NCBI GenBank assembly: GCA_000733355.1
Contig: JNVV01000040.1
Span: 244,600-308,599, forward strand
Direction of reading: 5' to 3'
Length of the DNA stretch: 64,000 nt
Source of the DNA: Falciphora oryzae
Lineage: Eukaryota; Ascomycota; Sordariomycetes; Magnaporthales; Magnaporthaceae
This document shows positions 1-64,000 of this stretch, in pieces. The notes beneath the pieces were generated by a model, which saw nothing but the letters and a program-made list of their open reading frames with translations, did not search any database and was not told where the DNA came from. The position numbers and the translations under genes were made by a program. The first letter of the stretch is position 1. Every line of letters starts with the position of its first letter.

Positions 1-516
1 GGTCGATCTTTAGCGCTGGCGGCGCTGGTGCAAGCAGAGCCAACACGAGCTTGCCCTCGTCGCTGAGTTCGTCCGCCATTGGCTTCTTCACAAACAGCAG
101 GAGCAGCGGCAAAGCGACCAGGATGATATCGACAGGCAGCAGCCTTGGGATCTGGTTCTCAAGGACGTTTGCTTCTTGTAGTCGCAACTCGGGGACCACG
201 GCCGCTCGCTGGAGCAGATAATCCCTGTGGCGGCGTCCACGGTGCAGCTGCTCGGCTCGCGGCAATCGGCCGCCCAGTCGGCCAACATTACGCGGCTAAC
301 CTACACCGCCCCGTTTTCGCGCCGCTGTCCTGGGTCGCCGGCCTGTTTAGCATGCCCTAGGGGTACTCGCCGGGCGGGAGCGGCGGATTCTGCGTGTACT
401 GGGCCACGGCGCTGCCGCTGCTCCTGGTGATCCTGCTTGTGTCTGCTCTCTTGGGAATGCGGAGGCTGCTGGAAAGCCTTGAGGGCTTGTGGGAGAGAGC
501 CTTCAAGAGGAGGTAG
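1..516 (+). pseudogene. Relic of a CorA-like Mg2+ transporter C-terminus, entering from the left edge
   Basis: Three stretches of translation together look like the C-terminal end of the fungal CorA-like (two-transmembrane) transporter proteins. Positions 14-178 read as a charged helical stretch containing SQHELALVAEFVRHW. Positions 182-310 continue with RSLEQIIPVAASTVQLL and SANITRLTY. Positions 311-516 hold the two membrane segments, VFAPLSWVAGLFSMP and YWATALPLLLVILLVSALLG, then a basic tail and a stop at 514-516. The frame is broken by stops at 11-13, 179-181 and 358-360 and by an indel near 300-312. The TAG at 358-360 sits where relatives usually have a polar residue, so CAG to TAG is plausible. 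The 5' part lies outside the window. Family assignment is from the membrane motif and the preceding helix; non-function is clear from the breaks. Confidence 0.62.
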
Positions 517-1356
517 GTCAGGGCGCGGACTGGGAGATAAATCGGAGTTGGCCAACTCATGATGCACACTCTGTTGGACCAGTTCCGACGACGTAATATG
601 GAACTCGGTTGGGCTCAAACGGTTTTCAACACTACTTCCTGTAGGAGATGAAAGAACGTCGGCCTCTCTCCTGACCAGCCAACTCGCCGGACAGTAACAA
701 GTAATGCCCTCATTCCTGCTGCAAAATAAAACCTTCGAAAAGGGCATGAGAACGGAGCGGGTGATTGCCCTCATGGTCAAACAGTGCTTTGGCCGAAACA
801 GACACGTCACGTCACGTAAGCCGGTCAGTACACAAGCGCGAGATATATGCGGATTGCAATGACTGATAATCTAAGGATGAACATGATTGTCCCAGCCTAC
901 AGTGCCGAGCTGTTACGATGGCGCAATCGCAGGGGGGGTGTCGAATGACAGTACTGCGCCGTACACCAATGTGCCAGGACATATCTGTTCCTTTTCCGCT
1001 GGCCTCGCGCCTTGTGGAGAATTCTGCATCAATATTTCCCCTACATCTGGAACTTGGTCCAACATCTGCTAGTCATGATTTTTTTTCACACCACAAAAGG
1101 TCGGTTTGAGGGAAGCTGGCTGCTGCTGCTGCCCGGGCCAGCACAGGCGGGCGTCGGCGAAGGTCGGGCCGATGGAGGGTACGCGGTATCATCAAGCAAC
1201 CAACCAAATGAGAAGGACGGAGGAGTGAGTGAGTGAGTGTATTTAACGTCAGATAGTCGGGATCTACCAGTCCCTGCCTCCCAGGGGGCATATGACGTGC
1301 TAGCGCTACCTAAGCTTAACATTAGGCTACATGTTGGTATTAAGGCGGCTAACAAA
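517..1356. other. No gene recognised
   Basis: This 840-bp stretch lies between the CorA-like relic and the LINE relic. All reading frames are short and none shows a domain I can name. It is probably decayed repeat or former intergenic DNA. Confidence 0.5.
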
Positions 1357-1878
1357 TTAAACCCGTAGGCACGCGGAGGTCGGGCCGCATTCCGGCGCTC
1401 CTTGTTGGTGAGCGGGCAATCGGCAGTAGGGCGTGTGTATATACGCCGGGGCGTTGTGAAGCGCTGCGGGTGGTAGTGATGCTGTCGGCCGGCAAGTGTG
1501 CCGGAAAAGGGGTAAGGCCGGGGAGGGGTCCGCTATAGGCCACTTGTTTTCTGCCGCCCTAGCCAACCTGCAAAATACAGGGTAGGAGGGGGACTTGTTT
1601 CTTCCGCAGCGGCACGGGTTATCGTCTTCGTGCTGGAACTTTCGGTGGTACCAGTCGAAATGCCCGTGGCCGGTGCGTGCGGCTATTAGCCGTTGTAATA
1701 CCCTCCGGTGCAGTTGCAACGCGTCGGGCGCGTGTTGTGGTGCCGGCGGGAGGCTTACAGCCCTGTACCGTTCCGGAGTTATTATTAAACATGCGTTTCG
1801 GGCGTCCTGGGCCATTTTCCGAGAAGGACGGAGGAGAAGGGAAGACAAAGTGAGAAAGATAATGGCGCGAGGATGCAA
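1357..1878 (-). mobile_element. Fragment of a Tad-like LINE retrotransposon (3' end of the RT/RNase H ORF)
   Basis: The minus-strand reading contains RLIAARTGHGHFDWYHRKF, then HEDDNPCRCGRNKSP and a further Cys. This is the pattern at the end of fungal non-LTR retrotransposon proteins: an ARTGHG-x-F-x-x-YH-x-RF block followed by a CxCG-x-x-K-x-P zinc-ribbon-like motif. The His usually found after the Lys-x-Pro is replaced by Tyr (SPSYPVFC), which a single C-to-T change would explain. The upstream reverse transcriptase core is not found nearby, so only a short piece remains. The flanking parts of this frame, before about residue 50 and after about residue 115, are not recognisable. Confidence 0.6.
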
Positions 1879-3152
1879 ACTATTTTGCCTGTAAGGGTTG
1901 GCCTACATATGTCCTGATGTCCTCGCATCCAGATGATCAATTACGCGGATCCTTACCGGTCTTCGTTCTGATCGCCCCAAGCCAAATCACCACGGCCAAG
2001 CACTGGACCTTCACAAGATGCCCGCAAGCAAGTATTTGCATGGCCGTTCCGGTGTTGCACGGGGTCCTTGTGTCGCCGTCGACACCCCACGACGATGGCA
2101 AGGCATCCGCTTATTTACCAAATGACGCCACAGAGAAGTCGACTCGGAACGATGTGCACCAATGTGACGGTCACAACTCGCTACAGCAAATGTGGGGAAT
2201 CTTGTAATACGACTACCGCCGGCCTCGTCCAATGTAACTCTTTTTGGCCTCAAGAGAGGCTTAATGACCAAGATCCGTCTTGTCGGAGAGACGACCAGAG
2301 GTCGTCCTTTCATGCCCGTGTTGCGTGCCCCATAGGGCTTGCCTGCCGGGGTCCTGCCACTGGTCGGCCGGCGGGCCGGGGCTCCCGCCTATCCCTCATG
2401 CCAAAGGGTTGGCGGCGCTTACGCGCCTATTAGCATCCAACGTTCCTACAATGTCACCTCCCGTGAGGCAGGAGTGTGGTCTTATAGATGGCTGGGCTGC
2501 ATCTTTCCCAACAAGTGCGGGGTTGCCTTCCTTTTGTCTTTCCGTTCGTGGGTCTAGACGGCCGTAACAACCATTAGCTGCCATGACGCTCGCCGGTTTT
2601 GCATGGCCAATCAGTTGGTTTTCCTGTCCGCTTTTTTATCCTTTCTTAGTCTGCGGCAGCAAGCAAGACACCCGAGGATTGTCCTGGCTGCCCTGCACCT
2701 ACCCGCCGTCAATGTCTGCCTCCTCGGGACTGATGTCGAGGTCTTAGGCAAGCTAGCTTCGTTCATCGTGCCCTTCGGCATCGGAGTGACGGTGCGCACG
2801 ACCTCCATCCTCTTCAACTTACAAGCTACCACGGCTGGTCTGCCCTTCGTCGAGCAGCTGGGAGCAACGGTGTTGAACTGGCTCAACGTTCAAAGGCTTG
2901 AGAAGCGTCGCGGTCCCCAGCCGGCTGCAGCACCACACACGCAGGACCTCCAAGGCCGCCTTTCGTTCGGCCTGGGCCAGATACTTAGGGCGCTGGCTCT
3001 CTGGCTCCTCGACCGGCTCCTATATGGGATTTTAATCATTCGCACGCTTGGTTCGCTCCCCATCGGTATCTACAGTTTCGCTCCCCCTAAGCAGGCTCTC
3101 TTTCCCGGCGGCCCCTGGGCTTCTTCTTCACACCTCGGGCGTTATAGGTCGG
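1879..3152. other. No gene recognised; probable decayed repeat DNA
   Basis: There are open frames on both strands (for example 2603-3157 on plus and 2611-2886 on minus) but none has a recognisable domain, and the plus frame runs into the neighbouring LTR. Position next to two transposon remnants suggests degraded mobile DNA. Confidence 0.45.
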
Positions 3153-3630
3153 TGTAACAGGCCTTGGCTCTACTATAGCAAGCTACACCAGTGTCAGGCC
3201 TGGAAAAGGGGGGTTTCTCTTAGGGAGATCTCAGAGGTTCAGCAGCTCAACGATCGTATTCGTGCAGGGCCTAATAAGCCTATGGTAATGGGTAGATAGA
3301 AACAAGACACGATAGCTTGCCCTCTTGACCTCCTTCACAGGGGGCCCCTCGGGCCCTCCTTATGCTCTGGCCCTCCGGCCGTCCTTCGGTTGTCATCGGC
3401 ACGCTTCCTCCGTGACGTCCGTCGGGGCCGGATGTGTTTCGTCCCTTTTAGGGTTCTGGGCCGGGCTGATCTGCGGGGCTGACCGATGCGCGTGTCGCAG
3501 AGTTAAACTCTTTTGATCTGCACATCCGTCAGGGCTTGCGCCCCTCCGGCTACCACCCGGAGCCCTCCCTTTGAGGCCACCGGTGGCGTCCCCTACGGCT
3601 GCTGGCCATGGTTCGGTGTGGGGTGTTACA
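3153..3630 (-). repeat. 3' LTR of the gag-only retroelement
   Basis: This 478-bp copy begins TGTAACAGGCC and ends GGGGTGTTACA on the plus strand, giving the expected TG...CA ends. It shares long stretches with 4785-5336 and 16011-16485, including GGAGATCTCAGAGGT and the GATAGCTTGCCCTC block. The gag stop codon (3626-3628) lies within its first bases in the minus-strand reading. Confidence 0.85.
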
Positions 3631-4738
3631 CGCCCTTCCTGCTTGCTTCGAGACTTGTGTTTCCCGTCCTTATTCGATTCCTTTTGGTCCTTTTTTTATG
3701 GGAATCCTTTTTCTCGTCGTACGGGGCACGGGCACCCGTACCAAGGGTATCCCAAAGGATTTGAGCGGTGGCGACGAGGTCTTCCAAAGTCTCTGCCTTG
3801 TGGTGCATTCCACGGATGACTTGGACTTTCAGAGCAGGGACCAAACGGACTACGTAGCCGTTAATACCTGCCGTTTGTCCTGCTTCGCCGCACATGCGTC
3901 GGTACCGTGCTGCGAAAACACCAGGGTCCTCGTTGTTCTTTTGCATAAGTTGCCGCAGGTCGTTGGTGGCCCTAAGGAGTGAGGAGTCTCCTCGCAATGT
4001 GGCACCGCGGAGCCATCGCATGAACTTGCGCCAATGTAGGCCTAACATAGGGTTGGCTTTGCGCGAGCCGTTATAGGCGGAGCTGAGATCGCTATCGAAA
4101 GTTTTGATAGCGGCTGCGATACGTGATTTTGCCGTGGTGAAGCCATTAAGGTTGGCTTCGAACATGAGGTCGAGCTTGCTTTCCCAATGGTTGAAGTCTT
4201 GTATTGAGCTTGGAAGCTTCAGTTTGGGCATTTTCCATGGGATCTTGTGGCTGCCTCTGTCCTTGTCGTACGAAGGAAAGGTGTCGTCTTCCTCCTCGTC
4301 GTCCCTAACCAGGGTGTGATGAGACGGTGCCCGGGGTGTTGACTGGTTACCGGGTCTTCCTGACGGGCGAATGACCTCCTGGCCATGCTGCCAAGGGGTT
4401 GAATCTCGAGAACGAGCCGGGGCTTGAGGCTCGGGGTTGGGGTGATCCGGATCGTCCGAATCGTCTGGGAGGCCAAGGGCCTCGCGGACTGCCTTCCGTT
4501 CCACTAAAGCCTTTTGGAACTGTAACAGGATCTTGGTGGGGATACAATCTCGCGATACGTAGTAGGCGAGCTGTGAGCGAGTGTAGGATGCAACGCTGTG
4601 GATGCTGAAGTCGGGGTATCCACGAGGGTTGTCGGGGGTAGGTCGCTCGCGTCCAGGGGGAAGGGTGGATGTTCCCGTTCCTGGATCCTCGCCCTGGCCT
4701 GGGTCGTTGATCTTGACGAACTCTCCAGGGTCAGACAT
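3626..4738 (-). CDS. Gag-like protein of an LTR retroelement
   Basis: The protein is 370 aa and starts at an ATG (4738-4736) 46 bases downstream of the 5' LTR in the element's own direction. Residues 1-160 are Pro/Asp/Glu-rich and disordered. About 165-330 form a helical capsid-like domain with FNHWESKLDLMFEANL, AAIKTFDSDLSSAY and FAARYRRMCGEAGQ, matching fungal retrotransposon gag (retrotrans_gag-like) proteins. The C-terminus is Lys/Arg-rich and no CCHC zinc knuckle is seen. The stop codon is supplied by the first bases of the 3' LTR, so the ORF is cut exactly where the internal region meets the LTR. The ORF is otherwise free of stops, so this copy is younger or less mutated than the relics to its left. 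Confidence 0.75.
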   Translation of the reverse strand: MSDPGEFVKINDPGQGEDPGTGTSTLPPGRERPTPDNPRGYPDFSIHSVASYTRSQLAYYVSRDCIPTKILLQFQKALVERKAVREALGLPDDSDDPDHPNPEPQAPARSRDSTPWQHGQEVIRPSGRPGNQSTPRAPSHHTLVRDDEEEDDTFPSYDKDRGSHKIPWKMPKLKLPSSIQDFNHWESKLDLMFEANLNGFTTAKSRIAAAIKTFDSDLSSAYNGSRKANPMLGLHWRKFMRWLRGATLRGDSSLLRATNDLRQLMQKNNEDPGVFAARYRRMCGEAGQTAGINGYVVRLVPALKVQVIRGMHHKAETLEDLVATAQILWDTLGTGARAPYDEKKDSHKKRTKRNRIRTGNTSLEASRKGV

Positions 4739-4784
4739 GGTGGTTGATGGGTGCTGAAGGTCTGAGCAGAAGAAGCTATCGAGT

Positions 4785-5336
4785 TGTAACAGGCCTTGGC
4801 TGCTGTAACTGGCTACAGCGGTGTCAAGCCTGGAAAGGGGGGTTCTCTCAGAGAGATCTCAGAGGTCCAGCAGTTCAACAGTCGTATTCGTGCAAGGCTT
4901 AACAAGTCTGTAGTGATGGTGAACAGAAAACGATAGCTTGCCCTCCAGACTACCTTCACAGGGGATCCCTCGGGCCCTTCTTATGCCTTGGCCCTCCGGC
5001 CGTCCTTCGGCTGCCGTCGGCACGCCTCCTCCTCCGTAGCGTCCGCACGGGGCTGTCCTTCGGCTGTCGTCGGCACGCCTCCTCCTCCGTGGCGTCCGCA
5101 CGGGGCTGGATATGCTTTGTCCCCTTGTCAGGGTTCGGAGCTTGGATGCGCCTTGACCGGGCTGAGCGTCCGTTATCCGCGGAGGCCAGCCGGCATGCGT
5201 GTCATGGAGCTGAACTTTCTTGATCCGCACGTCCTCCGGGGTCCGCGCCTCTCTGGCTCCCACCCGGAGTCCTCCTCCGAGGCCTCCAGTGGCGATTCAT
5301 CAGGCTGCTGGTCGTGGTTCTGTGCGGGGTGTTACA
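4785..5336 (-). repeat. 5' LTR of the gag-only retroelement
   Basis: This 552-bp copy has TG...CA ends like the 3' LTR. It is longer mainly because of an internal 53-bp tandem duplication (5002-5107). No clear tRNA primer-binding site starting with TGG follows it on the minus strand; the first bases there are ACTCGATAGC. Confidence 0.85.
5002..5107. repeat. 53-bp tandem duplication inside the LTR
   Basis: Two adjacent units start GTCCTTCGGCTG at 5002 and 5055 and end CACGGGGCT. They differ at only a few positions. The 3' LTR and the solo LTR at 16 kb each have a single unit, so the duplication is specific to this copy. Confidence 0.8.
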
Positions 5337-6369
5337 ACTAACAAGCCATTTGGCTTTGTTTTACCCGTGTTCGCCAACGTTTTTTCAATAACGACGACAG
5401 CGACGCAATTGGTACATGTACCTAGCTAGCTCGGGCTCCAATGGAACCAGAACACACGACTTTAGAGCCGTCATATGCACATCCTGACCAAGCCCGATAG
5501 AATACAGCCAGCCATCGTGGATGGCCAGACCCCGCCGTCCACTGAAATGCACGGTCATGCGGCAGTGAGAGTGCACAGTGCCTTCATGCAATTTTTCCAG
5601 CCTGCCTACCTAGACTAGAGTGTCGGCTCAGAAGCACATTGCTACTGCAATGTAACCACGAAAGTGCATATCCTGTCCAATACATTCATGAAGCACCTTC
5701 AGCCCTTCCCCTCCTCTGCGCGATTTCCCCGAGTCCCCACCAGAAGCGACTACCTGAACGTCAAGCGCGTGCCAATAAGGATCACCCATCCATCCCCCTC
5801 CCCCTAGCTGCTGGCACGGCATCGGCAGACGAGACAATGGTCTCCTCGGCCGGGCTGCCAGCGAGCCATGCACGCTTCAAAAGCCACCCGGGTTCGAATA
5901 CACCAATCTTCTCAGTTTATCCTCACCGCCCAGCCACCGAATAGCTCGTCTGGTATGCGGGCTGCCTTGGCGCAGGATAAATCAGCTTGGCATACAACAT
6001 GCATTTGCTGATGCATGTTGAGTGCCGGGTTCTTCAGGGCCGAGCAAGGCCTGCCCGAAGATGTCGTGAGCATTTCGATACTTCAAGCCCCCCTGGCGGC
6101 AAGCTCGCTCGATCTCTTGCCCCAGAGCGGCTGGTGGCCTAGAGCAGCACATTGCTCCCGATTCGGTTACGCAATCCATGTGTGCCTTTACTACATAAAA
6201 CTAGCCTCATTCCCTCCAAGACCATTGCCCGTATTTCCTAAAAGCACGCTGTTCGGCAGGAAGGACAGCATCACCTATCTCTCTTATCGTCCGTCGACCT
6301 GTTGCTTCCCCCCTTTATTGCCACCGTGTATTTATCTTCCTACTCGACCCGTTGGCTCCTTGCATACAA
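5337..6369. other. Intergenic region upstream of the gasdermin-like gene
   Basis: No coding frame here has recognisable features. It must hold the promoter and 5' leader of the gene starting at 6370. The last 150 bases are C/T-rich, typical of a fungal promoter-proximal region. A copy of the dispersed GTACCTAG-type motif is at 5408-5417. Confidence 0.5.
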
Positions 6370-7460
6370 ATGGCCAATCTTGTCAAATTCTACTTCTACT
6401 CGCCCACATGGGACATCCCCCCCGAAGGCTCTCTTCGGATCGGCAACGTTCTCAAGTCGATCGAAACCCCAACGGAGCCGATATCTCGGGTTCTCCCGCC
6501 CGACACGTTAAAACCCGAAAAGAAGGAGCTCGTTATTGCCCCTAGCGCGATGAAGAATGGCAATTTCAGTATTGTTACTAGGTTTTTAAGCTTTTTCAAG
6601 CTGAGTGGTGGCGCGGGCTTCGAGAAAAGGTACGTGGCATTGCTTTTTGCTGATCTTTGTTTGAAGTTGGTCGGCATCGTGACATGAATAACTTCTGACC
6701 CGAGTTCTCCTGCAGCAATGCTTCACGCCACTCGATTGAGCGAATCGTCACGGAGGAGATTCTGTTCGAGGAGGACGAAAAACCCAAGACGGCAGTCGGC
6801 GAAACCCCTGGCACTGAAGCCGGCGAAGCCCCTGGCACAGGAGCCGGAAAAGCCCCCAGCGCCGAAACCGACGAAATCCCTCCTCACCCCAGAGACATCT
6901 ACTGGCAGCAGTGCGTCAACATGCCTCGCGTGAAGGCATATCTCAAGAGCTCCAAGTGCAAGAAGCCAGTCTACGTCATCACGGGCATCAAAACCGCCTA
7001 CGGCGCCAGCGCCGAGTCGCTCACTTCCCGCAGCCGGGGCGGCGGGCTCGAGGGCGGGCTCGACGCCACGGCCGCGACCGGCGGCACCGTCCCCCTGGGT
7101 CTCGAGGCCGCGGCCAATCTGGGCAGCGGAGAAAGCCTGGCAGCGTCGTGGGGCGGCAGCCAGCCTTTTGTCCTTGCGTTCAGAGTCAGGAAGCTCATGG
7201 CAGATAAGGTAACGGGGGAGGTCGTCGACAAAGGAGACTACAATAAAGGTGCTAAGCTGGGGCACGAAACGGAGGAGGGCAAGGGAAACGGTCCCCGGTT
7301 CTTCGTCTCGGCAGCGGAGGATCCAGACGATGAGGGCTACGACAAGGCTGAGGTCACTGAGGGCGATGACAGCGTGTTCTGTGCGTTTTGCAAGGAAGTG
7401 TCTCGGCAACAAGATGCCCCGGAAGTCGTCTGTGGGCAAGAAACGGCTGCGGAGAACTAG
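6370..7460 (+). CDS. Gasdermin-like pore-forming protein (RCD-1/HET-Q1 family)
   Basis: There are two exons, 6370-6629 and 6716-7460, with intron 6630-6715 (GTACGT...TGCAG), giving 334 aa. The N-terminus (FYFYSPTWDIPPEG, residues 7-20), FLSFFKLSGG near 75, PVYVITGIKTAYGAS near 171, a Gly/Ala-rich stretch (190-235), then FVLAFRVRKL (238-247) and DYNKGAKL (261-268) match the layout of fungal gasdermins. These act at the plasma membrane in allorecognition cell death. Compared with the usual ~260-280 aa it is long: residues 105-145 hold a Pro/Gly/Ala/Glu insert with an imperfect GExPGTxAG repeat, and residues 269-334 form an acidic tail. In HET-Q1, a short C-terminal tail is removed by the protease HET-Q2, and a subtilisin-like gene converges on this one, 46 bp away. 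Homology is judged by eye; the role is inferred. Confidence 0.78.
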
Positions 7461-7506
7461 CATCAAGAGGGTAAACAAAGGTGGGCATTCAGGGCAACAT
7501 TGTTTC

Positions 7507-10500
7507 CTAGAACGGTTTCCGTAACAGTTTCTTGACAGAGCTGTGGAACCCCTCATCGTCCCCCCACTGCTCGCCGAAGAAGTTGTCGGCCTTGTCGCTA
7601 AAGTGGACGTAGTCGTATCGGTCGTTGCGGCGAGCGCGCCCTTCGCTGGACCGCGCAATCTCTTCAAGCACCTGTACCATCTTATCCTTCGCCTTCATAT
7701 GCTTGGCGTCCTCCGGCTGCAGATGAAGTCGAGCATACTGCATAAGCGTAGCTGCCATGCCAACGGCAATCGGCGTCGCAAATGATGTCCCGGATTTGTG
7801 CTTGATCATCTTCAAGTTCGGGTCCCTGTCTGCGGGAAATAGGCTGCGGGGCCATAGCGACTTGACTCCTCCACCGAGCGTGGCGATGCTCGGGCAGTGG
7901 CTCGCGTTTGGGCTGAAGCGAGACTTTTGGCCATCTGCATCTACCGAGTATATGCAGATGACGTTGCTGTCGGAGGCAGGGTATGCAACACCTTGGTTGG
8001 CGCCGCCGTTTCTTGCGGCGGCGAAGATGAGCACATCTTTTGCATCCCGGATGGTCTCATGAAGTATTTTGCACTTCTTGGGATCTCCGCAGGTTCCAGG
8101 TTTGCATTCTCCCATCTCCCGCCGAGGCCACCCGATCGAAATGGAGACTATATCGACTTTCCACTCCGTGATAGCCCAGTCAATGGCCTGTTTGTGCCCC
8201 TTGATTAGCCGCTTTCTTGTACTCAGATATTGGGAAAAGTCCTCATACCTTTGCGAGTAGACATTGAGACGGCGCATCTGCATGGCAAACCTTCCCCACG
8301 CACAGCTCGGCTTCGGGGGCATACTTGAGAAGTAAGCCTGCCACGAACGTCCCATGTCCGTCGTGATCTCGGATGTCGTCCCGTCGACTTGGATCAACCC
8401 AATTGCGTTTCTGGATGATGCGCTCGGCCATGATGCCTTCATAGTCAAGGTCTATACCCGTGTCCAGCACCGCAATCCTAACAGGTCGACTGATCGTGCA
8501 GCCGTCGGGGAGGAGACGGCGTTGGACTCGTTTATAGCGCTTCCTCCACTCTTTGTACTCTGCATGCCTGGGTGGGTGCCTGGCGTCAGCCCGTGCGAGT
8601 GGGTATAGGTAAATTGTCTTGGATAGGTAGGTAAGGAGGTAAAAAAAAAAGCGTACTGGTCGGGCCAGCATACCTCTCCAAGTCGGGCTCATCCATCTTG
8701 TCGAAGAATTCAAACCCTGAATTTGGTGTTGCACCACGGGAGGATGTATCCTGTTCAGAATCGCTACATGGCAGGTCGGATCCCACAGGGCTTCTCGACC
8801 CAAAGAGGTCCATGTGTATGGCTTCCGCCATGGTGTCGAGTTCCTCAATGGATATAGCATTGTCCACCATACGGAGGTGCTCTTCAAGCTGCCGGACCAC
8901 GGTATTGTAGAACTTCTCCCTCAGCTTTGTGTCTGAAAGTACCTGGCCGCTCTCAGACTCTTCCCTCCAAAGCTGCATGTCGAGGCAGGCTTCGATGCTC
9001 TTGGCGAATCTTGTGTCGTCGTCGAACACCTTCTTCTTCTGCATCGCACAAAACAGGTCATAGACGTCCAAGGCCCCTGTTCTCTCCATTGAGTCAGGAT
9101 CGCCTTCAGGGCCGCAGTACGTTGTGGCCAGCTCGCGGAATGACTGCTTCGTGTACACTTCCATGAGGGTAGCTGCTAGCACGACGAACGTGGGAACTGG
9201 GTGCGTGCCCGGAAAGTCCATGTCGAGACACTCCCAACTATCGAGGTCCTCGATTGGCCGAAGTTGCTTCTTGAGGAATGGCGTGAGATAGTATTTTGAG
9301 CTAAACGACCTTGTCGGGAGAAAGAAAATGTCCGAAGGACTGAGGGTCTCTCGAAGCCAGGGGGTACCGTAGAGGTGAAGCACTGCATAGCTAAAAAGCA
9401 CGGCAAGAATGTACTTGTGTCTGTCTTCGAAGTGGCTGAGGGTTTGTGTCTTGTCAAGAAGTTGTTTAAGGGTTATGGGCTTTTCCGTTCTGTGTACTAG
9501 GAACGTCCGGCCCTGGGGTTCGTCCATTTTGAGATCCAGGCTCTCGCCACGCGAGTCCAAGATCAACCCCAGGCGTTGGACTCTCTTGTGGGTGAACCGA
9601 AGTTTTTGGCACAGGGGACCAGCGTTGATGGGAATGGTTTCCCCGGTGGGGCAGCTAGACTGAAAGGTGACCTTGTTCGTTCGCACACGCACCTCCGTGA
9701 TTTCCTCCGTGATTTGTGTCTTTTTGTCCACAAGGATCAAAATAAAGGCTTCTCCGTGTGCGTTTTCTCGATCCCTCGACCGTCGCTGTGTTGCCACACG
9801 CATTCTGGCCAGCAACTCTCCCCCCTTGACAACATTGCTGGCCACAGTTGGCCGAATCTTGGAGCGCTTGAAAGATGGAGCGAGCGGTCACGGACAGCTT
9901 GAAAGATGGAGCGAGCGGTCACGGACAGCTTGAAAGATGGCGGTGCTACTTCCTTGGCGGATGAGGGGCTGTCCCATCCGCCTCCTTCTGTCGAGAGGGA
10001 ATCTTGTTTGGGGTCGTCTCTGGCCAGCGCCTGCCATTTTCCTAGGACCGCAAAAAGCTCATCTTCGTCCTGCTCCTTAAGGCCCGAGCCGTAACCCAGA
10101 CTTTTCTTGACAAACTGGATCTTGGCGCCCTCGTCATTCTCATGACATCGCCTCCTCCATTCCTCGTTGAATCGTAGGAGAGTCGGGTAAGGGGCTGGTA
10201 TGACGTCCCGAGAGTGTTGGTGGTCAATAGGTTTCTGGAGCCAGGAGGTGAGGTAGCCCCCTAGGCTCCTTAAATAATTGTATAGCGGATGTTCGGTGGT
10301 GGAAATTGGTAAAAGTAACTCGAAGCGATGCAAGGTTGCTGTGGTGAGTTCGCTGTCCGGCTCCCTGGTGGTCTTGCGGATGATGAAGCACCAAGCTCGT
10401 AGTCTGTCGCAGAATCTCTGCAGATTTCCCTCTGCGACTTCAAGTTTGTTGGACTCGACGAAAGAACATATTTCGCTGAACGATTGAGAGCTATCTGTCA

Positions 10501-10549
10501 GAAGGCGCCATTCGCTGCTGGTCCTTTGAGATGTCGGCATTTGATGCAT
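7507..10549 (-). CDS. Subtilisin-like (S8) serine protease with DUF7580-like N-terminal region, HET-Q2-type; frame disturbed near 9.9 kb
   Basis: The ATG is at 10549. Exons end at 8674, then run 8567-8249 and 8187-7507. Intron 8568-8673 has a GTATGC donor. Intron 8188-8248 has a GTATGA donor, a GCTAATC branch and an ACAG acceptor. The N-terminal two-thirds is helical and contains LRETLSPSDIFFLP, resembling the fungal DUF7580 region seen in front of subtilisin domains. The protease domain has the full catalytic set: Asp in IAVLDTGID, His in HDGHGTFVAG, the oxyanion Asn in FAAARNGG, and Ser in SGTSFATPIAVG. There is no signal peptide, so it is probably cytosolic. A 62-bp tandem expansion at 9866-9927 puts the N-terminal 209 codons out of frame with the rest. 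Either the gene is broken, or a 56-nt intron (9867-9922, GTGACC...TTTCAAG) restores the frame and gives ~939 aa. The neighbouring gasdermin suggests the substrate. Confidence 0.75.
9866..9940. repeat. 31-bp tandem repeat (2 full copies plus part of a third) inside the protease gene
   Basis: Units begin GCTTGAAAGATGG at 9866, 9897 and 9928. Each full unit is 31 bp and ends GGTCACGGACA. Two extra units add 62 bp, which is not a multiple of three. Removing exactly two units joins the upstream and downstream protease frames without any stop, so the expansion is recent relative to the gene. Confidence 0.9.
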
Positions 10550-11347
10550 ATTGGAGGGATCGATGTCTAGGCGGATAGCTTCAGCTCCTTATCTGCTGGA
10601 ACAGCCTGGAGGGCTTGGGCCGAGGATTCAGGCGCACTGGACAACCGTGAAGGCGGTCGGAGGACCTGATTTAGATGGGCATTGGCAATGCTTATGAATT
10701 TTCCAGCACACAACCTCGACCTCCCCGCCACTTCAGCGTCAGCCCCCTAAACGCCAGGAGGGAGGCTTGCAGGGGGTGCACATAGACATCCATTTGCTCC
10801 TGGAAATGGGTGTAGTGTGCGTGTTCGTTGATTGGAGGCCTAACCATAGGTACCTAAGTATTAAAACTCGGGTTACTTGAAAAGATATCGACCTCAGGTA
10901 CCTAGGTATGTACAGGTAATCGGACCATTGGTATCTTGCAGCTCAGGTTGGATGCTCGGGGCCGAAACGCTCCCGAACACCAGTCAAATTGTTAGTATCA
11001 AGTCGGGCAGCCAGGCGCACATAATGCAGCCAAGGAATAACGTATGCACCTATTTCCATTATGTTAAGCTACCTAAGATCGAAGTACCTGTTAACTGCGC
11101 TTCCGCTTTTTTGTTAGCTCCTGTCTGTACCTGTGGATTCTCTGAGGGGGCTCACAAAGGCAGCCCTAAGGCAGGGTGATTGATCCTCGAGTATATGTTT
11201 CTGCTCACGCGAAATCTCGGAGCAACTGCACGTTTCCCCGCACGCCCTCTTCCTGCCCCCGTTGAACAGCACAGCTCGAGTTTCCCTCTTCTCTTCGGCT
11301 TCCAGTCGATCCATTCATATTGCAAAGTGCCTACCTTCGACCCTACG
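10550..11347. promoter_or_regulatory. Divergent promoter region between the protease and the zinc finger-kinase gene
   Basis: The two start codons (10549 on minus, 11348 on plus) face away from each other across 798 bp, so both promoters must lie here. It contains palindromic TAGGTACCTA-type elements at 10847-10860 and 10896-10908 and further ACCTAAG/GTACCT copies near 11070-11090. No TATA box is obvious. Confidence 0.5.
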
Positions 11348-14300
11348 ATGGCTAACTTGCCCGCGCCAAACCCGCCTGAAGAACCGCCAACAATTGATAT
11401 CGTCGCGGATCAATGCTTCCGAGCATTTCGCCGCTGCCTAGAGGCTGGATGTTCTGTCCATGTCCTCCAGCAGTCGCTTTTGCGGGATCAGTTTACCCGG
11501 TTTACATTATGGACGAACTCCATGAGTGTTTTTGCCCAGGGCCGTGCATCTATGCACTTTCGCCTTAGGGAAACACCAGACGTCCAGCTTGTCGTAATTG
11601 GCGTACTCAGAACTCTTCTGAGCCACATACGGAAATGTCAGTCGGTTCTATCTCCCCAAGCTCCTGCATTAACATTATAATGCTGACCGACAGTAGGGCC
11701 GGAGCTACTGTCCCAGGATGGGCCCGTGGATCCGACCGAACCTAGTAAAGCGGGGGGCAGGCTGGACAAGTCCCTTCGAGAGAGGTCTCTTCGAGGCATG
11801 GCGGAGGAAATAAATATGCTTTTTACCGTATCCAACATCATCCGACGGGGCAGTCGCCAATCTCAGAACATTAAAGCAGACGAGGAGAACCCCGAGGTCG
11901 ACCGCCCACTCTATGAGCGCTTTCTCTGGCACGTCCACAGCCACTTCCCAGCACCTCATCGCGGCCGGCCAGCCGAAGACCTTGACGCAGGAGAGCAATC
12001 CACCCGAAACAACTGGGAAGCCATTAGCTCGAGACTTGCTTTAACGATACTCATCCGACAAAAAAAAGTCCTCTACCGGAAGTCGCGATACGGTCGAACC
12101 CCGGCACAGATGAAACGGACGGTCCAGCAGCCCAAAATCGGGATTCCTGTGGTCTCGCAAAAGGATCAGCAACTATCAGAACCTGTGGTCATCAAGGCGG
12201 AGCCAGATCCCGACATCTCTGCGGGCCACGACAAGCCCAAAGCCCACAGCGTCGTCTCTGGTTATACCGCGACAACTTTAACTCAGAGAAGGTACGATAA
12301 AGCTTCGACACCATCCGTCATATCAACCAGCCGGACAGGCCCGTCGACTCGACGAGATGCCCTCGAGTTTCCTCAACGGCCGGTCCACTGCGTCAACGAG
12401 AAGTACCAAAGAGTGGTAGACGAGAGATGGCCACTGTTTTGGCAGATCCTCCAAGAAACTTTGGAGGAGGAGGATGGCACCACTTCGACACTCGCTGAAC
12501 GATTAGACGCAGCAGTGGATGATCTGGATCGGTCCCTCAAAGGGGAGTTCCTCGCCTGTGTCCGTGGGGTGGCTGAGCTTACCTGCCCGATCTGCTTCTG
12601 TGCCCTTCCTGGCGAAATTCTACTTAGTAGATCGAAATGGGAGTAAGTTGCCTACAACCACGGTGTCACCGAAAGACAGGGGAACAAAAGCACGCAGCTA
12701 ACCAGAGCCATTAGGTCACACGTACTGGGCGATCTCGACGCATACGTATGCCTTTTCCAAGACTGTAGTATTCCCAAGGAGCTTTACGGCCACCGAACCA
12801 ACTGGATAAGCCACATGCGTGAACACACTCGGCGATGGTCGTGCGTAACAAAGTCACATGGGAAACAAGATTTTACGACAAGAGAAGAGTACATCGACCA
12901 TGTAGCGGTTGAACACAGCGGCGCATATACCGAAAGGCGGCTCCAACTGCTTGCAGACAGAAGTTCTTGGATCCCGGAGCAGCTTTTCGACTGTTGCCCA
13001 CTTTGTGGTGGAGATGTCGAAACCGCCAAAACCGAGGAGCATATTGCGAAACATCTTAGGATGCTCGCACTAACATCTTTGCCACATGAGAAAAGATACG
13101 ACGAAGACAATCCTCATCATGACAACAAGTCACATCACACCGACAGCTCCGACCTCTCAGTCACACCGACCATCGCAGAGTACACTTCAGACCAAGGTGA
13201 CTCGGAAGCACAAGAAACCCCGGCGCAGGAAGGAGATGCGCCAGAAGAGGATAGGGAGCCGCCAGATGACGATCTAGCGGAACAACAGCTGCGTGAAGGG
13301 ATTCCCAACTCACCCTGGCAGGGTTTTTTCCAGCCTCCGTCAGAACCATCTCTGGATAACGATTCTATCCTCAAATCACTCCTCGAACAACAGAATGACA
13401 CTTCCCGCGGGGCAGTGTCTATTTCTGCGACCAAACAAGTTGTACAAATACTGAGAAGGCTCCGGAGGCTTGTGGGTAAAAAGCGCAGCGATCTCGTCAA
13501 GGAAAGGCTGGACGCAGTTCCCAGTGACAACCCTAGGGACGACCTCAGCGACGCCAGCGACGACAGCGATGACCCCGGCGATGACCCCGGCGATCAGCAA
13601 TTGCTGTCCGACCGGCTAACAGGCGAGATGGCCCGAGGTGATTTCCCTGACGGCAACAGATTCTACTTTCCTACGCGAGCCTATAAACTCGTCGTAGGCG
13701 ATGCCGTCTCGCAACAGATGCGCCTCGCCCGGCGGAAACACAACCGGGAGCTCGTGAGATTCATTGTAGAAGACGCCCCCAAGCTGTTCACCCTCGTGGC
13801 GACGACGTGGCCCAGAGATTACCGACTGCAATTTGAAATAATGAAGTGGTTCCGCAAAAAAAAAATCCGAGACGGCAGCGTCAGCGCCAAGGTCAAGCGC
13901 GCGACCGGCCAGGGTGTGGGACGGAAGCACTCCTGGTTTGACGAGGAGTGGCTTCTCGCCCAGGATGAGAAGCTGTGGAGTATCACGGAAGTGCAAAGCA
14001 TTTGCGAGAACCAGTGGAAGATACTGGTGCCCGTGCTCTCGACGAAGGAGGCCAGCTATGACTTTGGAGAGGAAACGATTCTTCCCTTCACCAAGGTCAA
14101 GGATGCGCAGCAAGCCCGCGAGGCATTTAGCATCGTGACCAAGGTTCAGATACAGCCGGGGCACTTCACAGACGAATCTCCGATCAAGCGCGTGAGTTGT
14201 CTCCCTTGAACTTGGGGTCCAGGGCTGACCGTTCTCAGACCTCCAACGATTTAGATGGCCAGGATTCGGCTGCTGCCACTGCGGAGCCTGAAAACTACCA

Positions 14301-15426
14301 GTGGCCGGAGGATTTTGCGGTAAAGGAGATTACTCCCCTTGAGGAAGAGCGGCAGAATATAGAGGATACCTTCGCCAACGAAGTTCAGACGCTGAGGACC
14401 ATGAATGACCACTGCTGCGAGCATATCCTCCGCTTTGCCACGGCATTCACCAGGGGGAACGACGCGTCGGACCGCCGCTACTTCCTTGTCTTCGAATGGG
14501 CCGACGGCGGGAGCCTTGAGGACCTCTTTGATAAGCACCGAAACCCAGTGTTAAGCAAGGCGCTCGTGAGACGCGTGGCGAGTCAGATACTGGGGCTAGC
14601 CACTGCCCTGAAAGCCACCCATGAGGTTAAGATCCGCCACGGAGACCTCAAGCCGGGAAACATTCTCTGGTTCAAGCCCAAAGGCAGCAACACCGCGGAC
14701 GGCGAGACGGGCAGCGGCGACCAGGACTTCATCGGGACGCTGAAGATCGGCGACTGGGGGCTGCCCAAGTACCATTTCGAGGGGACCAAGCACCGCGGGG
14801 GCCGAGGCATGGGGACCTTCACCAAGTACGGCACTCCGCTGTACGAGCCCCCCGAGGTTGAGCAGGGCATCGGAAAGGGCGGCGAGAAGGTCCTGGGCCG
14901 CCAGTACGACGTGTGGTCGATGGGATGCATCATCCTAGAGATACTAACCTGGCTCGTCTACGGCTACGATGGCATCCAGCGCTTCCGCCGAAACGTCAGG
15001 AACAACCGCAATTCGCGCGAGGGAACCCCCTGCTACGAGATGGTGCTTGACAGCGAGACCAAGCACAAAGCCAAGGTCCGGTGGGCCGTCACCCAATGGA
15101 TGGAGCACCTCGCCGGTCAGCCATTGTTTGCGAGCGACCAGGCGCTCGGCGCCCTCCTGCAGATTGTCCGGGAAAACCTCATCGTCGTCAAACTGCCTCC
15201 CGAGTTCGGGGAGACGAGGTCCGGTGGAGGCGCTGTCTCGCCGCCTCCGATCCCTGAGATCCGTGTCACAGCAGGGACAAGTCGCGGGGACAGCTTGAAC
15301 CCGCAGAGTTCCCAAAAGGCAAGAATTACTTCGACTGCACTAGTGGATAAACTGAAGACTAAAGTTTTCGAGGAGGACGACCCGGAGTCTGACTGGTGGT
15401 TTCGCCCAGCACGCAAGAGTGGGTGA
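11348..15426 (+). CDS. C2H2-type zinc finger (acuF-like) protein fused to a C-terminal protein kinase domain
   Basis: There are four exons: 11348-11636, 11694-12642, 12715-14191 and 14239-15426. Each intron has a matching donor and a GCTGAC/GCTAAC branch. The product is 1,300 aa. Residues ~390-530 hold fungal zinc-finger blocks: CPICFCALP, YVCLFQDC, WISHMREH and CPLCGGDVE...HIAKHL. Residues ~535-640 are acidic and disordered. The kinase domain (~740-1230) has the ATP lysine in FAVKEI (~934), HGDLKPGN (~1039-1046, HRD variant), DWG (~1077, DFG variant), and PPEV as the APE motif. No normal glycine-rich loop precedes the lysine; a variable ~30-residue insert is there instead. It is probably an active or semi-active Ser/Thr kinase. 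Kinase domains are common in fungal immunity-type proteins, but a role with the adjacent gasdermin pair is inference. The stop lies in the end of the pogo-type element, so the native tail may be lost. Confidence 0.82.
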
Positions 15427-15430
15427 CCCC

Positions 15431-15477
15431 ACTTTGGGCCACCCCCTACTTTGGGCCACCCCCTACTTTGGGCCACC
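15431..15477. repeat. 17-bp direct repeats (2.8 copies) in the transposon end
   Basis: The unit ACTTTGGGCCACCCCCT occurs at 15431 and 15448, with a partial third copy at 15465-15477. Such subterminal repeats are typical transposase-binding sites. Confidence 0.85.
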
Positions 15478-15564
15478 ATTTCCGACACAACAAATGCACT
15501 ACTTCATCAAAACAAACGCGATCTGAACGAAAACAGTACCAATTTGTATACTTTTTTTTTCGCC

Positions 15565-16010
15565 ATGACGTCCGATTCCGACTTCCGAATAGCCGAGGCC
15601 ATCCAATCTCTCGAGTTAGGCCAATCCGTACGCAAGGCGACCCGCGATTGGAACGTATCGCGCTCGACCCTCCAACGACGACTCCAAGGAGGCCGGACCA
15701 TGCGGCAGGCCAAAGAACCCGTTCAGAAACTCTCCAAAGAGCAGGAAAGCTTCGCTGCTGACTGGTTTTGTACGGAAGAGGTAGCAGGGCGCGCTCCAAC
15801 GCGAGAAATGGTGCGAGAGTTCGCGCAGGTCATGTTGCCTACCGGACCCGAGGCCGGCCGACTTGGGAGGCGCTGGATTAAAGGCTTTCTATCGCGTAAC
15901 CCGACCCTTATGACCAAAGTAGGCCATGGCCTCGAGGCTGCCCGAGCAAAGGAGGTTACCAAAGAAAATATCCAAGCGTTCTACAGCCGTCTCCAAAGCA
16001 TGGTAGACGC
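15565..16010 (+). pseudogene. Truncated pogo-family transposase (DNA-binding half only)
   Basis: From the ATG at 15565 about 149 codons remain. Residues 5-50 form a psq-type helix-turn-helix (IAEAIQSLELGQSVRKATRD and VSRSTLQRRL). Residues ~65-135 match the CENP-B-type second helix-turn-helix (GRAPTREMVREFAQ, GRRWIKGFLSRNP). The frame is clean up to the LTR at 16011. The DDE endonuclease domain that should follow, about 300 residues, is missing, so this copy cannot transpose by itself. Confidence 0.8.
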
Positions 16011-16485
16011 TGTAACAGGTCTTGGCCCTACTATAGCAGGCTACAGCAGTGTCAGACCTGGGAAAAAAGGGGGTTCTTTTAGGGAGATCTCAGAGGTTCA
16101 GCAGCTCAATAGTCGTATTTGTGCAAGTCTATGGTGATGATGAAACAAAGACGATAGCTTGCCCTCCTGACCTCCTTCACAGGGGGTCCCTCGGGCTCTT
16201 CTTATGCTCTGGCCCTCCGGCCGTCTTTCGGTTGTCATCGGCACGCCTCCTCCTCCGTGGCGTCCGTCGGAACCGGATATGCTCCGTTCCTTTTAGGGTT
16301 CTGAGCTTGGGTGCGTCTTTGGCCGGGCCGGAGGCCAACCGGCATGCGTGTCACAGAGCCAAACTCTCTTGATCCGCACGTCCGTCAGGGCTTGCGCCCT
16401 TCCGGCTACCACCCGGAGCCCTCCCCTGAGGCCACCGGTGGCGTTCCCTGAGGCTGCTGGTCATGGTTCTGTGTGGGGTGTTACA
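16011..16485 (-). repeat. Solo LTR of the same family as the gag-only element
   Basis: It begins TGTAACAGGTC and ends GGGTGTTACA, in the same orientation as the LTRs at 3-5 kb. It is 475 bp with the single-unit structure. No internal region is attached. The 5 bases outside each end (GACGC and GGGAA) differ, so it is not a simple insertion followed by LTR-LTR excision. Confidence 0.85.
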
Positions 16486-16544
16486 GGGAAGAGATCCCTC
16501 AATGTTATTTACTTTACTAATGAGAATTCACTCGACATCTCGGG

Positions 16545-17559
16545 GTTCCCAACAGCGATTGGCGCATGCCGACCTGGCTGCGCCCGCTAGGCCAACACCT
16601 GGTCAAGGATTTGGGCAAGATCGAGAAAAACATCAGGCGGGCGAAGCGGCTGATGATACCAGTGATCGAACAGCGCCTGCGCGACATGGAGACGCTTGGC
16701 ACTGACCGGCCCGACGATCTCACCCAGTGGCTGCTCGAGGCCCTGCCCGAGTCGGAGCGGACCGATACGGACGCCCAGGTTATGCTGCAGCTGGTGCTGT
16801 GCGCTGCGAGCATCCACAGCAGCAGCAACCCGCTGGTCGACGCCATTTACGATCTGGCTGACAAGCCCGAAGTTCAAGCCGAGCTCAGGCACGAGGTGGA
16901 GGAGGCGTTTGCCAAGGGCGGGTGGTCCAAGCGGGACAGTATCATGAAGTTGAAGAAAATGGGCGGCTTCATGAAAGAGGTCCAGCGGCTTAGGGGCAAT
17001 ATCAGTGAGTGCCATCTGCCTAGCATCGCCGTCTACACACGAAGGGACGGCCAACTGACAGCGTCCGACGAACAGCCGGTTTCATCCGCAAGGTTGTCAA
17101 GCCCATCGCCCTATCCGACGGCACGCACTTACCGGCAGGGACGAGGCTACTAGCGCCACAGGCGGGCATGTCGCAGGACGCGCGCTTTTGCGAGTCGCCC
17201 GAGACGTTCGACGCACTGCGCTTTTACAAGATGCGGCAGCGGTCCGACGAGGACCGGAACCGGTGGCAGTTCACGTCCATCGAGAACAGCAACATGAGCT
17301 TTGGGGCCGGCAAGCACTCGTGCCCAGGGGGGTTCTTCGCGGGGACCGAGATCAAGATGCTCTGGCGCATTTTCTGCTCGGCTACGAGATGAGGCTCAAG
17401 GACGGCGAGGAGAGGCCAAAGGGCTACGCCGTCATGATGTCCAAAGGGGCGAACCCGGAGGGCGAGGTCATGTTTCGCCGGAGGGAGTGTGCCGATGGCC
17501 GGATACTTGAAGCTTGCGTTGCAGCTGCACCTCGACGCCGTGTCTACCAACTTACCTAG
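16545..17559 (+). pseudogene. 5'-truncated, frameshifted cytochrome P450 (ent-kaurene oxidase-like fungal type)
   Basis: The first part begins mid-protein at TWLRPLGQHL and runs through the I-helix region (AASIHSSSNPL) and the ExxR motif (KEVQRL). Intron 17005-17075 (GTGAGT...AACAG) leads to the segment with LPAGTRLLAPQAGMSQDARF and the heme-binding FGAGKHSCPGG (Cys ligand present). At ~17359-17363 one base is missing: the expected continuation (AHFLLGYEMRLKDGEERPKGY) is in the next frame and runs to a stop at 17559. The N-terminal ~200 residues with the membrane anchor are absent, replaced by the LTR. This family usually oxidises terpenoids or other secondary metabolites. With both losses the gene cannot make a normal enzyme. 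Confidence 0.82.
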
Positions 17560-17785
17560 GGGCACTGTATATAAAACAGCCCAACTCGAATGTGCATGCA
17601 TATCATCTGCACCGTGCAGGATACTCAACCCAGCTTGGCCGAAACTGCGTTCACGATTAGCCTACGCTTTCTAACAAAAAGTGGTCAAAATTAAAAGTCT
17701 ACAGATACCAGAAAGGATAGGGAAAAAGCAAAAGGAAAAAGCAAATGAAAAAAGAGGAGGGCCCCGAAAGGCACACCGGGATTTG

Positions 17786-17874
17786 AGCCCGATGCGGGGG
17801 TCGAACCCGCAACCTTGAGATGCCTCGCAACCTGCTGTAAGAGTCTCACGCTCTACCGATTGAGCTAACCGGGC
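17786..17874 (-). tRNA. tRNA-Lys (CTT anticodon) with a 16-nt intron
   Basis: Read on the minus strand, the acceptor stem GCCCGGT pairs with ATCGGGC. The D-arm contains TAGCTCAATCGGTAGAGC. The anticodon stem-loop is GAGA-CTCTTAA-TCTC with anticodon CTT. The T-arm is GCGGGTTCGACCCCCGC. A 16-nt intron sits one base 3' of the anticodon (after position 37), the canonical site. Mature length is 73 nt before CCA addition. Confidence 0.93.
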
Positions 17875-18293
17875 GAGCGTCTGTTGTTGAGGCACGGGGC
17901 GCCCGGAGTGGATCTATAGGGAAGGTGCTATTCTGGCGTGGAGCTGGGACAACGATGCCTATGGGCGCCTGTCTGCCCTAGCCGGTAGGGGATGATGGGA
18001 TGGGTATTGTCTAGCCTTCTCGGCAGCCTTTTCCAATGCCGTGGCTCGCCGGGGAAGCCCGCACGCAAGGCTTAACTCCTTTTGGCTCTCCCATCTGCTA
18101 GGCACAGCCTTATCCACATGGTGCCGTCCGTGTGACCCGGAATATTCCAGCGGGCGTCTTACTTGATACGGCATGAGGGGTGATGGGAAAGCACGGGAAA
18201 GGTGTTTGTTGTCAATGGAGGACAAGGCAGCCTGCACGCAAGGAGGCTGTGGGCGGAGAGCCCTCGGGTAAACAAACACAGGCTGGACAGCTG

Positions 18294-18328
<35 letters not shown>

Positions 18329-21300
18329 ACTCCCGGGAGAACGGTTTCGGGCCTGAGAGGGCTGAAGAAGATGGATGCACGACGAGGCTTTCCCACAAGG
18401 GAGGAGGGCTGCCCTGCTTGCGACCCCAGTGCCGACATTGTGCGTGGATGTTGTCGAGTGGGAGGAAAAGGGGGTTGTGGAGGCTGCCCTGGCTGTGATA
18501 AGGCCACGGATGCATGCGCGGCTGCGGAAGAAGCCTTGAGGATGGTGGATTGGCTGGCTAGGCTGGTTGGCCCTAACCCTCCATCCGAACCCAACACAGC
18601 CCGCCGCGGGTTGAAGCCATCTTGGGAGCCTCATCTCCGTGGTGGACCAAGCAAATTCTTTGCACATAGGCACCTATCCATCGAACACGCACGCGGGACA
18701 AGGTCTCTCCGGGGCGCTGTAAGCCAGCAGCAGCCCGAAAGCACAAAAACACAAAATGTTATCCGTTTGGGAGCGTAACCCCGACGGGCCTTTTTTTTTT
18801 CTTCTTCTTCCTCCTCTCTTACCGGGCGGAGCACGCAGTCCGCGCAATCCTCTGATTACTAGTGCTAAACAGAGAGCACAGAGCAAACCCCGAGTCCCAA
18901 CGGCACGACGTTGATGTTACACACGCCTTGGGCAAAGCAGCAGCCGGCAGCTCTCCGGCGCTTACAGCACAACACGCAGGTCATGGTCACATCCGCGCCA
19001 AGCCCGGGGCAGCCAGTCCAGAAGCACAGCAGTCGATAGCCGCAGATGCGCAGTGTGCACACAGTCACTCTCACTCTCACTCTCACGACCAAGGACTTTT
19101 GCCGATGCAGGCATGCCCGGCTGCTACGTGACCCGGCAAATACAAAGACCTCAGCAAATGAGAACCGCCCACGAAACTTGTGGGCTCAGGCAGACGCAGA
19201 CGCAAACACAAATCACCACTCCCTCACCAACGCGCCTAAGCCACGACATGTCGATGGGCGTGCATGGTTACACAAAGGGGAAAAAAAAAAGGAGTCAGAT
19301 GGAATGGGGCGACAGGCGCCGAACGTTACATCAGCAAGAAATGTACCCTGTGTAACATCCCTCAAGGGCATATAGACCAACCAACCAGACAAACAGGCTC
19401 GTCCCCTCGAGGGGGCCAGAGTCAACCCTGGAGGTACCACGGCATTAGCGACGGATTCGCGAGTGCCATGCATCCCATGCCTGTGGCATCCACACATACA
19501 TCATACCACAAAAATATCATGGTCCACATGGTCCACACTGGATCCCACAGCCGCCGTCATCTCTCGGCCCTAGGAAAACGACGGCACGAGGCCGGTCAGG
19601 ACACACGCGGCACCAGCACCGACTCGATCCCGTCACCCCGAATCCGGGGCCAAGATGCGGCCCAATCCCCCCGACCTTGTTCAACGGCACCCAATGGGGC
19701 GATGACGCGAGCGTCGCATGGACGGAGAGAACGAGACGAGAGGGCCTACGTTCTCGACTAGGCCTTGGGTGTGGCTTTCTGCTGCATGCACTTGCGTCCT
19801 TCACCACCGCCCGCCCGCCCACTTTCCCGGGGCGGGGACAGATGCACAATGCACCATGCTCTACTGAATGGAGTTGCAGTTTTCCCACCCCACCCCCTCC
19901 TCCTTGCTCGTTACTCCCTTCTTGCTTGGTCGTGTGAAAGCGACGGCGGCCGTGTGCCCTGCTCCTCCCCGTCACCTCAAGGCACGTCCTTGATTGAGGT
20001 GTATCATTGCGTGCAAAGAACCCATGGGACGCTGATGACATGGACCAAGACCCAGTATGACGATCATTCGAATGCAGAGAGACAACTTTCTGTTATATCT
20101 CCAACTGGGGCGCCGACATGGTATATCCTGCAGACTTGTGTACGGCAGCTCTCCGTAATTGTGTACATTCGGGCAAGAATCTCCAGCTTCCCTTCCATCC
20201 TTGTCTTTGCTCCAACCGTATCCAAAAGCAAACAATACCGTGTGTCGACTGAAGGTGGCCTCATCGAACAGTCCGCCCGAGGAATTGGGCGGGTCCAAGG
20301 CACCTGTCAGCCACACCCTTCCCTATATCTATCAGCATTAAAATCCACGCTGGAGAAACAGTGAGACCGGTGTGGAGATGAAGAGTGACCGCGAAAAGTA
20401 TTGAAAATTGGCGATTATTATTGCAGAGGACAATGCTCGACACCGGAAACATTAACGCCGCCCAATGCATTCATCCAGATGTGACGTCAAGATCTGGAGA
20501 GATCTCTCGTCCATTACCCAAAAACTTCTTTTGATGCTCCCCCCAGTAGTAATCCAAAAACAAGTATTAGAGATATCCCCCCGTGGATATAAAAATAAAA
20601 AAAAAAAAAAAACAGAAAAACAACAGTCGCTATGCAGTTTGGGTATCATGATCGTCGTAAAAAGTACAAAAACAGTTGTGCTTGCGTAAGGAGTGTGGTA
20701 TGGGAGATTATTGCGGTGCGGCATTCCGCGGTGCTTTGGTCGTAAAGGTCGTCAAAGGAGCGTCTATGGTGGGTAATAACCCGTATGTGTCCATCCGTGG
20801 CCAGATGAGAAAAAGGAACGTCTATGTTGGGTATCTCTGGTTGAGGTTGACAAAGGAGCGTCTTGTGGAATTATGCAACGCCGTGCGGCCCATACGTGCG
20901 CAGCGGCGATTGCTTTCGTGGTAAGGAACGTCGTCAAGTTGGATGCGGCTGTTTGTGGATGCGCCGGGCAGTCGTGGTGTGCTGTGTGAACGGTCGTGGT
21001 GCCGAGATCGATCGGGTTCTAGGGAGCGTGGTGTACATTTGCGTCTGTTGTCCAAGGCGGTATTAAAAGGGCGGGCGGGTGGTCGAGTTGCGGTATTGAC
21101 CAAGCCAAAACAAGCGGCCATCGAGTCGATCGAGAGCCGGAAAAGGAAGTGCCAAAAACACCAAGCGAGTGCGAGCCAAATAGCAGGAAACGAGTCGTCT
21201 AAGGAAAACCGAAGCCAAAATAAAGCGAAAGTCGAAGCCGCTATGCCTGCCTCTCGTTGGGCGTGGGCGAGAACGAGGGAGCAAAGTCCATCACAGACGG

Positions 21301-21661
21301 AGGCGCCGAGGCGACCGACGTGATGGACGGATTATGGCGGTGCGAGGGCACCGAGAGGCGAGGCACAGGCGACTCGGGAGGAGGCAGGGTGGCGAACTGC
21401 TCGGGCTTCAGAAAAGGAGACGGAGCTGGGGCCGGAAGCGAGGAAGACAGCAACGACAGCGGATCTTCAGGAGGCGGAAAAGTTGGAGTGGTGCTCAAGC
21501 AAGTAGGAGTCCTGGGGGCCAAAGTCAATCATCACTGCTCGGAACGTCCGCGTGGCTGAAGCTCCGTCTCGGCTCGGGCGTTCGTCGGCGAAGGCGGACA
21601 ACGGCCGGCCGACCGGCATACTTCGGCGGAGGTGGGTGGGGTGGAGGGTCTCGGGAGAGCT
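17875..21661. other. Intergenic region, no gene recognised
   Basis: About 3.8 kb lie between the tRNA and the 3' end of the transcription factor gene. It contains a GCG trinucleotide run, TCTCAC repeats at 19069-19086, A-tracts (19276-19290, 20594-20615) and several chance open frames without domains. The part nearest 21661 probably includes the 3' UTR of the minus-strand gene. Confidence 0.6.
18293..18328. repeat. (GGC)n microsatellite
   Basis: About 11-12 consecutive GGC/GCG units. Frames through it read as poly-Ala or poly-Pro, but no gene context supports coding. Confidence 0.9.
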
Positions 21662-23951
21662 CTAGATCCACAGGGGCTGAGCGGAAGGAACGAACCCGAC
21701 GCCAAAGCTGCTCGAACCACCCATCGGGGTGCCCGCAGCGAGGCCCATGTCATACGACGCGAAGTCCTCGTGGTCGCTGTAGCCGATGGACGAGGTTTCG
21801 CCAAACTCGCCAAAGTCGTTGAAGTCGCCGCCAAAGCTGCTCGACGCCGGGCTGTAGCCACCGTACGAAGGGCTGGGGATGTTGAGGTACTGGTGGTTGG
21901 CGAACGGCGACGACAGCTGCAGCGGGCTGATGGCACTGGCCGGCGCCGACACGGGCGGGAGGCCATCGTGCGTGATCACCGACAGGTCCTCGGTGCTGTA
22001 GCTGAACGCCGGCGTGTCGCCGTACGGCCCGTACGCGGCGGTCGTCACAGGCGGCATCGTCATGGCCTGGCTCTCGTGCATGTAGAAGTTCGGCGGGTCG
22101 AACTGCGGGAACGATGGCGTGCGGACCGGGTGGGCCCATCCCATGCGCGAGCGGAACTCGCTGACCGTCTCGATGGGGAACTCCATCAGCGGCAGAGGCG
22201 ACGACACGCCCTCCAGGTTGCCCGACACGTTGAACGAGAGCAGGCGCCGGGCGATCTCCTCCACGGGACCCAGCGACAGACTACCGAAGTAGGCCGCGCC
22301 GATCTCCGGGAAGAGACGCTCCATGACGAGGGCCACCGTGTAGTAGTGCGCGATGATGAGCAGGGCGCTGGCCGACCCGCCGGTCTGCTGCAGAAACTCG
22401 ACGGGCAGCCAGAAGAGCCAGGTCCTGAGATCCCTCAGACGCTCGAACTGCGAGGCAACATTGAAGGCCGGGCTGACCTTGCGGGCGCCCTTGAGGAAGG
22501 TGATCAGCTGGGCGACCGACTTGTGGTCCTCGTGGTTGTGCTTGAGGTGAGCCTCGAGCTTCTGCAGCTGCTGGAGCGTCCGCTGGAACGCATCGATGTC
22601 TTCCTGATGGGGCTGGCTGGGCTTGTGGTCCGGCGTCGGCGAGGGAGGCGCCGTAGGGAACGTGCTGCTCTCGGCAATGAAGTCGCCGAACTGGGACTCG
22701 TGCTTCCAGGGATCCATGGCCTCCATAACCTATTGGGGCGCCAGAATATTTTGCGTCAGTAATTGCACGGCGTGCGTGGCACGACATCAACGCCAGCCTC
22801 AGTCCAGCCAGCATGGGCTCCTCCGTGTGCGACGGCCACTTACCGAACGGGTTCCCTGCATGAGTTGGGTCCAGCTCCGCCTGTGCATGGCTGGTTAGCC
22901 TCTGTGCATGCCAATTTCTGGTTTGGATTCTCTGTGCGTCGCTGTCGCATGCAGCTCGCCGGCTGCAAGCGTTGGCGGCAACGTGCAGGCAATATTGACT
23001 TACCAATCCGTGGCCTGCCACGAGAGCACGAGCGAGGCCGCGAGGACAGCGTCCGAAGTTTCCCTGGAGAACGTGCCGATGGCCTCCTGGAGACCCTTGA
23101 GGGCAACGCCCCGATGCTCATACGCCATGTTGCCGACCAGAGGGCAGTCGGTCAAAAATGCGATGTGCATGGCGGAGAAGGCGAGTAGGGCGTGCATGAC
23201 ATAGCTGTTGGTGGCACCAATCTTGATGAGCCTGTGGTGGAAATCTTGTCAGCACAATAGATCGATCATGGCGGGAACCACCTTGCTCAGTATGGTTGGT
23301 CTTACGTGGGGATCTGGCGCGTCCACAACGTGAAGCCATCAGCGTCGATGCGGAGCATCTGATCGCTGATGGAAGCCACGTGGTGGATGAGACGCAGGTC
23401 CTCGACCGAGAGGGCCTGCGGGTTGGGAGCCGGGTAAATGTTCATGCCAGGGAACGGGAAGATTCCCGTCCGCTGCCATTGCTCAATGGCCATCTCGTTC
23501 TCAGGATTCCACATGAGATCCGGCCGGTCAGGCGAGGTCGAACGCTCGTCAGAGACAGGGATGTCGTTGTAAGGGCACCGGATCTTGTGCTTTGTGCAGT
23601 TGCGGCTAGAGTGGGCAGTCAGCAGGGCTGAATACAATAGCCTTTCAGCGCAGAGGGCAATGATCAACATACCATTGCGGGAAAGTTTCATCACAGCGGA
23701 TGTGTCGGCGTTTGCTAGATCGAAAAGGGTTAGAAGGTGTGTACGGATTGATAGCAGAAGCACGAAAGCTCCTATAGCATGCAGCCAGCAGGACACCATG
23801 ACCACGCTTTGACATACCAGGTCTCACAACCCTTGCGGGACTTGGTGTGGCTGCAAACGAAAGGGGTTAGCACTGCATCTCAGGGGCAGGAAGCCGAAAC
23901 AGAGTGCATGACTTACCTCCGTCGAGGAGGACCACCACCAGGGCCAGCCAT
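21662..23951 (-). CDS. Zn2Cys6 transcription factor with fungal-specific C-terminal domain
   Basis: There are seven exons, in transcript order: 23951-23917, 23850-23818, 23714-23673, 23605-23306, 23231-23004, 22880-22844 and 22729-21662. All introns begin GT and end AG and all phases agree, giving 580 aa. Residues 20-47 carry the binuclear zinc cluster with spacing CX2CX6CX6CX2CX6C, starting GCETCKRRHIRCDE. It is split over three small exons, as is common in this family. Residues ~150-340 (HALLAFSAMHIAFLTDCPL, LSWQATDW, LMQGTRSVMEAMDPW) match the fungal-specific domain of Upc2-like regulators (PF11951 type). The C-terminal ~200 residues are Ser/Pro/Gly/Tyr-rich and may be an activation region. 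It is a nuclear DNA-binding regulator; targets cannot be read from the sequence. The very long non-coding region upstream suggests complex control. Confidence 0.88.
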
Positions 23952-26900
23952 TGCGAAGGCTTTATTAAAATTTAAGGCTCAAGAGAAGTAAGCGAGAGAA
24001 CTGCGTTACAGTTAGTGTACGGCACTATAAGGGATAGAGGTCCCAGGGGTTGGGTAAGTAATAGATGAAGCGCCGATATATAACATAGGTGGCGAGAAGG
24101 CCCGCCGGGGCGGCGGCGAGGGTGGGTCATAGCAAGGTAGCAAGGAAGGTACTTACAAGAATGCCCACGAGCCGTCGCCGGTGAGGACGATATCGTGTAG
24201 CGGCAGGAACAAGGGTAGCGAGCGTGAGAGGCTGTAGGGCTAGCGAGGGAGGGGGCGTGATGCAACCAAAGCTGCGTGGTTCTTGCTGATTCTCAACACA
24301 CCCTTTACAGGTGGGTTTTTGGGGGCTCCTTGAAGCAGCGAGAGGCTGTCTGGTGCAGGAGGGGGTCGAGGCTGTGTCAGCGCGGTTGGATGGAGCCGGC
24401 TGATTGCAGAAGCATCAGAGGGTCACAGCAAGAGGGTGGCTGTGGCCGAGACAGGGCAGCAGCCAATGATGGGTGGTGTTGCAGCTATCCCAAAGAACCA
24501 CCAATCTCTCTTCAGAGACGAGCGGGCTGTCGAAGGATGCAGGAGGTAGCGATCGTGGGGGTGATGCGTGTAGAAGACGGGTCCGGAGACTCTGTCATCC
24601 AGCAACGACAGAGTGGAGAGGGCCAGGCAGGCAGAAGGCTCTGGTCTGCGCTGACACTAAAAAGTTGGAAGTCGGCTATAATTCTGAGACGGCATGCATC
24701 TAACAACTGCGCGAGGCGGCGGCGGCTGGTGATGCAGTCCTCTCCCAGTACACCCGAAAGCGAGGTTGGTGACGACGGCCAAGTCTTATCGAGCGGCTGA
24801 TGAGGCAGACAAAGCCAGAGGGTTCGATGCCGAGCGGCCCACGGTGGCGGCGCGAGACGATTGCTGAGGGCTGAGGCGTTGATGACTACGCCGCGGAGAG
24901 CAATCCGGAGCGGGGCGGAGCTGCCGTGCGTGGTTTTGTGGGCGTCTTGGCTCTCTGGTTCTCTGGTTCCTCTTTTTGGGTCTGCCTTTTCTTCTTTGCC
25001 GCTTTCGGTTTCCTTCCAAATACCCTCACAAACCACCGACGATAGAGACACAGGAAAATAATAAAGGAAATAAGCGAATGACAGGAGTCGACGAGGACTT
25101 CCTAGGGGGTTCTGATAGCGAACGTGGGAGGTTGAGTGTTGCAGCGGCGGCGCTGTTTTTGGCTTGCGATGGTATACTGGACTGATCGAGGGAGGGGAAG
25201 GGCGCCAGCAGGTCGAGGGCGGGACGCTCAAGAGTTAAATACTGGGCCACAGCGACCTGGGCCACAGTGAGCCGGGCCACGGTGCAGGCTGGCGGGTGTC
25301 TGGGCTGCCCAAGTACCGTACAGTGGCCAGAGGGCTGGCGAGGCACGGTCGCAGGCTGGGATGGAGTGTGGGACGCACCACCGACGGCTCTGAAAACACG
25401 GCCACACGCACAAAGGGGGGCCGCCAGAGGGAGACGTCGCGCGCAGCACCGCCCAAACAGGAAGGGTCGACCCAAACCCCCTCCCCATTCCCCACTGACA
25501 CCGACCGAGCAGGGGTGAGGCCGTGCATCCGTGCGTTTTTGCACCCCCCTGCCCTGCTGCTGCTCCCTTGCTGGGCACACGCACAAAATCCAGGACGCCG
25601 CCCGTCGCTGGGCCCCACCGCTGCCGGCGAATTGAAAAACAATAACGACAATAAATCGAAACCCCGAAGCGGCAGGCGGGTCGGCTTGTGGCTGGCAAGG
25701 GAATCGCGGGCAGCTGCGAGCGTTGAGCATCTGCCGGGGCCCTCTAACTCGGGGATGCAAATGAGCCCCCTGAAGCTTGCTTGTTGATGCGAAACCTGAG
25801 GCCAGGGAACCCGCCCCGGCTTGTCTCTCCTGGCTCCTGGGAGCAACTGCAGGGCCCGGGATGCCTGTATGATGCATCTCCAGCGGACAAAGGCGCCCTG
25901 GAATCGGGGCTTCACATGCGATACACCAGCAACCGGCGGGCGGCAGACAGAGCGCACAGTGACGGGCAGTCGCACGGACCAGGTAGAATACGTGGTACTT
26001 GTTTGGGCTTAGCGCGCGAGCATGCCCAGCAAGACTCGCTCGCCCCTAGGCCCAGTTGAGAAAGAGGGGCCGCACGCCCTTTGGGATAAAAATAAGAAGC
26101 ACACCAGAGGTCGAGGACAAAGTGCACACGCACGCTGGATTGGGCGAAACAAACAAGGTGCCGGTTTCCTGGGTCACCTTCACCTGCGACACGCCAAAAC
26201 GTCACCGCTCTCTGCCTCCAAGAGGACCAAAAGGGACCCTTTCCGACACAGTGTGGACAGGCACTGTCGCTGCCAGCCCGCTTCGCTGCTTTGGGGCAGG
26301 GCAGGTGCAGGTGCTACGTGGTAGCCCCCAGCCCCAGCCAGGGGACGACGGGCATTTTCGACATGATGCACAGATTTGCATTCCGCAGGGGTAGGTCATG
26401 TCGAGACGCTCTGTAGATCCCGTCGACATAGGGAACAGCGCGGCGGAGGACTTGGCCCGGATATCTCGACCGATACTTCCCGGCAAAGCAGCAAACTACG
26501 TCCGCCATGTCCTCCGCACGGGAAGCCTTTTTGCATAGCAAATTTGCCCTCGAATCGGCTTCCCCACATCGCCCCGCAAGCCGCAGCGGCGCATCGCCAA
26601 CCCTCGGCCGCCGCGCAGCAAGTGTCCCCCTGAGAGCTGGGCCGTGCCCACCGCCAAAAAGAATGCGCTGCCGCGGTTGGCGTCCCTCCAGAGGGTGGCC
26701 GCGATGCCACTTCACCCTAGCCTACATGCAAGTGTCCGGATGGCGTGTCCAAATCGAGTAATCGGGATTGAAACCGAGCATCCCCCAAGAATAGGATCGG
26801 GCAGCAGACAGGCGAAGGGACAGGGGCAGCAAGATACGCCAGCTAGTGCGTAAGTAAGTAGGAATCCTTAGAGGGCATTGTCAACCATCAATAATCTCCG

Positions 26901-28110
26901 CTCGCAGGTCCAGTCGGGAGGTTGGACGTTCAAGGCGCGATAGGCATCATCGGGCTCGGGCAGAGTGGTGAGCTGGCTCCGCCTCGTAGCCCAAGCTCTT
27001 TCACCCAACCCAGCCCTTCTCAGCTGTCAATCGGTCCACTTCTTCATGCTCCGTCGAAGTCGCTGGGCAACAGCAGACGATGCCGTTCGTGTTCTAGGAA
27101 TAGCACCTCGGCCGCCCGCCTTTCCCAACCCGGTTATCGACCAGTCAGTCGGTTCCTGGATAGGTTGCAGGTCAGGTACACGTAGCTAAAGTCATGTAAC
27201 CATGGGAGAAGTGGAGCCCCGGGCCCATGTTGGAAGAGACCCTCGACCAGCATGCAGCGAACCGTAGCGAGCCGCCTTTCCAGAGCGTCGGAGCGTCGCT
27301 GGCCAATGACGCCGGCGGCTTGGCATCAAAAATAAAAAATGAGGAAAGGCCCGCTGGGGCCCTGCTGTGGAAGAGGAAAGGATTGCAGGGCTGGCTTTCT
27401 GGCTTCGGGACTGGCCAAGGAGGCAGGGCAGACCGAGTGAACAACAGGCCCAGTACGAAGAGTACGACCGGGAGAGGCGGAGCAAATCTGTCGATTAGAT
27501 GCAGCCAGCCTTTCTCGACTGCGACCGGGCTGCTGGCTCCATCTGTCAAGTACGAAGTCCCTTGCACCAAGAGGGATTGTCGGCCTGGTGTAATATCTGC
27601 GCTGATATAGCACCATCCAACCATGAGATGCGCAACGGTGCTCCGTTGATCTCATCTTTGCTGGCGGCCCTGTCCTTTCCCGGAGGAGCGCCCGATGGTT
27701 CCACAAACCCTCCACCCGCGGGTCGCGCTCGAGCTGGGGGACCCTAGGAACGGAACGCACACAGAAACTTTCTGGTTCGTCATGCATTGCTCAAGTATAC
27801 ACAGTAAAGCAGGCCATCAGCGGCGTTCTCCGTGCAAGGAGAGATCTCCCACTAGGGTCAACCGAGTGTCGAGCCGGGGAGCCCGGCCTCCCCACGTCGG
27901 GGTGTTTACCTGTCGACATTTGATTCGCATCAAGTCACCCCAGCTAAGGGCTTCAAACAAACCGGAACGGAATTTCCCATTTTCCAACATCTCCGGTGAA
28001 CCTCGGCACACAGCCCCTATCAAACAGTTCCTGAGGAAAATCCATACCGAGAGTGAGGGAGTAGTTGACGAGAGGAAACAACAAAGTCTCGGCACGCTCC
28101 TGTTGGTCAT

Positions 28111-28142
28111 GTTGATCTGTTGATCTGTTGATCTGTTGATCT
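28111..28142. repeat. 8-bp tandem repeat, four copies
   Basis: The unit GTTGATCT is repeated four times without mismatch in non-coding sequence. Confidence 0.95.
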
Positions 28143-28542
28143 CCTATTCCTGAAGAGCAAACACAAACCCGCACAAGCAAACAAGAAAAGAGGCGGGAGC
28201 GGACCGTCAGTAAGCCAACAAAAACCTAACCAACCACACTGACGGCGTGCCAATAGCCAGCCGCCGAGGGCCCTTCGCCCCGCCGCGTAGCACATCGCTG
28301 CTACCCCTTTCCGGAGTTCAGCAAGACCCAGAAGCTGGGACCTCCCGTCTTGCACATCAAAGTGCTTTAGACCAGATCAGGGCAGAGTCGGGAGTCCGTC
28401 TTCCCGCCGCCTCACAGTGCATGTGCCTACACATGGCCGCTAGCCCACCGTGTAAGCGTGAGATTGCATACACCACAAAAGGGCGTGCACGGATGGTCTG
28501 CCTAAGAACGTCATTGCCGAGTTGACTGGCGGGCATTTCCTA

Positions 28543-28577
28543 GTGAATTATGCTAAAGTGAATTATGCTAAAGTGAG
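28543..28577. repeat. 15-bp tandem duplication
   Basis: GTGAATTATGCTAAA occurs twice in a row, followed by the start of a third copy (GTGAG). Confidence 0.9.
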
Positions 28578-30962
28578 CGAACCCAAAAGGCTAGGTAGGT
28601 ATTACGCGTGGCGGGCAAAGGGCAAAGGGCGGCTCGAGAAGAAGCTAGGAAGAAAATCTAAACCAGGGGCAGCTTTGACGTGCACTTTGGTCGAGGATCG
28701 ACGGGCTGCATGCATGACTCGTTGCTTTTTTTTTTTTTTATCCTTCGGCCGAGTGACCGTTGATTGCTTTTTCTTTTCTTCTCTGGGCTGCAGCATATCG
28801 GGTCGGCCGATGCTCATTCGGGCTGGCCAGCTTCCTCGTAAATGCAACGACAATCTTTTGGGAGGGTTGGTCGGCCAGTCTTATGACCTTGTGAGCAGTC
28901 ATGGGCGTGGCGTGCCATGTGGCGCTGGGATGCCGCTTGCGACAAAAGAAAAAAAAAACGACGTCGTCATTATGCTGGACAGCACATAGGAAAAAGGAAG
29001 AATGGGCACGAACTGTGAAGGGAATAAAGAAGAAAAAAAATTAAATAAAAAAATAAATCAAGTCACCGCTCCAAGGCCCGACAACTCCGCCGTGGAATCA
29101 GATTTCCCGGCGACAGGCCCACGTCCTCCGTGAGGATCCCTATCTCATGGACTGTGCGGCGCCGAACATTGGATGGAAGATGCAGAGGCGCCAGCCGGCC
29201 TCCTCCTCATCCGTCATCCATCCCATCCTCCCAAGGCACGTTCTGTCTGCTCTGCTGGATTCCTCACCGCCTGATCCCCGCCGCTGAAGACCAGAGGCGG
29301 GTGGGCGGCGGGACGTAGTTGCCGCGGCGGAAATTTGGTCGCACAGCATCTGGAAAATCGATTGCCCCAGCCCAGCCCGGACATATTCGTCGCTCGCCCG
29401 CTCCCGGGACGTCCGACCAGGTGACCCTCCCTCGCATTGTTCCAGTATCTTCTTTGCCCAACCCGACACCCCGACGCAAGGCGAGCCCTGCTTCTTTCCT
29501 GTCATCGTCCAAGATCACAAACAGGAAAGAAAGAAAAAAAAAAAAAACATGCCGGTATCAGGGGCCTCATTCTTCTTCCCGTCCCGGCATGGGCCAGCCC
29601 CTGATATCCCAACGAGCGGCATCTCAACCTCCTTGCCTCATGTGACCTGACCTTTTTATTCCCCTCCCACACCAACACACCAGGCATTCACAGATCGGAT
29701 CATGTTTGCCAGCCACGGAAGCGTCCATGCGCCGAGCGATTGCGTGCTTTCACAGAACCTGGCGCTACCCATCCTGCCAGCCCTGGAATGGATCAGCAAG
29801 CCCGGTCGGTAGAAACGCATGTAGCCGCAAGAGTCTGTTGTTTCAGGCGAAGCTTGATATTTAGACAAGTCGCCCGTGGGGCTGTGCTGTTGTCGTTTCC
29901 GTCGCTTGTCAACCACACGTCCAAACACTTTGGGAGGAGCCGTTTTCGTTTTCCACCAATCCGTCGCATTTTTTTTTTTCCCCTCCCATCTTTTTCCTCA
30001 CGCTCGCTAGAAAGAGCCTGGCACACACTGTGGGGGGATCGGCCGAGAAAGGGCTGATAGGCCGACTCCACCTCTTCCGGTGATCAACATGCACCTTGGG
30101 CTCCCTCACGGTAGAGGACTTGAGACATGCACGGTGGGAAGAGGAGCAAGAAGAAGAAGAAGAAGCGATATCTGATTTGCTGAGATCTTTGTAAGATGCC
30201 ATCTTGGATGTTTTTGCGAGGGCAGACAGGCTGGCACTGTGAGATGTGAACACGCGGTTCAGCTTTCAGCATGAACCTGCATTAGTTCAGCATGCATCCG
30301 TCTTTCTGTGTTCAGGGCAGTGCAGCTTAGCGTTTTGCACTTTTTTTTCTTTTTTTTTCTTGGTGGCTGCGTGGTACTTGTGCCTCGGCTTTGGACCGAG
30401 GTCGCAAGGCCGCTAGTGACACGGCACATCGATACGTCCTGCGAACTTCACCTGCTTGCAGGCACCGTTACAGTAAAGAAACGTAAACTGAACCATCGCC
30501 TTGGGCCGGCGCATTGGAATGACTCGAAGGGGAAATGAGCTCAGGAGTCACCGGCACCTGATGTTTCTGATTTTTTTTTTTTTTTTTTTTTTGCCACGAG
30601 AGAACGCTCGGCCGCGGAGAGCGAGAGGAAGATGCAACAATTATTTCCTCAACCTCGGGATGGACCTAAACATCCAAGTGATGATCGGGGAACAAAAAAA
30701 AAAACCATCTCCAATTCTCTTGTGGAAGCCAAAGTTTAATCCCCACTAAAAAAAAAAAAAAAAAAAGACGAACCGCCCCTAGCCAGGAACGAAAGCAGGA
30801 CACACACGCGCCCCTCGCCGCGCTAGACCCCTTTCTGATCACGCCTAGGGTTGCTAGCGCTCCATCCCCCAATCACGGGAGGGCTGTTTCCAAGGCAGGC
30901 AGGGAGGCGGGCGGGCAGGCAGGCAGAAAAAGATCAGGTGAAGGGCGTGTACGTCGAACAGG

Positions 30963-30991
30963 AAAAAAAAAAAAAAAAAAAAAAAAAAAAA
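30963..30991. repeat. Poly(A) tract of 29 bases
   Basis: This is the longest of several A/T homopolymers in the gene-free region. It is preceded by a GGCAGGCAGG-type purine-rich microsatellite (30895-30927). Confidence 0.95.
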
Positions 30992-33900
30992 GCACGGGGC
31001 GCGTCATTGGGGCGGCAGCGGCGGCAGCAGGAGGAGCAGAGGGTAACTCAGACCATGTCTTACGGCGGCACGGCACGGTTGTCGGTGCACCGCCTTTAGG
31101 GGGCGCGGGCGGCTTCAGGTGAGTCGGGGCGAAGGAGGCCCTCGCGTCAGAAGGGCCGGCGATTCGCATGGCCTTGAGTATGTGGGTAAATACCTCCCGA
31201 GGTGACATGTCTTTGATGGCGTCTAAGGAGTTACTAGCGTGTGCTACCTCTCTGCCGCCCGATGGTTCAGTTTCATTCATCTGGCCCCAGCGCCTCTCTC
31301 ACATCTCGCGCCGAGATACATACCTTACCTACAGCCCCAGGCACACCGCGCCGTGGCGGCAACCTGTGGTGTGGGCCAATCGAAACGAACGGCTAGCCGA
31401 AACCAACCCCCAAAGGCCCTCCTCTTGCATCAAACTCACGGCGACACGAGGCCGACGGCCCCAGGGTTCCGCCGCCGTGGCTTGCCTCACAAGGGGCGCT
31501 GGTTGGGTCGGGGTGGTTGCCCCTGCTGGAAAGGCGACGAGCGGCTGCGCCTCAGCCGTGTTGTGTGTGTGCGTGTGCGTGCGCTATCTTTCCACCCCCT
31601 GCTGACACATCTACTGTGACCTGAGCTATTGACCGTCACAGACCGTTGGTGGTGACTTGACGTCCGCGCGCCTTGTGGATGTTTCCGCCTGAATGAATGG
31701 GGGGTGGTTCATCATTGCTATCACAAAGATCATCATAATATTGTCCAAAGGGCTCAGCCTCCCCGAGGGTGCGGGGTCCACATCTTTTGGGGGACAAGTT
31801 TTACAGACTGCATGAACGGGCCAACCAGAGCCTCGAAGCTCTACAACCTGCCCTTCAAACCTGCACCCAGCCTTGGGACTGTCAAAAAGGAAATTCCCAA
31901 GGACCGTCGTCGACCCAAGCCCGCGTCCCTGGCCGACGTTCCATTGGCTGGGGGTTGGTGGGCAGGGCTGGCTGTCACGATGCACGTCTGGTGCAAGAGT
32001 TCGGGGCCTGCCGCTGTCTCCTCCTTGGTTGGATGAAACAAAGCCCGCCATGGGGGGAAAGAGGGAGAAATCTCGTATCCTTTTTTGGCTCTTGTCCACA
32101 GCGCCCCATCCAACCCCAAGCGGGCGGGCGGGCGGGTGACCGGGTGCTGGGTGGCCTGAGGATGAGATGGGATGGAACGCAGGCGGTTGTTCGTCCCTTT
32201 TCTTCCCTTGTCCCCTTCCCCGCTTTCCCCATTCAGGCAATCCTGGTGCTAGCCACCGTGGTCAATAGTTGCGCTAAGGTATCGCTGCTGCACCACAGAG
32301 TCAAGCGCAGGCGCGCCGGCCGGCGGGCCTTGCCTTCACGGCTGAAGACAAATCTCACATGGCAAATCAAGAAGCTGGTGCCTTTTCCCTTCTCTTTCCA
32401 GGCTATGGGTGCGGAGCGCTAAGCCGCCGCGGCGCCTCGGCGTCTGGCGGGAGGATTCTGTCGACCCTGAAATCTTAGGTCTGTTCGGCGAGGTATTTCT
32501 CCGCCGCTGACGTCCATTGTTCACGCCTCTGTGCCTGCCTGGCCCGCCCTCGCAACATCGCATCACATCGCTCGCGTCTGGAGGATTGCCAGGTCGATCG
32601 GACAGGTCCGACGTGACGGTGAGCAAGGAGATGTGGGGGACGAACACAACAAAGATCTAAGCGATAAAGAGGAGGAGTGAAGAAAAAAAAAGAAAAAAAA
32701 AGCATTTGATCCCCAAGGATCCCCCGCCCTTCCCGGCGGATCAGCTATGCGTTGCAAGCCAAACCTCGTCAGTATTGTTTACAGTTGCAGCGTAGACTGC
32801 CAGCGAGTCAAGCCTGTGCAGAGCGAGTGGCAGGTAACCATAACCGGGGAGCCATTTTGCAGCCGGGCAGTAGAACGGGGCCGGTGTGGTTCGCGAGACC
32901 ACTGTGCCTGCTGACTCGATGTCCAGAGGGCTGGGACCCGCCGAAGCGTGGAGGCGTGCGCATGGATTCAAACAATATGCCCGTTCTATTCTTTCCCTCT
33001 TACTTTTGCATTGCAGACACGTTACTTACGTGACTATCATCGACTGACGGCGGCGGAATCAATCGGTTCGGTCCAAATCTCGTTTGGGCTTGGGGTTGTG
33101 TGGCTGAGCAGCTTCCCGTGCGGCAGCTCGGCGACCCAAAGGATGGAGTGCGACAAGCTACCGATCTCCCACAGTGCGCGCCAGCGCGACGGGGTACCTT
33201 GCAAGATGGACCTTTTTGTTCTCCAGGAAAAACGACCTCATGGGTGCGTCAACGCTAAGGCCGATTCGGGGCTGGGCCGGTTTCTATTTTTGAAGTTAGC
33301 CTTGGTGCAGCTCCTGGCTTGCGCTGCGCGCTGTCAGTGGTTCCTCGTCCCTGCACGAGGGTCATCCTGGCTCATTCCATTCATGTCCCACAGAAGACCG
33401 CTGCCAGCGTGAATGGGTGAAAAAAAGAAGAAAGTGCATACCTCAAAAAGACGAGCGAAAACGCGTCTCGGAGCCGAGCAATACCAATTTTTGATGTTTT
33501 CTTCGTAGTCGGTTTGGTGCGTCTTGTCACCCTTGCTCACTGGGGGTCCCTCTCAAGCCCCAAAAGGGCAAGGCGCTGAGTGTGGTCAGAACCACCACCC
33601 ATTCTGAACCGGGCCTTGGTTCGATTCTCAGTAGGCAAACCCTCTCTCTCTCCCTTGCAGCAAGCGATACAACGTTTCATACTCTCGACACAGGCCAGAA
33701 AAAGCAAGCCTGATGACCACACTTTGCAGAGCAATGCTATCTTGTTCTGCGAGCACAGCCCACCGGCAAATGCAATGGCTTTTCGGCCCTACTTGACTGA
33801 CGCCAGCCGCCTTCTCGCCTCTGGTCCAGGAGGGCGATTGCTCTCCAGCCCCTACCTCCAGACATGGAAGTGGCAAGCGGCCCAGAATGGCCACCAATTG

Positions 33901-36900
33901 CCCCATCGGTCGTGGGCCGACTCATGGGCTTTCCACGTGCCCTCGCTGCCCGTCCCTTGGACCTGGCCTGATCCGAACCCCACCAGGGCTGCTTCGACGG
34001 GCCGGGGATTGGAGTCAGGAAACGGGCCAATACCTACTAGTAACTGGCAGGTCCCGTGCGTTTTGCTGGCTGGCTGGAAGGCTACGGTGGTGCGTGCAGT
34101 TGCAGTTGCAATTGCAATATTGAACGCGCAATGGATTTGCAAGATCTCGGGCTTTCTCATCGAGAACCGAATCTGTCGGGTAAAAAGGATGGATCGTTGG
34201 CTGGCAGCTCCATCCCCCAGGCCGCCACCGTGTGTGTTTAGTCAGAGCATTGCTGATGGAAAGCTGGCAACTCCTGGGCTTCTTTTGTCGCGTGTGGAGT
34301 GGAGGGGATTACTATACGTCATGATGTTAAAGCCGGCGGGCAGTGAGGTTTTATTTTTTTCTTTTTTCTTTCTTACTTTTCTTGAGAAGAAAATGCGGAA
34401 TCAGTGTGGGAGGCTGAACAGCACAGTGCAGGAAAGACACATCGAAGAGTCACACCCCCATCTACCACCTGCCGGGTCGGGCGCCTCGCACCTCTCCACT
34501 GTTGGAGGGAACCCAGCGGGTAGTCGTAGGCCCACAAGCCCACTGAGCTCCAGGGGAGAACGAGGAAAAACACTGTGTGTGCTCTGCCGCCGGTCCGTCG
34601 CCTCCTCACCCCCATCAATCTTCTCCGCTGGTTGCAGTGATTTTCGGGAATCGTCTGGGCTCCGCTTGCTGCGGCGGCAGGTGAGGTGGGGATGATGCCT
34701 CAGTGCAGAGACGACGCAACGCGCAAAAGGACCGATACTCTTAAAGTGTGAACAAGACTGGCCCTTGTGGACGGACGGGCAGGTGGCATGTGCCTCTGTC
34801 GTGCCCCGTTGAACAAATCGATAGTTTTCCTCTTCTGTCACTTGCCGATCCCCCTCTGCACATTTTCCGCAGCCAGCCGCGGAACCCTTCGACTATTCTT
34901 TTCTTTTTCCCTCCCCCTCCCTCGCTAAAGTAGGCAGTGCCCTGCCTCATCCTTTTTCTTTGCTTCTTTGACCATCATGCATTGAAACCCGCATGCGCAT
35001 GCTCGCCCAATGGGAGACAATAGACGGGTTGCTTCAGGAACTTCCATCCAAGTGTCGAGCGAGCAGAAGAGGTGAGCCGCCCCGGGAGCGGTGATGGTGG
35101 ATTCCGATCCCTTCTGTCGCCCGTGTCGACGAGCGGGCTTGTGTCACTGCGTTGTTCCCCGCTCTCCTCTTGGCCTTAGCCTAAGCAGGGGACGGTGTGT
35201 GCAGACAACACCTCCCTGGTCCCATCAAACGCAAAGTGACCTTGCCATGTACGTGCTCTGTACGTCACGTACGTCGTACTTTGCCCAGAGGGAAACGGTT
35301 GCAGACGGGTTGATGCACGTCGGCTGCTGCACAGTATTTTGTTATATCGCACGGGAGACTGCTTGAACCCCCCAAGGTTTGGTACGCTTTACGTACTGTG
35401 CTTGTCGACCAGCGTTTGAAAAGGTGGCTGGGACGGGTGAAGGAACCGGGGCAACCCAAGCCCACAAGCAGTCGCCGAACGGCCCCTTGCCGGCTGGGCA
35501 AGGTTCCACCAGCGAGACGTAGAGCTTTTTTTTTTCTCTGTTTTTCTTTGCTTTTTGTCTGATTTCTTTACTTTTTGCCATTGTTCGGTCGTTTCCTGTT
35601 TGAGCAACTGAGCAGCCCCCAAGCGACGCCTGCCTTTCCGTCCAACCTATTTTCCATCTAGTCCTGGACTGGCTCCGAGGACTAGGCCTACCTCGGCTGG
35701 GCCAGAGACGGGCAGAAAGATAAAAACTGGGCCGCGAACGGATAGCCGCGCATTGCGACCGGGTATTGATTTATTTCTTCCCTTTGCGTCCCGACGGAAC
35801 GCGCTGGAAGAGAGCTAGAAGCCACCCCCGGCGCGCACAGAAAAATAGCCGGGGTCGAGCCTTGTGTGGTTTGCATGTGTGGTGTGTGTGTGTGTGTGCT
35901 AGCGGATCCCCTGGTCATCGCATCCACCCATGGATTGTTTTTCGGGGAAGACCAGGGAGGAGGAGGCCCATCTTGCCCAACGGCAAGCCGATGGATGGCA
36001 TGCATGAGGTCAAATATTTCAGCTCCCTGCCATGCCCTCGCTTCCTTGCAAACGCGTTACCTAACTGGAATCCGGCCCTCCTTGCTCGGCAACTCCAGCC
36101 TGGCTGCCAGGGGACGGACGGCTTTCGACAAAAAGGCTGGGGCTAGGTTGTGGTTTTGCTATCGGGCAACACCAGCCAGCCAGCCAGCGGAGCCCATCCA
36201 CCCATCCACATTGGGGCATCTTGCTGATACCCACGGGGCAGGCATGCATACCGGCCTCGCTAGCAGGTGGCTCTCGTATACGGTTCCCTTAAATCTGCTG
36301 GCTGGCAGACCCAAAAGACCGTGCGGTGCCCTGGGGCTTTGCTGGAACCACTGGGAGGCATGTCATGTTCTTCCCGAGCCAAGATCTAAATATAGGCAGG
36401 TGCACATACCATGGTGGCTCTCTCCGAGGGAACCAATATCGTTGGAAGAAAAAAGCCCTGTCACAGACCATGCATGCCATCCCGTGGCCCTGCCTGGCTG
36501 GTCCCCTTGGTTGTCATGTGACCCATTGTTGCGCTCGCTACACCCGGCATACTGCGATCTGCTGCTCCGCGGATGTCACGACATTTGGCCCTCAGACAGG
36601 CCCTTTGTTTTTCGGAGGTGGCCGGCACAGCATACACAGTTGAGCGAGCCACCACACACCACACACCGCCCATCCATCCCCCTGCACGTGCGAGCTTTTT
36701 TCCTTGCTGGGCGGTTCCACCACGAAAGGGTGCCTACATGTTACATTTACAGATCTTGCCCTGCTTCTGTCGAGCCACCGGCTGCCAGGTCCTGTTGTTG
36801 CTGTTGCTGTTGATGTTGCTGTTGCCCTGTGGTGTGAGCACGCGAAAAGGGTAGGTGAAAGCAGAGGTCACCCCACAACTATAGATGCTTGCAGAGTGTT

Positions 36901-39900
36901 CCGATACCGGTGCAGGCCGCTTATAAAGCTCCGGGTGATATCAGGCGAGCCTTTTTGAAATCCCGTTCCGGCCCGAGGTCCTCTTCTCCGGGTCTCGTCG
37001 GAGGTTCGGCGGAAGGGAAGTGAGGACGTGTTAACTATCGCCCCATCGCGCTGTTGCCTCGGCTGGTAAAGAGCCGTGTATGTGTGCACACGCATCCTCA
37101 TGGTATTTCGAATGGAAATTCTCGTTTCCCGTTGTACATCACTCCCACCGTCGTGTCATCAGCTCTGCGTTCTGCGCGGGCAGTGGCTTTTCAGCCGGGC
37201 CTCTTTGTGCCACGCACATTACGACATCTGGGCTGAACACCAACTTGCCAAGCATCCTAAAGAAAAGTTTCCTTCCCCGTGGCATCTCCCCCACGCGTCG
37301 AAGATACGCGACAGAGCTTCCCTTTCCCCATGGTCGTCATCTCCCGTCAGCCCCTTTTTTGGCGTCGTTACACGGAAGCCGTCCTTTCTCCTCTCTTCCC
37401 CTGTATCAGCTGGGGCCTCGCGGCAGCTAGGAGATTTTTTTTGCCCCTAAATGGACAAGGGAAGGGAAGGGGCTCCTACCGTCGCGTGAGACAGAAAAAA
37501 AAGAAGAAAGGCAAGGGGTCCAGCAGGACGGGATGGGTGAACGAGTTCGCGAACTCGCCACTCGTTTCGTCCGCTCGCGTCACACGCTAGCCCGCCGCCT
37601 CACACAATGCCATGACGGGCAAAAGCAAAGTATTTCCGCACGAGAAGGCACCCCCGGCCTGGCTGGATGCGCGGAGGAAAAGCCGACTTGGCTTCCCTTG
37701 CCCGTGTTCTGAAACATGCCAGCCCAAGGGGTCGGGCAGGCAGTTCCCTTTGCCTGCAGTTTAGGTTCCTTGTCAAGCTTTCCACGAGACGTCCCATCCG
37801 CGACTCTTGATAGCACGACCGGACGGACGGACGGACTGACTGACACATGTCACGGTGATCCTTTTTTCTTTTTTTTTTTTTTTGCTCGGCTGTGTGAGCT
37901 GGCAGGGCCGTGGCAATCTCCGGATAGGTAACATATCGGTCATCTGCGAATCACACGCTGCTCCAGCTAGCAAAGCTCTCCTAGGTCATACAACATGCTT
38001 TTCTTTTTTGGGCACCAATACCCAAATCCTCTCGCTCTCTCCTCTCGACACTCGGCCTGCTTCGTGGACGAACAAAAAACAGAGTGGACCCGACGGCTCA
38101 AACCGAGAAAAAAGCGTCTAGTGCTGGCGCCAGAAGCTTCGTGCGAACCTGCTAGCCCCCTTGGCGCACGCTACTGAGGAACCTATCCACCATCGTCCCT
38201 CTCTGTGCCTGCCGCCCTGGCAGCTCGGACACCGTGTGCGCGTAACCCCTGAAACCCCGAAGGATCATCCCCTCGCGCGGCAGCGGGCCTTTCTTTTGAT
38301 GGTGGTCTGGGGCTGGGCGTGGTAGGTATTCCCGATTACACTTCACATCCCACGGGTCGACAGAGAGGATGGGATACGAGACCCCATCCTGCTACGTGCC
38401 ATCGTTCTCTCGCGACGGCACCAATGACAGGCCTGCAGTGTGGTTCGTTCTCCCCGATGAACCTGGGCGCGGATCTGTCGATCATCCGTCCTGGGTTCCT
38501 AGTCCTACCTACCAACCACCTATCCACGTATCTCTGGAAAGAAACAAGGAAGGGAAGAAAGGAGTGGGAGTAGGGGTGGGAGCAGGAGGGGACGGGAGAG
38601 ACGACCGGTAAACACAGCCCATCACCGAGTCTCCCTCTAGCCGCCAAGACAACGAACGACTCATGGAGGTTCAGGCACTTTGCCCGAAATGGCGCTTCAT
38701 CACTCGATAGTCGGCCAGCACGGCCATGCATGAACCACACAGCTCCAAGAATCTTGGGGACCGGCGGCTAGCCGACATGGCCGGAAGCCTCCTGTTCCTC
38801 GCCCGTCTTCTGGGAGGAGCGTGGCGGCCCGACCTCTTTGACGCAAGGCGGCCTTGCTACTCCACTTGGCAGTAGCCAGATATCTCGTGCTTCCTGGTGA
38901 ACGAATCCGGCCCTGAAGGTTCGGACAAGGCAGAAAAGTGAGCATGCACTCTTCGTGAAGGAGCAGACTTCCCCTGAACCGTGAAAGAGTGTCGTCAGTA
39001 CCCAGCCTACCTCGCGCTTTCTTGCCATGGTACCTGGTACACAACGCGCACGGCGAGGCAAAACACTGCGTGCCTCGCCGTCTTCACACGGACAATACCC
39101 TCATTGCTGTATCCCTCGTCACATTTCAGGGTTGACCCAGAGAGGGCCTTGTATCTACCTAGAAGCTACCTACGCTACCTATCTACCTAACGTTATCTAC
39201 CGAGCCATGCAATGTACTCGTTTGTGTCCTTGGATCCCTAAATTGCCCTTTGTCCTCCCAGGTCGCCCACCCCTTGTTTGGTGGGCGACATAAAATACCT
39301 ATTCATTTTTTTTCTTCTTTCGTTCTTTCTGCTTTATTCCCTCCCAAGACCATATTGATGAAGGGAACGCAAACGGAGGCCGAGAACAAGAATGGGCTGT
39401 ACGTAAAGACCTCGACAAGATGTCCGCACTCCTTGCGCGCGCCCATCAAGCCCAAGTAGTCTTTTTTGTTTTCCTTGAAAACCCTCCTCAGAGAGCCAGC
39501 CAGCCTGTGGAATCTTGCGCCGAGCTCCGGTACAGCTGCCCTTGATGCGGCAGGTAAAAAGTGAGAAATGAAAAGAAACATGTGGGAATATAAGGGGTTC
39601 GGTCGACGTGGTGATTCCAGAGATCCCATCCATACCTTTGCTATTGGGAAGTCCAGGAAATGAGACGAACCTTGATCCCCTTCGACATTCTCGTCTCCCA
39701 AGCCAGATTGTCGCGGACATATATGCCCATTGTTGTTCATCCTTCCGGAAATCGTCACAGTCCCTCCCGGTTATCTGATCTGCTGCTCATGACAAGCACC
39801 AAAATCCTCTGCCTCCCAAGTCCTGTCTGCTTGTGATGTCGCCCTTTGAGCAGCTCGGGGAAACTCGACAGACGATTCGCCCCGGAGGTCGGGCTAGCAT

Positions 39901-40434
39901 AGCGCATGCCGCGCTGGATCCCCAGTGACGCCGCCGGCAACTTATTGGGAGCGACATTAAACGGAAAGGGAGAGATAAGAGAAAGAAGCCGAACTCATAA
40001 AAACTCTCCTCCGCTAATACCATCTTTCCAAGACCATCAACATCGTCTCTGCCATTACGCTGCATTAGATGGTCATCTTTCAAAAGAAAGCAGAAGAGAA
40101 AGCGCGAGTTGTTCAGATCGGGAAATTGTCAAAGACATTCGAACGTCCTTGAACCACATCTCGGATAACCATCCCCCTTGTTTTTTTTTTCGAGACAGAA
40201 AGTGCAAAGGAAATAGGCTGAAGTGCCGGTGCACACGCGGCTTTGGGCTACCACGTGTCCCGGAAGCAGCACAGATAATGAAGTTGCCTGACGAGGGGAA
40301 TAAGGCGAAAGATGAGGAAGGAAAGAAGAGACTATCTACGTTGGGCAGAGGTTGGGGCCCGCGAGGGTCAACCCTGCCACTTGCGATGACGAGTTCGGAT
40401 ATTCCGCCATCACGCCCGGGGCCACAGCAGCTCG

Positions 40435-43434
40435 CTATATGCCGTAAAGGGATTTGAGGTTGGCCTGGTCCTGCGGGTCCATCTGGCCGAGGAATGAGCT
40501 AAATTGTGGGATGATTTGCTGGTAGACGTTGATCACCTGGTAGTGGAGATGTTGTTAGCAAGGAGTTTCGGCGAGTGGTTATCCATTAAAAATAGCAAAC
40601 TTACGTTTTTGAAGGCATCGTGCAGCTCCTGCTTGATGGGGTTTCGTAGGTGCACGAGGTCCGAGTACCTGGCGATGGACATGAAAAGGTGGGGGATCTC
40701 GCCCTCGATCGACTGAGGGTTCTTGACAACTGTGGCGGCGAAGCCCTTGAAGGCCGTCGCCTTCTCCTCGGACGGGTCAACCTCGTCCATGGCGTTGAGG
40801 AAGTCCTGAGCAAACGCGTTCAGGTGCTGCGCCATAACATCAGAGCTCTCGATGCCAAGGCGGCCCAGCGCGATGGCTGCGTTCTCCGACACGCTCTTGG
40901 GCACCCTCGGGTTCGACACGATCTCGACGCAGCGCTGCAGCATCTCCGACGCGAAGGGTTCCATGCCCTTGCCGTGCTGCAGCGCGACCTCGCCGGCACT
41001 CCAGCAGGCGTTGTTGACCACGCTGAAGCCGTTGTCGATCTCCTCGTCCAGGATGTTGTCCAGGTCAAGCTGCTTGAGCAGGATTGGGAACAAGGTCGTC
41101 AGATGCGGCTGCAGCTGCGGGAAGATGAACTTGGCACAGTCGCCCAGCAAGGCATAGGCCGACTGCCGAACCTCGTCGGCGGGATCCTCCATGCAGAAGC
41201 TCAGGAGCTCAAAGAATGCCGGCTGCGCCTCTGTCACAAGCTCGGCGGCCTTCTTGTCCACAAGGCACTGAATGACAGCGCTCAAGAGGTCTAGGCTGGT
41301 GACCAGGAAGTCCTTGTCAGGCTGGTCAAAGTTGGGATTGCTCTTGGCAGCCAGCGACTGCTCGAGGTTCTGGTGGATAATGTTGATGCACCGGCGGAAG
41401 ATGGGAGGCGCATACGGCGAGAAGGTGTCCCCAAGCGCCATTGCCACGTAGGACAGGCACTCGAGCAACGGGAAAAGCTCGCGTGACTGATCCGAGACCC
41501 TCTGCCACCGGTCAATCAGCACGGGCATGAGAGTGCTCGAGAGTTCCGGCGTGGCCAGAACCGGGCCGATGCTCTCCGCCAGCGTCTGGACGCAGTCGTA
41601 GAGAATGTACATGTTCCTGTCCTTGTACTTTGCGAAACACTGCACGAACTGGGTGATGATGGGCCCGCTGTACGGCTCCAGGACCTTGCCGGCCTTCTCC
41701 TCGAGGTTGGCCATGGCAGACGCGGCTGCCTCCTGGACCTTCTTGTTCTTGTCCAACATCTTGGTCAAGACGCCCTCCATCATGGGGACGAAGTAAGTGG
41801 CCTTCTGGTTGGGGTCCGGAAGATGGGCGGCCCAGCCCGAGTACCGCGCCAGGGTCCAGCATGTGATTTGGCGCACGACGGGCTCCGTGTCGTTGAGGAG
41901 CGAGATCAAGTAGGGGATAAGCTCGGGGAGGTGCGGCGTAACAACCTGGACACAGCCGTCGGCAACGGCACCGAGCGCCAGGACAGCGGCTTCTCGGTGC
42001 GGCCACTCTTCGTGCTTCAGGTTCTCGCTGAGGTAGGGGAGGATGCACGCGAAGACGGGCGCCTTGAAGTCGCGTGCGAATACGTCCAGTGCGGCTGCGG
42101 AACACTTCCGGACCGTCCACCTCTCGTCGGGGTTCTCATCACCGTCGTCCTCGTCGTCATCGACCTCGCCCTCTTCGACATCATCGCTCATGCCCTCGAG
42201 CTTCTGGTACTCGGCGCCCTCCTTGGAATCGTCGCCAGCGGCAACCTCGCCGTTCACGGCCCTCTTCAGAGTCTTTTTCGCGAACTGAGGCTTAATGTCC
42301 TCCTCGCGGTCCTCCTCGTCCTCATCATCCGAAGCACCGCCCAGCAGCGCAATGTCCTCGCCGCTATACCTCATGCACTCAAGCAGGACGGGGATGATCT
42401 GGTGAATGTGCGGCTCCAGCAGCTTCCAGAGGTTATCGTGCTCGCCGACCGAAAGCCAAAACTCGGCGGCCTCGACCGCCAGATCCTCGTCCTCGCTCTT
42501 CTGCTGGCTGATGATGTACGAGACCAGGTCGGCGATATGTGGCTGCAGCTTGTCCGGCCGGGTCTCGACGAGCCGTACGAAGGCGCGGCAGACCTCTTTG
42601 CGCACATCGGCACTGGTATCGCCGGCGCGATCGAACAGGGCTTGCAGCAGGGTGTCGATCGAGGTGAGCATGGCCTGAGACTTGCGCGGGGTGAAGACGT
42701 TTATGGCAGTCAGTGCATGCATGCGGACCTTGGGCAGTGGGCTCTTGGTGGCCTCGATCAGCTTGGGCAGGAGGAAGTTCAGGGGCCGCTGGCCGTTGTG
42801 CTCGCGCTCCAGGATCTTTGTGTTGTCCTCGCAGATCTTGGCCATTGCCGAGATGGCGCCCTCCTGGGCCTCCGGGGAGACCTGGCCGGTTTCATTGCTG
42901 AACAGGTCCAGCAGCTGAGGCAGGAGGCTGGGCCAGCTGAAGAGGCCGCCTCTCCGTATCAGCTCCGTGGCGATGTTGCCGGCGAAATTCCGGATCTGGA
43001 GGTTCTTGTCCTGGATGCCGATGGGGACGGCCTGCTTGACCATCTCTAGACTCGACTCGGGGATCTGCTTAAAATCCGCCTTGATGTTGTTCTTGAGCAT
43101 TATACCCGCGGCGCTGCGCACGAGGTGCAGGTCCTGCGGCGTGACCTGAAGGCCGGGCAGGGAGTCGGCTGACGAGAATATGAAGGCGAGGTAGTTGTTG
43201 ATATCGGGCGAGGTTTTCGCCTGGGCAAGCATCTGGAGGCCCGCCGGCTCGTCAGCGCCTCAAACTTGGTCGGACGGAATCGGGCAGCCCGGCGGCCGGC
43301 GCGCAGAGGGGGCGCGCGGGTTCAGTGCTCACCTCGTCGGCGCGCTTCTGCGCCTCCTTGTTGAAGCCGCTCAGGGAGTCCTTGAGGCATCCTGCCAGAG
43401 TCTGCAGGGACTCCTGGCTCGGTTGCCAGGCCAT
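40435..43434 (-). CDS. kap104: Transportin (karyopherin beta-2, Kap104-type nuclear import receptor)
   Basis: There are three exons, 43434-43333, 43232-40605 and 40536-40435, with introns 43233-43332 (GTGAGC donor) and 40537-40604 (GTAAGT...TACCAG). The product is 943 aa, the size expected for Kap104/transportin-1. It is a chain of HEAT repeats. Early repeats contain SAAGIMLKNNIK and FAGNIATELIRRGG; later ones contain DERWTVRKCSAAALDVFA, EEWPHREAAVLALGA and NNACWSAGEVALQHG, all characteristic of this family. Residues ~335-404 form the long acidic loop (DDEDEEDREED) that in transportin lets RanGTP displace cargo. The short last exon ends LKSLYGI, the conserved C-terminal region. It carries PY-NLS cargo such as mRNA-binding proteins into the nucleus. 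It appears intact. Confidence 0.95.
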
Positions 43435-46191
43435 TCTGACGGCGCGTGCTCGAGGCGAGCAGGAGCAGATGGCTGGGTTGCGATCGCAAAATGCTGTCGT
43501 GGGCCAGGGGTGGCGGTTCTGGTTCTGTGTGCGCGCAGGGCGATCCGTCTTACTTCCTCCTATTCGCAGCGCGGAGAGTGAGGAGAAGGCACACACATGC
43601 ACCACGCAGAGAGAGTGAGGGACTGGCGCCTATTACTGCTACAGAGACCGGTTGCAGTCTTTTACCTCGTGGTTGTCATTGGGGGATTTTTGGTGGGCGG
43701 GCGGGCGGGCGCAGGCGACGAAGTGGGGTGGGAGGGACAAGTCCTCAGGTGGCGGGCAGCAGAGCTCAAGCAAATGATTTCCGTGCGAGCACAGGTCGGG
43801 ACTGCCACCCTGAAGAGGGGTGAGCGGAGCACCCCTCCACCTTGAAAACGAAGCGTGGGCACCAGCCAGCATGGAACGCGGACGAGAGGGAAAGTGAATT
43901 GGATTCAGCAAAATAAAAATAAAGGACGGAGGGGAGGAGCGAAAAACTGTCAGTTGGTGCAATTTCTCAGACAATGCCAAAGTTCAAAGTGAGGTGCCTC
44001 GAGATTTGGCCACAATATGCCAATGTCACCGTTTGGAGGGGTCCGATCTTGTCTTTGTTTCCTGTGTCGATTATATGGAACTAGCGCGATTCCCGCTCCA
44101 CGCACTCGCAAACACATCGAGTTCTCGGGCCAGCAGCAAACAAGAGCAGTCGGTCGTTGAGTTTACCGGTAATGACGTTGACAAACGTTGGTCAACATCT
44201 CGGGGTTTCATAGAAACTTTGACTGGGGCTGGACTACGTCGAATCGGTATCTCGCCAAAAGCTTCTGGAGCAAATGCCCGGGAACCTGCTGTCTGTGGAT
44301 CCCTCGAAGATGCCAGCACAAGCAGGTTGAGGCTCCGACTCCTCCAGCATCTGGTTCTCTTCGAAAGTCGGGCTCTTCTCCGATCATAGTAGCAAACACC
44401 TGGGCCGGAGAAGCTTTCTCACGCTACTTTCCGCTTGGTTATTTCGGAAGTCAAGGTGGGGAGGGGTCATGGCTTCGGAAGGGAGCTTGCATACATACCA
44501 TCAAGCCGTGTACCTCTGACTTCCAAGGCAAGTCGACGAGGAGGCAGGTAGCATGGCGACTTGCAGCCAGCTCATCACATCTCCGTGTTGTTCTGGGACT
44601 AAAATTTCTTGTACCAATCGCAACTCGGACCAAGCGATATCCTGCGTAGAAGTGTCGATATGAATGCCCTTCCCCAACGAGCCAAAATCATCCCCAGGTA
44701 AGATTTTCAACTGAAGACAGAGCCTCTGAGTCTCTTATTTCGGCGAGAATGCTTCTGCATATCATCGAGGCTGCCAGCCTGAACGGCTGGGTATGGAAGA
44801 CAAGGGTGGGCAACGTCTCCCGTACGAGGCCACACAGGGTTTCTGTGCGACATTGCTCAACGACCACCCCAAAGAGGCTTCTCACATATCATTTCGGATA
44901 ACCACATGACACGGGAAGGCAAAGTTTCTTTCTACTTGCATAACCTGCCTCCAGCCGGGGATACTTACTGACAGAATGGCACATTCTCCCGTACCTATCC
45001 AGAGAGGAGAGTCGTGGCAGGCCGTCGGTGTCTAGAGATTCACTCCGCTCTCGACTAGAGACGGCCGAGACACCCACGAGGACTGCCAAGACACATGGAG
45101 GAGGCCTGAGATCCACATGGACAGGTCACGGCGCGTATCACGGTGCAGATGCGCGCACACGTGATTTATTGGTTATCAAAATGTGGCGTGGGAAAGGTGG
45201 ACAGACAAGGTGGCTCAAATTGGCGCCACCTGGTTTTGCTGGCTTCTTTGGTTGAGGTGCCGACGTTCGGCCCGTCCGTCCCGTTGGTCTGAACAGTCAA
45301 GGTTAGACGATCGGTCTGCTCGCGAGTATTGATGCTATTCACCGCAACATTAGACGTGTCCCAACCAACATCCAAATTCGGGTTTGCTCTTGTTGAAAGC
45401 GGCACGAGTGTCAACCAGAGCTCAGAGCTGGATCGAGCTCAGGGGAAGTGGAGCACGGAAGTCGAACCGTGCTCTACGGATCCCACCCTGGGCACCTCCA
45501 TAGCCAGGCCAGTAGGTAGGTACCCAGGCACCAGCTATCGTGACTCTGCGCGACCAATCTTGTTGCCGATGCCGGCAACCCGTAGGTGGCGGTGGCATTC
45601 ACTGGATTTAATAGACACTTTTGCTGCGCTCGCGTTTCGCACGGCACTCGTCCTCGGAGTCTCTGTCACTGCCGAATTGATCAGACATGGGCTAGTCCCT
45701 ATTGGGGAAGACGCGAACTAGAACGGCCTAGCGGCCATGCCCCGGCCATGATGGCTCCACGGCACCCTGAACTCCACCATTGGTTGATTGAATAGGTAGT
45801 CTGCTACCCCAGATTTGCGCTGTGGTCTCTTTCTGCCCATGAAAGGATCAACGAAAAAAGATTCTAATTTGTTTTGGACGTCGACAATTGCAAGCATCGC
45901 ATCTGACAGTGAACGAACACGACGAGCGCTGAAAGGCCAACTAGCTTCCCCGACACCGAGTTGCCAGGCCCTGTCGGCGAACCCACCTCCCTGCCTCGGA
46001 CTGTCTCTCGCAGGTCGAATCCTCCCGGCCCGTGGCGCCGGCGGTCACCGCACCAGCCCGGAAGCGGTTTTAAGATGCCTGCTGGCACCTGCACGGCAAG
46101 CATACAGCGCTGTCCCTCTCGTCCCGCGCCCTCCTGCATCGGCCGCAGGTAGAGCGGCACGTCTGGTGCTCCTGCGCCAGGCTCGCCCATC
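43435..46191. other. Intergenic region between transportin and the DCR2-like gene
   Basis: Both flanking genes start here (transportin on minus, DCR2-like on plus), so it holds two promoters and their 5' leaders. No further gene is supported: frames such as 43994-44389, 44188-44649 and 45329-45721 have no recognisable domain. A TAGGTAGGTACC-type motif is at 45513-45524. Confidence 0.6.
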
Positions 46192-48168
46192 ATGACGCGA
46201 CGCATCGTCAGTTCTCGCCCGCCCCCTTTTCTTTGTCTGGCCTTGCGACAACCCGGCGCCGACGGGCGGAGGCGAGGCGTGAGTGCAGCTCGGCCGGCCA
46301 GCTAACAAAAACACCGCTGCGCAGGTTCGCACCATCGTCCAGGTCGCAACGGCGGCGACAGCGGCCTTCATCATCATCTTCTTCCTCGACCGCAACTTCC
46401 GCGTGCTTCCTGATGCGATCCACGAATACCTGCCGACACATCATGTCGGCCTGGCCATAACAGACATGACGATACAGACATGCTCGAGCGTCAACCCTTT
46501 CTCGAGCTGCCAGCTGGATCCGCTGGTGTGGCACAGGGTAGAGAAGGACCTATACCTTGGCAAGGGGATGGTGACGAGCGCATGGCTGCACATTCGCCGG
46601 CAGAAGGAGGAGGAGCTCAAGGCCGAGGACAAGGTCGTCGTGGACATTACCGTTGGCCGTCTCGACCCTACGACCAGCGCCACCAAGGGCAAACACCAGG
46701 ACGGTGCCAAGTGGGAGTCGCGGCCCGGCGGCATCTGGCTCAAACGGTCCTCCAAGCGCCACGCCAGCGACAGTAAGGACGCCGTCACGAGCGTCGACCT
46801 GCTTTTCGGCGATGACTCGGTCGAGGTGCGCGACGGCTGGCACATTGTTGGCACCCCGCTACTGCTCGATGCAGGCTCCAAAATCCCCAGCGCGCACCTA
46901 ACCGTGCAAAGGGGCAGCCCGCCAGCCCCGGCTCCCAAGCCGGTCCCGCGCATCCACGACAATGGCAAATTCAAGATCATGCAGATCGCGGATCTGCACT
47001 TAGCCACGGGCACGGGCAAGTGCCGGGACGCGGTCCCGGACTCGTACAACGGCGGCAAGTGTGAGGCGGATCCAAGGACGCTGGATTTCGTGAACAGGAT
47101 TCTGGACGACGAGAAGCCCGACCTTGTCGTCCTCAGCGGAGACCAGGTCAACGGTGGCACTGCTCCGGATGCGCAATCGGTAAGTTTGGGCCCCCGACAC
47201 CAACATGTGGCCTGGGCAAGCTCTTGGTCGATTGAGCGGTCTACTAACCAGCGGATGCGGAACTGCACGGCAGGCCATCTTCAAATACGCAACACTTTTG
47301 ATCAAGCGCAAGATCCCCTACGTTAGCATATTCGGGAACCACGACGACGAGGGCAAGACGCTGTCGCGGGCCAGCCAGATGGCCATCATCGAGTCGCTGC
47401 CCTACTCACTCTCCAAGGCCGGCCCCGAGGACGTGGACGGAGTGGGTAACTACTACATCGAGGTGCTAGCGCGCGGCCACTCGTCGCACTCGGCCATCAC
47501 CATCTATCTGCTTGATACGCACGCCTACTCGCCGCAGGAGCGCAAGTACCCCGGCTACGACTGGCTGAAGGAGTCGCAGATCGACTGGTTCTCCCAGACG
47601 GCGCAGTCGCTCAAGCGCAAGCATCGCGAGTACACGCACGTGCACCTTGACGTCGCCTTTATCCACATTCCGCTCCCCGAGTACCGCGAACCGGGACAGC
47701 ACTTTATTGGCCCGTTCAGGGAGCCCGTGACCGCTCCCGTGTTCAACTCTGGGTTCAGGGACGCGCTTGTCGAGCAGGGTGTGGCCATGGTCAGCTGTGG
47801 GCAGTAAGTCAAATCTTTGCTATTCCTGCATGTTCAACCCCAACGCGGTGCTAACGCCGTGTGTCTCTAGCGACCATGTAAACGAGCACTGCGTCCTGTC
47901 TACGGACGAGGAAAGGAACCCGAAGCTGTGGATGTGCTACGCTGGCGGCGTGGGCTTCGGCGGCTACGCGGGCTATGGCGGCTACGACCGCAAGATCAGA
48001 ATGTTCGAGTTCGACATGAACGAGGGCCGCATCACCACGTGGAAGCGGGTGGAACACGGCGATGCCGAGGCGCTCAAGGCCCGCATCGACGAGCAGATCG
48101 TTGTCGAGGAGGGCAAGGCCTACTTTGTCCCGCCTCCGCCAGAAGAGGAGAAGAAGGAGGGGCAATAA
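46192..48168 (+). CDS. dcr2: DCR2-like calcineurin-type metallophosphatase, membrane-anchored
   Basis: Exons are 46192-46206, 46325-47179, 47274-47803 and 47871-48168, giving 565 aa. A transmembrane segment lies at residues ~8-25 (TIVQVATAATAAFIIIFFL), so it is a type II membrane or luminal protein. Residues ~30-90 (MTIQTCSSVNPFSSC, VWHRVEKDLYLGKG) are the N-terminal domain specific to Dcr2 proteins. The metallophosphoesterase metal ligands are all present: DLH (~228), LSGDQVN, FGNHDDE, the His in VAFIHIPLPEY, and CGHDHVN spanning the last intron. In yeast, Dcr2 dephosphorylates targets in cell-cycle entry and the unfolded protein response. The first exon is ambiguous: a GTCAGT donor (46207) and a stronger GTGAGT donor (46279) both keep frame with the same acceptor (46325). 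The short version gives MTRRIVRT, which fits relatives better. Confidence 0.92.
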
Positions 48169-51100
48169 GACGTTTCGGTGAATTAGGGCGTATTTGTTCG
48201 ATCACGGGCTTGTACTTTTGTGTGTGCGTGCGTTTTCTTGTTCCGTCTGTGTTTGTGTCTTCTCTGCGAGAACAGGTCAGCACGCTCTGCATCGGTCCGG
48301 CGTCATCATACTCTTGGGTTCTCTTCCCCCTGTTGGAAACGCAAAAACAACATTAACGTATATATATCCTCTTGCAAAACAAGATATTTTTGGGTTGGTC
48401 GGCTTGGTATGCGGAGCCGGCGGCGGGAACCGTCCGCCTCTGGGAGGGAAAATGATAAATGAGATTCAAGCCATGTGTTTCCTCTTCTGGTCCACGGCTG
48501 TCCGTTTGTCACAGCCGGGTCTACGAGGTCCGTCCACGTGCGTTCGGTGGCTCCGGCCGATCATGGACTCGGAGCTGGCTAGAGGGCGATATCGTGTGGT
48601 TGTGTTTCACCGGTCTCAAGCACAACCTCGCTCGGGTGCGGGCGGCCGGCAGGGGAACCCGCATGATGGACAATTCCTGGAAGTTGTCCGATCATGCACG
48701 GCCCAATGCAGGGGCGTATCTGACCGTGGCTGATGACTTGCCGCGTCTCTCACATGCCGACGCGTAGGAGCATGCCTTGGCTCGTTGGCCGAGTATGGTA
48801 TGTACCTGTGTCCCTACATCCCTTGCTTAGTAGCATGCTGTTTCCAGTCGCTTGTCTCAAAAGGGAGCATAACCTCAAAAAGGCGTTGAGGGTCGTTTTT
48901 TTCGTCCCTCGCACAGGCTTCTGCGGGTGTTTTTTTTTTTCTCGGACGAAGCACTAGACTAGACCCTCCCGTGTCAGGAAAGCTAGCATCTGACCATCCT
49001 TGGCTGGGGCGGGGATCCACTCCGCGATCGCCCTGAGGTGGAACAGGAGAGACCCGTCGGGGATCTGGGCCGAGCGATAACGCACGACATGGACACGGCG
49101 GTGAGGTGGCTCTCTGTTCGCTGGATGACATGCAGCAGATTTGGGTACCGGTGAATGAGATTCAGGCCGAGGAATTCGATTGGGTCAAGGGTGCATGCCT
49201 GTTTGCTTGCGTGCTGGCTGCCTGGTCGGAGGGCTTGGGGTTGGATTACAGTAAGTCGGCTTGGTTCGGGCGCTGGCAGCACAGGGCTGTGTTTTGTTGG
49301 CTTTTGACTTTTCAGCGAGCGGTATTAATATCTGCCATGGCAATTCCAATGCGACCATCTCAGGCGGCCCGCCGCTCAATAGGCTGCCGCGAAACGGAAT
49401 TGGGGAGGAGAGCCTGGGGAAGAATGAGCGTGCTTGAAACCAACAAATGCAACCTTGAGAGTTTGAAACCACCAACAAGTCCATTTTTGGCCTGCGTCGT
49501 AGCTAGGCCAGGGACCCGCCCGCCTCAGCTATGCCCTGCATGAACCGCTAGCCCACTCCCCATCCCAAGTGCCAGGCATCCCTCGGGACTCCCCCATTCA
49601 GCGCCAACATGCCATGGGACAGCGGACGCAGGTATTAGCGTGGGCTGTTGGCTCAGGAGGGCCGTCCGGGGGTTGCCGTTGATGTCTGTTATTGTTGTTG
49701 TCGCCGCCACCGCAGCAGCAAATCTCCGTGCCGGATGAGGTCAGGGTCCCCTCGTCAAAACCACATACCTGGGTAGGTACATACAACAGCAGACTGAAGC
49801 AGGTGGTAACATGTAGAGTGTTGAAAACAGGGCCTGCCCGTAGCATCCAACGGTCTCTCTCAGGGGCCGCATCTTGCGCTGAAGGAACTTGATCCTCCGC
49901 CAGCATTAAGGCCAGCGACGACGACGGCAGAGCCGCAAGCCCAGGCCAGCAAATCCATCTGACAGGAGGAGTCCGGCCAACAAGTGCCCTGATCCTAAAA
50001 AGGGTTGGCTTCGAGACGGCAAGAATTGGAAGTTCCAATGCGCTCTTGGCTTTGTGGTACATGGGCTTCCCCGCCACATTTTAGAGCGTCAGCCGCATGC
50101 AAGCGCTGTTGCACTAACAAGGCGCCCCCGCCTGCCGGTTCCCTCGGTCGTCAGCGCAGCATGGAATCGATTCCCGTGTCAGTCCGCCTCTCTCAATTCG
50201 TGCCGTGCGTTGCGTGTGTGCTGTGCTGCCCCACGGCCTGACCCCCTGTCCCTGTCCATTTCTGGACCTGATGCGGCGGCAGAGAGGGTCTGGTGGCTCC
50301 AAGCCCGAGCCTTCGGGGCTTTGCACCACCTGGGCAACAACGCGCCGCCATGGAGTTGCAGTGCCTGCACCGCACTGCATCATTCCCTCCATGCTTTTTT
50401 GGGTGGGCATCGCCCTCCACTCCAGTCTTTTTTCCCCTTGGCTCACCACTTGTTGTCATCGTCGGACCCAAACAAGCAGGTTCGCGCAGCTTTTTCGCAT
50501 TTTCCTTTCTTCTTTTCTTCTCTTCTCTGCTTGTTTTCCCTTGTTTACCCCCTCCTTCAATTCTCCAGCTGCTGCAGCTCCCTTGCCTGTCCCTTTTGTT
50601 TTTTCTGTTCCAATCGTCTTGTCAATTGGTTCTCGATTGTTTTGCCATCGTCGCCTGGTCCCTGCCACTCGCGTGTGCTGAGTCCTTCCGCGCTACTGCC
50701 TGCCGTTTAGTTTGAACTCCTTTTCCCTTTATATTTTTCCAGCTATATTTTATGCGACCGGCGAGTCCGTCAGCTGCGACCTTTTAAGTACCACACCCGG
50801 CCAGATTGAAGCGGATGCACGCCCGGCGGTAGAGTTTGTTGAAGGCAGAAGGAAGAGGTCCGGACTTGGTTGTGGAGCCCGCCACACACCAAACACACTT
50901 GACATCCACCAGACCGACCACAGGATCCAGGCACTCTGCATGAGCAACCATCCAAAAGAGCGCTGCTGTAGACCGATCACCCGCCGCCCCTAGTCGACCC
51001 CGACGCTCCCCATATTCTGCACGCTTGTTGCGAGTTCAATCACAATCCGTCTCTCACCTTCCATCTCGTTCGGCGCAGACGCCCTACCCGATAACCGAGC

Positions 51101-51445
51101 GAGCCCTCGACTCCCCGCGTCGACTCGACAGCCGGGCGGCGCTGCTCTGACGCCAGACGCCTTGGGCTCGGGTTACGTTCGGATTACATCAAACCACGCG
51201 GCCAAGGACAGGTGACCCCGATCGACTCCGCGCTGCTGAACCCCCCGGGCGGTGACGCCACCCTCCCGCATCTTTCCGTCTCCCAGCCGAGAGCGAAGCC
51301 AAATCACGCACAACCGACCCAGGCACCCGACTCTTGTCGCCGCGAGACGAACCTCGTCGTCGCTCGCGCCGTCGAATCCACACACTCCTCCGTCGTCTCG
51401 TAATCGGCCAGCTGCATTCGTCGCGACGCATCGCACATTCCGACA
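48169..51445. other. Intergenic region, 3' of the phosphatase and 5' of the SSH4-like gene
   Basis: No coding model is supported. The right part (50.4-50.7 kb) is strongly C/T-rich, and 51.0-51.4 kb looks like the 5' leader of the SSH4-like gene. Overlapping open frames at 50054-50715 read in all three plus frames, a sign of low-complexity pyrimidine sequence and not coding. Confidence 0.6.
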
Positions 51446-53129
51446 ATGCCGCCGACGGACTCTCGGCCGTCGCCAATCAATGGCGTTGTCATCGGCCTGT
51501 TGTCGTCATTCGGCTCGGCGATCCTTATCGCATTCGTTTTCATCGTCGTTTATATCCTAAGATACACAGTCCCCGGTCGGATCCTGCTTGATCGTATCGG
51601 CAGGCCCGGCGAATTCGATGATGAGCAGGCGTTCGCGAGGGAAGAGGCCGAGGCCTTGGAGTCGATGGATGATATGCAAAGGACAGAATACTTGAGAGCC
51701 AAAGGTTCGATCCCCCATGGTTTTCGCTTCGCCTCGTTCTTTCCATCATCTGGCCTTGCTCTCCGACTTGGATCTTGTTGGTTTTGGGAATCGCTGGCTA
51801 ACCAAAGGTGGCCTATTGGCCTTATCTAGCCTTTATCACGGCCAACCCTCCCGAGTCGCTGCAAACCGACATATCACTATCCCAGTACCTCGCCATCCAG
51901 GAGAAGGGCGTGTCGGCCTGGGAGTTCGAGCCCGAGCTGGAGATCGCAAACTGCTTCGTCGAGGCCCGCACCGAGATCGAGTTCTTTGATTCCGAATGTT
52001 GCGTGCTGAGCAACTTACCCGTCCCCAAACAGAACGAGGTCTACTACTGGGAAACCAAGATCTACGAGAAGCCCGAAAACACTCTGCTGAGCATTGGCAT
52101 GTCGACAAAACCGTATCCGCTATTCAGGTTGCCAGGTATGGTTTGCTCTTCGCCTTTGTTCCCTCGATAACGTGCTTATCACTGACCTCGACGTCGCCTG
52201 CAGGTTTCCACAAGCACTCGGTTGCCTACCTGTCCAACGGAACCCGTCGATTCAACCAGCCGTTCGCGGGCACCAACTATGGGCCGCAATACGTCCAGGG
52301 TGACGTTATCGGAGTTGGTTACCGGCCCCGAACCGGCACAATATTCTTCACCCGCAACGGAAAGCGACTTGAGGACGTTGTCCACGGCCTCAAGTCGCAA
52401 AACTTCTTCCCCTCGATTGGCGCAAACGGACCCTGCGTCGTGCACGTCAACTTTGGCCAGTCGGGCTTTGTCTTCATCGAGGCCAACGTCAAGAAGTGGG
52501 GTCTCGCGCCCATGACCGGATCCCTGGCTCCCCCGCCGCCGTACGGTTCGGAACAGGGAAGCATTCTACTTGAGTCTGGAAGGAAGGACGGATATGCGCC
52601 GGCTAGGGGCCACTCGCAGAGTGTCTCGGTCCTCCCGTACCCCCGGCAGCAGCATGTTCACGACGCACACCAGCACACACGTTCGCGATCTGGCAATTTT
52701 AGGTCCATGCCACCCACGAGCCCGGGTCCCGTCCGAAGCCCTACCGACATCTCCCTCGCGCACCTGGTTCCCACGGATGAGGTGGGTGAGGCAAGCGGAA
52801 GCTCGGTTGTTCCCTCATCTGAACCGGCAGCCCAGCCCTCGTCCGTGAACAACCCGAACACCGGGCTCATGGTCCAGGATCCTGGCCAGCAGCCCCCTCC
52901 CGAGTATACCAGCCCTGTCTCTTCGGAGAGCTCGAGCCGCCGTACGAGCACCGACAGCGAGGATGCGCCTCTGATTTCTATCCCCGGCAGGAGTCGAGGT
53001 GCTTCCGCAGCGTCGGCGCGCTCGGCGACCAACCGCACAGACGGCCCGCCGATTCCGAGTTACAGCGATGCGGTCCGACAAGGGGCCGGTCGTGAGCGGA
53101 GTGCCAGCTCCATATCACACCGAAGGTAG
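51446..53129 (+). CDS. ssh4: SSH4-like SPRY-domain adaptor of the Rsp5/Nedd4 ubiquitin ligase
   Basis: Exons are 51446-51704, 51830-52135 and 52204-53129, with introns 51705-51829 (GTTCGA, a weak donor, with a CTAACC branch) and 52136-52203. The product is 496 aa. One transmembrane segment is at residues ~12-37 (GVVIGLLSSFGSAILIAFVFIVVYIL). Then FITANPPESLQTDISLSQYLAIQEKG leads into a SPRY domain (~120-285) with VYYWETKIYEKP, IGMSTKPYP, GDVIGVGYRP, GTIFFTRNGK and VHVNFGQSGFVFIEANVKKWG. The C-terminal part is Ser/Pro-rich and has two PPxY motifs, PPPY (~299-302) and PPEY (~420-423). In yeast, Ssh4 sits in endosomal/vacuolar membranes and recruits Rsp5 through PY motifs to sort membrane cargo. 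The match in domain order is close and the gene looks intact. Confidence 0.93.
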
Positions 53130-55296
53130 AAGGGATTGACGCAAGTCGATTAGTCGGATTATACTCCGACTCTTGACAGCTGGGTGGTCTATTTGGCGAT
53201 GGCACTGGTGCCAGCATCGAACGGGCACGGGCGCCTCGGCGCCAAGGTTCAAGTGATAGCAAACAGCTGTCGATCTAATACGCATTACACAAGACGGCTT
53301 CTCAACCGAAGCCTCCTTGAGTGGAGCACGAAGACGACCAACGAGTGGTCAAGCATCAGCGATAGTACCTGGGAAGGTCGCGAGTCTTATAGTTTCCTTT
53401 TGTCTGTTTTTTCTTGGTTCTGTTTCTCATCAAATCACTACGCATAGCAGAGGAGAAAACGGAAGGGGACCCCGCTGAGTTGGTTCCAACTGATACCCGC
53501 ACGACGCTTTCTTTATTTTGTTCATCTTGCTTTCCTTTCTCATTTTCCCTGCAATCTCGCAAGTTCCCTACACTCCCATCCACCTAGGGACAAGCCGGGC
53601 GCAGTGGGACAGCTATCATAGGCTGCTTCGCTTGACCGAAGGTTCTCGGGGTGGGAAACTGGGACCGCGAGTTTGAAAAAGATCTATATATCCGGGTGCG
53701 CGCGGAAAGCGACGTACCAGGGGCGGTCGGAGTTTTTGTTTTTGGTCGGCTTGTTTTTGGCTTCTGCGATCCATTGCTCACGCACCTATCTATCTGTCCT
53801 ACGTCGTGGTGAACCGCCATTTTTGGAAAAAGGAGTTGAGGGGAGAAAGACACCAGAGCTCCTTTCCAAAGAGACGTCCTCCACACCACGCACACGCACT
53901 CGTGTTCCTAAAACAAAACGTACATAGACATACTCCCACAAAAATCACATAGCATGTAATTCTGTTTGTTCGGTTAAGCAAAACTGTTTGGGTTTTTGAT
54001 CTTGGGTCCTTTTGTGTTCGTTTTATCGCATTCAATGTCGGCTTGAAACCCAGGCCAAAGGTCACAGAAGCATCGGAAACACCCGTCTGCCGGAGACTCC
54101 GAATGGCCGAATCCCCGTGGAAGAGATCACTCTCGGGTGGTGGCCTTGGTGATACCCGGCCAGCCTGGCGTTGGGGGCCTGGTGCCTGCCGAGGGCCGCA
54201 TCCCCTTGAGTGCGGTAGGCTGCAGTGAATGTGATAGGAGAATGATGGCTGAAATAGGCAAAGGATCACTGGATTTACTCCTTGATAGGAGGAGTGTAAC
54301 GGCGCTTGAGGGGACAGGGAATAGAGATGGGGACAGCGAACGCCTTGGTCGTCTTGACAGCCCGGGAACGGTGAGCAGCGTTTTCACAACCGCGCCTATG
54401 GATTCATCAGAGCGTCAACGAAGCCGTCTCTGAGAGGGCCGGGCTCTGCCTCCTCTTCTTGTCCTTTCCTTTTCTTCATCTCCTTTTTCTCTTTTTTCTT
54501 TTTCTGTCTCTTTTTCTCTCATCGTCTACCGTGTTTTAATTAGGGCAAGGGGTCGTATCGCGGTCTTACCCAATCCAAGCCGTTTCAGCCTTTCACGGGA
54601 GTCTTTGATGTAATGATTTTCAAGGGCACCGAGTAGCTGGGGATCCTGTGCTGATGCCCAAAAGGCAGGAGGCGAGTGGATCTGAGCCGGCATCTGACAA
54701 AATAGAATGCATCAACATCGCAACCAACAACCGCCCTCGCCCACGACAAAAAAAACGAGACTGCAATCTGTGTCCCTCCTGTCGGGGAGTACATTGACCG
54801 CGATGAACAACGTTAAGAAAACCGCGACTATACATCTTTTTACATTGAAAAAGACGTGATATTATAATTTACGACTGCTGGTAATATACAGCCAGGTTGA
54901 ATCTTTTATTTCCCTTTTTTTTTTTTTTTGGAAATACAAAGGGAAAACACTTGGGGCCAAATTACTTTGTTTTGTAGTCTCGTTTATTTTGTTGGCGGGA
55001 GCCGCCTACAGCCGAGGCTCCGCAGCGGGCAGGCTCGGACTTTAGGAAGCCGTGTTAGAACTGTGCTCCTGTGAATCAACGTTTCTCCTCGTGCCAGCAA
55101 ACAAACAGATGCGGGGGAATAGCGCACCAACACAATTCTAGCGTGGTGTCGACACAGTGCGAGGAAACATTGGGGCAGCCCGGTTGTTCACAAAAAGAAG
55201 CGATTCCCAGCCTGCACCAGACGGCATTCAGAACCTTGGTTTGGGGATAACGGGCTGATTTGGTTAACCAGGACTTTGCCTTCTCCGGTCAGCAAA
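53130..55296. other. Intergenic region between the SSH4-like gene and the ankyrin cluster
   Basis: It holds the 3' UTR of the SSH4-like gene and the promoter of the first ankyrin gene. The middle (53.6-54.9 kb) contains short frames without domains and a T-tract at 54915-54929. No gene is supported. Confidence 0.6.
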
Positions 55297-57202
55297 ATGG
55301 CGGTGCCAGATCCATGGATGGCGCACTTTCTGCACCCACCACGCTGGGCGCCGAGAGACAATCAATCCGAGCAAGTCTACTACGCAGCGCTTCATGGAGA
55401 CTTGAAGAAGCTCGCCGCCACCGTCACCCCGAGTCTCAACCTCAATGGTCTGCGCCGGGTCAGCTTTCGGCACCATGCCTATACGCCTTTGTACGCCGCC
55501 GTCATGAAAGGCCACATGGACGCCGTGAGCCTGCTTATTGCGTTGGGCGCCGACCTGGAGACCGAGTGTTTTGTTGGCTGGAGATCGTCGATCAGGCCGC
55601 TCCATGAAGCAGCCCGCCAGGCAAACCCAGGTATGGTCCGGCTCCTTCTCGAGTCCGGTGCCGACGCCAAGGCTCGCTACAAGGTGAAAGATGGCGACGA
55701 AGGCATCGCAACCCAGCTGGTCCTCAGAGAGTTAAACCGGAAAACTGGACGGACCGCCAGGCGGAAACATATCGAGACGGTTCGGCTCCTGCTCAGTCAC
55801 GGCGCTGATATCAATGCCCCGTGTGCGAGGATAATGCCGACGCGTCTAGCTGCGCCACCACAGCAGCCACCGCGTCCAAGTGTACAGCCGCCGCCGCCGC
55901 CCCCGTGGCCGCATATCATCAAAAGCCTCCTTGAATGGGCAGTGGCGTCAGGCAGCGTCGCTCTCGTTGAGGAACTCATCGCCCGGGGGGCAAAGGTTCA
56001 CGGCTTCAACGAGGAGGGTACATGTGGGGACTCTTTGTTCTCCATCGCCGTCGTCTACAACGCGACGATTGATGTCTTGGAGTACCTCATTGGGGAGCTC
56101 GGCCTCAACGATACCAACATGACAGGACTGAGAGCCCTTTCCCGGGACCGGCTGCCTCACCCGATCCATGTGCAAATGGCGGATTTGCTGATGGCCCATG
56201 AAAGGGACACCGATCCCCAACGCACCGTCACCACGTCGGCCCACCTAACCGACGTCATTTGCTCAGCTGCCTACCATGGCAACGAACCCGTTGTTCGGCT
56301 CCTACTCGACCGGGGCATAGGCGTTAATGTGGTCAATAACTTCGCCGAAACACCGCTGCTCACCGCCCGTGCAGGCACCGCGGACGCGGGGCTCATCAGA
56401 CTTTTGCTCGAGCGAGGCGCTGGAATAAGACATCGTACCACGGTAGTCCAGGAAGTGCCCACCGATCCCCGAAGCAAGACCAATGCCCAGGGAGTGCCCA
56501 TTCAAAACAACCATTCGGACCGCCCCTGTTTATGGACCTTTACCATCGGAGACAATGCTTGTAAGCTACGCTTCTGCTATCACCCCGAGCTTTCTACAGT
56601 GCGTGTTTGCGTGCAAAGCTGCTTTGGCGATACTAACTAGTATTGTGCGCCATTAAGTGCATCCGGCCGCACGGCGAGGTCCATTGAACTCGTCCCCCGA
56701 TGTGGTAAAAGTACTCCTCGACGCCGGGGCAGATACAGAAGCTCGTAATATCCGGGGCCAGACTCCGTTGCTCGCCTACGCCGCTTTAATACTAAAGGTC
56801 TCAAGACCGCAGCCGGAACGCAAAAAGATATCTTACCCCTTTCTCAACTACATCGAATGCTTCCAGCTCCTGGCAGACTCTTGCCGAAATGTCAATGTGG
56901 TCGACAGTGAGGGCAGAACGGCGATGCACCTGCTCGCCCGTGAGTTCAACCATGTCCCGACCGTCAGCCAGCTCGTCGAGATTTTGATAGATAAAGGAGC
57001 CGACTTGAGCATTCGCGACAGGGAGGGGACGACGGCGTTGTCCTGTCTCAAGTCCAACTGTGGAATCGAGCCCCAAGATATCAGCCCTCTCTCGAGCGGG
57101 TCTACTACACCCGCCCCGCCTCGCGTTCCCACCACGCCCGAGCTGGAGGTGATTATGCGCGAGGCAGATGAGGCAGATGGCTATCCTGATTTTGCGCCGT
57201 GA
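55297..57202 (+). CDS. Ankyrin-repeat protein 1 of the tandem cluster
   Basis: Two exons, 55297-56560 and 56658-57202, give 602 aa. The intron has a GTAAGC donor and a perfect TACTAAC branch. Ankyrin repeats are spread over the whole protein: YTPLYAAVMKGHMDAVSLLIALGAD (~62-86), RPLHEAARQANPGMVRLLLESGAD (~100-123), HIETVRLLLSHGADINAP, a block around EWAVASGSVALVEELIARGAK, EPVVRLLLDRGIGVN, and in exon 2 DVVKVLLDAGADTEARN and LVEILIDKGADLSIRD. A Pro-rich insert (~190-207, six consecutive Pro) is absent from its paralogues. There is no signal peptide, membrane segment or effector domain, so it is probably a cytosolic protein-protein interaction protein. The C-terminus (PELEVIMREADEADGYPDF) is shared almost exactly with the relic at 62.1-62.6 kb. 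Function unknown. Confidence 0.85.
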
Positions 57203-57555
57203 TGTAGGGGGGGAACACGTGGACTTGGCGGACACCGCGGTCCTCTCTGTTTGGGCGATCCCCGGCTGGTCGAGGCCTCCAGGACATGGGAGCTGCCCGA
57301 TGCCGCCTAGGAAACATAGAGGGGGGAGCGGGTAACTCTGTAGCCTGACAGGGGCTCAGATGTGGGTTTGATGTTACTGGTACTTCTTCCTGTCACTCCA
57401 TTGTGTCGATGCTGGAGGCAGGGATTTAGAGAGGATGGGTGGGGCTCCTCGAAAACCGGCCTACATATAAGTCCACCAACAATACCGAACCAACGAAACC
57501 TCTGCAACGCTCTTTTAATTCTCACGCAGCTCGCTAAGGAGAAGGTCACAACGCA
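57203..57555 (+). promoter_or_regulatory. Promoter region of ankyrin gene 2, with TATA-like box
   Basis: CATATAAGTCC at 57464-57474 lies 92 bases before the ATG at 57556. The same CATATAAGTCC is found the same distance upstream of the ankyrin gene at 63140, with flanking blocks (GGGGCTCC, CTCACNNNCTCGC) also shared. The two promoters are therefore duplicates. Confidence 0.6.
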
Positions 57556-59273
57556 ATGGAAAGCCTGGAGGCCCCCCAGTCTGAGATCCGGGCCTCTTCT
57601 CCCGATGACTTGGATGAAGATCGTGAGGAGTATCACTTGTGGAGAAAGGAACGCTGGGCGGATCCGGATGATCCAAAGGCTGCTGAATTCTTCCAGGCTG
57701 CGGAGGAAGGCAACCTGGAAAAACTCAAAGCCGCCATCAACCCAAGCCTCAACATCAATTCCTTGCACGGCAGCTCCCGGGACCCTCAAGGCGCAACGGC
57801 TCTGTGCACTGCCGTCCGGGCAAACCACGGCCACATCGTCGACTTCCTCATCGGGCTCGGCGCCGACGTGGAGGTGGAATGTGTCGACAACGTCTCGACG
57901 ACGCGGGCGCTCCACGAAGCAGCCTTGCAGGCCAACCCAGAAATAGTTCGGGCCCTCCTCGACGCTGGCGCCGACGTCCAGTCCCGGTTCGACTATGACC
58001 ACGGCGACGACGGCCCCACGACGTGCCTCGTGCTGAGGGACCTGGAGCGGAGCAGAGACTTGCGCATCGAGCAGAGGCACGTCGACATCATCGAGCTGCT
58101 CCTCGACCGCGGCGTCGACGTCAACGCGCCGTGCGGCGTTCTGTCCATGAACCTGCTCGAGTCGGCCGTCGCGGCGGACTCTGTCGACCTCGTCAAGTCG
58201 CTGATCGCGCGCGGCGCCGAGGTCCACCCCAAGGCCAAGGACAGGTGCGGAAACCGGCTTGTCGAGATTGCCGCCCAGCACAACGGCACGCCTCGCACTT
58301 TGGAGTACCTTATCGGGGAGCTTGGCCTTGGAGACCCCTACCTGGAGGCTTTGGGAGCACTCGCCGAAGACTGGAGGCCGCACGAGGTGCACCTGCCCAT
58401 GGCACGCATGCTGTTCGACGCCGCCAGGGCCGACCCGGGTCGCGATGCCAGGTTCCCCAATATCAAGACCGTATGGGACCAACTATGCCTGGCTGCTTCT
58501 CACAACAATCTCCCCCTTGTCCAATTTTACTTGACTGGGGAGTGGATGTCAACGGGGTGGATCGTTTCTACGAAACACCGCTTCTTGCGGCCAGTCGAGA
58601 GAACGGGGGTGTAGCGCTCATCAAGCTGCTGCTCGAACGAGGCGCGAGAACAAGCTACCGTATCCCTCCCAAACCCAACATTTATGGAGGCTGGAACAAT
58701 GCTCGTAAGTCATACATCTAACACGCATCTTGAGTATCCCCACCCTTTGCTCTGTGAAGACTCTCAGCTGATGCTCACCAATGTTTCCTTCAAGTGCACC
58801 AAACCGCAAAGCGAGGTCTAGATTGCGCCGAGGGCCCTGAAGTGGTAAAGCTGCTCCTAGACTCCGGGGTAGACGTGGAAGCCCGGAACGTCCTGGGGGA
58901 GACCCCGCTGCTCATACACGCCAGGGTATCGTGGGCGGCATCCAGCCGCGAGCGGGAGTCCGCCTACCTCGCCTCTCGTCTGGAGTGCCTTGAACTGCTC
59001 GCAGACGCTTGCCGAGACATCGACGCGGTCGACCACAAGGACAGGTCGGCGCTGCATCTGCTCGCCGACTATCCGAACAACGACGTGGCGACCGTGGCCA
59101 AGGCCGCGGACATTCTGATCCAGAAGGGGGCCAACCCGAACATCCGCGACAGTACGGGGATGACGGGGGCGTTCTGTCTCCGGTCCCAGTTGGGGATCAA
59201 GCTTGACCCTGCGCACTTGAAAGGCGGGCTTGTCATTGAGGACCAGTGGGATGACCATCCCGACAGCGAGTGA
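57556..59273 (+). pseudogene. Ankyrin-repeat gene 2 of the cluster, with a single frameshift
   Basis: From the ATG at 57556, exon 1 (to 58704) and exon 2 (58795-59273; intron GTAAGT...CAAG) would give 542 aa. Ankyrin repeats include TALCTAVRANHGHIVDFLIGLGAD, RALHEAALQANPEIVRALLDAGAD, HVDIIELLLDRGVDVNAP, VDLVKSLIARGAEVH, VVKLLLDSGVDVEARN and AADILIQKGANPNIRD. At the T-run 58525-58528 one base appears to be missing: the frame ends soon after (stop at 58612-58614), while the next ankyrin repeat (DWGVDVNGVDRFYETPLLAA) continues in another frame. The rest is clean, so this is either a very recent inactivation or an assembly error in a homopolymer. If the frameshift is real, the product is a 352-aa protein lacking the last repeats. 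Neighbours are paralogues on both sides. Confidence 0.75.
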
Positions 59274-59297
59274 AAAAAAAAAAAAAAAAAAAAAAAA
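59273..59297. repeat. Poly(A) tract directly after the ankyrin gene 2 stop codon
   Basis: There are 25 A residues starting with the last base of the TGA stop. A cDNA-like tail is conceivable, but the gene has an intron, so retrocopying is unlikely. Confidence 0.9.
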
Positions 59298-59532
59298 GAA
59301 AATGGTTATGTCAATGTTGATCTAAACCTATGCTGTGTTTCCAGAATCAAATCCATCTACTGCTACTTGCTACCTTAAACCTGTGCTATGTTTCCAATCT
59401 CAAATGTATCATCTGCTGCTATATGTTGCTCCCAACCTGTACTATGTTCCCAATCTCACATCTCTCTCTACTGTGGCCGTACAAATCTTCGGCCTCCGTG
59501 TAGCTCGGGACGAGGCTAAAAGTACCAATTTC

Positions 59533-60090
59533 CTAAGCCGCAGCCCTGCCGGCTTGGCTGGCCTTGCTAGGCAATCCGGAAGGAGGGCTTGCTGCTGCCT
59601 TTTCCCTAGCGCTAGCAGCACCGGCAGTACTGGGAACAGCACCGTTCTTCTTAGTCCCGGAGTTCGACGCTGCCGCTGGTGCCTTGTTCGCGGCCGGGGC
59701 GGGAGGAGTCTTGTTATCTTTTCCCACCGCCGGCTTTTGGGCCTTGCCCTTGCCTGTACCAGCGGCGTCGACTGCGGGTTGGCCTTTGGTGCCCCGGCTC
59801 TGGTCGTCCGAGGGGGGAGCTGTGGGGGCTTTGGGTTGCTGGGTTGCTGATGTCGGCGTCTTGTTGTCTTTGGGCCGCTGCCCCCTGGCGTTAGGAAGAG
59901 GAGGAGAATGAGGAGGAGGAGTTCTGGCGTGGCACGCCTTGGGGTTTCCGCCCCGTGACTTCGTTTTTTTTGCCGCTTCCGGGCTTGCCGGACTTAGTCC
60001 TCCATCCTGACATGTCCAACTAAGCTGGCAGTGGGTTCTGGATCGCCTAGTACCTCCCTTAGGTAATACTCGCTGCGGAAATACTGGCAA
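59533..60090 (-). CDS. Pro/Ala/Lys-rich low-complexity open frame, possible tail of the neighbouring gene
   Basis: This 185-codon minus-strand frame overlaps the 3' end of the frame at 59994-60590 in a different phase. Residues ~50-185 are rich in Pro, Ala, Lys and Thr, with a repeated DNKTP motif (two copies), as in disordered linkers or tails. It may be joined by splicing to the upstream frame, but no convincing intron was found. It may instead be a chance frame in GC-rich DNA. No domain is recognised. Confidence 0.25.
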   Translation of the reverse strand: MPVFPQRVLPKGGTRRSRTHCQLSWTCQDGGLSPASPEAAKKTKSRGGNPKACHARTPPPHSPPLPNARGQRPKDNKTPTSATQQPKAPTAPPSDDQSRGTKGQPAVDAAGTGKGKAQKPAVGKDNKTPPAPAANKAPAAASNSGTKKNGAVPSTAGAASAREKAAASPPSGLPSKASQAGRAAA

Positions 60091-60850
60091 TCATAACTGT
60101 TTGCCTTGCCCGGAGCCCCGTGGCAGAAACGGATGGCTTTGCCCTTTTGCCAGGCGACGACTCGGGCGCCAAGAGGGGGTTGCCATTTCACTTTGTTGGT
60201 GGCCCCCTGAAACTCGGCGTGTAGGCGCAAGACGTTGATTTCTCCACACAAGCCTTTGTGCGAGTGACTCCGGCCTTCGTGAGCCAACCGTGCCAAGCAC
60301 TTGGCGATTGAGCCTTCGACTCCTCTCCCAAGCTTGAGGTATTTCTTCCAGGCCCCAGTGACTCCGGTAGTAACAGACGAAGCAAAGAGGATGCGGCCAT
60401 TCCCGTCGTCCAGGCTTGTCATGAGACCGGGTTTAACAATCTGTGGATTCGGATTGGTTCTCAGATATGTGGCGTATGCTCGGTCCATCTCCAGGGCCGC
60501 CTTCTTCGTTAGCCCAACCGGCTCGCCGTCGGTGAGGCCTCTGTCAACCAGAACGGACCCCGAGAAGCTGAGGACCGCATTTTCCGGGAGTCACAAGCCG
60601 GAGGGGCACCGGGTCTAATTGGATTCCTAGCACCGGGCCCTGGGCCCTGTTTCCCGAACCGCCCGCATCTGCTTGGGGGAACGGAGCCCCGAGCGTAAGC
60701 GTGCTGAGAAAGAGCCATAGGACGGAAAGAAGAGCGATTTGCTCGCGCCCGGCGGCACGGCGGCGGTGGGGCGGGCTCGTAATGACACTGTTTGTTTCCA
60801 AGGGGAGCGGAGGCCTGAAGGGAGTGATGAAAAACACTAGGTTGATACAT
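59994..60850 (-). pseudogene. Decayed small secreted protein gene, possibly deaminase-like
   Basis: The clearest part is the minus frame 60590-59994 (198 codons), with LSFSGSVLVDRGLTDGEPVG, AYATYLRTNPNPQIVKPG, then HKGLCGEINVLRLHAE (~100) and GARVVAWQKGKAIRFCHG followed by DCQYF. The C-G-E motif followed by a GAxV strand and later Cys residues recalls toxin-type cytidine deaminase folds, but the second CxxC zinc motif is not clear, so this is a weak suggestion. Upstream, another frame reads LLSVLWLFLSTLTLGAPFPQADAG, a good signal peptide, and the linking segment is in a third frame. No introns reconcile them, so one or two frameshifts are likely. It sits between two duplicated ankyrin blocks. 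Confidence 0.35.
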
Positions 60851-61008
60851 GGTAATAAAGAGCAAGAAGGCCGGAATGAAGTAGAAATATAAAATATTTT
60901 ACCGCGTCAACTGCGGGATGTCGAGCAAAGCCGTGCTGATAAATTGTAGGAAGAGAGGGAAGGTTTTATTATGAACTGTTGATACTATCTTATTTCCCCG
61001 TCCCAACA

Positions 61009-61590
61009 TCAGTGCCCTAGAGCCTCCTTTTTATCGTGGTGGCCACCAGCAACATCACCACGAAGCACGCCGTCGGTAGTCGTATCGTTGGTAAGCGCAT
61101 CGTCCGTAACCAGACTGTTGGTAGCAATATTGCCCGTGTAGTAATCAGCGAAGGGTATCAACGGCACAGCCCGGTATCCCTTTTTCCGGCAATCGGCATT
61201 CCAGTGACTATGATGATACCCATGGGTTTCATTAGCGGACCTTGAAGTGTTCAAGTCTAGGTTCGGCTATGGGTGGCACAGCCTCGCTCTGCTTTGTGTG
61301 AGGTTCGGGCACCCTGGCCGCATATTTTTGCTGGCTATCACCTACCAAGGCCCCGTGAATCAAAATGTGTTTGTACGATCTTGGATATCGCGTCGGCGCC
61401 GCTTTGATCGGCCAGGAAGCCGGATGGTTGCCCTCCCTATGTGGTGTACTTCTAGTGATGTTCCCTTCATGAACACACTCGCCAACACGGGATCGGAAAA
61501 TCCAGGGTGCCCGTGACGTTGTGGCCGGGTGAAGCCCAAAAATAGGGCCAATGTGGTCAAGTAGGAAACCGACAGCACCAAGAACTCCAT
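61009..61590 (-). pseudogene. Possible small secreted protein gene with three in-frame stops
   Basis: From the ATG at 61590 a single frame can be read for 193 codons to a stop at 61009-61011. It begins with a signal-peptide-like MEFLVLSVSYLTTLALFLGF. Later it has HGYHHSHWNADCRKKGYRAVP and a Thr/Asp/Asn-rich end. It is interrupted by TGA (61360-61362), TAG (61342-61344) and TAG (61267-61269). All three can arise from CGA or CAG by C-to-T change. The product is not recognised. The stops could also mean two unrelated short frames. Confidence 0.3.
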
Positions 61591-62119
61591 GTCAAAGCCT
61601 CCAACTCAGCGCCGTACCCGTCACCGAGCAGGATTGAAGCCCGGCCCGTTGGTACGTTGGTACGGGAAGGTGTTTGGACGTGCCAACTGCGACGCCAGTT
61701 TCGGGCGACACAGTCAACCAGTCCAGAGTAAGGTGGAGCGGACGCGTTGGGCCGGGCATCGTCATGGCAGTTGCACGCGTGTGGGTCGGGCGCCTATTTC
61801 CTGTGGGAGACGGCGCTGGGAAATAAGTGCCTACTAAGAATAAACCCCAGCCCGTGGAGGGAGGGATGTGACTTTGGCGATATATTGGATTTTGAAATTG
61901 AACATCGATATCGGAGAAATTCGCGGGACTCTTTTTTTCTTTTTCTTCTGCTTTTTTTATTATTATTATTATTTTAGAGCGGAGCAGCGCTCTGAAGATA
62001 TTCCGCAAAAGCGAAATAACACAATGAGGGTATCGACATTGGATGGATTGAAGACCATTGATGGTTGTGGGATTTTGCTCATGCTCCAACCATCACAAAG
62101 GCGGGTGCTGCGCCCCGTC
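61591..62119. other. No gene recognised
   Basis: This stretch has a T-rich block and an ATT/TTA microsatellite (61958-61974). Short frames on both strands have no domain. Confidence 0.5.
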
Positions 62120-62564
62120 TCCATGAGCAAGGGTACCGGCAACAACGCTTGTAAGTCACGCTTTTGCTGCCAGCCCGGGCTTTCCGCAATAGGCCTTACA
62201 ACTTCACCAGTTACGTCGAGTCTTTCCAACTGCTGGCAGACTCGTGCCGGAATGTCAATGTGGTCGACACCTAGGGTAGGACGGCGATCGATTTGCTCGC
62301 CGATAGATGGAACCACGTCCCGACCGTTAGACGGTCGTCGACATTTTGAGAGAGAAGGGGGCCGATTTGAGCATGCGTGACAGGGAGGGGACGAATTCCT
62401 TGTCCCGTCTCAAGTCTAATTGTGGGATCGAGCCCAAAGATGTCGGCCCTCTCGCAAACAGGGCTGCCACGCCCTCTGGGCCTACCGTACCCACCACGCC
62501 CGAGCTGGAGGTGATTATGCGCGAGGCGGATGAGGCAGATGGTTATCCTGATTTTACGCTGTGA
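62120..62564 (+). pseudogene. Relic of the 3' end of an ankyrin-cluster gene
   Basis: The sequence from ~62143 (AACAACGCTTGTAAG) matches the exon 1/intron junction of ankyrin gene 1 (ACAATGCTTGTAAG at 56552-56565). It then jumps to internal exon 2 sequence (TTCCAACTGCTGGCAGACTC against TTCCAGCTCCTGGCAGACTC). A TAG interrupts the frame at 62272-62274, after a conserved NVNVVDT block. A frameshift follows near 62340, after which the end of the protein (LKSNCGIEPKDVGPL, then PELEVIMREADEADGYPDF) is nearly identical to gene 1. Most of the gene is missing, so it is non-functional. Confidence 0.85.
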
Positions 62565-63139
62565 TATGTGGGAAAAGTAACGAGGACTAGACGGTCACTG
62601 CGGCTGTGTGAGAAAAAAATATTTGGGAAGTGTAACATGCATTTTAGGATCTGCTTCCAATTTTAGCTGCTAGTGGGATAAGTATCTTCTTACAAGTCTG
62701 ATCAAGACTCATGGTCCTGACCAGGAGAGAATATGCGGTTCTTTTCTGCTCGGGCGATGCCTGGCTGGCCCAGGTTGGTAGGGCCTGAGCCGGCCTCAAG
62801 CCGTCTGGCGAATAGATAGAGAAGCGGGGGACTCCTGTGACTTGATGACTATGCACTCGGCTTGCCGACTTGGCTGTACAGACGCTCACATGTTCTCATG
62901 GACTGATGATTGATCAAAACCTTGGTCTAGCATTACCACCTCGTAGGTGGACATTGGTTGTGGGTTTCGCCGCCGCCGTCACTCAATTGTGTCGCTGTTG
63001 GGAGCAAGGATCCTGATGTTGTCAGTGGGGCTCCCTAGGCAGGCACCGACATGCATATAAGTCCAAGAAAATGCCAAAGCAACCAACACTTCTGCGACAC
63101 GCTTCTATTTCTCACCAACTCGCCCAAGATACTAGCACA
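62565..63139 (+). promoter_or_regulatory. Promoter region of ankyrin gene 3, duplicated from that of gene 2
   Basis: CATATAAGTCC at 63054-63064 lies 86 bases before the ATG at 63140 and matches the element at 57464. Further upstream, blocks such as CAATTGTGTCGCTG match CCATTGTGTCGATG at 57397-57410. The spacer therefore derives from the same ancestral segment as 57203-57555. Confidence 0.6.
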
Positions 63140-64000
63140 ATGGGAAGCCAGGGAGATCCCCCGTCTGACGTCAGCGCCCCTCCCCCTGACGACCGCGATG
63201 AAGATCCTGACATATATCACCCGTGGCGAGAAGAAGGCTGGGCTAGTCCAGATGATTCAACGGATGCCGAATTCTTCAAAGCAGCGAAGGGAGGCAACCT
63301 GGAGAAACTCAAAGCCGCGATAACCCCGGATCTTAACGTTAATCTTTTGTATGGCCGCTACCACGACCTCGATGGCGAGACAGCTTTGCACGCTGCCGTC
63401 CGGGAGAACCATGCCCACATTGTCAACTTCCTTATCGGACTCGGCGCCGATGTGGAGATGAAGCGTGTTGACCACACCTGGTCGTTACGGCCGCTCCACG
63501 AAGCAGCCAGACAGGCCAACACAGACATGGTCCGGATCCTCCTCGATGCCGGCGCCGACATCCAGGCCAAGCTTGACAGTGGCCACGACGACAGCGGTCT
63601 CGCAACGTCCCTCGTCCTAAGGGACATGGAGAATCAGAGAAACCCGATTACCGAGGGGCAGCAGGTCGAGCAGAGGCACGTTGACACCATCGAACTTCTT
63701 CTCAGCCGTGGCATCGGCATCAACGCGCCGTGTGGTAATTTGACATTGAACTTGCTCGAATCGGCAGTCGCAGCGGACTCAGCCGATCTCACAAAGTCGC
63801 TGGCCGCCCGCGGCGCAACTCAAAAGGTGGACTGGTATGACGAGAAAAGGTCCAGGAACAGGCTTATCTGCATCGCCGCCCAGCACAACGCGACAACTCG
63901 CACACTGGAGTACCTTATGGGAGAGCTCGGCATCAAAGACCCCGAGATGAAGGCATTGAGCTATCTCGCAGATGATTGCCAGCCGCACGAGGTGCACCTG
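63140..64000 (+). CDS. Ankyrin-repeat protein 3 of the cluster (runs off the right edge)
   Basis: The ATG at 63140 opens a frame that stays open for 287 codons to the end of the window. It starts MGSQGDPPSD, then DAEFFKAAKGGNLEKLKAAI, which matches ankyrin gene 2 (AAEFFQAAEEGNLEKLKAAI). Ankyrin repeats follow: TALHAAVRENHAHIVNFLIGLGAD, RPLHEAARQANTDMVRILLDAGAD, HVDTIELLLSRGIGINAP, and a block ending in TRTLEYLMGELGIKD. Order and spacing are the same as in gene 2, with a short insert (ITEGQQVEQ) before the third repeat. No break is seen so far, so this may be the functional paralogue of the frameshifted gene 2. The 3' part, including the expected intron, lies outside the window. Confidence 0.85.
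   Translation, partial: MGSQGDPPSDVSAPPPDDRDEDPDIYHPWREEGWASPDDSTDAEFFKAAKGGNLEKLKAAITPDLNVNLLYGRYHDLDGETALHAAVRENHAHIVNFLIGLGADVEMKRVDHTWSLRPLHEAARQANTDMVRILLDAGADIQAKLDSGHDDSGLATSLVLRDMENQRNPITEGQQVEQRHVDTIELLLSRGIGINAPCGNLTLNLLESAVAADSADLTKSLAARGATQKVDWYDEKRSRNRLICIAAQHNATTRTLEYLMGELGIKDPEMKALSYLADDCQPHEVHL

Follow-up and report, generated by a model that had tools for sequence, protein, structure and literature searches.

A fungal gasdermin gene and a convergent subtilisin/DUF7580 protease gene as a probable cell-death module

The window (the whole 64,000-nucleotide stretch of Falciphora oryzae DNA that was analysed) contains a convergent gene pair that probably constitutes a two-gene, perhaps three-gene, death module, in which a fungal gasdermin (fGSDM) is combined with an activator of the Q2L type. 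The evidence in hand is homology, adjacency of the two genes within and between genomes, catalytic motifs in the protease and, within the same protease, a DUF7580 domain with similarity to MLKL. The gasdermin gene and the gap to its neighbour are arranged as follows.

6370..6629, plus strand: gasdermin-like gene, exon 1, with ATG at 6370 (match to homologue P0001 over 6370-6627)
6630..6715, plus strand: intron, GTACGT..CTGCAG; homologue sequence continues across
6716..7460, plus strand: exon 2 including the stop codon; total product 334 aa
6797..6856, plus strand: tandem repeat of 24 bp, translated as a variable Pro/Gly/Glu/Ala linker (repeat search, alignment)
7236..7259, plus strand: DYNKGAKL, residues 261-268, where the core meets the acidic tail; putative cleavage zone
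7461..7506: 46-bp spacer, stop codon to stop codon, between the convergent genes

On sequence homology the window gene is a fungal gasdermin related to RCD-1 and HET-Q1, and the first-pass annotation of the 334-aa product as gasdermin-like is thus borne out. A family profile of 12 homologues matched RCD-1-1 (2.4e-14), RCD-1-2 (4.1e-10) and the HET-Q1 pore (1.1e-6) in the PDB, five of the six rows at E<=1 being RCD-1/HET-Q1 fungal gasdermins and the sixth an antibody at 0.86; searched as a single sequence, the window protein gave HET-Q1 at 0.016 only. The segments FYFYSPTWDI, PVYVITG and FVLAFRVRKL are all present in it. The splice is supported by P0001 of Gaeumannomyces tritici, since its tblastn pieces fall at 6370-6627 (85% identical) and 6705-7430 (81% identical). 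In PDB entry 9uv9 the HET-Q1 chain aligns as far as query residue 263; D261, Y262, G265 and A266 are invariant across 13 aligned gasdermin rows, and a G-A-x-hydrophobic pattern related to DYNKGAKL recurs, as read by eye, in several paralogues. After L268 there follows an acidic C-terminal tail of 66 residues, with 18 Asp/Glu versus 5 Lys/Arg. The linker encoded by the 24-bp repeat is shorter in the two closest homologues in the alignment, and the AlphaFold model of P0001 is poor (mean pLDDT 35).

The protease gene lies on the opposite strand.

7507..8187, minus strand: last exon, with the S8-domain segment that bears the Asn and the catalytic Ser (GTSFATP), and stop
8188..8248, minus strand: intron, GTATGA..CAG; homologues continue across
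8249..8567, minus strand: exon bearing the Asp (LDTG) and His (GHGT) of the catalytic triad
8568..8673, minus strand: intron, GTATGC..CAG
8674..9887, minus strand: frame -2 piece that includes DUF7580 (about 9614-8871; Pfam PF24476)
9808..9921, minus strand: zone of two frame changes relative to P0013 and P0014
9866..9940, minus strand: 31-bp unit, 2.4 copies, 100% identical, within the protease reading frame
9884..10549, minus strand: N-terminal region with the start codon at 10549, equivalent to P0013 residues 1-220

That a convergent subtilisin with a DUF7580-like region ends 46 bp away, as had been proposed, is confirmed by a Pfam search giving Peptidase_S8 at 4.7e-29 and DUF7580 (PF24476) at 9.8e-20, both above Pfam cut-offs; the N-terminal piece has no above-cut-off Pfam match. 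Matches to DUF3604, Glyco_hydro_48 and Fe_bilin_red, all below cut-off, were dropped. The intron at 8673-8568 appears to be retained in the annotation of P0013 (G. tritici) and is absent from P0014. S8 and DUF7580 occur together in all 13 protease homologues returned from 7995 candidates scored, with lengths of 877-987 aa. When the protease model was compared structurally, the match covered the S8 domain alone, comparison with a viral library gave S8 proteases followed by weak rows including a few kinases, and the N-terminus of the homologue P0015 is predicted, at low confidence, to be helical. A Q2L activator was taken to be an S8 (or CHAT) protease with its triad, a gasdermin gene within 10 kb and a fused regulatory or sensor domain; judged by its motifs and Pfam domains, the window protease, with its S8 triad motifs, gasdermin gene at 46 bp and fused DUF7580, is of the Q2L type, DUF7580 being the putative sensor/regulatory part.

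The DUF7580 domain looks like an MLKL-type pseudokinase that lacks the catalytic kinase motifs. Profiles of DUF7580 match the pseudokinase domain of MLKL and little else in the PDB, the best MLKL matches of three profiles being at 5.7e-4, 1.3e-4 and 4.9e-5; with profile A9, all 11 PDB matches are MLKL sequences (best 4.9e-5). A9 is A7 minus L054, L041 and L046, and it matched MLKL better than A7 did, so that L054, a DUF7580 member with a weak kinase match, is ruled out as the driver of the similarity. No kinase was found with two smaller profiles: A6, built from six other paralogues, and A8, built from six segments of homologues, of which four had been shortened, P0022 being left out. The catalytic H/Y-x-D occurs in none of 31 DUF7580 rows at the alignment position of HKN in L054, and the third-column Asp in one of the 31. 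In the P0015 model the predicted order of strands and helices in the DUF7580 region is, on our reading, compatible with a kinase fold; it is from sequence profiles and this succession of elements, rather than from a structural match, that the apparent fold is deduced. Elsewhere DUF7580 is found fused to PNP_UDP and adjoining HET, and it is not mentioned in the literature searched. The likeness to MLKL of mammalian necroptosis has its limits, in that a protease next to a gasdermin takes the effector role here; a counterpart of the N-terminal four-helix killer bundle of MLKL would have to lie in the N-terminal region, which in P0015 is predicted to be helical at low confidence.

The pairing of gasdermin and protease extends beyond the window. 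Adjacency of homologues in other genomes had been set beforehand as a test, and homologous pairs with consecutive locus tags are present in G. tritici and G. hyphopodioides (RB598_000278/000279 and RB595_004360/004359). In this genome an S8 match lies within 5 kb of 16 of 18 gasdermin-like loci (binomial P 4e-29), where the loci were hand-merged from five query lists, the counts are lower bounds with the best candidates scored, and each of the five gasdermin queries itself has an S8 neighbour, so that paired subfamilies may be favoured. DUF7580 is also within 5 kb in 13 of the 18. Two matches, C78 and C91, were left out of the 18 because the query residues they cover all lie upstream of where the gasdermin begins; C12 and one further C58 locus also stand outside them, having been seen only when scanning around S8 genes, a scan that found gasdermin-like frames in 8 of 10 S8 regions. 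The unpaired loci, C70 and C59, have stop codons inside their matches, as do some paired loci; such stops can be introns.

That the S8 protease does something else, the neighbourhood being due to chance or inheritance, is highly improbable: that the protease cleaves the gasdermin is a prediction, which leaves room for such a reading, but 16 of the 18 loci are paired, and the pairs occur in convergent, same-strand and divergent arrangements, which would not arise from a single inherited block. As a separate matter, the RB599 and RB594 proteases are 46% and 45% identical, a mere lead on alternative haplotypes.

The mechanism proposed for the module is drawn by analogy from HET-Q1/HET-Q2, as outlined in passages of PMC10989679 and PMC12881547. 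The gasdermin would be kept inactive by its short acidic C-terminal tail, and the sensor-protease, with the predicted order N-terminal region, MLKL-like pseudokinase (DUF7580), subtilisin, would remain off until a cue elicits a response in its N-terminal/pseudokinase part. The activated protease would then cleave the gasdermin close to its conserved DYNxGAxL motif, whereupon the freed core would form plasma-membrane pores, leading to cell death. We infer each of these steps, from the cue and the pseudokinase switch to the cut, its site and the pores. The programme that the pair serves may be allorecognition, as first suggested, or some other form of defence or cell death.

It may instead be that fusion brings together two alleles of the gasdermin, which kill as a mixed pore, with the S8 protease unneeded, as for RCD-1 of Neurospora crassa. 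RCD-1 proteins are the closest solved gasdermins to the window gasdermin by profile, with RCD-1-1 the top PDB match; nevertheless this reading is very improbable, given that the protease partner is conserved in two further species and the gasdermin has an acidic tail, whereas RCD-1 consists of two paired alleles acting without cleavage and is described as not cleavage-controlled in the relevant parts of PMC12881547 and PMC10197012.

The gasdermin/S8 pair has the known HET-Q1/Q2L layout, so that the core idea of the first-pass annotation holds; what looks new is the MLKL-like pseudokinase within the protease. As in Podospora anserina HET-Q1/HET-Q2, a fungal gasdermin is combined with an S8 subtilisin-like protease, and a short C-terminal tail is proposed to be clipped. 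Assignment to a HET-Q/RCD-1-type locus therefore stands as to gasdermin homology and S8 neighbour, but not as to a HET-Q2-like architecture: HET-Q2 is given as a 388-aa protease in a passage of PMC10989679, whereas here an N-terminal region and the MLKL-like pseudokinase are added, and both genes adjoin in one genome. Closer in this regard are the Q2L-fGSDM two-gene clusters (Clave et al. 2022, as excerpted in reviews), in which an S8 protease with an extra regulatory domain lies beside a gasdermin; the review excerpts name WD40, ANK, TPR and NLR parts and 'predicted kinase-like domains', whereas here the part is DUF7580. By the account in sections of PMC10197012, about 80% of fGSDM genes share a cluster with a protease gene, and of some 1500 Q2L sequences roughly a third fall under the 18 identified architectures; a section of the review PMC12881547 calls the activating stimuli of fungal sensors a major open question. 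Bacterial gasdermin-protease operons, as treated in parts of PMC10197012 and PMC10989679, likewise have an adjoining activating protease, but differ from the window pair in operon setting and anti-phage role. Should DUF7580 prove to be an MLKL-like pseudokinase that often accompanies gasdermin-linked S8 proteases, as at the 13 loci above, it would offer a testable switch for many Q2L receptors, and would link the regulatory side of necroptosis with the executioner of pyroptosis.

A neighbouring gene may be the third component.

11348..15423, plus strand: N-terminal/middle part and C-terminal protein kinase domain (14131-15423); exons approximate

Its Pkinase match is at 8.1e-27, and the segment 11687-12643 has three matches in the genome, all beside gasdermin or DUF7580 loci. 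Consecutive tags for the kinase gene were not found in Gaeumannomyces, the two listed homologues (RB597_005806 and RB599_003983) being from other isolates. In mammals RIPK3 acts on MLKL. By analogy, it is conceivable, if rather doubtful, that the kinase (14131-15423) acts on the MLKL-like pseudokinase in the same fashion, so freeing the protease to cut the gasdermin, and that DUF7580 serves fungal immunity as a general switch of a non-NLR kind, coupled to effectors of the S8 protease, PNP_UDP and HET types; if true, a necroptosis-style switch would drive a pyroptosis-style executioner.

As assembled, the N-terminus of the protease is out of frame with the remainder of the gene, P0013 and P0014 mapping in three different frames across about 9909-9811. 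The 31-bp array is not a chance occurrence, since two exact full copies are present versus none expected, and because the break falls at this perfect repeat, the window copy of the protease may be altered or mis-assembled. A plain copy-number on/off switch through the repeat is ruled out by the second frame change beside it. It is a serious possibility, if somewhat short of probable, that the pair is decaying or altered, the protease in this strain having lost its N-terminal region via the repeat and the second frame change, to leave either no working activator or a shorter product of about 709 aa that comprises pseudokinase and protease and is initiated internally, at the ATG of position 9803. 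Consistent with such a loss, the frame changes are not everywhere in the region, since P0026 matches the neighbouring gene over 11390-14089 in a single frame (with two in-frame stops that may be intronic), and a 'pseudogenization' route to het-Q1/het-Q2 is described in a section of PMC10197012. An assembly error or an unusual intron could, however, explain the break, and the adjoining gasdermin is intact, a combination that should be lethal if the shorter protease were constitutively active. If real, a broken protease N-terminus beside an intact gasdermin would be a natural case for the 'pseudogenization' model. The earlier description of a subtilisin with an intact triad stands for the motifs LDTG, GHGT and GTSFATP, all in the window protease, but a protease intact as a whole is not supported by this assembly; the frame break, like the two protease introns (8673-8568 and 8248-8188), had been missed.

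The features named in the first-pass annotation, i.e. a fungal gasdermin (fGSDM) gene converging on a gene for a subtilisin with a DUF7580-like N-terminal region, are all present, and the locus is a true member of the known gasdermin-protease kind. The gene models, including a kinase gene nearby, are as follows.

6370-6629 and 6716-7460, + strand, gasdermin exons, giving a 334-aa product
8673-8568 and 8248-8188, - strand, introns of the protease gene, which is convergent with the gasdermin gene, 46 bp separating the two stop codons
11348-15423, + strand, neighbouring gene with a kinase domain (8.1e-27)

A Pfam scan of the gasdermin gave nothing above cut-off, and when the lone sequence was searched against the PDB, HET-Q1 scored 0.016 and the one other row, an unrelated protein, 1.8. 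A profile of 12 homologues matched RCD-1-1 (2.4e-14), RCD-1-2 (4.1e-10) and HET-Q1 pores (1.1e-6) in the PDB, the sole unrelated row of the six being an antibody at 0.86. The homologue P0001 (Gaeumannomyces tritici RB598_000279, 83% identity) aligns on either side of the intron; because its AlphaFold model is poor (mean pLDDT 35), the predicted gasdermin fold is assigned to the 334-aa protein by homology alone. A 24-bp tandem repeat in the gene (6797-6856) codes for a linker of species-dependent length.

Past residue 268 the gasdermin has a C-terminal tail of 66 residues, 18 acidic and 5 basic. At the core/tail join, D261, Y262, G265 and A266 are invariant in an alignment of 13 rows, and the HET-Q1 chain of PDB entry 9uv9 aligns as far as residue 263, i.e. 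within this motif; a looser G-A-x-hydrophobic pattern is seen again, by eye, in several paralogues. We infer that the conserved join motif may be the cleavage zone.

The protease has Pfam matches to Peptidase_S8 (4.7e-29) and DUF7580 (9.8e-20), each exceeding the curated cut-off, and carries LDTG, GHGT and GTSFATP motifs. Both domains occur in all 13 protease homologues returned by the search, in which, as in the other homologue searches, the closest named relatives are Gaeumannomyces. The G. tritici (RB598_000278, 78% identity) and Gaeumannomyces hyphopodioides (RB595_004360, 75%) proteases have locus tags consecutive with those of the gasdermin homologues (RB598_000279 and RB595_004359), and within each pair the longest listed contigs are equal in length; thus the pair is conserved in these two named species. 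The public annotation of the G. tritici protease (P0013) seemingly retains an intron that is not present in the homologue P0014. More distant are P0016 (RB599_010083, G. hyphopodioides RB599) and P0017 (RB594_006639, G. avenae), with 46% and 45% identity, which may be either divergent paralogues or haplotypes; neither isolate has a gasdermin row among the 12 gasdermin homologues listed.

Published work already describes clustering of gasdermin and protease genes: a protease gene is found clustered with ~80% of fGSDM genes, and for ~63% of fGSDMs there is a clustered S8 protease (PMC10197012, PMC12881547, PMC10989679). In the 50.2-Mb genome containing the window, five protein queries, every one a gasdermin beside an S8, gave 18 gasdermin-like loci after removal of two matches falling outside the gasdermin part, and 66 S8 rows were merged by hand into 53 loci; an S8 match lies within 5 kb of 16 of the 18 (chance ~1.2% per locus, binomial P 4e-29). 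The two unpaired loci, on contigs C70 and C59, both have stop codons, as do some paired loci, though a stop codon inside a gasdermin match can sit in an intron. DUF7580 is likewise within 5 kb of 13 of the 18. Seen from the other side, there are 27 DUF7580 loci; an S8 lies no more than 2 kb from 16 of them, and 14 members of this subset also have one of the 18 gasdermin loci within 5 kb. A second convergent gasdermin/DUF7580-S8 pair (L028, C98:54500-61500) has long, open frames and is perhaps a better copy for experiments.

What we have not found described as such is the control module of the protease. DUF7580 profiles were searched against all PDB chains. MLKL was top with profile A5 (10 DUF7580 stretches; 5.7e-4, three of four rows), and was matched by A7 (16 stretches; 1.3e-4, 10 of 12 rows, the other two being OSR1 kinase) and by A9 (13 stretches, without L054, L041 and L046; 4.9e-5, all 11 rows at E<=10). 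By contrast, A6 (six stretches) and A8 (six homologue segments, four in shortened form) gave no kinase among their PDB matches; A5 and A8 are clearly one family (hhalign 99.9%). Also on the negative side, a Pfam scan of the 10 A5 members gave one PK_Tyr_Ser-Thr (6e-4) and one Pkinase (0.16) match, and A7 reached 1.9% against the window's own kinase in a profile comparison. In the AlphaFold model of the protease homologue P0015 (pLDDT 63), residues 230-540 start with three strands, one helix and two further strands; helices with an intervening strand pair follow, an order that we read as compatible with a kinase. DUF7580 looks like an MLKL-like pseudokinase. None of 31 aligned DUF7580 rows has H/Y-x-D where L054 has HKN, and only one has Asp in the third column, so the domain has most likely lost catalytic activity.

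Several immune effectors apparently share this module, since at C15:463k PNP_UDP_1 follows DUF7580 in a single 1141-aa reading frame (L029 1468-4890, from C15:461000-468500), and at C9:988k a HET domain (5e-37) lies just downstream of DUF7580 on the same strand (L054, C9:988500-991800). A literature search on DUF7580 (PF24476) returned no paper. A passage of PMC12881547 mentions proteases that carry 'other predicted kinase-like domains' as fusions; in the passages of PMC12881547 and PMC10197012 consulted, none names an MLKL-like pseudokinase in a gasdermin protease, and we claim novelty only to that extent. A role of the pair in allorecognition is possible.

As assembled, the protease reading frame is broken in its N-terminal part. 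P0013 matches the window in three frames (10549-9887, 9909-9769 and 9830-8631), and P0014 shows a like pattern; a 31-bp unit repeated 2.4 times with zero mismatches (9866-9940) lies inside the coding sequence, with the second frame change adjoining. The break is possibly an assembly error, but the neighbouring gene aligns with its homologue P0026 in a single frame across 2.7 kb, including two in-frame stops that may sit in introns, which argues against generally poor sequence here. Translation places the earliest internal ATG of the third frame at 9803. A constitutively active short protease beside an intact gasdermin should be lethal, so the shorter pseudokinase-protease form would be silent, restrained or not real.

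The neighbouring kinase gene is a possible third component of the module. A relay from this kinase to the putative DUF7580 pseudokinase was entertained because matches to the kinase gene adjoin gasdermin or DUF7580 loci and its homologues carry HET or NACHT-like parts, and is given a low probability. Segment 11687-12643 is matched three times in the genome, each time beside such a locus (the one in the window, a gasdermin remnant on C70, and DUF7580-PNP at C15:466k), and the best paralogue, at C37:64.8k, is ~4 kb from a DUF7580 locus. A HET domain is present in 31 of the 41 homologues listed, and G. hyphopodioides RB599_003983 has 65-66% identity over the N-terminal half, followed by other domains, which from their accession numbers we take to be NACHT-like (PF24883) and ankyrin repeats. 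Directly after the kinase gene, transposase DNA-binding domains (15427-16134; HTH_Tnp_Tc5 1.3e-6, HTH_psq 3.8e-5) mark a predicted transposon remnant beside the cluster, and a Cytochrome P450 fragment (3.6e-12) lies at 16524-17150.
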